Positions 1 to 64,000 of a DNA stretch of 64,000 nt are shown piece after piece. The notes below the pieces were generated by a model. It saw only the letters and a program-made list of their open reading frames with translations, was not told the DNA's origin and did no database searches. The translations under genes were made by a program, and so were the position numbers. The stretch's first letter is position 1. Every line of letters starts with the position of its first letter. This stretch comes from Physcomitrium patens (lineage: Eukaryota; Streptophyta; Bryopsida; Funariales; Funariaceae): the NCBI RefSeq assembly GCF_000002425.4, contig NC_037262.1:7810998-7874997 (forward strand), written 5' to 3'.

Positions 1-4
1 AATA

Positions 5-3000
5 TTGAGTCCTCAACAGACTAAGAAACCCAATTCAGTCCCACATGCCAATTTACTGAGACCATTAAGATCGATCCCAACTGACCAAGTACTAATACCT
101 GTACATCCCAATAAAAGATCTTATGCATTAAAGGAACTTTTAGTGGTAGGCAAGTTGGTGAAGTTACCAACGGCAATTCCAATCGCTAGAATGAAATTGC
201 TGTCGAACAGAGTGAAATCGAAACCAATGAAACGCAAAAGAGCATTGGGAATTACTTTCAATATGGAACCCTACGACATTCTGAGGGATTTGGATGTTAT
301 TCAGCCTTCAATTATAATGAAGCAACTTTTGGTTGTAGTATCGGAATATCGATTTACATTGAATTCAGCATTAATACGACAAAGATCTCGCACTAAAAAA
401 ATTCATAAAGTTAGCTTAAATCCAAATCCGGGAGCACCAACAATCGATGTATCAATCGATGGCATTTTAATTCCAGGAGTACAAGTTGATGGTGGCTCCA
501 GTGTGAATTTAATGAACATAGATACAATAGAGGACTTGGATCTAAAGTAATTGCTACATACGACATTGGTATTACGAATGGCAGATCATAGCCAGGTTAA
601 ACCAATGGGTATCTTACAGATTATTCAAACTATAATTGTTGGTATTGTATATAAAATCGACTATATCGTCTTTTGGTTACAACGTTTGACTTTATCGTAT
701 CTAATTTTATTGGGACGATCATGGCTTTATCAAGCAAAGGCTAAGAATGATTGGGATCGGGGTACTTTGACAATTGGCAAGGACAGAGATAAAATGGTGT
801 TACAAATATACCCAATACACTATCATGGGGAGTCTCAATTGCCAGCATCTGAATTAACGTCGGACGATGAGCTTAGCTCTGATGATGATACAATAGTACC
901 AATTACGGAGGCGCCCGTGGAGGCAGCACTACACCCTAGAGTGGTGTACCAATGTGGAGGTCCGGAGGAGTACTTGATATACCCAACGGACTGAGAAAAC
1001 TCAAATTATGTTAGTACTGATTGGATGACCAAGTATGATGTGTACCATGTTAGTGCCCTGGACACAGGATTCAGTACTTCATACATGTCGAACTTATCTA
1101 CTGACTTTAAACCAGCACAGGGATTGAAATAGAACATCGCCGTTGCACCTTTATGTCAAACTATCAACTTGGCGACCACAGCAAAATCTTGGACAATTAA
1201 GGTCTACGAAGGTATTAAGGAACAAGAGTTGACCTGCTGGACCAAATTTTTCTTATATCATAAATCTGCTTTTGCTTGGACTTATGATGATTTAAAAGGT
1301 ATCCCCGCTGAAGTCTATGAGCATCGTATCATTTTAGAGGAGAACGCTAAATCGATACGGCAGAGGTAATATCACCTTAATCTTAAATATTCCCTCATGG
1401 TGAAGGAAGAATTGGACAAGCTTCTTGCAGTTGGTTTTATTTATCTGGTACCAAATAGTGAGTGGGTTTCTCCAATCGTGATGGTGTCGAAAAAGAATGG
1501 AAAAATCCGAATTTGTCAGGATTTCCGGAAACTTAATGCAGCCACCAAGAAAGATTACTTCCCATTACCCTTCACGGATAGTATATTGGACGCTGTAATA
1601 GGTCATGAATGATATTCGTTCTTAGATGGATTTTTTGGGTATAATCAGGTTCAAATTGCAACGGAAGACCAACTCAAGATGACCTTTACTACGGATTGGG
1701 GCACATTTGCTTATCGCATGATGCCTTTTGGATTATGTAACACCCCAGCCACGTTTCAAAGAGTGATGACTCAGGCCTTCCAAGACTATCTCCAGCTGTT
1801 TATGGAGATCTTTTTAGATGACTTCTGTGTATTCAGTACAAAACAAGATCATCTTAATTGTCTTGACAAATGTTTGGCTTAGTGCGCTAAGTTTGAGATA
1901 TCGTTGAACTCAGATAAGTATCAATTCGGTGTTCTGTCAGAAAAATTATTGGAACATATCATCTCTAGCCGTGGTATCACTACGGATCCAGACAAAGTGA
2001 CATATATAATGAACTTGTCCAGACCAGAGATGGTCTCCGATGTTCGAGGGTTCATTGGCCATGTCAATTATTATCAACGATTTATTCGATCATTTAGAAT
2101 TGTTTGTCAACCTTTAACGAACTTACTGAAGAAACCTCTGTTAGATGGGACTAGTCCCATCTGGACCATGGAGTGTACCATGGCCTTTGAAGCATTGAAG
2201 TCAAAATTGGTCTCTGCACCAATATTGGTGGCCCCTCGTTGGACTGAGCCCTTTCATGTGTATGTTGATGCATCCAATGTGGCTATTGGATCGGTGCTAA
2301 GTCAGAAGGATGACCAGGATCTGGATCATCCTATCTATTATGTTAGTCGGTAATTGGTAGCTGTCGAACGTAATTACACTACTACTGAACAAAAAGTATT
2401 GGATATGATATACTCGGTTCAAAAATTTTGACACTATTTGCTTAGGTATCCCTTTGTCTTTTATGTGGATCATGATGCCCTCAAATACATGATAAATAAA
2501 CCTCAATTGAGTGGATGAATTGCTCGATGGGTGTTACTTCTACAGGAATTCAACTTTACAATTAACATTCGATCTGGTAAGAAACATGCCAATGCGGATC
2601 ACTTATCCCGTTTATTTAATATACTGGATAATGAGCCAATAAATGATGCTCTTCCGGATGCACAACTATTCGCTGTGGATGTCATTATACCCAAATATGG
2701 TGAATTGATCTAATATCTAACGTTTCAGAATTTTCTCATTTCTTATAATGAAAAACAAAAGAAGTGTCTGATTTTAAAAAGTGCGTCGAATACCATGATT
2801 GGAGATGTCTTGTATAAACAAGGGCGGGATGGAATTTTATGCCATTGCATCTTTCAAAGTGAAGTTCGTATAATTTTGAAAAGATGTCATTTGGATAGTT
2901 GTGGTGGACATTTTGTGGGAGACAATACTGCTCTCAAGGCTTTAATGGTCGAATATTGGTGGCCCACAATGTTTTCTAATGCGCACCAATTTGTTCGTCG

Positions 3001-3943
3001 TTGTGATCCCTGTCAACGAATTGGTCGACCCACGGGTACTTCAGTGATGCCGTTAGTACCAATCTTGGCATAAGCACCATTTGAGAAATGGGGAATTGAT
3101 TTTGTTGGACCCATTGCACCAGCATCGAGACATGGACAAAAGCGATATATTTTAGTCGCCATGGACTATGTAACAAAATGGGCGGAGGCTATTGCTACCC
3201 GCAATGATAATGCCAGTACGGTGTCCACATTTCTATACGAGAATATTATTACTTGATTTGGGTGTCTGAAGGAATTGGTTAGCGATTGCAGCACCTATTT
3301 CATAAATGCGACCATAGCAGCCTTGACAAACACATATGAAATCAAGTACAAGAAAACAACACCATATCATCCTTGGGCCAATGGGCAGATGAAAAAGACC
3401 AATGGTATTCTATGTAAGATTTTAACTAAAACAATTTCAGGCACAGAAACGGATTGGGATACTAAATTATTTGCGGCATTGTGGGTGTATCGTACTGCAT
3501 ATAAAGTGACTACCAATTCCATACCATTCCAATTGGTGTACGGGCAAGAAGCAATATTACCCATTGAATTGGAAGTTTAGAGTTTGTGCATTGCATTGGA
3601 TGAACGTCTTGGAGATAAGGAATCACTTCAATATCGGTTGGCAGAGTTGGATAAATTGGATGAAATATGGGCTATAGCTCTCTTCAACATGGAAGCAACT
3701 CAAAAATGGCGAAAGACTTACTATGATAGTAAACTACGTCCGAAGAGTTTTATGCCCAATGATTTGGTATTGTTGTTTGATAGCAGGTTTAATCATTTTC
3801 TGAGAAAATTTCAAGTTCCCTGGCATGGGCAATATCGTGTGATTGAAGGATTTTCCAATGGATCTATTCAATTGGAGGATTTCATGGATCAGTGATTCAG
3901 TACCAGCATTAATGGGAATCGATTACGGTTATATCATACGTAA
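5..3943 (+). pseudogene. pol: Ty3/gypsy pol polyprotein remnant (PR-RT-RNH-IN)
   Basis: All recognisable blocks lie in a single reading frame with about 14 in-frame stops and no frameshift that I can see. Order: aspartic protease near 480-740 with VQVDGGSSVNLM, so DGG stands where most proteases have D-S/T-G; RT near 1397-1960 with the catalytic box FLDD; RNase H near 2250-2640 with YVDASN and NADHLSRL; integrase zinc finger near 2900-3030 (HLDSCGGHF...CDPCQR); DDE core near 3085-3420; and a C-terminal end near 3900-3940 (INGNRLRLYHT). The stops fit CAA, CAG, CGA or TGG changed by C-to-T on one strand. It cannot make a full protein. Family assignment rests on motif memory, not a search. Confidence 0.82.
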
Positions 3944-4245
3944 AACTCGGGACGGGTTTTCAATTTCTGGAGGAGATCACGTCGAATATACATAGGATAG
4001 ACATAATTAAGTGCATTAGGGTGTAGAGGCGGCTGAAAGGATAGTTAGTAATTACTAATGTGTCAGATGGGACGGGAGTGAGAAACGGACACTAGGGGTA
4101 ACATGTTGTCATTATCACCACTAGGTAAAAGAATAGGAATAGGGCACCAGTTAAAGTCATTGTGTGGTATTGTTTTGGGTTGGTTGGAGGGCCATTTTCT
4201 TGTATTTCTTGTATTTTTGAGAGTAGTAGTTCCAAATAAAAGTTA

Positions 4246-4496
4246 ACAGTGAGGAGCCAGTCACAAGTATTGATTGAAGATGTTCCAGAATGGATGATTC
4301 AGCAACAACAACAATTAGAACTTCGAGATGTCTAGATCTTGAAATTGGAAGCTCAAGTCCATGAACTGGGTGAGTACAAGAAGACCTTTTAGTTCAGTTG
4401 AGGTAGGAGCCGATGGAAGGATTGGAGGAGGACAAAGATTTGCAATTGGAACCAGAATCGGTGGAACCAATAACAGATACTGCGGCAATTGATTAA
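4246..4496 (+). pseudogene. Small Gln/Glu-rich coiled-coil ORF remnant downstream of pol
   Basis: A coding-like stretch begins near TVRSQSQVLIEDVPEW, passes a poly-Gln tract (MIQQQQQLELRDV), and continues as KLEAQVHELGEYK. After an apparent one-base shift it reads EPMEGLEEDKDLQLEPE and stops at 4494-4496. It lies about 300 bp after the integrase end of the first Ty3 element. Two stops and a frame change break it. It may be an accessory ORF of that element or a gag fragment of another one. I do not recognise a family. Confidence 0.35.
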
Positions 4497-4790
4497 TTAG
4501 ATAGGCCAGAGGGATCGTAATTTTTGTAGAGTTTTGTTAGATAATTTTTAGATAGGTATCAATTGAGTGTTTGCGAGGATGCTGTACAGTTAGGAGTGGG
4601 GCTATGTAGAATAAGTAGTTATTTTCAAAATGTAGATACCTAACATATAGTGTAAACAAGGATATATAACTGCTGAAAAGGTGGTTCAGCAGGTAGAATG
4701 GATGAATAGTCAAAAAAAGTAGTTATCATTTGTAGTATAGGAGTTGATATCTTAGGGTAGTATAAGGAGGATGGGAGAGGGGAAGAAAAT

Positions 4791-4846
4791 GCCAGACTGT
4801 GAGAGTCGCAAGCCGAGGGCCAGACTGTGAGAGTTGTGAGCCGGGA
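4791..4846 (+). repeat. Two-copy 28-bp tandem repeat
   Basis: GCCAGACTGTGAGAGT recurs 28 bp later, at 4791 and 4819, followed each time by a similar AGCCG sequence. The copies differ at a few sites by apparent transitions. With only two units it is a local duplication, not an array. Confidence 0.7.
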
Positions 4847-5325
4847 TAAGCTTGGTGCTACCTCTTTTCTTTTGTTTGTTATTTTCTTTGAATAAGAGGA
4901 TTGAAAGTTTTTGAATATTGTGAAGTGAATTATGGAAATGTGATTGGTATTATTTGAGAAAAAGAAAGATTGAATGCTGAAATCTGATTGTAGTTCAATA
5001 GAGAGAATGAGTCTGTGTTTGTGTGAAACATTGTAATGTGAATGGCAGTTCTGTGTGAAGAATTCCAGAGATTGGAACGAGGATAATTGTGTGCTGAAAG
5101 CTGTGAGGGTGCAGTATTACACTTTGAGATTATGAGGGTGAACATATTGGTAGAAATAGCAGTTATTGGTATGACTAAATTGCTCTAAGGAAGAGATCGA
5201 TAAAGTAAAGGAGGAGATTATAGTTTCCTTGTGTGTTCAGATATTGATAGTAGAGATGATATATTCAGGAAGTTATTGATTGTGTGACCTTAACGTGAAC
5301 GCTTAAGCAACTAGTCATTCCCCGT

Positions 5326-5335
5326 GTTCGAATCC
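5326..5335 (+). other. Isolated RNA polymerase III B-box-like motif
   Basis: GTTCGAATCC matches the internal B box of tRNA-derived genes. It sits at the left edge of the truncated chromovirus fragment. I could not fold a tRNA around it or find a convincing A box, so it may be a tRNA-derived SINE fragment or chance. Confidence 0.2.
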
Positions 5336-5395
5336 TCCTATACGGGTTTATTTTGGGAGGTTTCTTGTAGAATAAGTAAAACGAGCAATCACAAG

Positions 5396-5844
5396 CACCT
5401 ACTTTCAAAATTGAAGATAAAGCATGGCTTCTTCGATGGAATATCAAGACCAAGCGACCATGTAATAAGTTGGACTATCGAAGATTGGGACCATTTATCA
5501 TCCAGAAGCAAATCAATCCAGTGGCGTATCGTCTGGAATTACCATTTTCTATGAAGGTACATCCAGTCTTTCATGTTTCTCTGTTGGAGCCTTATTGAGA
5601 GTCGTCTTTTTCTGGAAGAGTGCAATGTCCGCCACCTAGTATTGAGATCGAGAACCACGAAGAATACGAGGTTGAAAAGGTGCTGGATTCATGGTGAAGG
5701 TGGGGCAAGTTGGAGTATCTTGTTCATTGGTGCGGCTACGACATTAATGAGCAAATGTGAGAGCCAGCTGAAAATCTTGCCAATGCACTGCAAAAGGTAG
5801 AGGAATTTCATCAACAATATTTTCATAAATTTAAGCCGGTTTGA
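5396..5844 (+). pseudogene. pol: Integrase C-terminus and chromodomain of copy A1
   Basis: The frame reads [19 protein letters not shown], then LDYRRLGPF (the GPY/F module) and [15 protein letters not shown] chromodomain follows with EYEVEKVLDSW, KLEYLVHWCGYDINEQ and a C-terminal helix ALQKVEEFHQ. Several stops interrupt it, each explained by one C-to-T change (for example TGG to TGA just before EPAENL). Chromodomains on Ty3 integrases bind modified histone H3 and guide insertion. The match to intact copy D is close along the whole segment. Confidence 0.85.
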
Positions 5845-5981
5845 CGATAGCTTCCTTCTGAAGCTTGTTCACCCAAGAATATAAGAAAGGGGGAGAGCAC
5901 TACCAAAATTCGTAGTTGATGTAGTTATTTTCTCCAAGATAAAGTAGAATTTTTTCAGTAGCCATAGTTTGGTCTTCTGAT

Positions 5982-6335
5982 ATGGATAGCCAAGAGATAG
6001 ATACTATGTCAGTCAGATTATCTCAACCAACTAGCTCACAAAGGTGACCCCGAGATAAAGAACTACCTACACCATGACGACGACGGAGGATATCGAGTAA
6101 CCGATCATTGGTGATTGTATTTGAGTTCGAGCCTGCTTACGATGGTCAGCCAGAAGGCGTGTTTATAGGACAATTTCACAATGAGGATACAGAAGTTCAT
6201 GCTTGGTCAGAAGTCGAAGGCGTGGACCACTACCATTGGTTTCAAGGGCCAATGAACCACTTGTCTCGTGAACAACAGTTGGAATTCATAGTAGACGTTA
6301 TGCAACAGATCTTCATTTTCTTACATTGGTACTGA
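5982..6335 (+). pseudogene. Accessory ORF (ORF3) of family-2 chromovirus, two nonsense codons
   Basis: ATG at 5982 opens a frame that starts MDSQEIDTMSVRLSQP and ends with HYHWFQGPMNHLSREQ and QQIFIFLHWY. Only two TGA codons break it, both in CGA contexts. It aligns with the intact 140-aa ORF3 of copy D through the LSQP start block and the HYxWxxGPxNHLxREQ block, although most other residues differ. It begins about 140 bp after the chromodomain stop and ends about 50 bp before the polypurine tract. I recognise no domain, signal peptide or membrane segment. Retention of the frame in a diverged family suggests it was a real gene. Confidence 0.6.
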
Positions 6336-6371
6336 TTAACAACAACATTGCTTTTCAGAGACCTCGAAGCT

Positions 6372-6385
6372 AAAGGAGGGGGTGA
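6372..6385 (+). other. Polypurine tract of copy A1
   Basis: AAAGGAGGGGGTGA lies directly upstream of the TGTTAGGG start of the LTR, where plus-strand DNA synthesis is primed in LTR elements. Confidence 0.75.
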
Positions 6386-6813
6386 TGTTAGGGACATAGT
6401 CCTTAGAACCTTCTAGAGACAAGTTTCTAGAACCTTCTAGAAGCAAGTCTCTGGAACCTTCTAGAAGCTTCTTAGTTGATGGAAATTACTTAAGAAGCTT
6501 CCTAGTTGGTAGAAGATATTAGGGACATAGTCCTTAGAATCTTCTAGAGACAAGTTTCTAGAACCTTCTAAAAGTAAGTCTCTCGAACCTTCTAGAAGCT
6601 TCCTAGTTGATAGAAGTTGCTTAAAAAGCTTCTTAAATAGGAGTATATATTGGAATCGAGGCTGAAGAGTTCTTCAGTCTCAACAACACATCTCTTGGAG
6701 CTCTAGCTCACCTCTCTGGTGTTGTTCTTATATTCATCTGATTAATCTAGTTCTTGCCAATTCTTCTTGAACTTCTTATTAGATCTCGAGTGTGTATTTC
6801 TATGTCCGTGACA
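6386..6813 (+). repeat. Family-2 LTR (3' LTR of copy A1)
   Basis: Runs from TGTTAGGGACATAG to CCGTGACA, 428 bp. U3 holds a tandem duplication of roughly 130 bp, the second unit starting near 6519. Each unit carries GAA/TTC heat-shock-type arrays. A TATA box lies at 6644-6650, followed by a short hairpin (6658-6681) and the predicted RNA start (CAGTCTCAACAAC) near 6676. Confidence 0.85.
6405..6603 (+). promoter_or_regulatory. Heat-shock-element arrays in family-2 U3
   Basis: Contiguous 5-bp units of alternating nTTCn/nGAAn occur as perfect four-unit sites at 6424-6443, 6453-6472 and 6584-6603, with two- and three-unit versions near 6405 and 6555. This is the binding pattern of trimeric heat-shock factor. 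All lie within 250 bp upstream of the TATA box. Confidence 0.65.
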
Positions 6814-6819
6814 ACATCT

Positions 6820-7863
6820 TACAATAGAGGAGAAGAAGCATTGATTTCAATAAGGCCCAAACTTATATTATCATGAAGAAGATTACAAATCCGAGAATTG
6901 TCCAAAAAAACAACATACAACTAAGAATAGAGGTGCAATTATTTTAAAAAATAAAGAGGCCTAACTACAATAGAAATTGTATTGCTATCAAATTACGTAT
7001 TGTCTTATTAAGGAATGCACTAGGCATCTAACTGTGGAAGGTGAAGTTATGTTTCATAAGTATCTAAGAAACTCTAATAGGTTTCATCCATACGAGAAGA
7101 ATATAATCTGAATTTTAATTCAAAAGTGCTAAAAACATTCTTTTTAGTAGCCTCAATCATACATACACCCCAATTACCTTGTTACTTTTATATTTAAGCA
7201 ATTTAGATTTTTCTTGTAAATCCTAACCTACCTTGAATTATTATTGAACCAAAATAACTAGATATTAATTAAAAATTCAATTTTGATTATAGTTTCACTA
7301 TATAGTTGTATGACATCACAACATCGCTGGACATTTTAATATCTTAAATTCATTAAGATCTCTCTATCTCTATCAAATATTCTTATTGTTTTATTATATT
7401 TTTATTTTTTAGCCTAAAAAAACTTCAATAAAATAATTTATTAGATTTAAGAGCATTTACTTATTTTTTAGATGAAGAATTTTTCAAACTTCATAAAATT
7501 CTTATAATATAAAAGTCAAAACCTATACATGTAGAAATAATAGATGATTAATTTTTATCTTTAAGTAATGTTATTCATGAAAATATTTTACTAAAAAAAT
7601 TATTTGAAGGCCATAGTAGTAAAATAATATTTAATATTATTAAGATCTTATTCAATTCTATCATTTTAGGACTTTGTGGTTAGAAAGATATAATCTATCT
7701 ATTGATTGAAGGTTTTATAAGATTGAATTTTCTATATAATTCCTTTAAATAAAACCTATCAAGGAGTCATCAACGACTAAGTCTTTAATTTAAGGAGCAA
7801 GGGCTATTGAGAAGACAACTAAGAAGAAAATACCATTTGTGAGCTCTTATTTATACTCCAAAC
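6820..7863 (+). pseudogene. gag zinc-knuckle end and protease of element O
   Basis: The frame from 6820 has YYHEEDYKSENCPKK, a decayed zinc knuckle. The gag end carries the slippery sequence AAAAAAT (6946-6952) and the stop TAG in a hairpin (6961-6988). The protease follows at about 7430-7760 as LRAFTYFLDEEF and HVEIIDD, with the LLDSGAS site degraded to IKLRDLRA. Coding similarity stops at about 7863. Confidence 0.7.
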
Positions 7864-10074
7864 TTTAAAATTTTGTTATTTCTTTATTTTATAATAATTA
7901 AGTATATTAAATTAGGATTTATATAAATATAATTTAGTTTTATAAAAAATTTAGGATTGTAACCTTTGAAGGTATAATTTATAGCCTAATTCCTTGAGTT
8001 TAGCTAATTAGGACCAAAATGATAAGAGTTAGAAAATTATAGTAGCAATTTAGTAAATTTTAATAATTTAAAGGTCGTTTATCATTACTATGAAAGTTAA
8101 CTAAGAGTCTATGAGTTCATTCTTAATCATCTCATATGATTTAGAGTGAATTAGAAGTATAATTTTTTAAAATATCTAGTGAAATTTAACAATGATAGTT
8201 TTGAAGTTGTTCTCCAAATTCAACAAATCCAAGTAGCAAAGTGGTTCTTCTAATTAATGAAAGCTATTCAAATATAATTGCAATATTGGATTCTTTCCAT
8301 GGAGTGAAGAAAATAAGATTATCACCCTCTCTTTCAAAATACAAGTAGAGAAATGAAATTCTCATTTTTGAAGAATTTTACCAAAATTGCTAAAAACCTT
8401 GTAGATAAAAATCTTCATTAAAATTACAAATGAGCATAGATAAAGGCATATGAGTAGTCGATTCTAACATAAAAAGGTGTTTTGAATACAATGGAGGAGT
8501 TAGATTTACCAAAAAAAATGCTTTTTTGATCACTTACAAGAGCCATCAGCCTTGGTAACGAAATTAACTTTTAGATGAATGAAGGCCTTAGATCTACATT
8601 AGGGATCTTAGAAATCAAGGGTGGAGGTGTGGCTGCCCTCCTACAAGACACCACTCAATTGTATAAGGATGGCTTGTTTCCCAAGCCCACTCTCTCTTTT
8701 CTTTGGTGAAGGGCAAAGCCATGCCAAATTTTGGCCTTAAATCCTAATCTAAATTTTATTTTTGATTTTGAATCTCATTGTGAACTTTGTGGATGTATGT
8801 GCATGAATTTTGAGTTTTGAATGATGGCCACTTGGTTTTAAAACATACTTCATTGTGGTAGATAGCTCCATTGGCCTTCCAAATATTCCATGGGTCCTAA
8901 GAGCCTTGGATTTCATTCAATTAGACATTCAAATTTTTTAGTTTCAATGTGAAATTTTTTGTGGTTGTAGATTTTGATTTTAGCTTTTCAATAAGATAAG
9001 GCTCTCTTGATTCGGAGTAAGGGGAAATTTTTGGAATTTTTTTGAGTGCAATGGAGTCGGCTGCCTTGGTAGTTTATATCAACCACGTTTGAAAAGACAT
9101 TTCTCTATGCTTTGCAATTGGATTATTGTGAATTTTTGGAAGTGAGTGCATATTTAAGCTTAAATTCTAATGGCACAAATTTCACTAAATTCAAAGATGA
9201 ATTGAATTTTTAATGAATTTCCAAGTAGAAGGAGGTTGCCTGCCACAATAGTCTTAGTCATTCAACTTTGAAGGAGCATTTCTCACGATTTAGGTACTAG
9301 ATTGAACTAAGAATCATTGGAGCAGGAGTAAATTTAACTTAACCTTGTAAAAAACTAAAATTCATTTACTTTGGAGCTAATCACAATTTTTCGCAAACTT
9401 TGGAGTAGAAGGGGGTTTGCTGCCCTCAATTTTGGACATCATCAAGGTACCTTCGCTTTTATCTCTCTTTAGTTCCATTTTTACTTTTATTATTTCAGTA
9501 ACTTATAACTTTCATATTTCACTTTTGACTTTTAATTTTTAATCTTTAATCTTTAATCTCTTCTTTTTTATTTTTAACTTTTATATTTAATTTAATCTTT
9601 AAGATTTTATTTTTATTATGGATTAATGGTAATAACTTGATTAATTAATTTTACCATTAGTTATTTAAGGAGTAATTATTTATAATTATTTATTTATTTT
9701 AATTAATTATAATTTTTTAATCACACAAAATTTAGTAATTAAATAAGGATTATATAAATGATCTTAAACAAACTATTGAGATTTAAGTGGAAATTGTGCA
9801 AATAGCCATAAAAGACCATAATAAATTTTATTAAATATTTTTATTAATATTGGTAATCATTTCTTGGAGGACTTAAAATTAATTGAATTACAAATATCAA
9901 CAATTAAATTAACTTAGCAATTACTTAATTGAAAGTTCTTTCATTCCACCTCCTAAACCTATTGTATGGCATCAATTTCATTGAATGGTGAAATTTGGAC
10001 TTATACCATTTGTTATTTATGTAACTCTAGTTTGTAAAGAAATAAGCTTGCTAGTAGCTATCTTAAATTAATAT
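7864..10074. other. AT-rich 2.2-kb insertion in element O, no genes seen
   Basis: Protease-side coding ends near 7863 and the linker before RT resumes near 10075, so this stretch was probably inserted. The ends look weakly inverted (CTTTAAAATTT at the left, AAATTTTAAAAT at the right), which might be terminal inverted repeats but could be AT-rich chance. I see no ORF or domain in it. Confidence 0.4.
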
Positions 10075-10955
10075 AAGAAATTTTAAAATATCTTCAAAAA
10101 GAAGAATGTTGACACATTATTACAGTATCAATCATATAATTGTGCCATAAATCTCGAAGAAGAGACTCAACTATCATTTGATCTAATTTACAATCTATTA
10201 TAGAACAAGCTTTTGACATTGAAAGATTACATCAATAAAAATCTTGCAAAGAATTTTATTCAATATTTCAAATCTCCAACATGTATACTATTTTTTTTTG
10301 TGAAAAAAAAGATGGATCTTTGTAAATGTGTGTTGATTATTTTGACCTCAATAAAATAATGGTGAAATATTTTTATCCATTACTATTGATATCAGGGCTT
10401 TTGAAACAACTCAATTAAGCTAAGATCTACATCAAAATAGATTTTTATAGAGCATATAATTTGGTACATTTTAAAGAAAGAGATGAATAAAAGACAACAT
10501 TTTGGATAAGATATGAAAATTTTGAATATAATATCATACCTTTTGGATTAACAAATACTCCAAATATATTCTACCATTTGATGAATGATATTTTTTTAAG
10601 AATTTTTGAAAAAATTTGTGGTATATTATCTTGATGATATCTCAATCTACTACAAGACTCATTAAGAACATAAAAAACATGTGCAATTAATCTTGCAAAA
10701 ATTAAGGAATGTACGATTATATACCAAATTAAAGAATTATATATTTCATTAATCAAAAATAGAATTTTTTAAATATATTATATCCAATAAAGGCTTATTG
10801 ATGGATCCAAGAAAGTTCAAGTAAGTTGTAATAAGATAATATAAGATATATAATATTTTCTTGGATTTGCTAATTTTTGTCAAATATTTATTAAAAATTA
10901 TTCCCAAGTTTTTATTCTTCTCATTTAGTTAATATATAAAGATAAATTAGAATAG
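10075..10955 (+). pseudogene. pol: RT domain of element O (first part)
   Basis: Reads in pieces as [30 protein letters not shown] (YLDD catalytic box kept), LQKLRNVRLYTKLKN and LLMDPRKFK. The frame changes and several stops break it. It ends at the copy B target site and continues at 27443. Confidence 0.75.
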
Positions 10956-11501
10956 TATCATAGATATATATATATATATATATACTAAAATTATAAATTA
11001 GGTGATATAAATATATAGAAGTAAATATAAATAGTTTAATTTCATAATATTTTCTAAAGAAGCTTTCTAGAAGCTTTTTAGATACTGTTTTGACTTTACA
11101 TGTATTTGTAGTTGATTGGTAGGTTAGAAACTTGGTCAACAAGCTAACCATGTACCATTTGTATTGTATGCTAACTATATGGCACTCATATAAAAAACTT
11201 GCTTTGTAAGTTAAAATATGTATCATATAAAGTCAACACATTTTTGGAGGTCCTATAGAACATCGCCACATAGATTCTAGATAGATAGTATATATAGAGG
11301 CAAGAATGAAGCTTTCTTCACTCTTGTTAACTCTTATTTTATTTCTTGTCTAGTTTCAAGAGTCTCTAGTTTTTTTTATCTTTTGGCAATAGCCATTTCA
11401 ATTTTTTTCTTATATACATACTTCTCTATTTTTATTTTGTCATATTTTTTTGAGAAAGTCTCACTTATTTATTTACTTTCATCAAGACCTTGTGCTTGAA
11501 A
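10956..11501 (+). repeat. 5' LTR of copy B (family 1)
   Basis: Aligns with the copy D LTR from the TATCAT start to CTTGAAA. It has a (TA)n run near its start, a TATA box in TAGTATATATAG and the palindrome GAATGAAG..CTTCACTC. A decayed self-primer site TTGACAAGAAT follows at 11504. Confidence 0.8.
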
Positions 11502-11717
11502 AGTTGACAAGAATATACTTATAATATTAGAGCTTTGTCTTTTTTTAATTGAGAGTGAATTATTCCTTTCTCTTGATAAGACTTAAGCATATTAGAAGTT
11601 ACAAATTATCTTCTTTTAAATTAATTAATTTTTTATTATTATTTTTTTTTATTTTCAAGTCTTCTCTTCTATTTGTCTTAAACAATATTAAACATCTTTT
11701 TTTCTTTAAGTATTATC

Positions 11718-12060
11718 ATGACAAAGCTTCTTAAAATGAAAAGTGCAATGGTACAAATACAAGAATAATTGAGGGAGTTAATGCTTGTAATGCATCAAAT
11801 CAATTTATTGCCATATGGAGCAACAAGAATGGCAAGGAGCAAAGATATAGAGATGATTAGAAGTGCTTCAACATCTACATCAAATCATGTCCCTTCTTCT
11901 ATTGTAGAACATCCTTTTTATATTAAAGAATCAAAGATTATATTTCTCAAGAAGTTTGATAGCACAAGATCTAAGTTTTGAAGATTTATCAATCAAATAT
12001 AACTTGTGATTGAATTTCAACTTCAAAGTTATCCAATTCTAATATCATAAGTTAGATTCT
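11718..12060 (+). pseudogene. gag: gag of copy B, N-terminal part
   Basis: ATG at 11718 reads MTKLLKMKSAMVQIQE, then SKDIEMIRSASTSTSNHV and KKFDSTRSKF, equivalent to the N-terminal coiled coil and capsid start of copy D gag. It is cut at about 12060 by the copia element and continues at 18411. Confidence 0.8.
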
Positions 12061-12343
12061 ATTGAAGAATGAGAAATTAGAAGCCACAATACTTAGCATC
12101 AATAAGATTGTATATAAAGTGAAGTATGGAGTAAAATGATTCATTTTCAACACTCTTTACTTATAGCTAGAATTTACATTGATTATAAATAAATTTTATC
12201 TATAATTATTTTTATCTTTTTTTCTTACATTCAACTAAATTCTAGATTCCTCTTAACCTAGTCTTCACCTAAAATCCTACTTGCTACCATAGTAACATCT
12301 TTTGATCCTTTTTTATCTTTTGATTATTAGTAATTTACCTCCA
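12061..12343 (-). repeat. Copia 3' LTR (partial)
   Basis: Aligns with 18098-18380 of the other LTR. The far end is short by some 60 bp, so the RNase H side of the element and part of this LTR were lost together. Confidence 0.7.
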
Positions 12344-15120
12344 AATTCTGCATACTCTTCATCCATAAGCTTCATCAACTTTAAATTATTTTTCAAAGAT
12401 GTTCCAATATACTTACACTCTTCCATATTGAATTGTTTCAATACTTCTTCAATATAATTGGTTTGACTTATTATAATGGTCTTGTTATCACAATCTCTTA
12501 CAAACTCCACTCTTAAGCAATAGTAGAGCTTTCCAATATCACTTATCTTATACTCTTTCTCTAATATGGTCTTCATTCAATCTATCTTTTTCATATTATT
12601 AACTAAGATGATCAAATCATCAACATAGAGGATTACAATCAGCAAAAATTCTTTAGGTTACATTACATATAGTAAATGATCTACTTCACTCCTTACAAAT
12701 CCCTTATTGACAAAAAAATGTATCAATACATTGCTACCATGGTCTTGGTGATTGTTTCAATCCATACAAGGATTTCTTCAACTTGTATACAAGGTATTCT
12801 TTGTCTTATTATATAAATCCTTGAGGTAGGTTCATATAAATGTCTTTTTATAATTTTTCATTTGAAAAGGCCATCTTCACATCTATTTTTTGTATTTTCA
12901 AGTCCATTGCTGCTCTAATCATTAAAATAGTCATAATGGTGGTGAATTTGGCAACAAATGCATAAGTCTCATTAAAATCAATACTATTAATTTGTAAATA
13001 TCTTTTAGCAACTAATCTTGCCTTTTGCCTCACCACTACATCCATTACATCTCCTTTAGCTGTAAACACCTACTTACAATCAATACTAAATTGATTTGTT
13101 GGAAGAAGTGTCAATTTTTATATTCCATTGTTTATAAGAAATTGATATTCTTCTTTTATAGCCTTCTTCTACTTGATTGCATTTTAGAATTTTATAACAT
13201 CACACAAAGACAATAGATTAGCAAAAAGAATAACAATTGCATGTTCTTTACTTACTTGAAGAGATATGTCGTTCTTCCATTATTTGCCACGAGGTCTTTT
13301 TTTTTTCTTAAGAGATATCTTCTTTCATTTAAAAAATTTTTATCTTGTTGTACTTCAAGCTTTCTTCTAAGCTTCTTCTCTCTTAAAATTTATATTTTTT
13401 TACTTAAAGATTAATACTCTTCATCATCATCATCATCATAATCTTCAACATCTTCATTTCTAGTTCTAAGAATTCATAAGGCCTTCTTCTTCATCTTCTT
13501 TGCGTCTTCATTTTTATTCATATCTCCACCATCTTCATTATCTTCATCTACTTGTTTTTTTATTGAATTTGAAGATATGTCCATAAATACACCATTATTT
13601 TTATATGGATATATCTCCAAGTGCTCACAAGTACTGTTATGCTTTAAAAACTCAATATCACGACTTTTGATAATCTTTTTGGTGTCCAAAGATATTAACA
13701 TATATGCCTTGGTACCTTCATAATATCCTAAAAAAACACACTTTGTATCTTTTGCATAAAGTTTCGACCTCATACAATCTAGTGACTTTGCATATGGAAT
13801 GCAATCAAAGGTCTTCATATATAAAATATAAGGTTGTTTTCCACTCCAAGCTTCTTGTGGTGTTATTGATACAAGAGTATTTATTGGACACCTATTCTTT
13901 GTATATATTACATTCACTACAACTTTTGTCCAAAATTCATAACCAAGATTTTGAGCATGAAGCATTCTTCTTGCTATCTCCACAATGGTTTGATTTTTTC
14001 TTTCAACAATACTATTTTATTGTAGAGTATATGGAATTATTGTTTTTTTTGTAATTCTTTCATTCTTTAAATAAACATTGAATTACTTAGATATGTACTC
14101 ACTTCCATTTTTTATATGTAGCACCTTGATCTTGCATTCATTTTGTTTCTTAGCAAGTACTTTAAACTCCTTAAACTTCCAAAAGCTGTCATTCTTTGCT
14201 CAAAAAATGTGGATCCAAATATTTCTTAAATAATCATCAATAAAAATAAGAAAATACCTTGTTCTTTTAATACTTGTGGTCTTTATAGATCCACATATAT
14301 TAGAATGTATAATCTCTAATAATTTTGTAGTATGTGTTGCTATACCACTTGAAAATGAGGCCCTTTGTTATTTGCCTTATATGCATTCTTTACATGCAAG
14401 TTATATTTTATTTTGGCTTATTTTTCCAAGATCTAATCCACTTACTATAGACTTAAATTTTGCCATGCTCTTCATATTCAAATAGCAAAGGCAATGATGT
14501 CATATATTCAACTTATCTTGATTTGATGTAAACTCAGAAAATGTAACTACTTCTACTCTATTAAGCTTCTTATACTTGAGGTAGTACTAATTTTCCTCTT
14601 TAGTACCTTTGACAATGATATTTCCACATAATATTTTTATAAAACATCCATTTTTGTTGAATTAAATCATAAAACCTTCAATTACAAGTTTACTTATAGA
14701 AAGTAGATTTTGCTTCATCTAAGATACATGGAGGATGTTTTTAAATTTGATTCTAATGGTTTGTCCATTCTCAACTACCTCTACTATAATAGATCCAATT
14801 TGAATGGCTTTTTATTTGCTACTATGTACCAAAATTACATTTGATACTATAATAGTCTCATAAGTATCAAATGAATACTTATAAGGTGTCATATACTTGT
14901 AACAACCTAAATCTACAATCCATCTTGATATGGCAGCTATAGAAATTTTGTTTATTTTTAAGAATGCATAATCTTATCTTCCTAACTCATCTTATATACT
15001 ATTTATATTTTTCTTTTCCATTTTCTTGTCTTTGTAGTAATTTTGAGCAAAATGTCCTATTTTGCTACAAATAAATCAAGTTTTGACATTATCTAATTGG
15101 TTTGAATATTTGCCCTTATC
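12313..15120 (-). pseudogene. pol: Copia pol remnant (PR-IN-RT)
   Basis: Reading the minus strand: protease WIVDLGCYKYMTPY near 14900-14950 (usual WIVDSGCS...M); integrase with FIDDYLRNIWIHIF, NGSEYISK and NSIVERKNQTIVEIARRML in 13970-14260, and AWSGKQPY plus CVFLGYYEGTKAYML to 13650; an acidic linker; RT with KARLVAKRYLQ, IDFNETYAFVAKFTT and IDVKMAFSN (12848-13069), then YGLKQSPRPW and SDIGKLYYCLRVEF to 12313. Many stops and shifts. No RNase H block is seen. Confidence 0.82.
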
Positions 15121-15123
15121 TTT

Positions 15124-15604
15124 TCATGAGTAGAATCCTAAATCTTTACTTTGAGGCTCTTTTTCTTTCCTTTTGGTCACTTCATAGCTAAGTCTTGCTA
15201 TCACGTAGTCCATTGTGAGTTTGTTCATGTTGATGGATTCCAAATCCATAATGAGATAGTTATAGGATTCCAACAAGCTTATGAGTAGAACCATGATAAC
15301 ATCTTCTTTTTTCAAGTGCTTGCCAATAATTGCAAGCTGATTTATAAGTGCCTTTACTTTGTTGATGTGTACTATGAAGTCTTCACTTTCTTCTATCTTA
15401 TATGTGAAGAACTACTTTCTTATATAGATCATATTAGATAAGTTCTTACTCTCATATATATTACAAAGAGTCTTCTATGATTTCGTTGGTCCTTTATAAG
15501 ATATAATGTAGAAAAATTTGGCTTCATCAACATTGCATACAATCAATCCAAAGGCCTTATTTTCATGATATTTTGAGTCCTTTTCATCTTTTGTATCAGC
15601 ATGT
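15124..15604 (-). pseudogene. gag: Copia gag, C-terminal part
   Basis: Includes IEESEDFIVHINKVKALINQL, LISLLESYNYLIMDLES and, beyond the stop, a decayed zinc knuckle ICSKIGHFAQN. This is the UBN2-type gag of plant copia elements. It continues across LTR3 at 17394-17543. Confidence 0.75.
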
Positions 15605-17393
15605 TGTCATGATATAAAATGGCTAATAGGTAAAAAGGTAAAGAAAATATCATATTTTTGAAGATCTTATTTCAAATATATTATAACAAATTATCTTAGA
15701 AAAATAGATAACAGTCAAGGAATAGAAAAATTAAAAGTACTAATACTGTATTTTTGTAAAATAGGCTTCTACTCACTTTGTAGGACCACAAATAGAAAAA
15801 AATAAGATAGATTAGAAAAATAAATAATATAGGTGCCTTTGGAAAGAAGTTAAGAGTAGTTTGTGGCAAAAATTACCTTAGAAACCCAAGAATTGATACT
15901 CAGAGAGGACCGGTTACCAACCAGGATCGAAATCAGATCCCAAGGCACAAAATCAAGCCTTGATGATGATTCTGGAATTCTTTTGGAGATTAAAGAATAA
16001 GACCTAAGAGTTGAATTGATGGAATTTTTTTGAGCATTGATTTAGAATGATTTGAGTGTTTATTAACTTTGTAAGATCTTTAAAAATTGGAATTTGTTTT
16101 AGATGACCTTAGATTTCTGAAATAAAATGGATAATGTTTTTTGGAGAATTTTGTAAGTTTGATAGTAGATCTACAAGTGAATTTTTTTGGATTTTTGGAT
16201 GTAGTTGTGCTTCATGTATACTGTGAATTTGGATTTGATCAAATGGTTAGATTAAAAAGTATAAAGGTTTTTATCAATTATGGTCTCTAAATTTAGAGTT
16301 TTAAGGACCAGTGAGGTTTTCTTAATATCTATCAATCCGCCAGTTATATTGAAGTAATTTATTTTTATAAAGGTAATCAGCTTGATTTCTAGGAAGTGTG
16401 TAAAGTATGGAAGCAAATTAATAGTTCAATCAGGAGTAATTGGCCATGGGAGATTGGCATCAAGGTCAAACAAGGATGTTGGCCGACACCTAAGTACATT
16501 TTAGAGATTATTGTCTATGTGGTAATTTTGATCCTTTTTCAATTTTTTTTTTGTGCTTGTTTTTAATTTAATTGTTAAAAAATGTGTAAAATTTGAGTTA
16601 AAATCAATTGTTCATTCATTAATTACTGAGATTTAAATCTATTAAAGAAATTATTTGGTATTGATTAGGACTCAATTTGGATTAGGATTAGAATTTTGTA
16701 TTGATTTAAGGTTTGGTTAGGATTTATCTAGGATTTGACTAGGATTTGTTTAAGATTTGGTTAGGAATTATTTAGAGTTTTTCTAAGATTTGATTAAGAT
16801 TTATTTAAGATTTGGTTAAGATTTGATTGGGATTTGATTAGGTTTTGATTAAAATTTAACTAAAATTTGTCTAGGATATAGTTGGGACTTATTAAGGATT
16901 TATCTAGGATTCGATTAAGATTTGATTAAGATTTGATTAGGATTTGATTAGGATTTGATTAGAATTTGATTAAGGTTTGACTAGGATTTGATTAGGGCTT
17001 ATTTACGAATTGATTAGGATTTGAAAAGAATTTGACTAAAATTTGACTAAATTTTAAAATAAGGTTTGACTAGATTTTGATTGTAATTTAATTAAGATTT
17101 TTATTTTAATGTTTTATTAAGATTTTTATTTTATTTTATTTTATTTTTAAAATTTCTATATTATTCTTTTAAGATTTCTTTAAAAGATTTGTAGAAATTC
17201 TTTATATTTCTTATATAATTCATTTGAAATTTTAATTGAAATTGATTGATGTTTGATTATATTTCCTAATCTTTAATTATAATTTATTTAAGAATCTATT
17301 AGAGTTGTTAGGACTTATTATTGCAATTATCCTTTTATCTTCCATAGTTAGGTGCTTGGTGCATTCTCAAGCCAAATGCCACATAATACGACA
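15605..17393 (+). repeat. Family-3 long solo LTR (1.79 kb) in copia gag
   Basis: Begins TGTCATGATATAA and ends CATAATACGACA. Flanks are CATGT and AATGT, a near-perfect 5-bp duplication. The right third is a degenerate minisatellite built on GATTTGATTAG-like units (about 16690-17060). No coding sequence. Orientation is by the TG...CA reading used for all three copies. Confidence 0.7.
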
Positions 17394-17543
17394 ATGTATA
17401 CTTAGAAGCTCTTCACTTTTATCTATAATATTCCATAGGTCCAAAGAAGCCAATAAAAGCTCTATTTTGACCTTCATATGGTAGAAAGTTTTACCTCTAA
17501 ACTTTTTAATTACTCTAAAGCCTTCACCTTCACTTAAAGCCAT
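17394..17543 (-). pseudogene. gag: Copia gag, N-terminal part
   Basis: ATG at 17541-17543 (minus) reads MALSEGEGFRVIKKFRGKTF, then YHMKVKIELLLASLDLWNI, matching the gag start of plant copia elements. It is interrupted by LTR3. Confidence 0.75.
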
Positions 17544-18097
17544 GTTTAAAAGAGAAATTTATCTAAAAAGATCAAGAGAAATAGTCCTAAAGCTCTCTAA
17601 ATCAGCAAAAAGATATTGCTGCCTTAAAATCTCAATATATCCTCTTTGTGAATAAACTAGTGTTTTTACTCTCAAACTTCACTTCTAGAGCTTTCCACAA
17701 ATCCAATGAACTATGTAAACATCTCAAATCAAATTTGCAACTCTTATATTATTTTTATACTCACAAATCACTTCTAAGTATTATAAAAGGTCCTTTAAGT
17801 ACCCTAAGTTTTTTCAACACATGAAACTAAAAAGTTAGTCTATCGAAGATCTAACTCATGAAAAAACACATTGCAAGTCTTCTATAATACCATCTAAAGA
17901 TGTAAAGTATATCCCAAATTCAAAATACCTTAAATAATAAGTAAGACCAAACTAAGATCTAGATCTAGATTTGAATTTGAAAGTTATGAGATTCTAAACA
18001 TAACACTAGTAAGAACAACATGATCTACTCCATACAACAATAAAGACCTCATATAACTTCAAATTCACAAGCAAATGTGAGTGAACCTATAACTTAT
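17544..18097 (-). other. Copia 5' leader
   Basis: Lies between the gag start and the 5' LTR of the copia element. No ORF stands out, and I could not identify a clear tRNA primer site. Confidence 0.5.
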
Positions 18098-18410
18098 TGA
18101 AGAAAAAGAAGTTAGAAGTTACAACAATTAGCATCAGCAAGGTTGTATACAAAGTAAAGTGTGGAATAAAATGACTCTCACTTCCAACATTCATTACTTA
18201 TAGCTAAAATTACATTGATTATAGATGAATTTTATCTATAATTATTTTTATTCTTCTTTCTTATATCCAATTAAATCCTAGATTCTTCTTAACTTAACCG
18301 CCATTATAATAATATCTTTTAATCTTTTATTATCTTTTAATTATTAATAATTTATTATGATTTAATTATATGTGGTAGAAACTATATAAGATTTTGTTGA
18401 TCTTCAACAA
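18098..18410 (-). repeat. Copia 5' LTR
   Basis: On the minus strand it starts TGTTGAAGATC and ends CTTCA, 312-313 bp, with the other copy at 12061. Copy B gag resumes at the next base (ATTCATTG). Confidence 0.8.
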
Positions 18411-19080
18411 ATTCATTGATATACTCCTTTCAAGTTCACCATTATCATGATTTTCATCTTTTTTTGAACAATGAAATCCAATATTGGATAATCAAGAGGC
18501 TTTTTTGGTAGAGTTTTGATTCATGTATAGAAAACATGATGCAATTTGTGTTGCAACCAATAAGTTTTGTATTTTGCGATAAGGCAATTGATTAATAATA
18601 TTATACACTTCATAATTTTGATAACTTGTAATTCATATCAAGTGAGATGATGCTATACTTGTTAGCCAATTTTTTTATGGATTACAATATGAGGTAAAGA
18701 AATTGATGGTCAATTTATTTAATCTTCAAACATTGAGTCAAGCAATTGACTTTGCTATGAGATATGACAATCAACTTTTTGAATTTTTATTTGAAATTCA
18801 TACAAATGTACTTCAATATTCTTATAATTCAATGAAAATACCAATGTCTTTTCAATATACATATTTGAAAGTAGAAGATATGCAAATTGATGTTGTACAT
18901 TTTAAACCTCTTAGTGAAAAATAAAAGATTCATCATTATCAAGCAAGATTATGCTTGTATTATGGAGAATCTAAGTACATTCTTTAACATTATTCAAAGA
19001 AGCAACACAACTACAATATAAAGAGTATGGCTATCAAAGAAAATAATATGTTAGAAAATAAGTTTGTTTAACTATAATAG
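18411..19080 (+). pseudogene. gag: gag of copy B, C-terminal part
   Basis: Resumes the capsid region exactly after the copia LTR and reads LMVNLFNLQTLSQAIDFAMR, VEDMQIDVVHFKPLSE and a decayed zinc knuckle. The slippery site AGAAAAT lies at 19053-19059, and the TAG stop (19078-19080) sits in the loop of a decayed hairpin at 19068-19095. Confidence 0.8.
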
Positions 19081-22000
19081 AGATTGTGTGGCTAGAATCT
19101 TGTACAACATTTACTAAAGGTCTTGTTCACTCCTCAAAACCTTCTCTTTATTTTACAATAAATATTATTTTAGAATCTAAACATCACAAAGACTCTGCCT
19201 TATTAGATTTAAGAGCCTTAACATGTTTCTTAGATGAAGAATTTGCTAAAAGACATAGCATACGTTTAAAGAAGAAAACTAAACATATTCATGTAAAAAT
19301 CATAGATAGTTGTCCATTGTCTTCAAGAAATATTATTTATAAGATTCTTCTTATAAAAGTAACAACTAATGATCATAGTAGCTTTGTAGTATATAATATC
19401 ATTAGATCTTCTTCTAATCCAATTATTTTAGATTTATCATGGTTAAAAAAATATAATAAAAAAATAGATGGATTTTTTATAGTTTTGACTTTTTTAAAAG
19501 TAAAATTAAGAGTATAGTTGATCAATTAGAAAGTCATAAGTCTAGTGCAATTGAATCTATATTTGTAGGTGTAAGAACTTTCTTACATACTTCAAAAGAA
19601 TGATTACCTTGTGTCATTTATACTGCATCTATTTTTAATAGTAAAAAGACTTGAAGTGGCATTCTAAGCCAATATTAAGATTTTTAAGTTGTATTTGAGA
19701 AAAAGAATACAAATATTCTATCAAAATATTATTCCTATAATTGCTTAATTAACCTTTAAGAAAAAACTCAATCACCATTTGGACCAATTTATAATTTATC
19801 ATAAAATGAATTAGCTAAACAAAAGGAGTATATTGAAGAAAATCTTGCCAAAAACTTCATACACCATTTCAAATCTCCAACAAGAGCCTTAATTTTATTT
19901 GTAAAGAAAAATGAAGGATCATTGTAGATGTATGTTGATTATTAAAAATTGAAAAAAATCATCATAAAAAATAGGTATCCACCATGTTTGATATCTAGAT
20001 TTTTTAATCAATTGAATAAAGCCAAAATCTATACAAAAATAGATCTATGAAGAGCATACTATCTAGTATGTATCAAAGAAAGAGATGAATAGAAGACTAC
20101 GTTTTAAACAAAGTAAGGATATTTTGAATAGAATGTCATGCCTTTTAGACTTACAAATGCACCAATAGCTTTTCAACATCTAATAAATGATATTTTTTGA
20201 GAGTTTTTAGATGAATTTGTTGTCTATTATCTAGACAATATCTTAATCTATTCTAAGAATATAAAAAAATATAAACTTCATATTTGTCATATGTTACAAA
20301 AACTAAGAGATACGAGATTCTATGCTAAGATAGAAAATTATGCATTCTACACTACTCATGTTGACTTTTTAGAATACATGATTTCAAATGATGGACTTAT
20401 GATGGATCCTAAGAAAATTCAAACTATTATGGATTGGAAGATCTCCAAAATACTAAAAGATGTCTAATGTTTTTTGAGATTTGCCAACTGCTACTAAATC
20501 TTTATCAAGAATTTTTCTCAAGTTGTAGGTCTACTTATACGTTTGACTTGTAAATACAAACTTTAATGGAATCAAGAAGTAGAAGCAACATTTGAAGCTT
20601 TAAAGACAACCTTTATTTTTGCACCAATCATGTATCTCGTCAACTTTTCTAAGCCATTATTTATAAAAATAGATGCATTAGACTTTGCTTTGGGTACCAT
20701 ACTAATACAAATAAACATAGATGATAAATCTCATCTAATAGCTTTTTAATTAAAAAACTTTTTAATAACTGAGATCAATTATAAGATTTACTACAAAGAA
20801 CTTCTTTTTATTATGGATTTTTTTCAAGAATAGTACCATTATTTAGAAGGCACTTTCAACCCAGTCACTATTTATACTACTTACAAGAATCTTAAATACT
20901 TTATGTCAGTATGTATTTTGAATTATTGCTAAACCTATTGGAATATTTCTTTGTCAAGATTTGATTTTAAGATCACTTATCAATCCAAAAATAATAATAT
21001 TTATCAAGAATTCTTTTTAGATATTCTTGTCTTGCATAAAAAAAAAATGATTAATAAAGAATAAATTTCTTGAAGCTAGAATATTTTTCATCTTCAAGCA
21101 ATAAAATCAATATTGACTGTTGATTCAATTTTTGTCAAATAAATTTAATCAAGTATGTTTTTTAATCTTCTTCTTCATGATATCAAGAATTCTTTTTTTA
21201 AGTCTCATGATGTTTCTAAGTTCAAGTTCAAAAAAAATCTATTCTATTTTAAAAGATGCCTATATATTCTAAAAGAAGAAGCATGTTTACATATTCTTCA
21301 AGTATGTCATGACTTTCTAGCAACCAAATATTTTGGATACAATAAGACTTTAGAGTCTTATATCTAAAGATTTTTAGTGGTTACAAATAGGCAGTGAAAG
21401 ACTTCGTTCAATCATGTGACATTTATTTAAGATCAAAAACTCTTCATTATTAATCCTATGGACTTCTCCAACCATTACTTATTCTAAAATAACCATTGTC
21501 TATTATTTGTATGGATTTTATTGTGAATCTTTCAATTTTATATTCTTAAGACTCTATATTTGTGATAGTAGATTGTTTCACCAAGATGGCACATTTTATA
21601 CCATGTACAAAAGCTATCATGTATGAAAAAAATAGCCAAGCTTTTCTTTTACAACATCTATCACTATCATGGCTTACTTAAGGATGTTATATCAAATAAA
21701 GGAATTTAATTTGTATTAAGATTTTAAAGAATATTTTTTAAGATTCTAAAAGTAGATATAAAACTATCTTCAACTTTCTATCATCAAACTGATAGACAAA
21801 CAAAGCATATAAATCAAGTTTTAGAGAAGTATTTGAGATGTACCATCAACTACCAGTAAGATGATTGAACAATTTTTTTACCATTAGCAGAATTTATTTA
21901 TAATAATATAATATATTCTTCTCATAATAAACATCTTTTTTTACTAATTATGATTATCATCTATGACTTGATACTTTTGCCTTTTCAAAAGTTAATAATC

Positions 22001-22190
22001 TTGTGGTAGAAGATTTTACAAATCATTTATTTGAATTACATATAATAATGAAGGTGCAACTAAAAGAGACTCAAGAACAATAAAAGAGCAATGCAGATGC
22101 TTATTGCAAGGAATAACCTCATTTCTATATTAGTGATAAAGTATGATTACTTTGTTTTAATATTAAAATTATTTGCTTTTGTGTCAAATT
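19080..22190 (+). pseudogene. pol: pol of copy B (PR-RT-RNH-IN)
   Basis: Protease LESCTTFTKGLVHSSKP...LLDLRALTCFLDEEF (active-site DSG lost), then RT with FVVYYLDN around 20215-20240, RNase H near 20660-21010, integrase zinc finger near 21290-21430, and DDE core to about 21840. Stops and shifts are frequent. The match ends near 22190 at a truncated LTR4; about 130 bp of integrase C-terminus are deleted. Confidence 0.8.
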
Positions 22191-24754
22191 GCTCAAGATA
22201 TAGCTTAAAATACAACCACTAGTGAATTGGATCACTTACTACATGTAGATTTAAAGTATTGACTTCAACTTCCAATATCTCTTTTATTTCAACTTAGAAT
22301 TTATCAAGCAGTATGTAAAAAGTGTAGCAAAGGAAGTGCTCTCTCCAACTCCACTTGCCGATACTTCATTTCTTTTTGTATGCATTGTCATGATATAATA
22401 TGACTAATAGGTGAAAAGAATAAAGAATCTATTATATTATAGAAGATCTTATTTCAAATATTATAGCAAATTATCTTAGAAAATAAATAATAGCCAAAAG
22501 AAAATAGAATTAAAAATTTAAATAATATCTTTTTACAAAGTAGGCTTCTATTTACTTTTTAAGGCCATAAATAAAATAAAACAAGGTAGATTAGAAAAAT
22601 AAAGAATATAAATATATGTAGAAAGAAATTAGAAGTAAATTGAAACAAAATTTAACTCAAAAGGATGAAATTTGATACTGAAAAGAATCAATTATCAATC
22701 TGGATCAAAATTAGATCTTAGGGCACAAAATCGAACATCAATAGCAACTCTGGGATTTTTCAAGAGATCAGAGAGTGAAATTTGAGAAAAAACTTAATAA
22801 AATTTCATTGAGCATTAATTTTGAAGAAATTAAGTATGTAATAACTTTACAAGAGCTTGGTAAAGTCATAGTTGTTTTGGATGACTTTGGAATTTAAGAA
22901 ATAAAAAAGGTATTGCATTTTGGAGAATTTTGCAAGTTTGATAGTAGATCTGCAATTCAAATTTTGAAAACTTATGAAATTAGTTGTTTTAAGTGTATGC
23001 TATAAGTTTGAGCTTAATGACACAGTTGAATTGAAGGATATTAAATTTTAAGTAGGTTAAGGTTTCAAAAATTGGACTTTGAGAGGTAGATAAGATTTCT
23101 AAGAACTTTAGCAATCTATTGATTGGATTGTATTAGAATTTGTGTTTGAAGATAATAGACTTGATTTGCAACACACAATTGAAATTTGAGAACAATTGAA
23201 TGGTGTGATAAGGAGATATTGGTATTAGAAGTTCAATATTTAGATTGAAGTAGGAGGCCACTTAATACTCAAGCCGATTTTAGGATTTTTCTTCTATTTA
23301 GTAAAGATAATTATCTTCAAATTTTATGTACTTGTTGCCAATTTAGTTTTTAAGAAGTATGTAAATTTTTAGGCAAGATCAATGGTTTGATTGATAGATA
23401 TTGAAGTTCTAAATAGTACTAGGTTTAGATTGAGTTGATTAGGATTTGGTTAGGATTTGGTTTGGTCTATGGATTTATTTAGGATTTAAGATTTGTCTAG
23501 GATTTGATTTAGAATTTAGAATTAAATTTTTTTTAAGTTTTAATTTAGGGTTTGGTTTAGGATCTATGATTTGATTTAAGATTTAAAATTTATAAAAGAT
23601 TTAATTTAGGGTTTGGTTTAGGATCTAAGATTTGATTTAGAATTTGGTTTAGAATTTAGGATTTGTTTAGGATTTGATTTAGGGTTTGATTTAGGATTTT
23701 AGAATTTATATAGATTTTCAAATAGGATTAAATTTAGAACTTAATTGAGATTTATTTAAGATATATTTGTAATTATTCTGATATTTTTTAAGGCTTCGTA
23801 AGGATTCTTTTAAGATTTATTATGGATTTTCTTTCAATTCTTTTAAGATTTCTTATTATTTCTTTTGTAATTTATATAAGGTTTCTTTTAAATTTGATTA
23901 AAGCTTATTTAGCATTGTTAAGGTTTAATTTGACTTTATTTAATATCCTATTAGAATTAGGATTTTTTTATTACAATTTCCTCTATCTTCCACAGCCAAG
24001 TATTCGATGTATTTTCAAGCAATACTTCATGTAATATGATAGCATGCATTATGTTCAAAAGAGTGACAGTAGGTACAAAATCCACACCCTAATTTTGAGC
24101 GCCTATATCTTTCTCATAAAAACTCCAAATCATCCAAAATTTATACCAAAACTATATAAAAAAAATCTAAACCTTGTGATTCAAGCCTTGTAAGTTTGAT
24201 TGACATCAAAAGAGTAACCTTAATTCCTAATAAGGCCTTAGGCAGCCTCCTTGAAGCCCATTGGATATGATTTTTGATTAATAGAAATGGAAATTTTCAT
24301 CATCCATCTCCATTCATCCATATAGATGCCCTAACTTCTCTTTTTGCTATCAAGACCCTTTTTTAATCCTTTTTCTAATAAGACTTATATAATATATGCT
24401 GTAAATATCAAATAAAAGAAAAAAAATAAGACTTACATAATATATGCTCTAAATATCAAATAAAAGAAAAAAATAAGACTTCAAGAGTCACAAATGTCTA
24501 ATAAAGATGACTTTAAATAGGTAAAAGTTACTAAAAATCAAAATTAATATTAAAGGCCACTATCAAAAGAAAATAAAATTATATAAATTCTAATAGTAGT
24601 TCTTTAAAATAATCTCTTTTCAAAGTATTAATCTAACTATATTCTATAATTAGTTAAAATCCACTAATATGGCTCTTATCATATTACTTAATAAATTGTA
24701 TATCAAACATATAAACACAATATTTTTACATGGTAGCCAAACCACAATGTAACA
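22176..24754 (-). repeat. Family-4 LTR, 5'-truncated, split by LTR3
   Basis: 22176-22385 plus 24042-24754 together are the reverse complement of the first 830 bp or so of the family-4 LTR at 25857-27158 (shared blocks include GTGGTTTGGCTACCATG and GAGAGAGCACTT). The insertion removed part of the copy B integrase C-terminus. Confidence 0.75.
22386..24041 (+). repeat. Family-3 long solo LTR (1.66 kb) inside LTR4
   Basis: Starts TGTCATGATATAATATG and ends GTAATATGATA. GCAT flanks both sides. It contains the GATTTGGTTTAGG-type minisatellite at about 23420-23700. No genes. Confidence 0.75.
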
Positions 24755-25021
24755 ATATATATTTTTTTAGAGCCATATAAGATAGTGAATATCTTAGGAA
24801 GAAGACAAATACCATTGTTTTCTATAGAAGTGGATAATAATCAAGAATTTGAAGTAGAAGAGGTCTTAGAGTCAAGGCAATGCCAACAGATGTTGGAATA
24901 TCTTATTCATTAGTATAAATATAATATTATCAAATATAAATAGGAGCCAATAAAAAATCTTATAAATATAGTAGAGAAGGTCAAAACTTTTCTTCAACAA
25001 CATCCATTTAAATCAAGATAA
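24755..25021 (+). pseudogene. pol: Chromodomain of copy B
   Basis: Reads EVDNNQEFEVEEVLESRQ, MLEYLIH and KVKTFLQQHPFKSR before TAA at 25019-25021, colinear with copy D. Confidence 0.8.
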
Positions 25022-25123
25022 AAGATAGTAAATCTTTGCTATAAAAGAAACATAATTTAGAAAAGATTACATTCTATCTTCTATCCTTGTTTGTAATTTC
25101 TGTATAATTGTGGCATTAAGGAG

Positions 25124-25546
25124 ATGGAAAATTAATAGCCAACAGATTCAATTCAAGAGCCATTATTTGTTGACTTATCAAATGAGACATCACAATTATC
25201 ACAGCCTTCAAGGTGATGTAATAGGGATGAAGATCTTCAAGAACGACATATTCTTCCTTGAATAGATAGTAAGTTATAATGTATTTAGTATCACAACCTA
25301 TGAAGAAACTCTTAACATTTGGTGATTTTATTAGAAGTAGGAATAACTTTTCATTGTATTATAAATATTTTATCTAATAGAAGTTATAAAGATTTTAACA
25401 ATGATCAAATAATAGGATGGTTTTTTTGCCTTGGAATAAGACATTATCAATGGTTGAGAAGTCCTATCAACTACCTTTTAAAAGAGCAAATTTCAAAGTA
25501 CATGAAAAATATAATTTATTGCATCTTAGAATTCCTCAATATATAT
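25124..25546 (+). pseudogene. ORF3 of copy B
   Basis: ATG at 25124, directly after AG, opens a colinear copy of the 140-aa ORF3 (QEPLFVDLSNETSQLSQPSR, LVILLEVG, HYQWLRSPINYLLKEQ, FLNI). About eight nonsense codons, almost all explained by C-to-T changes, break it; I see no indel relative to copies C and D. The terminal stop is lost. Confidence 0.65.
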
Positions 25547-25587
25547 TCAGTGCTTCTTGTAGAACTTGTCTCTAGAATGAGAGATAA

Positions 25588-27442
25588 TATCATCGATATA
25601 TATCTATTATAATTTTTATTTAGGTAATATGAATTGGTAGAAGTAGATAAAAATAAATTAATATCATAAAACCTTTTAAAAAAGCTTCCTAGAAGCTTCT
25701 TAGATGCTATTTTGACTTTACATATATTTGTAGTTGATTGATAGGTTAAAAACTTGGTCAACAAACTAACCATATGTGATATGTATTAATAGCTCATAAA
25801 ACAAGCTAACTGTATAGCATCTATATAGAAAACTTACCTTTTAAGTTAAGTTATATTGTCGTGTTGTGGTTTGGCTACCATGTGAAAATAATGTGATTAT
25901 GTATTTAATGTACAATTTACTTAACAACATGGTGAGAGCCATGTTATTGGATTTTATTTGGTTGTAGAATGCAGTTAAAATACTACTTTAAAAAGAGGTT
26001 GTTTAAAAGAATTACTATTAAAATTTATATAACTTTATTTTCTTTTGATAGTGGCTTTTGAGATTGATTTTATTGGTAGTAATTTTAAATATTTAGAGTC
26101 ATTTTTATTAGACATTGGTGATCTTTGAAAACTTATTTTGATTTTTTTATTTGGTCTTTAGAGCATAAATTATGTAAATCATATAAAAAAAAAAGGTTGA
26201 AGAAGAGTTTTAGTAGCAAAGATAATTTAGGACATCTATACAGATGAATGGAGATAGATGATGAAAATCTCCATTAGGCTTTGAGGAAGCTGCGTGGGGC
26301 CATATTAGAGATTAAGGTTAGTTTTTTTAAGCCATTTCAACTTTGAAGGCTAGGATCATCAATTTTAGGTTTTTGGCTATGATTTTGGTACAAATCTTGT
26401 ATGGTTTGGTATTTATATGAAGGAAATATAGGCGCTCCAAGTTAAGGTGTTGTTGTAGGAGCTATTGTTTTTCTTTTTGACATAACGCACGCATACAAAA
26501 GGCAATTGAGGATTGGCAATTGCGACCAGAGAGAGCACTTTTGCGGCAACACTTTTTGTATATTGCTTGCTGGATTCCAAGTTGAAATGAAGGAGTTATT
26601 GGATTTTGAAGTCAGTGCATGCAATCTAAAGGTAGTAAGTGACTTGATTTACTAGTGGTTGTGTCTTGAGCTATATCTTGAGCAATTTGACAAGGTTTTG
26701 GCTCAAAATTTTAGAAAATGTGTAATTTCATGTTAATAAACTTTTTACATAATTTTGATGATATTTGAATATTAGATTCTTGAGATATTAAGAAAATAGT
26801 GCTCAAGTGCTTATAAATTAGGGTTTAGAGCATCTGCTAGAGTTTCTTAGATGCCAAAAGGTCAGAAGTGAATTTGCAATTGGTTTTTTTGTAGTAAAAT
26901 TTATAGGTGAATTCTACCTACCTTATAAATTTGAAACAAATTGAATGGTTAGATTAAGAGTTATGAATTTTTAAAGTTTGTGAAGAGAAAATCCTTCACA
27001 GAAAAAATATGTTTTGAAGGGATTTTGTTACATTTTGAGTTTTATTCAAATTAAAGGAGTTTTGGAAGCTAAGACAAAATTCATATAAAGTTTTAAACAA
27101 AACTCTCTAGAGCTAGATACCTAGTGTATTCCAAGATAACAAATAACGCGATATAACAATGTGTCATGTAAAATCAACATATTTTTGAAGGTCTTATAGA
27201 ACATTGCTACATAGATCTTATATAGATAATATATGTAGAGGCAATAATGAAGTCTTATTCACTCTTGTCAATTTCTTTCTTACTTCTAATCTAGTTTCAA
27301 GAATCTCTTATTTCATTGTCTTTTGCTAATAGCTATTCTAATTTCTTTTTTAATATATATATTTTTCTATTTTTATTTTGTCAAATTTCTTTGAAAGAGT
27401 CTCATTTATTTATTTTCTTTCATAAATTTCTTATCTTTGATA
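25588..27442 (+). repeat. 3' LTR of copy B, split by a family-4 LTR
   Basis: 25588-25856 and 27159-27442 join into a 553-bp family-1 LTR. A degraded polypurine tract (AGAATGAGAGATAA) precedes it. Confidence 0.8.
25857..27158 (+). repeat. Family-4 long solo LTR (1.30 kb)
   Basis: Starts TGTCGTGTTGTGG and ends GCGATATAACA. The flanks (ATAT, ATGT) fit a decayed duplication of host LTR sequence. A second, truncated copy is at 22176-24754. No coding sequence. Confidence 0.7.
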
Positions 27443-27748
27443 TATAGGGACTTCGAGTACAAAAGATTTTTTAAGATTAAAAGACAGCTTTTACTATAGT
27501 TTCAATTTTATTATATTCAAATTCCACAAAGTCCTTCTATTTGGAGATTAGCACTTTCGACTTTGCATTAAGAGTTATATTATCATAGATAAAAAAAAAA
27601 TGATAGAATATTCCACTTAGTTACATTTTATTTAAAAAAAAAATTAGCTACGAAGATTAATTATAAGATTTATAATAATAAACTTTTTATAATTATAGAC
27701 TCTTTATTAAAATAGCATCACTTGTTAAAAGGTGCTATATAGCTTATG

Positions 27749-27783
<35 letters not shown>

Positions 27784-28400
27784 TAAAAATTTGGAATATT
27801 TTATATCAGCTCAGATTTTGAATTTTTGCCAAACTTATTGGAATATGTCATTATTTTGTTTTGATTTTGTGATTACATATCAACTAAAAAAGTAACAAAG
27901 ACTATTAGATGTTTTATCAAAGAAAATATATTCTTCTCCAAAGGCCCGAGAAGCAATATTTGATCAGTAATATACCACTCTTTTGAAGCCAAAATAATTT
28001 TATTTGTCTACTACTTCTATGGTTGCACTTGTTGATTTAAGTTTTTTTGAAAAAAATCTTACAATTTCAACTAAAGACTTATTAGTTTATAATATCAAGC
28101 AATGTTTTAATTATAATAAGTTTAAGTTTGTAGAAGATCTTTTGTATTTTGAAGTTTGTTTATATATTTTACAAGGGTTAGCATGAAATTTGTGTTCTTC
28201 AATTTGATCATGATTTTCCAACTATAAGACATTTTGGATTTAACAAAACATTGGAACTTATCTCTTGAGATTTTTGGTGGCATCAAATGTACAACACTAT
28301 GAAGAACTTTGTCTTCTTGTGTAACATCTATTCAAGTTCTAAGAATTTTTAATATCATCTTTATAGTCTTCTATTGCCACTACCAATCTCAAAGCAATTA
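27443..28400 (+). pseudogene. pol: RNase H and integrase zinc-finger region of element O
   Basis: Continues element O after copy B: ALRVILS and the following RNase H blocks, WNMSLFCFDFVITYQ, then FVEDLLYFEVCLYIL, a decayed HHCC region and LLLPLPISKQL. It contains a (TA)n run at 27749-27781. It ends at the pogo TA target. Confidence 0.75.
27749..27781. repeat. (TA)n microsatellite
   Basis: About 16 TA units inside the RNase H remnant of element O. Confidence 0.9.
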
Positions 28401-28425
28401 CAGTCATCTCTTGATTAAGTACACA
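28401..28425. repeat. Left terminal inverted repeat of the pogo-like element
   Basis: Partner at 38505-38529. TA target at 28399-28400 and 38530-38531. A subterminal AAGTATGCATC block recurs in both orientations near the two ends. Confidence 0.7.
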
Positions 28426-28599
28426 CCTATTTAAGTATGCATCCCAGATAAATATACAAATTTTTTAACAAAAATCTTGGTTCAACTTTTATTGATTAAA
28501 CATGTCATGAAATATCATTTGATGGATGCTTTGTATACTTTTATATTTAAAATTGACAATTATCTATTTGAATTTTTGCTAAAAGAATTCAAATGAGTT

Positions 28600-29340
28600 T
28601 TTTAGATTATCAAAATCGTTTCTTGCTTCATCTTAGGCATCGCTACATAGCAATTGGTCTTTGATCTCAAGCACACTTTTGTAAAGTTGTTTGAAGCTGT
28701 AGAAATTGACATTGCATTTTGTGGATAGAAATTAGGATTGTGATTATTACTTTCTTCATTATTATCTTCTGTAATTTCATCGATAGTCATTATCTTCAAC
28801 ACTTTGTCCACATCTTCTTGAATTGCTTGTGACTATTCTTCATTGTTTTCATCATCGATGTATAAGAATTCTTCCAATGTGCCATTTTCAATTTGAATGT
28901 TCAAAAAGGTAAAATTTTGGATAATTTCAGCCATCAAATCAGCCTCAGGTTCTTTGACAGCATCTTCCAACCTCATGATTTTTGCTTTCTTGAACATAAT
29001 TTTGATTGATAATGTAGAGATAGAATCATTGGCCAGTTTCACATATTCTTCAACATCCAGCAAATGTGTTGGTTTATTGTAAATCACTCCTACTGCTCCT
29101 CATACAAGCCTAGTTGCTTGCTCTTTCTTACAAGCCTTTGTTTCCTTATCAAGTTGGTAAAAACCAAAGACGTCCTTAAGATACAAATACTTCTATCTCT
29201 TTTTAAGTGTAGATATAATTTCCATAACATATGGTAATTTTTAGTTAGTATAATTTGGAAGAAAGAAAAAGACCTTGACATCATCTCTTTCAAATGCTTT
29301 AAAGTAACCTAGAGCATTGTCTAGCAAAAGTAAAACACAG
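28600..29340 (-). pseudogene. pogo transposase, C-terminal part of the DDE domain
   Basis: Immediately after the LTR3 insertion the minus strand reads LLLLDNALGYFKAFERDDVK, the second catalytic Asp block of Tigger-type transposases (usually LLLLDNAPGH). Degraded sequence follows, ending in an acidic tail (DDENNEE, ITEDNNEESNNHNP). Stops and shifts make it non-functional. Confidence 0.7.
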
Positions 29341-31093
29341 TGTCATATTGTAACATGACTATATGGTGAAAGATGATAATATGGATTTTATTATAGAAGA
29401 GCCAAGTTAAAAGATAAAATAGAAAAACATGGATAAAAGATAAGAAGGTAATAAAACTTTTAGAAGTAGTACTGCCTTTTTACAAAAGTGACTTCTACTT
29501 ACTTTGTAGGACCATAAATAAAACAAAACAAAGTAGATTGAAAAAATAAATGATATAAGCATCTTTAGAATGAAATTAAGAGTAAATTCTAGAAAAATTT
29601 ACTTAGAAAAATTAGATATTGATACCCAGAGAGGGCCGGTTATGAATTAGGATCAAAATCAGACCCTGAGGCACAAATCCAAGTCTCGATGACAACTTGG
29701 GGGTTCTATTGTAGGTCGAAGAATGTGATTTGATAGCAAACTAAATAAGGTTTTTATGAGCATTAGTTTTGGACGATTTGGAATTGTTATGACTTTGTAA
29801 GAGCTTTACAAAGTCAAGTTTGTTTTCAGATGACTTGGGTTTTATGAAATAAAATAGGGTTGACGTTTTGGACAATTTCAAGAGTTTTGTAATAGATCTA
29901 TAAGTGAAATTTTTTGGATTATTGGTCATAGTTGTGCTTAATTTGTATTATGAATCTTTTCTTGATCTAATAAATAAGTTGAGGGTTATTGAGGTTTAAG
30001 TGGGTCAAGGTCTTAAAAAGTAGAATTTTAGGTCTAGTGAGGGTTTTCAAGATCTCTTGCAATCTACTTGCTAGATTGGAGTGAAATTTGTGTGAGAAGA
30101 TATTAGACTTATTTTTCTATGTGTTTAAGAATTTTGAGATCAATCGAATGGTGAAAAAGAGAGATATTGGCTTTGAAAGATTGGCATCAAGGTTGGAGAA
30201 GGAGGCGAGCCAATATTCAAGCATATTTTTGAGGTTATCATCTATATAGTAATTCCGATCCTTTTCAAATTTTTTGTGCTTGTTTTCAACTTAGTTTTTA
30301 AAAAGTATGCAAAATTTGAGTTAAGATAAACAGTTCATTCATTAGTTATTGAGGTTTAAATCTGTTGTAGAAATTACTAGGATTTGGTTAAGATTTGGTT
30401 TAAGATTTAGGATTTCGTTAGGATTTGATTTAGAATTAAGAGTTGGTTAATATTTGGTTTAAGATTTAGGATTTGGTTTAGGATTTGGTTTAGGATTTAA
30501 GGTTTTATTAGGATTTGATTTAGGATTAAGGATTTGATTAGGATTTTATTAGGATTAAAATTTAGTTAGGATTTGATTTAGGATTAGAATTTGGTTAGGA
30601 TTTGATTTAGGATTAGGATTTGGTTAGGGTTTGATTTAGGATTTAGGATTTGGTTAGGATTTGGTTTAGGATTTGATTTAGGATTTAAGATTTGGTTAGG
30701 ATTTGATTTAGGATTTAAGGTTTGATTAAGATTTGATTTAGGATTTAAGATTTTATTAGGATTTTTTTAGGATTTAAGATTTAGTTAATTTTTAGCCTAA
30801 AGTTTGAATGAAGTCCAATAGGATTTTAACTAGGATTAAATTAAGATTGAATTGAGATGTATTTGAAATTTATTTGTGATCATTCTAATATTTCTTTAAT
30901 ATTTCTTATTATTTCTTTATATTTCTTTTGAGGTTTCTTTGAATTTGATTAAAGCTTGCTTAGCATTCTTATGGTCTATTTGAATTTGATAAGTATTCTA
31001 TTAGAGTTAGGATTTAATTGTTATGATTTCCATTCTACCTTTGACAATCAGATACCCAGAGCATTTTCAAGCAAGATTTCACGTATTATGACA
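29341..31093 (+). repeat. Family-3 long solo LTR (1.75 kb) inside the pogo transposase
   Basis: Starts TGTCATATTGTAACATGAC and ends GTATTATGACA. A minisatellite of GGATTTGRTTTAGGATT-like units fills about 30370-30780. No clear target duplication is visible (CACAG versus ATGAT). No genes. Confidence 0.75.
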
Positions 31094-31467
31094 ATGATGG
31101 CTAGTTCGCTTTTTTACTTTGGGATAAAATACTTCATTAAACTATTTTCAGTCAATCTCAATATCTATCCATGCTTTGCCTTGACTAAAGAATTTCAAAT
31201 GCCATTCACGATTTTTGATGTAGGCTGGACTTTTAGGCTTTCTAACTAATGTGCATAAAATTTTGTGTGTTCCAGTAGCATTGGCACAAACAACAAGCAA
31301 GACCCGGTCTTTTATTTTTTTCTTATCTTGTGGAGTATTGAGATCTTCAGACGATATGAAGAGAATGTATCTTGGTAGCACTAGATAAAACAAACCCATT
31401 TTATCCATATTATAGATATTATTTAGGTTATACTATTTGATTACAATATATAGCTCATTCAATGATG
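31094..31467 (-). pseudogene. pogo transposase, first DDE block
   Basis: Minus-strand frame with NMDKMGLFY (first catalytic Asp; family norm NxDETGLFY), KKKIKDRVLLVVCANATGT, HKILCTLVRKPKSPA and KAWIDIEI, a clear pogo/Tigger signature. It is bounded by LTR3 on one side and copy C on the other. Confidence 0.8.
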
Positions 31468-31932
31468 TGTCATAGACATACTCATGTAAGCCAATAATTA
31501 CATGTATAAATAGGTAGAAATAAGTAAAAGTAGATAAAAATAAGTTAAATCTATGGTATTTGGTATGGAAGCTTCCTAAAAGCTTCATAGACATTGCTTT
31601 GACTTTTTAGGTATCTTTAATTGACTTTTTGGGATTAGAATAAATATCAACAAGTTGGCCATGTGCCACACATCTTGTTAGTTTAAAGACCAAGCTAACT
31701 ATATGGCCCACACGTAGAAAAACTTGCCTTGTAAGTCAAGGCATGTGTCCTACAAAGTCAACACATATTGGAGGTCCTATAGAACATCGCCATGTAGCCC
31801 CCAATTAAATAGTATATATAGAGATAAGAGTGAAGCCTTCTTCACTCTTGTCAACTTCTTTCTTGCTTCCAGTCTAGTTTCAAGGGTCTCTAATTTTCTT
31901 GGCTTTTAGCAATAGCCATTCTAATTTCTTTC

Positions 31933-32000
<68 letters not shown>

Positions 32001-32077
32001 GTTATTTCTATTTTGTCATCTTTTTTTGAGAGAAGTCTTACTTGTTATTTGTCTTTATCATGTTCTTATCCTTGACA
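31468..32077 (+). repeat. 5' LTR of copy C
   Basis: 610 bp, TGTCATAGACAT to CCTTGACA. It carries a 63-bp (AT)n expansion at 31935-31997 that copy D lacks. A palindrome AAGAGTGAAG..CTTCACTCTT follows the TATA box. Confidence 0.9.
31935..31997. repeat. (AT)n microsatellite in the 5' LTR of copy C
   Basis: About 31 AT units. The same site in the 3' LTR is expanded too (37819-37872). Confidence 0.95.
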
Positions 32078-32079
32078 GA

Positions 32080-32090
32080 TTGACAAGAGT
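32080..32090 (+). other. Self-primer binding site of copy C
   Basis: TTGACAAGAGT, 2 nt after the LTR, fully complementary to ACTCTTGTCAA at the predicted RNA start in its own 5' LTR. TATCAGAGC, resembling part of the initiator-tRNA primer site, follows at 32101. Confidence 0.65.
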
Positions 32091-32289
32091 ACACTTACAA
32101 TATCAGAGCTTTGTCTAATCTTGATTAAGAGTGGATTACGTCTTTTTCTTCATAAGACACAAGTATATTAGAAGTTGTGGATTACTCTCTTCTAAACTGA
32201 TATAATCCTTAGTATTTTCTTTGTTTTCAAATCCTGTCTTCTATTTGTCTTGAGCAATATTAAACATCTTCTCTTTTCTAAGTGTTATC

Positions 32290-33297
32290 ATGGCAGAACT
32301 TGCTGAAATGAAGAGTACAATGGCACAAATGCAAGAGCAATTGAGGGAGTTAATGCTTGCGATGCATCAACTCAATTTACCATGATAAGGAGCAACAAGA
32401 TTGACAAGAAGTAAAGATATAGAAATGATTGGAGCTGCTTCAATATCTGCACCAAATCATGTCTCTTCTCCTATGGTGGAATGCCCTTCAAATGTTAGAG
32501 AACCAAGAATTATCCTACCCGAGAAGTTTGATGGTACCAAATTAAAGTTTAGGGGATTTATCAATCAAGTACAACTTGTGATTGAACTTCAATCCCAAAG
32601 CTATCCAACTCCAAGATTGCAAGTTAGATTCATTGGTACGCTCCTTTCAGGTTCAGCATTATCATGGTTTTTATCTTTTCTTGAATGACGAGATCCAATA
32701 TTGGATAATGTGGAGGCTTTTTTGGTGGAGTTTCGATCCATGAATAGAGAACATGATGCAATTCGTATTACAACCAATAAGATCCATATTTTACGACAAG
32801 ACAATCGATCAATAATATTATATGCTTCACAATTTTGACAACTTGTAATTGATATCAAGTGGGATGATGCTACTTTTATTAGCCAATTTCTCTACGGATT
32901 ATAATATGAGGTAAAAAAATTAATGCTCAAGTTACTTGATCCTCAAACATTGAATCAAGCAATTGACTTTGCTGTGAAGTGCGACAATCACCTTTTTGAA
33001 TTTTGATCTAAAAACCGTACAAGTAGACCTCAACGTTACTATAATTCAATAACAACACCAACATCTCTTCAACACATACATTCGGAAGTAGAGGATATGC
33101 AAATTGATGCAATACGTTTCAAACCTCTTATTGAGCAAGAAAAGACTTGTCGTTGTCAAGAAGAATTGTGCTTATATTGTGAAGAACCTAAGCACAATGC
33201 TTAACATTGTTCAAAGAAATGACGCAACCATAAAATGAGAAGTACAGCAATCAAAGAAGATAGTATGTCAAAAAATGAATTTGTCCAGCTACAATAA
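32290..33297 (+). pseudogene. gag: gag of copy C
   Basis: ATG at 32290 (MAELAEMKSTMAQMQEQLRE) to TAA at 33295-33297, 336 codons against 335 in copy D. Capsid blocks RNxVQLVIELQSQSYPTPRL and ALSWFLSFLE and zinc knuckle CLYCEEPKHNA are clear. Stops replace Arg, Trp or Gln codons (for example in place of WRNP and WLQ). The frameshift module lies at 33270-33312. Confidence 0.85.
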
Positions 33298-33312
33298 AGA
33301 CCGTGCGGCTGG
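33270..33312 (+). promoter_or_regulatory. gag-pol frameshift module of copy C
   Basis: Canonical slippery heptamer A AAA AAT (33270-33276), 8-nt spacer, then a stem-loop 33285-33312 with CCAGCTACA pairing TGCGGCTGG through a G-U and one mismatch. The gag stop lies in the loop. Confidence 0.65.
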
Positions 33313-36300
33313 AATCTTGTACAACACCTAGTGAAGGTCCTATCCTTTCCTCAAAACCCTCTCTATATTTTACAATAAATATTATTCTAGGACCTAAACA
33401 TCTCAAAGCCTCTATCTTACTAAATTTAGGAGCCTCAGTATGTTTCTTAGATGAAAAATTTACTAAAAGACATAGCATATTTTTAGTAAAGAAAACTAAA
33501 CCTATTCATGTAGAAGTCATAGATGGTCGTCCGTTGTCTTCAGGAGATGTTACTCATGAAACCCTTCTTATAGAAATAACAATTAATGATCATAGTAGCA
33601 TTATAATATTTAATATCATTAGATCTCTTTCTAATCCAATCATTTTAGGTTTATCATGGCTAAAAAAATATAATTCTAAAATAGATTGGACTTCTCGTAG
33701 TTTTGACTTTTCTGAAAGTATAACTAAGAGTGTAGTTAATCAAGTAAAAAGTCATAAGTCTAGTATAATTAAACCTATATTTGTAGGTGCAAGTGCTTTC
33801 TTGCATGCTGCAAAAGAATGATCATCTTTTGTCATTTATACCATACCTATTTCTACTACTGGAAAGACTTCAAGAGGTATTCTAAGCCAATATCAAGATT
33901 TTTAAGATGTATTTGAGAAAAAGAATGCGGATACTCTTCCAGAACATCGTTCCTATGATTGCTCAATTAACCTTCAAGAAGGACCACAACTGCCATTTGG
34001 ACCAATCTACAATTTATCTCAAAATGAGTCAGCAAAACTCAAGGAGTATATTGAAGAGAATTTGGCCAAAAACTTTATACACCATTCCAAATCTCCAGTA
34101 GGAGCTCCAATTTTATTTGTGAAGAAAAAAGATGGATCATTGCGGATGTGTGTTGGTTATCGAGGACTCAATAAAATCACTATCAAAAACAGGTACCCCC
34201 TACCTTTGATATCTAGACTTCTTGATCAGTTGAATCAAGCTAAGATCTATAGAAAAATAGATCTACCAAGAGCATATAATTTGATATGCATCAAAGAAGG
34301 AGATGAATGAAAGACTTCATTTCGAACAAGGTATGGACATTTCGAATACAACGTCATGCCTTTTGGACTTACAAATGCACTAGCAGTATTCCAACATCTA
34401 ATGAATGATGTTTTTTGGGAGTTTTTAGATTATTTTTTTGTCTGTTACCTAGATGACATCTTAATCTATTCTAAGAACCTAAATGAACATGAACTTCATG
34501 TTCGCCAAATATTACAAAAATTAAGAGATGCAGGACTCTATGCAAAGATAAAAAAAGTATATATTTCATACTACTCAAGTCGACTTTTTAGGATATATTA
34601 TTTCAAATGATGGACTTATGATGGATCCTAAAAAAGTTCAAACTATTATGGATTGAAAGATCCCAAAAATGGTAAGAGTTGTCAAATGCTTTTTGGAATT
34701 TACCAACTATTATCGAATTTTTAGGAAAGACATCTGTCAAGTTGTAGCTCCACTTACACATTTGACTTGCAAAGACAAACTTCAATGAAATCAAGAAGAA
34801 GAAGTAGCATTTGAAGCTTTGAAGACAACCTTTGTTTCTGCACCAATCTTGTATCGCATCAATTTTTTTAAGCCATTTTTTATGGAAATAGACACATCAG
34901 ATTTTACTTTGGATGCCATATTGTCACAAACAAAAACAGATGATAAAATTCAACCAATAGCTTTTCACTTCAGAAAATTTTTAGTAGTGGAGATCAACTA
35001 CGAGATCCACGACAAAGAACTTCTTACAATTGTAGATTTGTTTCAAGAATGGTGCCATTATCTAGAAGGTGCTTCCAACCTAGTCACAGTGTATACGGAT
35101 CACAAGAACCTTGAATATTTTATGTCAGTACATGTTTTGAATTGTCGCCAAGCTCGTTGGAGTATGTCTTTGTCAAGATTCGAATTCAAGATCACTTATC
35201 AACAAAGAAAATAATAAGATTTTTCAGATGCACTCTCTACACGATCTTATCTTACACTAAAGAAAGGAGATGTTACTTTTGATCAACAACAAATAATTCT
35301 CATGAAGCCAAAGCATCTTCATCTTCGAGCAATGAAATCAATACTAACTGTTGATTCAGCTTTCATTAAGCAAGTTTAGTCAAGAATGTCTTCTGATTCT
35401 CTTATTCGTGATATGAAGAGAAATCCTTTTAAGTCTCATGATACTTCCAAGTTTGAATTCAAGAAGAATCTACTATATTTTGAGGGACGCCTATATGTTC
35501 CAGAAGGTGAAGCTCGATTACGTGTTCTTCAAGCTCGTCATGACTTTCCAATAGCAAGACATTTTGGATACAATAAAACTTTGGAACTAATATCCAACGA
35601 TTTTTGATGGCCACAAATGTAAAAAGCAGTCAAAGATTTTGTACAATCTTGTGATGTTTGCTTATGATCAAAAACTCCTTGTCATCCACCTTATGGACTT
35701 CTTCAGCCATTACCCATTCCAGAACAACCATGGTCTTTTATTTCTATGGATTTTATTACGGATCTTCCAATCTCAAGTTCTTATGACTCTATATTCGTGA
35801 TCGTAGATTGTTTTACCAAGATGGTACATTTTATACCATATACAAAATCTATCATAGGTGAAGAAATAGCTAAGCTCTTTCTTGATAATATCTATTGCTA
35901 TCATGGATTATTCAAGGATATTATATCAGATAGGAGAACTCAATTTGTATCAAGATTTTGGCAGGCTCTTTTCAAGATTCTAAAAGTAGATATAAAACTA
36001 TCTTCGATATTTCATCCTCAAATTGATGGATAAACAGAGCGTGTTAATCAAGTTTTGGAATAGTATTTAAGATGTACCATTAACTACCAACAAGACGATT
36101 GGACAACTCTTTTGCCATTGGCAAAGTTTGCTTACAATAACACGGTACATTCTTCTACAAAATAAACACCTTTCTTTGCTAATTATGGTTATCATCGACG
36201 ACTTGATACTTTTGACTTTTCAAAAGTTGATAATCTTGTTGTGAAAGATTTGGCAATTCATTTCTTAGAGCTACATGCAACGATGAAGGCACAGTTAAAA

Positions 36301-36792
36301 GAAGCTCAAGAACAACAAAAGATCAATGCAGATGTCTATCGAAAGGAACAACCACCATTCCATATAGGTGATAAGGTATGGTTACTTTGTCGTAATATCA
36401 AGACCACTCGCCCTTGTGATAAGTTGGATTATTGAAGGCTTGGACCATTTTCTATTTTTGTATAAATCAATCCAGTTGCATATTGTTTACATCTATTGGA
36501 GTCAATGAAAATCCATCCAATATTCCACGTGTTTCTTCTTCAACCATACAAGATAATGGACATACCAAGAAGAAGATAAGCTCCACCTCCTCCTCTAGAA
36601 GTAGACAATAATGAAGAGTTTGAAGTGGAAGAAGTCTTAGATTCAAGGCGGCGCCGAAATAAATTAGAATATCTTATCCATTGGCGTGGATATGATATTA
36701 GTGAATGCACATGGTAGCCAGTAAAGAATCTTATAAATGCAGCAAAGGTGATGGAGGCTTTTCATTGACGACACCCATCAAAATCAAGATAA
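33304..36792 (+). pseudogene. pol: pol of copy C (PR-RT-RNH-IN-chromodomain)
   Basis: Colinear with copy D pol. Protease LLNLGASVCFLDEKF (DSG changed); [16 protein letters not shown] (YLDD intact); RNase H EIDTSDFTLDAILSQ; integrase with HDFPIARHFGYN, MDFITDLPIS and SDRRTQFVSRFWQ; chromodomain VEEVLDSRRRRNKLEYL, ending KSR at 36789. More than a dozen stops occur where copy D has Trp, Arg or Gln, and one small frame change lies near 34545. Non-functional. Confidence 0.88.
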
Positions 36793-36886
36793 AAACCTTT
36801 TTTATAAAAGAAACAAGATCTAGGCAAGTTATCATAGTACTTTCAATCCTTGTTTGTAGTTTCTTTGTAGTTGTGACGCTCAAGAG

Positions 36887-37309
36887 ATGGAGAATCAAAA
36901 ACCAACAGATTTAACTCAAGAGCCTTTGTTTGTTGATCTACCGGACAAGATATTACGATTGTCACAACCTTCAAGACGATGCAATCGAGATGAAGAACTT
37001 TAAGAATGACATGTTTTTCCTCGAATAGATGACAAAATATAATGCGTTTGATATCACAACCTTAGAAGGGACTCTCGATGTTTGGTGATTTGATTAGAGG
37101 TAGGAACAACTCCTGATGGTGTTCCAAATGGTTTATTCGAAGGAAGTTATAAAGGCCTCAATAATGATCAAATAATTAAGTAGTCTTCTCGCCCTGGTAT
37201 GAGACACTACTGATGGTTGAGAGGCCCTATCAATCATCTTTGATGAGAACATAGATTAGAATATGTGGTGAATACAATTCGTCGCATCATAGATTTTTTC
37301 AACATATGA
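36887..37309 (+). pseudogene. ORF3 of copy C
   Basis: Exactly 423 nt, the same length as intact ORF3 of copy D, with no indel. ATG follows AG directly. Reads MENQKPTDLTQEPLFVDLPD, LVIxLEVGTTPDGV, RPGMRHY and INHL..., EYVVNTIRRIIDFFNI. About nine nonsense codons, nearly all C-to-T type. Confidence 0.7.
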
Positions 37310-37350
37310 TGATTGCTCATTGTGGAACTTATCCCTAGAAGGGGAAGTAA

Positions 37351-37812
37351 TATCATGGACATATGCATGTAAGCCAATAATTACATGTATAAATAGGTAG
37401 AAGTAGGTAAAAGTAGATAAAAGTAAGTTAATTCTATAATATTTGATATGGAAGCTTCCTAAAAGCTTCATAGACATTGCTTTGACTTTATAGGTATCTT
37501 TAATTGACTTTTTGGGATTAGAAACGTAATCAACAAGTTAGCCATGTCCCACACATGTTGTTAGCTTGAAGACCAAGTTAACTATGTAGCCCACACGTAG
37601 AAAAACTTGCCTTATAAGTCAAGATATGTGTCCTACAAAGTCAACACATATTGGAGGTCCTATAGAATGTCGCCACGTAGTCCCTGATTAAATAGTATAT
37701 ATAGAGACAAGAATGAAGCCTTCTTCACTCTTGTCAACTCTTTTCTTGCTTCCAGTCTAGTTTCAAGGATCTCTAGTTTTCTTGGCTTTTGGCAATAGCC
37801 ATTCTTGTTTCT

Positions 37813-37874
<62 letters not shown>

Positions 37875-37952
37875 AGTTATTTCTATTTTGTCATCTTTCT
37901 TTGAGAGAAGTCTTACTTGTTATTTATCTTTATCATATTCTTGTCCTTGACA
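37351..37952 (+). repeat. 3' LTR of copy C
   Basis: 602 bp; the TG start has decayed to TA. Polypurine tract AGAAGGGGAAGTAA precedes it. (AT)n run at 37819-37872. Confidence 0.9.
37819..37872. repeat. (AT)n microsatellite in the 3' LTR of copy C
   Basis: About 27 AT units at the same LTR position as 31935-31997. Confidence 0.95.
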
Positions 37953-38440
37953 TGATGCCAACTACTCTAGATCCTCTTTATTTTCTTCTACTCTTTTACG
38001 ATGGAGAAGAATTTTTTGTAATCCTTTCCGTGATCAAAAACAGCTGAGCCATTGCTAAGATGCTTTGAAATCATTAGCAAAAAATCCAAGCTTTGCTATA
38101 ATTTACCTTGCTTTGATAATTGCCAATGATGGTGGAATTGGTAAATTGATGCAACATATACTATCAATCCAAATATATAGCTTATCTTCTACCTGCAAAA
38201 CCGACTAACAGATGCTTGATACTTTTGCGTTTTGGCTTCCTCAGATATCATAGCACATCTACTTTGAATTGTTTCTCGGTTCTTTTAGGTCTTGCGGATG
38301 GCATCTTTACTAACATAATATTCTTTGGCCAATGCTCACTTACTCTAAGGATTTGGCTTGCTCAATTTAGGGATGATCTTTGACCTCTGAAACTTGTTCA
38401 AATACTTCCTTTTGTCTTTGGTGGGTATAGGAGATGTTAT
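37953..38440 (-). pseudogene. pogo transposase, N-terminal DNA-binding part
   Basis: The minus strand reads KDKRKYLNKFQRSKIIPKLS, then ALAKEYYVSKDAIRKT and KNRETIQSRCAMISEE, a CENP-B/psq-type helix-turn-helix. FKASNG-like text follows before copy C. Stops and shifts interrupt it. Confidence 0.6.
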
Positions 38441-38504
38441 AGAGAATGATTGAACTAAGTATGTATCTACCAGTTAAATATACACAAATTGTCGTGGATC
38501 AAGT

Positions 38505-38529
38505 TGCATACTTAACCAAGAGAGGACTA
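38505..38529. repeat. Right terminal inverted repeat of the pogo-like element
   Basis: Reverse complement of 28401-28425 with about four or five mismatches, mostly C/T. Confidence 0.7.
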
Positions 38530-39551
38530 TATAATATTCAATATCTATGGATTTTATTATTGATTTTTCACCATCAACTACATTTGATGCTATTTACATT
38601 GTTGTAGATTGACTTACAAAGATGGTACATTTTATCCCATGTAAAAAAGTAATTTTTGGAAAAGAATCAAAAGTCTTTCTTGATAATATATATTGACATC
38701 ATAGCCTACTTGATTATATCAATTTTGATCAAAGACCTCAATTTATATTAAAGTTTTAGAAATCTTTTTTTAAAATATTCAAGATGGATATCAAACTTTT
38801 ATTTGCCTTCCACCCTCAAATAGATGGTCAATCAGAATAAGTCAATCAAGTTTCGGAATAGTATTTGCAATTTACCATCAACTATCAACAAGATGATTGG
38901 ACCTTGTATTTATCTTTAGAAAATTTTGCTTATAATAATATTCTTCATGTTTCAATTCAACAAACATCATTTTACTCTAATTATGGTTACCATCTGAAGA
39001 TTGATTTATTAGGTACATTAAAAGATGAAAATCTAATAATTAAAGATTTTACAAAATAATTGTCACAATTCCAAACAACTTTGAAGTTCCATTTACAAGC
39101 AACTCAAGTTTCTTATAAAGCATTTTTAAATAAATTTAGAAAAAAATTCTATTTCTTAAGTTAGAGATAAAATATGGCTATGTGATAAGTTAAACTACCA
39201 AAGACTAGGACGACTTTGTATTCAAAAGTAAATCAATCCAGTGACTTATTTGTTCGAACTACCCACATCTCTTATATTTCTTTATTAAAGGCTTATTCAA
39301 AACCAACTATTCCAAAAAAAATACAATCATCACCACCTTGCATTGAAATAGATAATCATGTGGAATATGAAGTAGAAAAAATCTTTGATTCTCAATAAAG
39401 AAGAGGCAAGTTGAAATGTTTTATTGATTAGCATAGCTACAATATCAATGAACATATGTGAGAACCAACAAAAAATCTAATTAATGCACTGCAAAAGGTA
39501 CATGAATTTCATTGTTATTATCTTCAAAAATCTAAACTTATTTTAAGATGA
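38530..39551 (+). pseudogene. pol: Integrase core to chromodomain of element O
   Basis: Resumes after the pogo TIR with SISMDFIIDFSP and AIYIVVD.LTKMVHFIPC, then [39 protein letters not shown]-like text, and chromodomain VEYEVEKIFDSQ, YNINEHM, ALQKVHEFH, ending near 39551. Frame changes and stops occur. No ORF3 follows: only about 100 bp separate it from the LTR. Confidence 0.78.
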
Positions 39552-39649
39552 CTTCTCTATGAAGCTACTGCTATGATGTTGTAAATATCAAAGAAAGAAA
39601 ATATGAAATTCATGCTCCTTATAGAACTTGAAGTTAAAAAAAGAGGTTT

Positions 39650-40043
39650 TGTTACAGACATTCAACAAGAAGATTTTATGAATATTTTTATGATATTCTA
39701 TTAGATTCTAAAAGGTTCCAAAAGATTTTTAAAATATTTCTAAAAGTTTCTTAGAATATTCTAACAAGTTCTAAAAATATTTAAGAAGATTAAAGAAATT
39801 ATTCAAGAAGCTTCTTGAAGTTGCTTCATCTTCAAGCAACATGGAAAGTTCTTGAGAAGCTTGCTAATACCTAATATATATTGGAATCAAGGTTGAGGGG
39901 ATCTTTAGTTTCAACAATACATTTTTTGAAGCTTTAGCTCACTTTTCTTGGTATTGATCTTGTATTCATCTAATTTAATTTAGTTCTTGTTAACTTTCTT
40001 ATTGAAACTCTTCCATTCAATTTCTTGTTTTGTCTCATGTATA
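39650..40043 (+). repeat. Family-2 LTR of element O (decayed)
   Basis: Starts TGTTACAGACATTC after the purine-rich AAAAAAAGAGG. It keeps several GAA/TTC units, AATATATATTGGAATCAAGG and the R-like TTTCAACAATACA of family 2. The right end near 40043 is approximate. Confidence 0.65.
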
Positions 40044-41814
40044 ATGTATTTGTAATACTAAAATCTTCTACTATAAAGAAATGTATATCTTCTCTAATAT
40101 GATAATAATCAATATTCAAATCACAATACAAAGCACTAGATTTAGTAAAGACTGACCATTAGTTTGTATAACCATTTATAAAGAAAATAAAAATATTTCA
40201 TTTACCACCAAGAATTCAATTCTAAATTAGGTACTATAAAAAAAATGAAAATAATATTGTAACACATAGTCAAATGAAGAGTGCAAACAAATCCAAAACT
40301 TGTGGACATGCTCTTCTTAATTGGTAGCCTAAACCAAAGAAAAATAGATGATAAACTTAAACTATGATATAACCTATAAAAAAATAAATGAATAATCAAT
40401 ACCAAAATAACTAAAAACTGTTATAACCATATATGTTATTATAACATGATGGGCACATGAAATAAACAAGCCACTATTGCTCCTAGAAATCAAACATACG
40501 TTGGTCACAATGCAAATGTGAAACCTTTATCATGTACAGCCACCTGCATGCCATATGCTTTATTCATGAAATGTTGAAACGTTTATATAAAAAGGTGATT
40601 CTACCCTCAGGCTCATATAAACCCTGTAGGAATGTTTTCAGCTGTCCGCCCAGACCAAGTCGGTCTGCTGGACCCACAGCCCGCCATGCCACAAAAAACC
40701 TGTGAATTTCAACTTTTCTGATCCAAGTGTGGGGCAGCAATTCCATCTTCCTTGATGTCAAGAAACTGCTTTTCAAGCTTGGCTGGGGTCGGAAAAATAG
40801 TTTTTTTAACACCCAACAGATCCAGCCGTGATGGCAGCCAACTTTTTCTGAAGCTTCGTCACCAGCAGAGACGTTCACAATGGTGTTTGATTTTGATCTG
40901 GAAAGGTGACTTGAAGACAACACTCCAATGAAGGTCGAAACGGTCAAAACCCTGATATCAGCTGCCGTCAGGAATTCGTCACATTACAACAGATGGGTGT
41001 ATCAATCTACCAACCAGGACCACTCCAGTGACAACGTGCGAAAATTCAGGCGATCACCATCTGAGAGCAACATCCAAGAGCTTTGTTGCTGAAGCATTGG
41101 CTGCAAAAGTTCCGTATTTGTGGGACTTGAAAGCTATGGAACTGAGTTGACAGCTAATCATGAGCCGCTCTATAATCATACAACCTGTACAAAGGTCAAT
41201 CTCTTGGTCCTGCTTGAGGTTAACTACATGTTGAAGCTGAGCATTATCGATGACTACAGGAGGACAGTTTCTCCATTCGGTTCCTGACGTTGAAGCCTAG
41301 TATAGAAGCAGTTGGTACTTGTGGAGACAACTATCTGTCGTCCACACTTACAGGGAATGTTATTTTGAAGCCTACGTTGTTATATCTCACAGTTTTCAAG
41401 TATGGACAGCAAATATTACACGTCATACTCTTCAACCCTTTGTCAAGGCTGTATCATCAAAAACAGAATAGAAAAATTAAACGTGTCTATTCTTCGGAAA
41501 CCTCAGAAATAGAGTATTCGCAATACTCACCTTACGGGATTCAATGAGTTCAATGACTCAATACTAACATAAATGCAACACACACTAGCCGTTTTTGAAA
41601 TTAGAAAACTATTTGCTAGTAAAATAATCTTCGAATCAACCCTTCATGTGAAATGCTTGATGGGTGACCAGTTGCACAATACCTAGTAAATGAGGCTAGG
41701 TAATGAATGTGACCTAGTTCTAAGTCGCTTAGGGGTAGCTTTCGATCACCTCAATCAACTCAGGCAAAATCATATCTGATGTCATAATTTGACGTGCGGG
41801 ATTAATTCTACATG
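40044..41814. other. Start of the genic island; no recognised gene
   Basis: AT-rich to about 40440, then GC-richer, apparently unique sequence. A 127-codon minus-strand ORF spans 40564-40947 (MTVSTFIGVLSSSHLSRSKS), but composition and lack of known motifs give little support. A plus-strand stretch around 40840-41100 also reads partly open. It may be a gene relic or the downstream region of the UXS copy. I see no firm feature. Confidence 0.3.
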
Positions 41815-42202
41815 TTAAACCGACCCCTTATCCTTATGGTCGCCAAAAATACGTTTGCGGAAGTCTTCTACCATCATCGGAAGCCCCTTTCTCAAAGAAA
41901 TCTTTGGCTCCCAACCCAGCAACTCCTTGGCCTTGGAGATATCAGGCTTGCGCTTGTGTGGGTCATCGGATGTGTTCTCTTTGTATTCAATCGTCGCGGT
42001 AGGGTCGATCACATCCTTAACCACCTGTAACACAAATGCGATCTTAACTTTAGACAACTGCTAATGTTCTTCAACAACCTCCACTAAGAAACCATCTTCT
42101 GAATCTAGAACTAACTCCATAAAAATGACAACATTTCTTCTAGAACCTGTGCAGAATAATAGATAATGTGCCGAAGAACTGAAAAACACAAAAAACACAA
42201 AA

Positions 42203-42229
42203 AATAAATAAATAAATAAATAAATAAAA
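42203..42229. repeat. (AAAT)n microsatellite in an intron of UXS copy 1
   Basis: Six or seven AAAT units between exons 6 and 7. Confidence 0.9.
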
Positions 42230-43199
42230 CGTTCCACAACAAGAGACTCACTAATCATGGTCAGAAATTACAATGCACGGCGGCAACTGCAAAGGCCATA
42301 AAAATACTCACCTGTGCGAGTTCAAGCATGGTGAATTCGCCAGGATTTCCCAAATTGAAAGGCCCAACATGTTCACCTTCCATCAACTTCATGAGGCCCT
42401 CCACCTACAACACCACGCGTGACGTTTGAATCAGGATTCGAGATAGCAAAATCCAACAAGATCAGATGGAAATTAAAGTGATTGCAAGCAATATGCTCAG
42501 GTAAAATGAGAATACAATTAAAGCTGCAAAACCGTAATAGCAGTTACGAGAAGTGCAAATGTAATCACGACCTTATAACTAAATCCCCATTTACAGCATG
42601 CACTTCAACAACTTGGACGACCAACTTGGGAGACTATTAACGACAGGATACGTCGATTGCCCGTAAAGACGAGAGAAATTAATCCCTCGTGTCCGAGATA
42701 TTCAAGCGAGTGACTTGAAACATTTTCAGATACCACCTCCATTGGCAGCAGAGAAGCGAGGGATCACTGATTAACTTTTACATGCCCTTCACCTACCAGA
42801 TCTGAAACAAACTGGAAACTTCTTGTTTGCTTTCCGTCACCATATACAGTCATAGGCTCTTTTCGTAGGGCCTGAAAATTAAGGAAAAAGTGGACTTGTC
42901 AGAACTTTAACAGTTAAGTTACCAGAACAGGATTTTTGTCAAATAGACAATCATAACAGTTTCTCATTATTCCGGAGTTATTGAGTATTCAAAATGGAAG
43001 CATCAATTTCAAACTGATGGGCATGTGTGGAACTCACCTGAGCAACGAAGTTACTAACAACCCTGCCATCATCGATGCACATCCTTGGTCCATAAGTGTT
43101 AAAAATACGAGCAATGCGAACCTGCACCCATTGCAAATTTCAGCCATACGCTAAAACCAATGCCATAGTGCTTTCCTAATCTTAGACTCGGCATTCTCC

Positions 43200-43281
43200 A
43201 AAATTAAAAAAAAAAAACCAAAAACAAAAACAAAACAAAACAAAACAAATTAAAACAAAAAAATAAAATAAAATAAAATAA
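43200..43281. repeat. A-rich AAAAC/AAAAT repeat in UXS copy 1 intron 3
   Basis: On the minus strand this is a T-rich tract beginning 6 nt into the intron, right after the 5' splice site of exon 3. Confidence 0.85.
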
Positions 43282-43798
43282 ATCACCTGCACATCTGCGC
43301 CTCTGTGGTAATCCATAGCCAGAGTCTCAGCAGTTCGTTTTCCTTCATCGTAACAACTCCGAACACCTGCAAACGAACAGCACGATGCTGAGCCACCATT
43401 CCAACCTCCACCGCTACAAAGAAAAACACGACTCTGTACAATATCAACTGGCAATCTTCAACCTTCAAACCAGTACCTCAAGCGTAGTGTCATCTACAAG
43501 CAGAACAGTGCATACACAAAAAAATAAAAAAATAATCTACTTGTAACCGTTCTATCCTAGGTTTGTTGTGAATTTAAGAACCCTTATTGCAGCAACAGAT
43601 CACAATACGGCGTCTAAATCCACTCGTCAGAAAGGATTAGTGACTTGTACCGATTGGGTTTACATTTCCCCAATACGTCTCTTTCTGAGGATGTTCCAAA
43701 GGATCACCATAAACCTCACTAGTACTGGTCAGCAAGAACCGTGCTCCGATGCGCTTCGCCAATCCAAGCATGTTCAAGGTTCCCACCACGTTGGTCTT

Positions 43799-43925
43799 GT
43801 GGAGGCAGGTCAAGGAGGCTGCACGACCACGGATACATTCTCTCTGCTAGAAGGACTATGCAAAATAACACTACATAAACTCAATAATTCAGAATAAATT
43901 CAAGATCCCGAACAAAAAAGGATAT
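43799..43925 (-). other. U12-type AT-AC intron, UXS copy 1 intron 1
   Basis: 127-nt intron. 5' splice site ATATCCTTT, exact match to the minor-spliceosome consensus; branch-site TCCTTGAC (43809-43816); 3' end CCAC. It joins ...KTI to KTNVVG in phase 0. Confidence 0.88.
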
Positions 43926-44549
43926 GATAGTCTTGATTGGATTGAATTTGTAATGCACGGGCGACGCCGGACATGCCAGATGGTAAATCTGGTCCACCTC
44001 CAGCAACAGGGGTTCGACCACATCATGCCGGATCAGCTCGAACCGCGGATTCCCGAAGTGATGCTGCACGTTCTCTTTCCTCCCCGTGAAAAAATTATCT
44101 ACTACTATGACACTGTCGCCACGCTCGATCAATCTATCGACCAAGTGACTACCGACAAACCCTGCCCCGCCAGTCACCACAATTCGCAGTGGCTTCCGTG
44201 GCAAACCCAGAGGGATTTTCCCTCCCAGACTCACAATCGCAGAGCGGTGGGACTTATAGGGTGCTGTCTCAAATGTTCTTGTCGTCTGGTAAGATTCGTC
44301 AAAATTGTACGCCTGCACAGCTGTGTACGAGGACACATCCATCGTCCTCTGCCCGGACCCAAACTCAGGCTGTAAGAATAGGAAGAACGCGGTGGTGATG
44401 GCCACACCTACCAACACAAACACAAACCGCTGCTCACGAAGCACATACTCCACTGAGTTCGACATCGACCATTGCTTTTGCGGCTTTGGAGTGTATTTTT
44501 CATTCTCCGAAGTCACGTCCACCCGGCGGTGGTTCAAGGTCGCGTTCAT

Positions 44550-46479
44550 GATGCCCACCACTCTACGTCTCCAACAATGTTCTATCGAGATCCAACACCC
44601 GAAATTTCTCTCTCAAATCGCAGCAGACACTTTGCGCATTCAAAATCGCCCAAAAAACCGAAAACAGCCCCAGCTATGTAGCCAGATCTGTCGTAATTAC
44701 TCTTGAAAAAACTCCAGAGCACACTCGACGCAATCAGGGCTGGGAAAAGCCTGAGAAGGGACTGGAACCTCCGCGCAGCAACTCACGTCGCTGCAGAGCT
44801 CTCAGACAGGACCTGAGAGAAGCTGGAGCGATGAGTGAGTGAGTGACTCCCTGAAAGTTCACAGGTCCAGCAACGCCATAGCCACGATTGAAATAGGTGC
44901 GAGCACTGGCAAGGTCGCGTAACTCAAAGCCAACGAAAGCCCGATTCCGGAAACTCTTCCAGCGGCATTAATTATAAGGCCAGCATATGTACGTGGCTCC
45001 TACATCTGTCCGCCAATAATGAGTGTCCCAGGAGTATTAATAATGTTTTTAATGTAATGCCAGAGATGGAACCCGATCACTGGGGTGGCATGCAACAGTA
45101 CCGCATGTTGATTGATCGAATGTATAATTGATTCTGTGACAAAGGTGCAGTTATTTTCCTGTGGCATGCATACAATTCAGCGATCTCACACAACCCTGTA
45201 TTGCATGATTACATTCCTTTCAGGGAGGTGAAAACGATGTTATTGCTGCAGTTCAATCATCGCCCCATCGAATTAAGTCAATCACCGTATGGCACCTAAT
45301 CGAGATGTCAATAGGTGCTGGAGTTGGGAATATCACATGTATTTTCTGTGTATGATTAGCGAAATTCTTGTTCAATGAGCTCTGATTAGGAGGAGCGGGA
45401 TACCATATTCGTTGGAAATTAGACAAAAGTTCTTCCTCGACTGTAGAAGAGACCAGGTATGCAGTGGTAAACAGTGGATGCAGTAAACAGCCTGTATCAC
45501 TCAATCATGCCCAGGCTCCTCCACACTAACTGGACTTTAATATCTCGTAAAAGCCTCTAAAATATGCTTCGATGTAGGAAAGAACGGAGTCCCCATCGCA
45601 CACAGCGAGTTGCGAGGTTCTTCTTCGTAGTCGTGTCTTCGTCAACCCACAGAAGAAATAGTGACGCAATAAGACAAAAAAATTCAGCACAGATAGTCAA
45701 CATGGGAGACTGCTTCTTCCCAGCAAGTGAGTTTATAATAGCTCCATGATATAAAGCTACATTCCCAGCTGGCTGAAACAACAAAAAGTCTGGTCAGGTG
45801 CCAGATCCTAGATGTTCAAAGTAGGGAGCACAGGAATATCTGCTTAAGTCAACGTACATTCATGGGTCCATTTTGTGTTGCTCGCAAAAGTTAGAAATTT
45901 TCTTTCGAGGCCAATCATTATGTATCCACTTTTTACAGTATTCGGTATCATTATACTGTACATAATACTAAAGCCTCATGACCGTAGTTGGGATCAGTAA
46001 GCTCTACCCCACACGGAAACACATTGAATCTTACGGTCGAATCAGAACCGCGTAAGGTGTCGTGCAGCAGAGTCTGCAACAAATGCAACATCCGAGAATT
46101 GAGAAATGCCTACTTCATTCATGAACGTTAACTGAAAACCAAAACCCGACAATGATTCGTAGTCGCAAAATCCGTTAAGAACAGGCTCTGTAAAAAGCCC
46201 AATTACATCAGACAAACAGGTTGATCAGCTTTAGAACAACTAGTAGATAAGGCTGGTTAGCAAAAACCCATTACAATTCTACACGACAATTTTAATTTGT
46301 TCAAAGAACCTCCTAGTCTAATGAGTGACCATAGCCTCAATCATCTATAAAGCATTGCAATAAGGGGGTGGTAGCATCGTCAGCTTCCCACTATTTCGCC
46401 CGGACTTGGAATGCTGACAGGAAACCCACTCGACCCCCACTGGAGAGTAATCTGGAGTCCTTTACAGCTTGATAACCCC
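44550..46479. other. Intergenic region between the UXS copies
   Basis: Holds the promoter and 5' UTR of copy 1 (right of 44549) and the 3' end of copy 2 (left of 46480). CTCAGACAGGA near 44801 recurs upstream of copy 2 near 49836, so the duplication included 5' UTR. No other gene seen; several short ORFs look random. Confidence 0.6.
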
Positions 46480-49400
46480 TCAGACATCCTTATGGTCGCC
46501 AAAAATGCGTTTGCGGAAGTCTTCAACCATTAGAGGAAGCCCTTTCTCTAAGGAAATCTTTGGCTCCCATCCCAACAGCTCCTTTGCCTTGGAAATATCA
46601 GGCTTGCGCTTGTGTGGGTCGTCAGACGTGTTTTCCTTGTACTCGATTGTTGCTGTAGGATCTATCACGTCCTTGACCACCTGCATCACAACCACGTCAT
46701 GGCACTCTGAGTTTACAGACTGATAACGCAACTACCCACTCTCGCAGAATTCATTCAGACGAGCTGAGCTGCCGAGCCAGTTACTTTAGGAAAAAAACAA
46801 ACCACTATTTGCAAACAAAGTTGGTTAACATCTCCAGCCTACTTATGAAAGCTAACTGGAGAAGAGAACACCGCTCAAAAGTTCATGATCCAAGACCACG
46901 GATTTCACATTGAGCTAATGTCAACCAAATTTTACAAACACGGTTTCTGCAACAGACGAAGCAGAGCCTCAGAGATCATCAAGTTCATCAACCAAATAAA
47001 GAGCATGGTGAAAGTTGGTGCGTGGAACACTCACCTGAGCAAGTTCTAGAATGGTGAACTCGCCAGGGTTTCCTAAATTAAAAGGTCCAACATGCTCGCC
47101 TTCCATCAACCTCATGAGGCCCTCAACCTGCGGGACCACGTCACATCGTTAGTTTCCGACTTTTGTAAAGAAAACCGAAACCGGAGAGCGAAAATGAATG
47201 GAGAGCACCGAGTAACATAGGCATGCTCATCAAGAAATCAAAGAATGAATCGAGGAAGGAATCAGAAACCGACAAGCTTTATTTCACGTACCAGATCAGA
47301 GACGAACTGGAAACTCCTTGTTTGTTTTCCGTCACCATACACAGTCATAGGTTCTTTCCTCAGGGTCTGGACAAAATACGCAACGAGTTTGTCAATACTA
47401 TCCATCACGGTCAACATGGATACTTCCTCATTCGTATATCAGTTGTCAGTTACAAGTGCTAAGTTGAACATACAAACGGATATTGTTTCAAGGAGGTGAG
47501 TGCAAGAATTATAGATCAATCTCACCTGAGCAACAAAGTTACTGACAACCCTACCATCATCAATGCACATTCTTGGTCCATAAGTGTTGAAAATGCGGGC
47601 GATCCGAACCTGCATGCCTCCGAACATCAGGAGCATTACGACTAAAGTATAATGCAATCAAGTACGAAAAACTCAATTGACCCATCACATATTATTACAA
47701 CTTCCAATAAAAAATGCGTAAGACTAAATGGAAGCCAAACTCTACACAATTACTGAAGCCAAGTCACTTCACCTGCACATCTGCACCTCTATGGTAATCC
47801 ATAGCCAAAGTCTCAGCAGTGCGCTTTCCTTCATCGTAACAACTCCGAACACCTGCGTACCAACCGCAGCGTGCGCAGTCATTATTCTAAGTTTCCAGCC
47901 TCGCATCATGTCCATTCACGACATCAACCCATATCATACCGTTGCAGGATGTTTATTACCAACTTTCACCAGCATCAACCCACAAAAAAGCGCATGCTAT
48001 GCGAAAAGCTCTTCAGCTAGTAATCGAAATTCAATCCGATCATCTACAATGGTAAATAAATATGGTCACAGGTGCGCTGGCGCTGTCTAAAAAAATACGT
48101 ACAACAGACCGATCACATAGAAATTCTATCTCCCACTCGCACCAGAGAATTCTTTCTACCTAAATCTTGATTTCAGTGGTAGTGGTGTTGACGCGCATCG
48201 GAATTCACAATTAATGGAATGATGGGAAGAGACAATAATTAATACTTTCGAAACCCTCAGAGAGAACATAATCCTAAAAATTGTAGAGTACTGAAGAGCT
48301 CTTGAAAAGGAAGAAGACGGATAGACATTCAGCAGTAGCACTGAATGTTGGCAGGTGTTGATTTCAAACAAGTTTGGCTACAATTCTCCAGTAAATCACA
48401 CGCTTCAACACCTAAAACCACTTATCATCCAGGTTTCGCCACACTTACCGATAGGGTTCACGTTTCCCCAATACGTCTCTTTCTGAGGGTGCTCCAAAGG
48501 ATCGCCGTAAACCTCACTTGTGCTGGTCAGCAAGAATCGTGCTCCAATCCGCTTCGCCAATCCCAACATGTTCAATGTTCCCACCACATTGGTCTTGTGA
48601 TGGTAAGTTAAGGAGGGTTCACAAAGATTATCCTTCTTGAAGTGAATGAAACGACTTCTACGCGTGAGAGCCGCGCAGAAGACCAGACGTTGTGGAAGGA
48701 CGACAGCAGTAACCTTAGGTACTTTACTGTATGAAACGACCCAGGGCATTGCCACAATCAGCCTTGACAAAGTAGGCGCATTACTTATCTTTAAGCACAA
48801 AATCACATCTAATGTTAATAGCGCAGTTTCGAACAACATTACGTCCGTGCATCAAAGGATTTCTAACAGACAAGCTATGAAACTCAAAGCAAATTCAACA
48901 GGAGTGAGAAAATAAGATCAAACTTTACCCCAATCGCTGCACATGCACTCTTCCCAACCAAACACCAATCCACAAACTTGGAATCAAAAAAGGGGCCCGT
49001 TCGAGAGCACGCAAGCACCAGTGCCACAACCAACAACATGATCTGACGAACCCGCCCTCCTGATGTCATTAACGGTAAACCCCAACATTCTTTGAAAGGA
49101 TATGATTGTCTTGATTGGATTGAATTTGTAATGCACGGGCGACGCCGGACATGCCAGATGGTAAATCTGGTCCACCTCCAGCAAAAGGGGTTCGACCACA
49201 TCATGCCGGATTAACTCAAACCGCGGATTCCCAAAGTGATGCTGCACGTTCTCTTTCCTCCCCGTGAAAAAATTATCCACCACTATAACACTGTCCCCGC
49301 GCTCGATTAACCTGTCCACCAAGTGACTACCCACAAACCCTGCTCCGCCAGTCACTACAATCCGCAGCGGCTTCCGTGGCAAACCCAGCGGAATCTTTCC

Positions 49401-49739
49401 TGCTCCACCAGTAATGACCGCGGCGTGTTGCTTGTACGGGGAGTTCCCATTCCCAGAGAAACGCGTCTCTCCCAACGAGTCTTTCACATTAAATCCCCCA
49501 TCTACACCCCCAATAGCACCCGAATTCACATACGTCCTCATAAACCGAAACTCGGGCTGCAAAAACAAAAAGAACAGAGTGGTAATAGCCACCCCAATCA
49601 GCACAAACACGAACCGCTGTTCACGAAGCACATACTCCGCGGACCGCGCAAGGGACCATTGCTTCTGCGGCTTGGGCGTGTACTTCTCATCACCCGGCGA
49701 CACTTCCACGCGGCGGTGATTCAAGTTTGGGCTCATCAT
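46480..49739 (-). CDS. UXS: UDP-glucuronate decarboxylase (UDP-xylose synthase), membrane-anchored type
   Basis: Converts UDP-glucuronate to UDP-xylose with bound NAD+, in the Golgi, for xylan and other xylosylated glycans. Seven exons (minus): 49739-49104, 48596-48449, 47852-47773, 47609-47526, 47366-47292, 47127-47035, 46680-46480; they join in frame to 438 aa, near the usual length of plant membrane-type UXS. Start [10 protein letters not shown] (a second Met follows directly). Residues 42-61 form one membrane helix (type II anchor), then a variable stem, then [13 protein letters not shown] (NAD site, about 128-140), TSTSEVYGD (236-244), Y267-x3-K271 in SCYDEGKR, and end [23 protein letters not shown]. 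Intron 1 is U12-type AT-AC; the others are GT-AG. Copy 1 lies 1.9 kb downstream in tandem. Confidence 0.94.
48597..49103 (-). other. U12-type AT-AC intron, UXS copy 2 intron 1
   Basis: 507-nt intron. 5' splice site ATATCCTTTC, branch-site TCCTTAAC (48607-48614) about 11 nt from the 3' end ATCAC. Phase 0 junction KTI/KTNVVG. It lacks a GT donor at this boundary. Confidence 0.9.
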
Positions 49740-49980
49740 GGCAAGAATGAACCAACGATGCACTTCCAGGTCCTGGCTGAAACCTCCCGGTTCCTAGTGC
49801 TCGATCTGCTCGCTGTGGAAGAGGCGCGGGGACTGCCTCAGACAGGAGAGCTGAATCCCGACGTCTGCCAACTTCTGTCGCCGGTGCTCGTGCGACGAGC
49901 ACTCACAGGCAAAACCCCAGAGCCTGCGGTCGGCCGAGCAAACGGAGCGGGTATCGAGAGGGTATCAGGTCATCACCCAT
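49740..49980 (-). promoter_or_regulatory. 5' region of UXS copy 2, abruptly bounded by repeats
   Basis: GC-rich sequence upstream of the start codon ends sharply at about 49979, where AT-rich LTR-related DNA begins. Any further promoter must lie in repeat sequence. I see no clear TATA box in the GC-rich part. Confidence 0.45.
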
Positions 49981-50300
49981 AATAAATTTATATTTATTAT
50001 CTTAATTTAGTTATTTAAAGATTATTCTTTTGAATATTTAAATTTTATTTTTGTTATAATATCTCAATTCTTTTTTGAAGACAACGATAGTAAAAAATCA
50101 AAATCAACACTTTAATCATCAAAATGATTGTTTATCTTTGATCATATATCAATTGATAATAATAAAAAAATTGGCATTGTATTATATATATCAATGTTGG
50201 CATTAGTAATTAGGAAGATAAGAAGAGTTAGGTGTAAGTAAAAGTATGTAAATTTGATAACATCTTGTAGACAAGCTTCTTAGAAGCTTTGAAGACATAA
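49981..50300 (+). repeat. AT-rich repeat DNA with a family-1 LTR fragment
   Basis: From about 50190 the text resembles the family-1 LTR (GTAAGTAAAAGTATGTAAAT, then GAAGCTT blocks) and continues at 50851 beyond the solo LTR. Confidence 0.5.
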
Positions 50301-50850
50301 TGTCATGAATATACATATTTATTTTAATAGTAACCTAAATAATATGAATAAGTAGAAGTAGGTAAAAGTAGATTAATTTAATAATATCTTTTGGAAAAGC
50401 TTCCATAAAGCTTCATAGATGCGGTTTAATCTTTAAATGTGCCTATAAGTAATCGATAGGTTGAATACTTGGCCAATAAGTTAGCCACATGTTACATGTG
50501 TTGATGGCTTGTAGTACAAGTAAATGATATGGTGCACATACAAGAAACTTGCCTTACAAATTAAGATATGTATCTTATAAATTGGACACATGTTGAAATT
50601 CCTTTAAAATATTGCCATGTAACTCCTAGGTAGATAATATATATAGAGATAAGAGTGAAGCCTTCTTCACTATTGCCAATTCTTTTCTTGCTTCTAATTT
50701 AGTTTTAAGGATTTTTAGTTTTTCTTGTCTTTTGGCAATAGCCATTCTAATTTTTTTTTGAATTTACATGCTTTTTTACTTCCATTTTGCTATCTTTTTT
50801 GAAAAAAAATCATTTGTTTATTTGCCTTCATTGAGTTCTTGTCCTTAACA
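50301..50850 (+). repeat. Family-1 solo LTR
   Basis: 550 bp, TGTCATGAATAT to GTCCTTAACA, flanked by a perfect 5-bp duplication CATAA (50296-50300 and 50851-50855). It keeps the TATA box and GAGTGAAGCCTTCTTCAC palindrome. It is inserted in an older family-1-like LTR. Confidence 0.9.
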
Positions 50851-50898
50851 CATAAACTTAACTTTATAAGTATTTATAGGTGATTGGTTGTCACAAAT

Positions 50899-51310
50899 AT
50901 AATTAATACTTGTAATTATCTAAATAAGAGGAATTAGATAGAATTAAATAAAAATATGTCAATTATATAATATCTTATGGAAAATCTTTTTATAATATTT
51001 TATATATATTTTTAGGTGATTTATAGATTAAAAACTTACCTAATAAGTTGGCCATCTGTTATACATTTTAGTAATGTAGCATATATATAGAATCTTATTT
51101 TATAAATTAAATATATGTCAAAAGGTCTTATTGAATGTTTCCATATACCTCTTTGTTACATAATATATATATGGATGTAAGAGTGAAGCCTTCTTCTTTC
51201 TTATCAATGTCTTTCTTATTCCTAGTCTTATTTTAAGAATCTCTAATATTTTTTTCTTTAAAAATATCAATTATAGTTTTGATATTGTATTATCTTTGAA
51301 AAAAAAATCT
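50899..51310 (+). repeat. Decayed family-1-like LTR fragment
   Basis: Starts TGTCACAAATAT and keeps TTGGCCATCTGTTA, a (TA)n TATA box and GTAAGAGTGAAGCCTTCTTC. The right end is not clear. Confidence 0.6.
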
Positions 51311-51722
51311 ATTCTTTTCTAATAATATAAGGATGTATTGTCTCTTTGGTTGTGTGTGATTCATGTTCTTAATAGTTTGTGAAGAATGTTAATTCAATAT
51401 TCTTATTTTGTTCTAGATGTAAGTAAATTATTTTATTATTTTATTTTATTTTTAAAATTATAAACTATTTATCTTTAAATTAATATTTTTTAATATTTAT
51501 TTTTATTTTAAAATTGAATAAACTATAATTTTTTGTAAAAATTTTAATTTGATATTAGAGATTGCAAATTATTTGATTACACAATTTTGTCTTCAAAGTC
51601 CCATTCTGTTTAATTTTGTTCAGTTTTGTTCTTTCCCAGTTTTTCCTACCTTATAATGAGGTTTTATGTTACTCTGGATTAGAAGGGTTTTGGATACTTG
51701 AGATAGACTAGTCATGTTTCAT
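51311..51722. other. AT-rich sequence, probably an LTR end
   Basis: No genes. It lies directly before a primer-binding-site motif, so its right part is likely the end of an LTR not otherwise present here. Confidence 0.4.
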
Positions 51723-51734
51723 TGATATCAGAGC
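51723..51734 (+). other. Primer binding site for initiator tRNA-Met
   Basis: TGATATCAGAGC matches TGGTATCAGAGC, complementary to the 3' end of plant initiator tRNA-Met, at 11 of 12 sites. This contrasts with the self-primer of the chromoviruses here. Confidence 0.6.
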
Positions 51735-52007
51735 AAGTTTTAGACTGTTCTTTGGTAGTGTATCAATAGTCATTATTTAGTCCAAAGTTAGTTATTGTAG
51801 TCACTGTAGATATCGTATTAAGGCTACTATGAGCTATTCTTAAAAATTCAACTAAGAAGTAAGAAGGCATTATAATAATAGAGTCCAATGGAGAAATTAC
51901 AACATGTATGATATAGTAGAGCAATCCCAGATGGAGGCTCAAATATAGCACTTCTTAGGCCAGATAGCTACTTTGTAAGGGCAAATAGAAGCTTTAAGGA
52001 CAAAACG
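51735..52007 (+). pseudogene. Leader and gag N-terminal scrap of an unidentified LTR element
   Basis: Around 51904-52004 the plus frame reads MYDIVEQSQMEAQI, then HFLGQIATL and GQIEALRTK, a short coiled coil like a gag start. It abuts the truncated RT of element M. Confidence 0.35.
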
Positions 52008-53170
52008 TGCTTTTCATGCTCTTCCTCATTTTTGGAGAATATCAGAATATCATCCAAATAGATGACAACAAAATCGTCAAGGTACTCTCGGAAAATGTCA
52101 TTCATCATATGTTGAAAGACCGCTGGAGCATTGGTAAGACCAAAGGGCATGACATTATACTCAAAATGGCCATATCTTGTACGGAACGTTGTCTTCCACT
52201 CATCTCCTTCCTTGATTCGTACGAGGTTGTAAGCTCCCCTTAGATCAATTTTTGTAAAAATCCTTGCACGTCCAAGTTGTTCTAAGAGACCAGAAATCAA
52301 GGGTAACGGGTAACAATTCTTCTTTGTTATCTTGTTGAGGCCTCGATAGTCCACGCACATCCGGAATGAGCCATCTTTCTTCTTCACAAATAAGATGGGT
52401 GCTCCAGCTGACGATTTTGAATGACGGATGAAGTTCTTGGATAGATTTTCATCGATGTACTTCCGTAACTCTGCCAACTCCGTCTACGATAGATTGTAGA
52501 TTGGGCCAAAAGGCGATTGTGATCCTTCTTGCAAGTCTATGGCACAATCATATGGTCAGTGTTCCGGTAGCATGTCGGCATTTTTCTTTTGAAACACGTC
52601 TTTAAAATCCTTATATTGCTCTGGTATACTTTTGTCGAGATCTTCTCTCCGGTAGTTGGAGCCGCATAAATGACCAACGGTGTGCCTTCCTTAGATGATC
52701 TTATAAACGATCTTGTTCCAATAAATAAAGATTTTTTTATTCAGGGTTTTCTACTAGGCTTGCTCTTGGGTGGTTTTGTGGGAAAGGTCATCTTCTGTAA
52801 CTTCCAATCTATGGATGGGTTATGCTTTTTCAACTAGGAAAGACCAAGAATAAGAGGATTTGATGGGGTTCTAATAATATTGAAAATAATATGACTACTA
52901 TGGCCCTTAAACGTCACTTCTATAGGTTCTGATTCATGGGTGACACTACCAGACAATAAAGGTCGTCCATCTATGACCTCAACGTGAACAGGTTTGGATT
53001 TTTGTACTAAAGGGATCTTATGATGCTTTATAAATTCTTCGTCTAAGAAACAAGCAGATGCTCTTGAATCTAATAATGCTAAGGTTCTCAGTTTCTGAGG
53101 GCCAATAAGCAAAGGGATTGTAAAACAAAGGGCAGGTTGAGCGGAAAGAAAGGAACCTGGTTGTTATTGC
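52008..53170 (-). pseudogene. pol: pol of element M (PR and part of RT)
   Basis: Protease at 53112-52834: LALLDSRASACFLDEEF (G of DSG changed to R), HVEVIDGRPLLSG, NPLILGLS. Linker with stops, then RT at 52477-52008: [73 protein letters not shown]. The RT block itself is open for about 150 codons, but truncated. Confidence 0.85.
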
Positions 53171-53183
53171 AATATTTCACTGT

Positions 53184-53226
53184 CCAGCCACACGGTTCCT
53201 ATTGTGGCTGGGCATCCTTGTTTTTC
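53184..53226 (-). promoter_or_regulatory. gag-pol frameshift module of element M
   Basis: Minus strand: GAAAAAC (53226-53220), 8-nt spacer, then a perfect 9-bp stem CCAGCCACA/TGTGGCTGG (53211-53184) whose 10-nt loop holds the gag stop TAG. Compared with copy D, stem pair 6 is C-G instead of T-A and pair 7 is A-T instead of A.C. Confidence 0.72.
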
Positions 53227-54225
53227 TGAATAAACGTGCCCCTAGTCTTGACAATACATCGATTTTGCTTCTTGGGGCAGTTTCCAACTTTGTGGCCTTC
53301 TTCACCGCAATACAAGCATAGACCTTCCTCCATACGGTGCTTTTTTTTCTTCTAGAGTAAAGGATTTGACACGTACCACATCAATTTGCATGTCTTCTAC
53401 CTCTTAATGTAAATTCACGCTACTTGCCGATATAGTTGGGGCATAGCAAATCGTATATTGTCTTGAACGTTGGTCTTGGCGGCGTTGAAATAGGCACTTA
53501 TCACACTTCACATCTTGACTAATAACTTTGTTGAGCGTTTGTGGATAAGGAAGAGTTAACAGCAAATCCTTTACATCGTCTCTTAAATCCCAATAGAATT
53601 GACTCATCAACGCTTCTTCGTCCCAATTGATGTCACATGTTAATTGCCTGAAGTCCGATGCATAGATTGATGTAGAGCGCATCCCTTGTCATAGTGATCG
53701 GATCTTTGTTGTAGCCCATCGAACCTTGTTGTGTTCACCAAATACTTCCGAAAACGCCTCCAAGAAGGTTTCAAAGTTGTTTAGTATGGACGATCGTTTC
53801 TCAAACAAAGGAGCAAACCATGATAGAGCTTGTCTTGTAAGTAAGGTTCCAACAAGCCCAACGCGTGACTCCTCCATTGGATAGCATTCGGGCTGTAAAA
53901 TTGTTATCAATCTGATTTGGATGATGAATCCTCGAAACTTGGAACGCGTACCATCGAACTTGTCTGGAAGGCTAACTCGGGGCTCTTTATGTTGTAGAAC
54001 TAGTGGTGCTTGTCAAACCTGAGGCAAAGTTGCTTCTCCAAGTGCAAAAGTTTGAGGCTGGTGCAACTTAGATTGTGCCATCCCAGATGCTCCATCATTA
54101 TGAAGCCTTGCCACGACTTCTTCAATCTCTGCAGTTCTTTGCGACAACGTAGCGAGGGCATTCATGATAGCATCCAACTTGGACTCCGAACTTTCCGTCA
54201 TACAAATGTCTTGGCGTCCGACCAT
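53196..54225 (-). pseudogene. gag: gag of element M
   Basis: Starts at MVGRQDICMTESSESKLDAI (54225) or the Met at 54201; coiled-coil start, then EPRVSLPDKFDGTRSKFRGF, ALSWFAPLFEKRSSIL, FGEHNKVRWATTKIRSL, capsid end, and zinc knuckle CLYCGEEGHKVGNC (C-x2-C-x4-H-x4-C) near 53320-53280. Three or more frame breaks or stops. The end is the TAG in the hairpin loop. Confidence 0.82.
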
Positions 54226-54492
54226 TCTAAGAGAAGGACAGAAATGACTCTACAAGAAGACAATATTGGTTTAGAGGAGGGTACTCCACAACCTCTAAAA
54301 TGCCTTAAGAGCTTCAAGAAAAGGGATTATCCACTCTCTCCAAGAAGAAATAAGGCTCCAATATTATAACAAAAGAAGTATTAGTTTAGAGGAGGGTAAT
54401 CCGCAACCTCTAAAATGCTAGTAGACTTTTAAGCAGAGGGGTAATCTACACTCTAACAAAGAAGAAACTAGCTTTGATATCTAAGGTGAGTA

Positions 54493-54504
54493 CAGTCTTG
54501 ACAA
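54493..54504 (-). other. Self-primer binding site of element M
   Basis: TTGTCAAGACTG, 2 nt after the 5' LTR. It complements CAGTCTCGACAA (54639-54628, minus), at the predicted RNA start, at 11 of 12 positions; the mismatch is an A for G expected from CpG decay. Confidence 0.6.
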
Positions 54505-54506
54505 AC

Positions 54507-54898
54507 TGTCACGGACACAAAATTACAGACTCGAGATCTAACAAGAAGTTCAGGAAGAACTGACAAGAACTAGATTAATCAGATGAGAACAACACCAGAG
54601 AGGTGAGCTAGAGCTCCAAGAGATGTGTTGTCGAGACTGAAGAACTCTTCAGCCTCGTTTCCAATATATACTTCTATTTAGGAAGTTTCTCAAGCAACTT
54701 CTACTAATTAGGAAGCTTCTAAAAGGTTCCAGAGACTTGCTTCTAGAAGGTTCTAGAAACTTATCTCTAGAAGGTTCTAAGGACTATGTCTCTAATATCT
54801 TCTACCAACTAAGAAGCTTCTAGAAGGTTCCAGAGACTTGCTTCTAGAAGGTTCTAAAAACTTGTCTCTAGAAGATTCTAAGGATTATGTCCCTAACA
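54507..54898 (-). repeat. 5' LTR of element M (family 2)
   Basis: 392 bp, TGTTAGGGACATAA to CCGTGACA on the minus strand. Duplicated U3 units with perfect heat-shock arrays, TATA at 54670, palindrome at 54657-54632. Confidence 0.88.
54740..54859 (-). promoter_or_regulatory. Heat-shock-element arrays in the element M LTR
   Basis: Perfect four-unit nTTCn/nGAAn arrays at 54740-54759 and 54812-54831, and a three-unit site at 54841-54855, all upstream of the TATA box. Confidence 0.65.
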
Positions 54899-55620
54899 GC
54901 TCTTCAACATGTGGCAATACCTCAAACTATCTAAGACAAATACCATTGAAGAAATTATGTATGGAGCCAGCTATTCAAAAGATGCAGCAACTATTTAGTG
55001 GCAACATTGAGTTTAAAGCTATGGAGCTGAAGGTGGATTTTGTGATTAGGAGGAGTTTGAAACCAAGTTTAGAAATCAATTTTGACCCATTAATGCGAAA
55101 AAAATAGCAGGCGATCAGTTGATAAATCTTATACAATTTAGGTCAATGTAAGATTATGTCTCTCAATTCAAGTTTCTATATTTCAAAATTGGCAATATTT
55201 TGGAGGCAAAGATGATGGATTGATTCCTACAAGATTTGAAACTTGCAATCTAGCAAAAGATGGAACTAATGGATCTACAAAAATTTAAAGAAATAATTCA
55301 AATTGCAGAAAAGGTCAATGCTATAGATTTCAAAAATCATGGAGCACGACCTATAGCACAAAGTCTTATGACATTATATAATATTATGCAACAACAACCA
55401 ATGCCAATGGAGATTGATGCCCTACAAGGATCATTGATATCACAAAGATGACAAATATTGGTGCAAAAGAGTTTGTGTTTTTATTGTCGAGAGCTAAACC
55501 ATCAGATCAGAGGTTGTTCAAAATGTTAAAATTCAAGCACATGCAAAACAAGGCAGATTCATAGTCTTGAAATTCACGAAGTTGATAATGAGATAGAGCT
55601 AGAAAACAGAGCTTTTTAAT
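54899..55620 (+). pseudogene. gag: gag of element G
   Basis: Plus-strand text: ALQHVAIPQTI-like start, IAGDQLINLIQFRSM, YVSQFKFLYFKIGNILEAKM, FKNHGARPIAQSLMTLYNIM and zinc knuckle CFYCRELNHQIRGC near 55475-55520. This is a Ty3 gag unlike the chromovirus gag here. Stops are present. The left end abuts the element M LTR. Confidence 0.6.
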
Positions 55621-55981
55621 AAAGGCACCAAAGGCTAGTATTGAGAACAACTATTGTCTCCGAGAGACAAATGGCATAGTCTCAAACAACTATAAAAATA
55701 GTTGATTGGTACATCTAATGAGACTACTAAGAAGACAATTATGTCAAGTGCTTGTAAATTATCGATGTACAAAAAATTACATCTCAACTAAAATTGCCAA
55801 CTAACTTGAAATTAAAATTAGGGAAATCAAGGAAAGAAGTATGTACCTTACAGATGATTGAGAAAACATATTGAATGAGACACATGAAGAAGAAATCTTA
55901 CGGTTGATTGATATTTGTGTCTTAAGAGAGAGATTTAAGGTGAAAAAGTTAAGATATGATGTTATCCTTGGTATGCCATGG
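55621..55981 (+). pseudogene. pol: Protease region of element G
   Basis: LVNYRCTKNYISTKIAN is a decayed VDSGCTKNYIS-type active site near 55750, and KLRYDVILGMPW closes the protease just before the copy D LTR. Confidence 0.55.
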
Positions 55982-56533
55982 TGTCACGGCCATAATCATG
56001 TAAGCTAATAATTACATATAGAAATAGGTAGAAGTAAGTAAAAGTAGATAAAAGTAAGTTAATTATATAATATTTAATATAGAAGCTTCCTAGAAACTTC
56101 CTAGACGCTGCTTTGACTTCATAGGTGTCTTTAATTGACTTTTTGGATTAGAAACGTGGTCAACAAGTTGGCCATGTGCCACACATGTTGTTAGCTTGAA
56201 GATCAAGGTAACTATGTGGCCCACACGTAAAAAAACTTGCCTTGTAAGTCAAGGCATGTGTCCTACAAAGTCAACACATATTGGAGGTCCTATAGAACGT
56301 CGCCACGTAGCCCCTAGTTAGATAGTATATATAGAGACAAGAGTGAAGGCTTCTTCACTCTTGTCAACTCCTTTCTTGCTTCTAGTCCAGGTTCAAGAGT
56401 CTTTAGTTTCTTGTCTTGTGGCAATAGCCATTCCAGTTTCCTTTTAATATACCTACTTGTTTATATTTTGACTTATTATATCGAGATAGCCTTTTGGTGT
56501 ATATTTTTTCTCATCGAGTCTTTGTCCTTGACA
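55982..56533 (+). repeat. 5' LTR of copy D (family 1)
   Basis: TGTCACGGCCATAATC to GTCCTTGACA. U3 has GAAGCTTCCTAGAAACTTCC, TATA at 56326-56333, then a palindrome, then U5 rich in T and C. Confidence 0.95.
56326..56367 (+). promoter_or_regulatory. Core promoter, U3/R palindrome and predicted RNA start of copy D
   Basis: TATATATA (56326-56333) is followed by GACAAGAGTGAAG (56336-56348), loop GCTT and the exact inverted arm CTTCACTCTTGTC (56353-56365). The predicted RNA start is at 56357, 31 nt after the TATA start, so RNA would begin ACTCTTGTCAA. Confidence 0.65.
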
Positions 56534-56535
56534 GA

Positions 56536-56546
56536 TTGACAAGAGT
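56536..56546 (+). other. Self-primer binding site of copy D
   Basis: TTGACAAGAGT, 2 nt past the LTR, is fully complementary (11 nt) to the predicted RNA 5' end at 56357-56367. This is the arrangement known from yeast Tf1. A tRNA-Met-like TATCAGAGC lies 24 nt past the LTR at 56557-56565, without the TGG that would pair with the tRNA CCA end. Confidence 0.7.
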
Positions 56547-56746
56547 ACACATACAATATCAGAGCTTTGTTTTTTTCTTGAGTAAGAGTGGATTACCCCT
56601 TTCTCTTGACAAGACATAAGCGTATTAGAAGTTTGCGGATTACCCACTTCTAAACTGATATTGTTCTTAGTATCTTCTTTATTATCAAGTCTTTCTTTTC
56701 TTTTGTCTTGAGCAATATCAAACAAATTTTTCTTCTTAGTGTCATT

Positions 56747-57751
56747 ATGGCAGAACTTGTTGAAATGAAGAGTGCAATGGCACAAATGCAAGAGCAAATG
56801 AGGGAGTTAATGCTTGCGATGCATCAACTCAATTCACCAATACATGAAAGAACAAGAATAGAAGAAAGTGGAGATATAGAGATGATCGGAGCTGCTTCAA
56901 CATCTACAACAAATCACGTTCCTTCTCCAATTGTACAACACCCTATAAGCACTAGAGAACCAAGAATTGCCTTACCTGAGAAATTTGATGGTACAAGATC
57001 AAAGTTTCGAGGGTTCATCAATCAAGTACAATTGGCAATTGAACTTCAACCGCAAAGCTATCCAACTCCAGGATCACAAGTCAGGTTTATTGACACTCTA
57101 CTTTCTGGTTCTGCATTATCGTGGTTTTCGTCTTTTCTTGAACAACGAAATCCAATATTGGACAATTTGGAAGCTTTTTTGGCGGAGTTTCGATCTATGT
57201 ATGGTGAACACGATGCAACTCGTGTTGCAACAAATAAGATCCGAATTCTGCGACAAGGAAATCGCTCAGTAACAGTATATGCTTCACAATTTCGACAACT
57301 TGCAATTGACATCAAGTGGGATGATGCTGCACTCATCAGTCAATTTCTTTATGGATTGCAATACGAAGTAAAGAAATTGATGCTCAACTTACCTGATCCT
57401 CAAACTTTGAGTCAAGCAATCGATTTTGCGGTAAAATGTGATAATCGACTTTTTGAATTTCGATCTGAGAATCATTCACGGGAACCTCAACGTTATTACT
57501 CAATGGCAACATCAACATCTTTGCCAAACGTACATTTGGAAGTAGAAGACATGCAAATTGACCCGGTACGTTTTAAACCCCTAACTGAGCAAGAAAAGAT
57601 TCGTCGTCGTCAAGAAGGATTATGTTTATATTGCGGAGAACCTAAGCACACTGCTCAACATTGTCCAAAGAAACGACGCAACTATAAAATGAGGGGTACG
57701 ACGGTCAAAGAAGACAACATGTCGGAAAACGGATTCGTCCAGCTACAATAG
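56747..57751 (+). CDS. gag: Gag polyprotein of copy D
   Basis: 334 aa from ATG 56747 (MAELVEMKSAMAQMQEQMRE); the same Met opens gag in copies B and C, so an upstream in-frame alternative start is unlikely. N-terminal coiled coil (residues 1-28), a variable linker, capsid domain from about REPRIALPEKFDGTRSKFRG to FRSENHSREP, and a zinc knuckle CLYCGEPKHTAQHC near residue 300 for RNA binding. Ends at TAG 57749-57751, inside the loop of the frameshift hairpin. Cytoplasmic particle protein. Confidence 0.93.
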   Translation: MAELVEMKSAMAQMQEQMRELMLAMHQLNSPIHERTRIEESGDIEMIGAASTSTTNHVPSPIVQHPISTREPRIALPEKFDGTRSKFRGFINQVQLAIELQPQSYPTPGSQVRFIDTLLSGSALSWFSSFLEQRNPILDNLEAFLAEFRSMYGEHDATRVATNKIRILRQGNRSVTVYASQFRQLAIDIKWDDAALISQFLYGLQYEVKKLMLNLPDPQTLSQAIDFAVKCDNRLFEFRSENHSREPQRYYSMATSTSLPNVHLEVEDMQIDPVRFKPLTEQEKIRRRQEGLCLYCGEPKHTAQHCPKKRRNYKMRGTTVKEDNMSENGFVQLQ

Positions 57752-60700
57752 GGACCGTGCAGCTGGAACCTTGTACAATTCCTAATGAAGGTCCTATCCT
57801 CTCCTCAGAACCCTCTCCTTGTTTTATAATAGACTTATATTTAGGACCTAAGAATTACAAAGCCTCTGCTTTATTAGATTCGGGAGCCTCAGCATGTTTT
57901 TTAGATGAACAATTTGTTAAAAGTCGTAAAATACCCTTTGTACAGAAACCTAAACCAGTACATGTAGAAGTCATAGATGGTCGTCCCTTGTCTTCTAGAG
58001 ATGTCACTCATGAAACTCATCCTATAAAAGTAACAATAGACGGTCATGATAGCTACATAGCTTTTAACATAATTAAATCCCCGTCCAATCCAGTTATTTT
58101 AGGTTTATCCTGGCTAGAAAAATATAACCCTCGAATAGATTGGAATTCGCGTAAACTTGACTTTTCCAAAAGCGTTATTAATAGTTCTACGAACCAAGTA
58201 AAAAATTATAAGTCTAGTACAGTAAAACCCGTACTGATAGGTGCAAAAGTATTTATACATGCAGCAAAAGAAGGATCAACTTTTGCTATTTATGCTGCAC
58301 CTATTTCTGAAAACGTAAAGACTTCAAGTGGCATTCCAAGTCAATATCAGGAGTATCAAGACGTTTTTAAGAAAAAGAATGCAGATATTCTTCCTGAGCA
58401 TCGTCCATATGATTGTTCAATCGACCTCAAGGAAGGAACTCAGCCACCATTTGGACCAATTTACAGTTTATCGCAAGATGAGATGGCTGAACTCAAGACA
58501 TATATTGACGAGAATTTAGCGAAGAATTTCATACGCCATTCAAAATCTCCAGCAGGAGCTCCAATTCTATTCGTAAAGAAAAAAGATGGATCTTTACGAA
58601 TGTGTGTTGATTATCGAGGACTCAACAAGATCACAATCAAGAACAGGTATCCATTACCTTTGATATCAAGACTCCTTGACCAGCTGAATCAAGCTAAGAT
58701 CTATACAAAAATAGATCTAAGAGGAGCATATAATCTAGTACGGATCAAAGAAGGAGATGAATGGAAGACTGCGTTTCGAACCAAGTATGGACATTTCGAA
58801 TATAATGTCATGCCCTTTGGACTCACGAATGCACCAGCTGCTTTTCAACATCTCATGAATGATGTATTTCGTGAATTCTTAGACAATTTTGTCGTCTGCT
58901 ATCTAGACGATATCCTGATCTATTCTAAGAACGTCGAAGAACATGAAATATATGTTCGTCAAGTATTACAAAAACTTAGAGATGTAGGATTGTACGCCAA
59001 GATGGAAAAGTGTGTATTTCACACTACTCAAGTTGACTTTTTAGGATACATCATTTCAAATGATGGTCTCATGATGGATTCTAAGAAAGTCCAAACAATC
59101 ATGGATTGGAAGATTCCAAGGACAGTAAGAGATGTCCAATGTTTCTTGGGATTTGCCAATTACTATCGGATCTTCATCAAAGATTTCTCACGAGTTGCAG
59201 CTCCACTTACACGCTTGACTAGTAAAGATAAATTTCAATGGAATCAAGAAGCGGAAGCAGCATTTGAAGCCTTGAAGACATCGTTTGTCTCTGCACCAGT
59301 CTTATATCGTGTTGACTTTTCCAAGGCATTTTTTATGGAAACAGATGCATCAGATTTTGCCTTGGGTGCAGTTTTATCACAAATGGGAACAGATGACAAA
59401 CTTCATCCGATAGCTTTTCATTCAAGAAAATTCTCAGCAGCCGAGATCAATTATGAGATCCACGATAAAGAACTTCTTGCGATCGTGGATTCCTTTCAAG
59501 AATGGCGTCATTATCTAGAAGGCGCTTCTAGTCCAGTCACTGTGTATACAGATCACAAGAACCTCGAGTATTTCATGTCAGCACGCGTGTTGAATCGTCG
59601 TCAAGCTCGTTGGAGTATGTCTTTGTCAAGATTCGAGTTCATTATCACTTATCGGCCAGGAAAACAACAAGGTTTATCCGATGCCCTATCTAGACGTTCT
59701 TATTTTGCACCAAAAGAAGGAGATGCAGTTTTTGAGCAACAAAGAACGATCCTCTTGAAACCGGAGCAATTTCATCTCCGAGCAATGAAATCAACATTGA
59801 CTTTTGATTCAACTTTTCTCAAGCAAATCCAGTCCTGTATGTCCTCAGACCCTCTTGTTTATGATATCGAGAATAATTCTTCCAAGTCTCATGATCCTTC
59901 TAAGTTTGAGTTCAAGAATAATCTATTATATTTTGAAGGACGCCTATATGTTCCAGAAGGAGAAGCACGTTTACGTGTTCTTCAAGCACGTCATGACTTT
60001 CCAGCAGCAGGGCACTTTGGATATAATAAGACTTTGGAACTCATATCAAGAGATTTTTGGTGGCCACAAATGTGGAAGTCAGTCAAAGACTTTGTACAAT
60101 CATGTGATATTTGTTCAAGATCAAAAATTCCTCGTCATCGACCTTACGGACTTCTTCAGCCATTACCTATACCAGAACAACCATGGTCTTCTGTTTCTAT
60201 GGATTTCATCACAGATCTTCCAAGCTCAAGATCTTATGATTCTATATTTGTGATAGTAGATCGTTTCACCAAGATGGCACATTTTGTGCCATGTACAAAA
60301 TCTATCACAGGTGAAGAAACAGCTAAGCTTTTCATTGATAATATCTATCGCTATCATGGATTACCTAAAGATATCATATCGGATAGGGGAACTCAATTTG
60401 TGTCAAGATTTTGGAGGACCCTTTTCAAGATTTTAAAAGTGGACATAAAGCTATCTTCGGCTTTCCATCCTCAAACTGATGGACAAACAGAGCGCGTAAA
60501 CCAAGTCTTGGAGCAATATTTAAGGTGTACTATCAACTACCAACAAGATGATTGGACAACCCTTCTGCCATTGGCAGAGTTTGCTTATGATAATACGGTA
60601 CATTCTTCCACGCAACAAACACCTTTCTTTGCCAATTATGGCTATCATCCACGACTTGATACTTTTGATTTTTCAAAAGTTGATAATCCTGCAGCAGAAG

Positions 60701-61245
60701 ATATGGCAAATCGGTTGTCAGAGTTACATGCAATAATGAAGACACAATTGAAGGAAGCTCAAGAACGACAAAAGATAAACGCAGATCTATATCGTAAGGA
60801 GCAACCACAAATCAACGTGGGTGATAAGGTATGGCTACTTCGTCGCAATATCAAGACTACTCGACCTTGTGACAAGTTGGACTATCGTAGGCTTGGCCCC
60901 TTTTCTGTTTCTGAACAGATCAACCCAGTTGCATATCGGTTACATCTACCGGAGTCAATGAAGATCCATCCTGTATTCCACGTATCTCTTCTTGAACCAT
61001 ATAAGACAGTGGATATACAAGGAAGAAGACAAATGCCACCGCCTCCTATAGAAGTAGATAATAATGAAGAATTTGAGGTAGAAGAGATATTAGACTCAAG
61101 GCGGCGCCGAAATAAGCTGGAATATCTTGTTCATTGGCGCGGATATGATATTAGTGAACGCACATGGGAGCCATCCAGGAATCTAGCAAATGCATCAGCT
61201 AAAGTCAAAGTTTTTCATCAACGACATCCATCAAAACCAAGATGA
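57688..61245 (+). CDS. pol: Pol polyprotein of copy D (PR-RT-RNH-IN-chromodomain)
   Basis: Open -1 frame with no stop over 3.5 kb; expression needs frameshifting from gag. Residues counted from 57757: protease LLDSGASACFLD (39-50); RT with [20 protein letters not shown] and YLDD (381-384); RNase H with ETDASDFALGAVLSQ (Asp near 529), HDKELLAIV, YTDHKNLEYF and GLSDALSRR; integrase zinc finger HDFPAAGHF...CDICSR (about 746-785), DDE core with MDFITDLP, SDRGTQFVSRFW and QTDGQTERVNQ; GPF module; chromodomain VEEILDSRRRRNKLEYL, VHWRGYDISERTWEP to PSKPR. All catalytic residues I can check are present. Tf1/sushi-like chromovirus; makes and inserts element cDNA. Confidence 0.95.
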   Translation, partial: NEGYDGQRRQHVGKRIRPATIGTVQLEPCTIPNEGPILSSEPSPCFIIDLYLGPKNYKASALLDSGASACFLDEQFVKSRKIPFVQKPKPVHVEVIDGRPLSSRDVTHETHPIKVTIDGHDSYIAFNIIKSPSNPVILGLSWLEKYNPRIDWNSRKLDFSKSVINSSTNQVKNYKSSTVKPVLIGAKVFIHAAKEGSTFAIYAAPISENVKTSSGIPSQYQEYQDVFKKKNADILPEHRPYDCSIDLKEGTQPPFGPIYSLSQDEMAELKTYIDENLAKNFIRHSKSPAGAPILFVKKKDGSLRMCVDYRGLNKITIKNRYPLPLISRLLDQLNQAKIYTKIDLRGAYNLVRIKEGDEWKTAFRTKYGHFEYNVMPFGLTNAPAAFQHLMNDVFREFLDNFVVCYLDDILIYSKNVEEHEIYVRQVLQKLRDVGLYAKMEKCVFHTTQVDFLGYIISNDGLMMDSKKVQTIMDWKIPRTVRDVQCFLGFANYYRIFIKDFSRVAAPLTRLTSKDKFQWNQEAEAAFEALKTSFVSAPVLYRVDFSKAFFMETDASDFALGAVLSQMGTDDKLHPIAFHSRKFSAAEINYEIHDKELLAIVDSFQEWRHYLEGASSPVTVYTDHKNLEYFMSARVLNRRQARWSMSLSRFEFIITYRPGKQQGLSDALSRRSYFAPKEGDAVFEQQRTILLKPEQFHLRAMKSTLTFDSTFLKQIQSCMSSDPLVYDIENNSSKSHDPSKFEFKNNLLYFEGRLYVPEGEARLRVLQARHDFPAAGHFGYNKTLELISRDFWWPQMWKSVKDFVQSCDICSRSKIPRHRPYGLLQPLPIPEQPWSSVSMDFITDLPSSRSYDSIFVIVDRFTKMAHFVPCTKSITGEETAKLFIDNIYRYHGLPKDIISDRGTQFVSRFWRTLFKILKVDIKLSSAFHPQTDGQTERVNQVLEQYLRCTINYQQDDWTTLLPLAEFAYDNTVHSSTQQTPFFANYGYHPRLDTFDFSKVDNPAAEDMANRLSELHAIMKTQLKEAQERQKINADLYRKEQPQINVGDKVWLLRRNIKTTRPCDKLDYRRLGPFSVSEQINPVAYRLHLPESMKIHPVFHVSLLEPYKTVDIQGRRQMPPPPIEVDNNEEFEVEEILDSRRRRNKLEYLVHWRGYDISERTWEPSRNLANASAKVKVFHQRHPSKPR
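57724..57766 (+). promoter_or_regulatory. gag-pol -1 frameshift module of copy D
   Basis: GGAAAAC (57724-57730), 8-nt spacer, stem CCAGCTACA (57739-57747) with TGCAGCTGG (57758-57766), one A.C mismatch, and 10-nt loop with the TAG stop. pol is open in the -1 frame from 57688, so the frames overlap by 64 nt. Confidence 0.7.
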
Positions 61246-61339
61246 AAATCTCTCTTATAAAAGAGACAAGATTGAGGCAAGATAACATTCAATTTCCTAT
61301 CCTTGTTTGTAACTTCTTTACATTTGTGACGCTAATTAG

Positions 61340-61762
61340 ATGGAGAGCCAACAACCAGCGGATTCAACTCAAGAACCTTCGTTTGCTGACCTGTCGGATG
61401 AGACATTACGATTGTCACAACCTTCAAGACGACGCAATCGAGATGAAGATCTTCAAGAACGACATGTTCTTCTTCGAACAGATGGTGAGATACAACGCGT
61501 TTGGTATCACGATTTAGGAAGGGACTCCCGATGTTTGGTGATTTTGCTAGAGGTAGGAACAACTCCTGATGGTATTCTGAATATTCTATTCGAAGGAAGT
61601 TATGAAGGCCTCAATAATGATCAAATAACTGGGTGGTCTTCCCGCCCTGGTATGGGACACTACCGATGGTTGAGAGGCCCTATCAATCATCTTCGAAGAG
61701 AACAGAGATCAGAGTATGTGGTGAATATAATTCGTCGCATCATAGATTTCCTCAACATATGA
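61340..61762 (+). CDS. ORF3: conserved accessory protein of the chromovirus, function unknown
   Basis: 140 aa, intact, starting 94 bp after the pol stop. ATG is directly preceded by a pyrimidine-rich run ending in AG, like a splice acceptor; copies B and C have AG there too. N-terminal part is polar and acidic (QEPSFADLSDETLRLSQPSR), followed by basic RRRNRDEDLQERH, then LVILLEVGTTPDGILNILFE and a C-terminal block GHYRWLRGPINHLRREQ with RRIIDFLNI. No signal peptide, membrane helix, Cys pairs or known domain, so it does not look like an envelope protein. Equivalent frames exist in copies A1, B and C. Confidence 0.75.
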   Translation: MESQQPADSTQEPSFADLSDETLRLSQPSRRRNRDEDLQERHVLLRTDGEIQRVWYHDLGRDSRCLVILLEVGTTPDGILNILFEGSYEGLNNDQITGWSSRPGMGHYRWLRGPINHLRREQRSEYVVNIIRRIIDFLNI

Positions 61763-61786
61763 TGACCGCTCCTCGTGGAACTCGTC

Positions 61787-61803
61787 TCTAGAAGGGGGGA
61801 TAA
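61787..61803 (+). other. Polypurine tract of copy D
   Basis: CTAGAAGGGGGGATAA directly before the 3' LTR; plus-strand primer site. Confidence 0.85.
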
Positions 61804-62355
61804 TGTCACGGCCATAATCATGTAAGCTAATAATTACATATAGAAATAGGTAGAAGTAAGTAAAAGTAGATAAAAGTAAGTTAATTCTATAATATTTAAT
61901 ATAGAAGCTTCCTAGAAACTTCTTAGACGCTGCTTTGACTTCATAGGTGTCTTTAATTGACTTTTTGGATTAGAAACGTGGTCAACAAGTTGGCCATGTG
62001 CCACACATGTTGTTAGCTTGAAGATCAAGCTAACTATGTGGCCCACACGTAGAAAAACTTGCCTTGTAAGTCAAGGCATGTGTCCTACAAAGTCAACACA
62101 TATTGGAGGTCCTATAGAACGTCGCCACGTAGCCCCTAGTTAGATAGTATATATAGAGACAAGAGTGAAGGCTTCTTCACTCTTGTCAACTCCTTTCTTG
62201 CTTCTAGTCCAGGTTCAAGAGTCTTTAGTTTCTTGTCTTGTGGCAATAGCCATTCCAGTTTCCTTTTAATATACCTACTTGTTTATATTTTGACTTATTA
62301 TATCGAGATAGCCTTTTGGTGTATATTTTCCCTCATCGAGTCTTTGTCCTTGACA
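61804..62355 (+). repeat. 3' LTR of copy D
   Basis: 552 bp. Palindrome at 62158-62187. Differences from the 5' LTR include CCTAGAC/CTTAGAC, AAGGTA/AAGCTA and TTTTTT/TTTCCC changes. Confidence 0.95.
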
Positions 62356-63934
62356 CAAGAGGCTACAAATTCTGTGGCACACATGATGAATAGAATGCAT
62401 AAGGTACTAAGAGATTTTATTCCAAGAATAACAATGCCTTTTCTAGATGATGTGCCAATTAAGGGATGTGAAGAAGAAAGAAAAGATGAGACTTTGGATT
62501 CAAAGGGATGTAGGATGTTTGTGGCAAATCATATTGAAGATTGTGAGAAGATTTTGAAAAGATTGGAAGAAGTTCATTTAACCTTATCGAGGATAAAATC
62601 AATGTTTGGAGTAAAAGAAATTTTAGTAGTAGGACACATGTGTGGTTCATATGGACGTAAGCCAAGTATAGAAAAGATTGATATTATTAAAAAGATGAAA
62701 GAATATAAAAATATAACGAAAGTGAGAAGATTTTTAGGAGCATGTATTTTCTATCATATATGGATACCTTACTTTACACATATAGCAGATCCATTGTATG
62801 AGTTATTAAGAAAGAATCAAAAATTTCAATGGAAAAAAGAACAACAGAAAGCTATGGAAAAATTGAAAGAACTTCTTTCTTTATATCCAACTTTGAAGAA
62901 AGTAAATTATGAAGGTGGAAGGCCAGTGGTATTAACAGTTGATGCAAGTCCAATTGAAATAGGTTGGACGGTTGGACAAGATGATGAACAAGGGAATAGA
63001 TATGTAATAAGATTTGGAGGAAAGGTATTGAATTCTAGGCAAAGGACATATGCGCAAATCAAAAGAGAATTATGGGGTGTAGTAATAGCTATGAAAAATG
63101 AAAAAGAGTACTTGATTGGGGCATCAATAGTTATAGAAACAGATTGTCTACCTTTGTTAGGCATGATTACAAGTTGTTCAACTCCTGATATTGCTATGTT
63201 GAGGTGGATAGCATATATCAAATCTATGAATCCAGAATTTAAACATATTGCAGGGAGAGAAAATTCAATTGCAGATATGTTATCAAGAGCGAGGTATAAT
63301 GATGAAAAAAAGATGATTGATTTAGAAGATGATGTGGGTACAAATTTTTATACCAATGCGTTATCAAAGGAGAAGGGTGTATGTTTTAATATACCATTGA
63401 AAATATTTTTAAGAGATTTATATGAAAATGAATGGAAAGATGTTGAAGAGTATTTGAGCACATTAAAGCGACAAAAAGGTTGGACGGATCAAGAATTTAA
63501 GAAAATCCGTAAGAAAGCCTATAGATATTTTTTACATGATGGATATTTATGGAAGCATCCAAAAAAGAGAAGAGAAGTACCACAAAGGATAATATGTGGT
63601 TTAGAAGCTCAACAAAAGATTATTAAAGAATTTTATGAAAATTTATAGACAGGGCATCGAGGTATTTGGACAACATTCACTAAGTTAAGAGAAAAATATT
63701 GGTGGAAGGGAATGTACAAAGACATAGCAAAATTTGTAGAATCTTGTGAGACTTGCCAAATATATTCAAATATTTGGCATCGAGATGGATTACATCCAAC
63801 ATACCCTTTGGCTTTATATTACAAATGGATGGTGGATTTAGTGGCAATGCCTATGTGACTTGGACAAATGAAGTATTTAGTACTTGCACGAGAAGATTTA
63901 TCAAATATGGTTGAAGGACGAGCATTAAAAATTT
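62356..63934 (+). pseudogene. pol: RT end, RNase H and integrase start of element G
   Basis: Open from the LTR boundary to the TAG at 63646-63648, then continuing in frame with further stops. RT: TNSVAHMMNRMHKVLRDFIP, MPFLDDVPIKGCEEE (FLDD box), IKSMFGVKEILVVGHMCG, RRFLGACIFYHIWIPYF; RNase H: LTVDASPIEIGWTVGQ, GKVLNSRQRTYAQIKREL, VIETDCLPLLGM, NSIADMLSRARY; integrase zinc finger TGHRGIWTTF...CETCQIYS and WMVDLVAMPM. A distinct Ty3 lineage with an inserted acidic loop after FLDD. The first two thirds of RT is missing; an ORF caller may extend it leftward into the LTR, which is not real. Confidence 0.82.
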
Positions 63935-64000
63935 TGATAACATAACTATAACCATAAACCTACAAAATTATCTTAGAAATATAGTTAATAGTCAAAGGGG
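63935..64000 (+). repeat. Start of a family-3 LTR
   Basis: TGATAACATAACTATAACC and AAATTATCTTAGAAAT...TAGTCAAAGG resemble the first 120 bp of the family-3 LTRs. Integrase coding stops here; the window ends inside it. Confidence 0.5.

Follow-up and report, generated by a model that had tools for sequence, protein, structure and literature searches.

Introduction

Self-priming of reverse transcription was first demonstrated in Tf1 of fission yeast (PMC4600332), whose primer is 11 nt long (PMC7175516) and whose RNA is described as a 'pretzel', with two extra duplexes flanking the primer duplex (PMC10085805). Novikova 2010 (PMC2864245) assigned the chromoviruses of Physcomitrium patens to the Tcn1 clade and reported finding no priming evidence in Selaginella, and Neumann 2019 (PMC6317226) found that most Tcn1-clade chromoviruses of mosses and club mosses lack a tRNA-type primer-binding site (PBS) and predicted that they self-prime. 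In the accessible text of the literature cited here, self-priming in plants is a prediction only, and in that of a 2025 plant review (PMC12786077) tRNA priming comes up but self-priming does not. One P. patens family, RLG1, is abundant and reported to be expressed in protonema (PMC7466625). An earlier note on the DNA analysed here proposed Tf1-type self-priming for three of its elements, copies D and C and element M, and implied that this would be novel in a plant chromovirus; the novelty does not hold, because self-priming had already been predicted for moss Tcn1-clade chromoviruses (PMC6317226).

Results

Architecture of copy D

The window is the whole 64,000-nucleotide stretch that we analysed (G000:C10:7810998-7874997); genome-wide searches covered the 470-Mb assembly of 101 contigs. 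Copy D has the following features.

55982..56533, + strand: 5' LTR (TGTCACGG..CCTTGACA), 552 nt
56326..56333, + strand: TATA box TATATATA, beginning 31 nt upstream of the inferred RNA start
56357..56367, + strand: inferred RNA nt 1-11, the putative self-primer ACTCTTGTCAA; start placed by its C|A context and its distance from the TATA box
56534..56535, + strand: spacer GA between LTR end and PBS, 2 nt
56536..56546, + strand: PBS TTGACAAGAGT, exact complement of 56357-56367
56747..57751, + strand: gag reading frame (Retrotrans_gag, Ty3_capsid)
57688..61245, + strand: pol reading frame (protease, RT, RNase H, integrase, SH3_Tf2-1, chromodomain)
61804..62355, + strand: 3' LTR, 552 nt, carrying the U3/R hairpin from 62158 and the primer sequence at 62179-62189

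The pol frame, which was searched in four pieces, is open and has the order protease, RT, RNase H, integrase with a C-terminal chromodomain that defines Ty3/gypsy chromoviruses; its SH3 domain is Tf2-1-like, and Ty3 RT is the best match of its RT among solved structures. By eye, the chromodomain reads F..W..Y at the putative aromatic-cage positions. Many Galadriel and Chlamyvir elements are likewise reported to have such a cage (PMC6317226). Copies D, C and M are probably all LTR retrotransposons of this type, and their membership of the Tcn1 clade, which follows the literature placement of P. patens elements, is also probable. The two LTRs of copy D are 98.9% identical, and despite this likeness no matching target-site duplication was found in its flanks, CATGG (55977-55981) and CAAGA (62356-62360); the copy is perhaps recombinant.

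A conserved complement between R and the sequence past the LTR

We took from PMC6317226 the definition of a self-priming site as a complement of at least 10 nt to the 5' LTR that starts 0-5 nt past the LTR, and such a complement is present here. Both halves claimed for copy D in the earlier note were found as stated: the 11-nt PBS at 56536-56546 lies 2 nt past the LTR end at 56533 and pairs exactly with 56357-56367, and TATATATA begins at 56326, 31 nt ahead of A56357, the TATA spacing that had been given. Copy C also bears out the claim that it keeps both halves, and element M has its own pair.

31844..31854, + strand: self-primer sequence, copy C
32080..32090, + strand: PBS, copy C, 11/11 paired, 236 nt away from the self-primer across an (AT)n run
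54628..54638, - strand: self-primer AGTCTCGACAA, element M (54628-54639 with the flanking base)
54494..54504, - strand: PBS with one decayed base, element M (54493-54504 with the flanking base)

In both LTRs of copy C, (AT)n arrays (about 31936-31980 and 37819-37855) lie between the primer sequence and the LTR end, and in the 5' LTR the pairing is retained despite the array. For element M, the pairing at 11 of 12 sites that had been reported holds at 12 nt with the flanking base and is 10/11 otherwise. The mismatch reflects decay of the window's own M, since most relatives have a pairing base at that position (22 C-G, 2 T-G and 4 mismatched among 28). In its U3, element M has a tandem direct repeat with a 101-nt unit, the copies of which are 88% alike, at 54688-54889. 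The window holds a further, decayed D-type copy (R at 11320), absent from the earlier note, that pairs at 9/11 plus one G.U, and a primer sequence at 27261 for which no partner site was found in the window.

Chance rarely produces such complements. Among 4,000 dinucleotide shuffles of a 553-nt stretch with the D LTR, only two had an 11/11 match to the PBS anywhere, and none did when M and M2 (a rare variant described below) were each shuffled 4,000 times over the final 332 or 338 nt of the LTR; the test is conservative and ignores position. Genome-wide, the two D halves occur exactly and at the right spacing in 3,353 places and the M-family pair in 1,490, counts that omit other spacings such as that of copy C, while backward-pattern controls for D and M gave 0 places. 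By eye, judged from their first 80 nt, the roughly one hundred D places listed include clearly divergent subfamilies.

Individual copies were read in sets chosen because they resemble the query or contain a pattern that includes part of the PBS. All seven D copies fetched by similarity (L002-L008) and all five from the leader-pattern list (L055-L059, four of them picked for a TATGAG leader) pair at 11/11. Among 29 relatives of M (L010-L038), 17 pair at 11/11, 10 at 10/11 and 2 at 9/11. Of 67 items compared together, 54 could be read (L064 and L068 have no leader). The copies L039-L054 and L060-L068 lean against pairing, because they were fetched with a pattern demanding a base other than T at base 3 of R. 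Those that have a leader and an altered R (L039, L043, L051, L053, L054, L060, L065) reach between 8 and 10 pairs out of 11, and two, L047 and L062, pair at 11/11 despite this selection. In nine fetched stretches a PBS follows the LTR in three (L060, L062, L065) and in six there is none. Families with a PBS not starting with TTG were sought genome-wide, and none of the 4 places found is, by eye, a new family. A TGACA-based pattern gave 2,328 places, D-type by eye among those listed, and is uninformative for new families because TGACA lies inside the D PBS.

Compensated differences between families

Three of the 11 positions, 2, 6 and 8, distinguish the D family from the M family, and every difference is compensated in the other half. 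Mixing halves lowers the pairing to 8/11 between D and M, 7/11 between D and M2, and 10/11 between M and M2. The rare third variant M2, present in 2 places, adds one more compensated position, position 3, where the R/PBS combinations genome-wide are T/A in 1,490 places, C/G in 2, C/A in 6 and T/G in 1 (Fisher p = 7e-5, with the two C/G places sharing a body). This shared body makes position 3 probably one event. By eye, similar-bodied elements with the T/A pair are among the M places listed, and the change seems, from these sequences, to have arisen within an M2-type body; the M2-bodied copy L065 has A/A at position 3, a mismatch. The D/M contrast is probably likewise one event. We rejected a reading of the covariation as many independent events, since there is one D/M contrast and probably one more in M2. 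The covariation between two families is supported more strongly than the earlier note could show.

L060 and L061 are apparently the two LTRs of one D-type element, in which R bases 2-3 are changed alike in both LTRs and the PBS is unchanged. By analogy, this single case agrees with the Tf1 scheme, under which a new copy would take the first 11 nt of its R from the 3' LTR.

Predicted folding and the U3/R hairpin

When the RNAs of D, C, three M copies (L010, L020, L038) and M2 are folded with A56357 or the equivalent base as their first nucleotide, the minimum-energy structure contains 10-11 primer:PBS pairs, with a mean pair probability of 0.81-0.95. The stability of the 244-nt D leader is no better than that of shuffles (z -0.52), nor is that of the decayed M leader of the window (z 0.35), whose predicted fold lacks the primer pairing. 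Duplexes flanking the primer duplex, as in the Tf1 pretzel, do not exceed chance in D, M (L010) or M2 (six duplexes, with 45-466 of 500 shuffles as good), and an Rfam search of LTR and leader gave a single sub-threshold match, whose 18.4 bits fall short of the gathering score of 60. The proposed likeness to Tf1 is supported in its geometry and covariation.

The R half of the complement overlaps a perfect hairpin in copy D.

56336..56348, + strand: U3 arm GACAAGAGTGAAG of a 13-bp hairpin; its GACAAGAGT repeats the PBS
56353..56365, + strand: R-side arm CTTCACTCTTGTC of the hairpin

Outside (AT)n runs, the two D LTRs are the only places in the window with perfect 13-bp inverted repeats around a loop of 3-6 nt. 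M2 (L047, L062) carries a perfect 13-bp hairpin of its own, unlike that of D, and the usual M arm, whose outermost base is unlike that of M2, forms 11 standard pairs plus a G.U and leaves one mismatch; the D-type copies L055-L058 have one G.U. The U3 arm matches nine PBS bases in D and M2 and is two bases off in M. It thus changes together with the PBS between D and M2, and M lags by two bases. The hairpin is predicted to be more stable (-19.8 kcal/mol in D, -18.9 in M, -23.7 in M2) than the primer duplex (-14.4, -16.2 and -18.3, respectively).

These observations favour a rival to self-priming, in which R would be conserved because it makes up one half of a promoter palindrome, with the downstream copy serving only in RNA folding or packaging. 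The presence of the R half in the U3/R hairpin means that its conservation need not reflect priming alone. Yet this reading leaves unexplained the fixed distance of 2 nt from the LTR, the absence of a TGG-type tRNA site and the published kinship with self-priming elements, and we consider it improbable.

Another small RNA, for example a tRNA fragment of some kind, could instead prime at 56536-56546, as half-tRNA primers occur in other plant lineages (PMC6317226). A site for such an RNA is not expected to covary with the element's own R, and the observed compensation makes this reading very hard to sustain.

The tRNA-Met-like site and the leader

The leader of copy D contains one sequence that might suggest a conventional primer.

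56557..56565, + strand: TATCAGAGC, resembling part of the plant initiator tRNA-Met PBS, without TGG; half of a predicted leader stem

We take this 9-mer to be a match to the plant initiator tRNA-Met site. D and M2 both retain it, as do 23 of 28 M relatives, and most chromoviruses are of the tRNA-Met-primed type (PMC6317226). Nevertheless, ordinary initiator tRNA-Met priming at this site has a very slim chance of being correct and was rejected: the 9-mer lacks the TGG needed for pairing with the CCA end of the tRNA, is 24 nt distant from the LTR, is missing from two D3-type leaders (L051, L053) and forms part of a predicted leader stem with CTGATA, though this stem is not strict. Nor is there a PBS starting with TGG 0-5 nt past the LTR, or any TGG within 8 nt of it, in D, M (L010) or M2 (L047).

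The leader past the PBS (56534-56690; D, L010, L047) is predicted to form a three-way junction in which two hairpins carry GGATTACC, a junction absent from the minimum-energy leader folds of C and of the M copy L014. When 11 leaders of D and M type are aligned, 9 of the 32 predicted pairs have changed on both sides, which is essentially one D/M contrast, and in the TATGAG leader subfamily the compensating partner is absent in 4 of 4 copies, so that one stem pair is broken.

A fungal contaminant was rejected, as the window has plant-like genes: UDP-xylose-synthase-like exons, named by eye, lie at 43.9-49.8 kb and fit the description of copy D as a plant chromovirus. These exons comprise two pieces in the same orientation (43881-44612 and 48405-49793), a possible tandem duplication.

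Discussion

Our results make Tf1-type self-priming by far the best explanation for the complement in D, C and M, and a likely one. By this mechanism, the RNA of copy D would begin at A56357, its first 11 nt would fold back onto the site 2 nt past the 5' LTR, and the element's own RNase H would cleave after nt 11. The freed 11-mer would then prime minus-strand DNA, the end of which would correspond to the LTR end plus 2 nt and would be trimmed by integrase.

The hairpin confronts self-priming models with the question of how the primer sequence at the 5' end is told from its identical 3' copy. If A56357 is indeed the first nucleotide, the U3 arm is missing from the 5' end of the RNA and the hairpin can form only in the 3' LTR copy. 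One tentative solution, for which the odds seem to us rather low, is that the U3 arm acts as a third copy of the PBS and locks the 3' primer copy, so that only the true 5' end pairs; such a lock would give a self-priming element a built-in choice of the right primer. Besides this lock, the hairpin may have a promoter role or a role in strand transfer. The available text of PMC10085805 on the Tf1 pretzel RNA makes no mention of a comparable U3/R hairpin.

The abundance and the chromodomain of these elements match RLG1, which suggests that they may correspond to RLG1 or to PpatensLTR. If the family is RLG1, the prediction of self-priming becomes directly testable in P. patens, a standard laboratory plant.

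Several described systems resemble the elements studied here to different degrees. The TAR-lineage plant elements Houba and Osr-1 are likewise predicted to self-prime (PMC6317226), but they are Ty1/copia elements, whereas D, C and M are chromoviruses. SM-Tcn1 of Selaginella moellendorffii belongs, by the literature, to the same clade. Tf1 of Schizosaccharomyces pombe shares with the moss elements the 11-nt complement between the RNA 5' end (here inferred) and the PBS, as well as RT, RNase H, integrase and chromodomain; the moss elements differ in having a plant host and no supported pretzel duplexes, and in that their self-priming is predicted from sequence. The Tcn1 chromoviruses of mosses and club mosses (PpatensLTR) are also plant chromoviruses with a chromodomain, predicted self-priming and very high copy number. 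The published prediction for them is clade-wide and covers the novelty of self-priming itself, with the exception of the U3/R hairpin; the available account in PMC6317226 does not contain the base-level geometry, the covariation or this hairpin. What this analysis adds is the geometry at the level of single bases, the genome-wide counts and the 13-bp U3/R hairpin.
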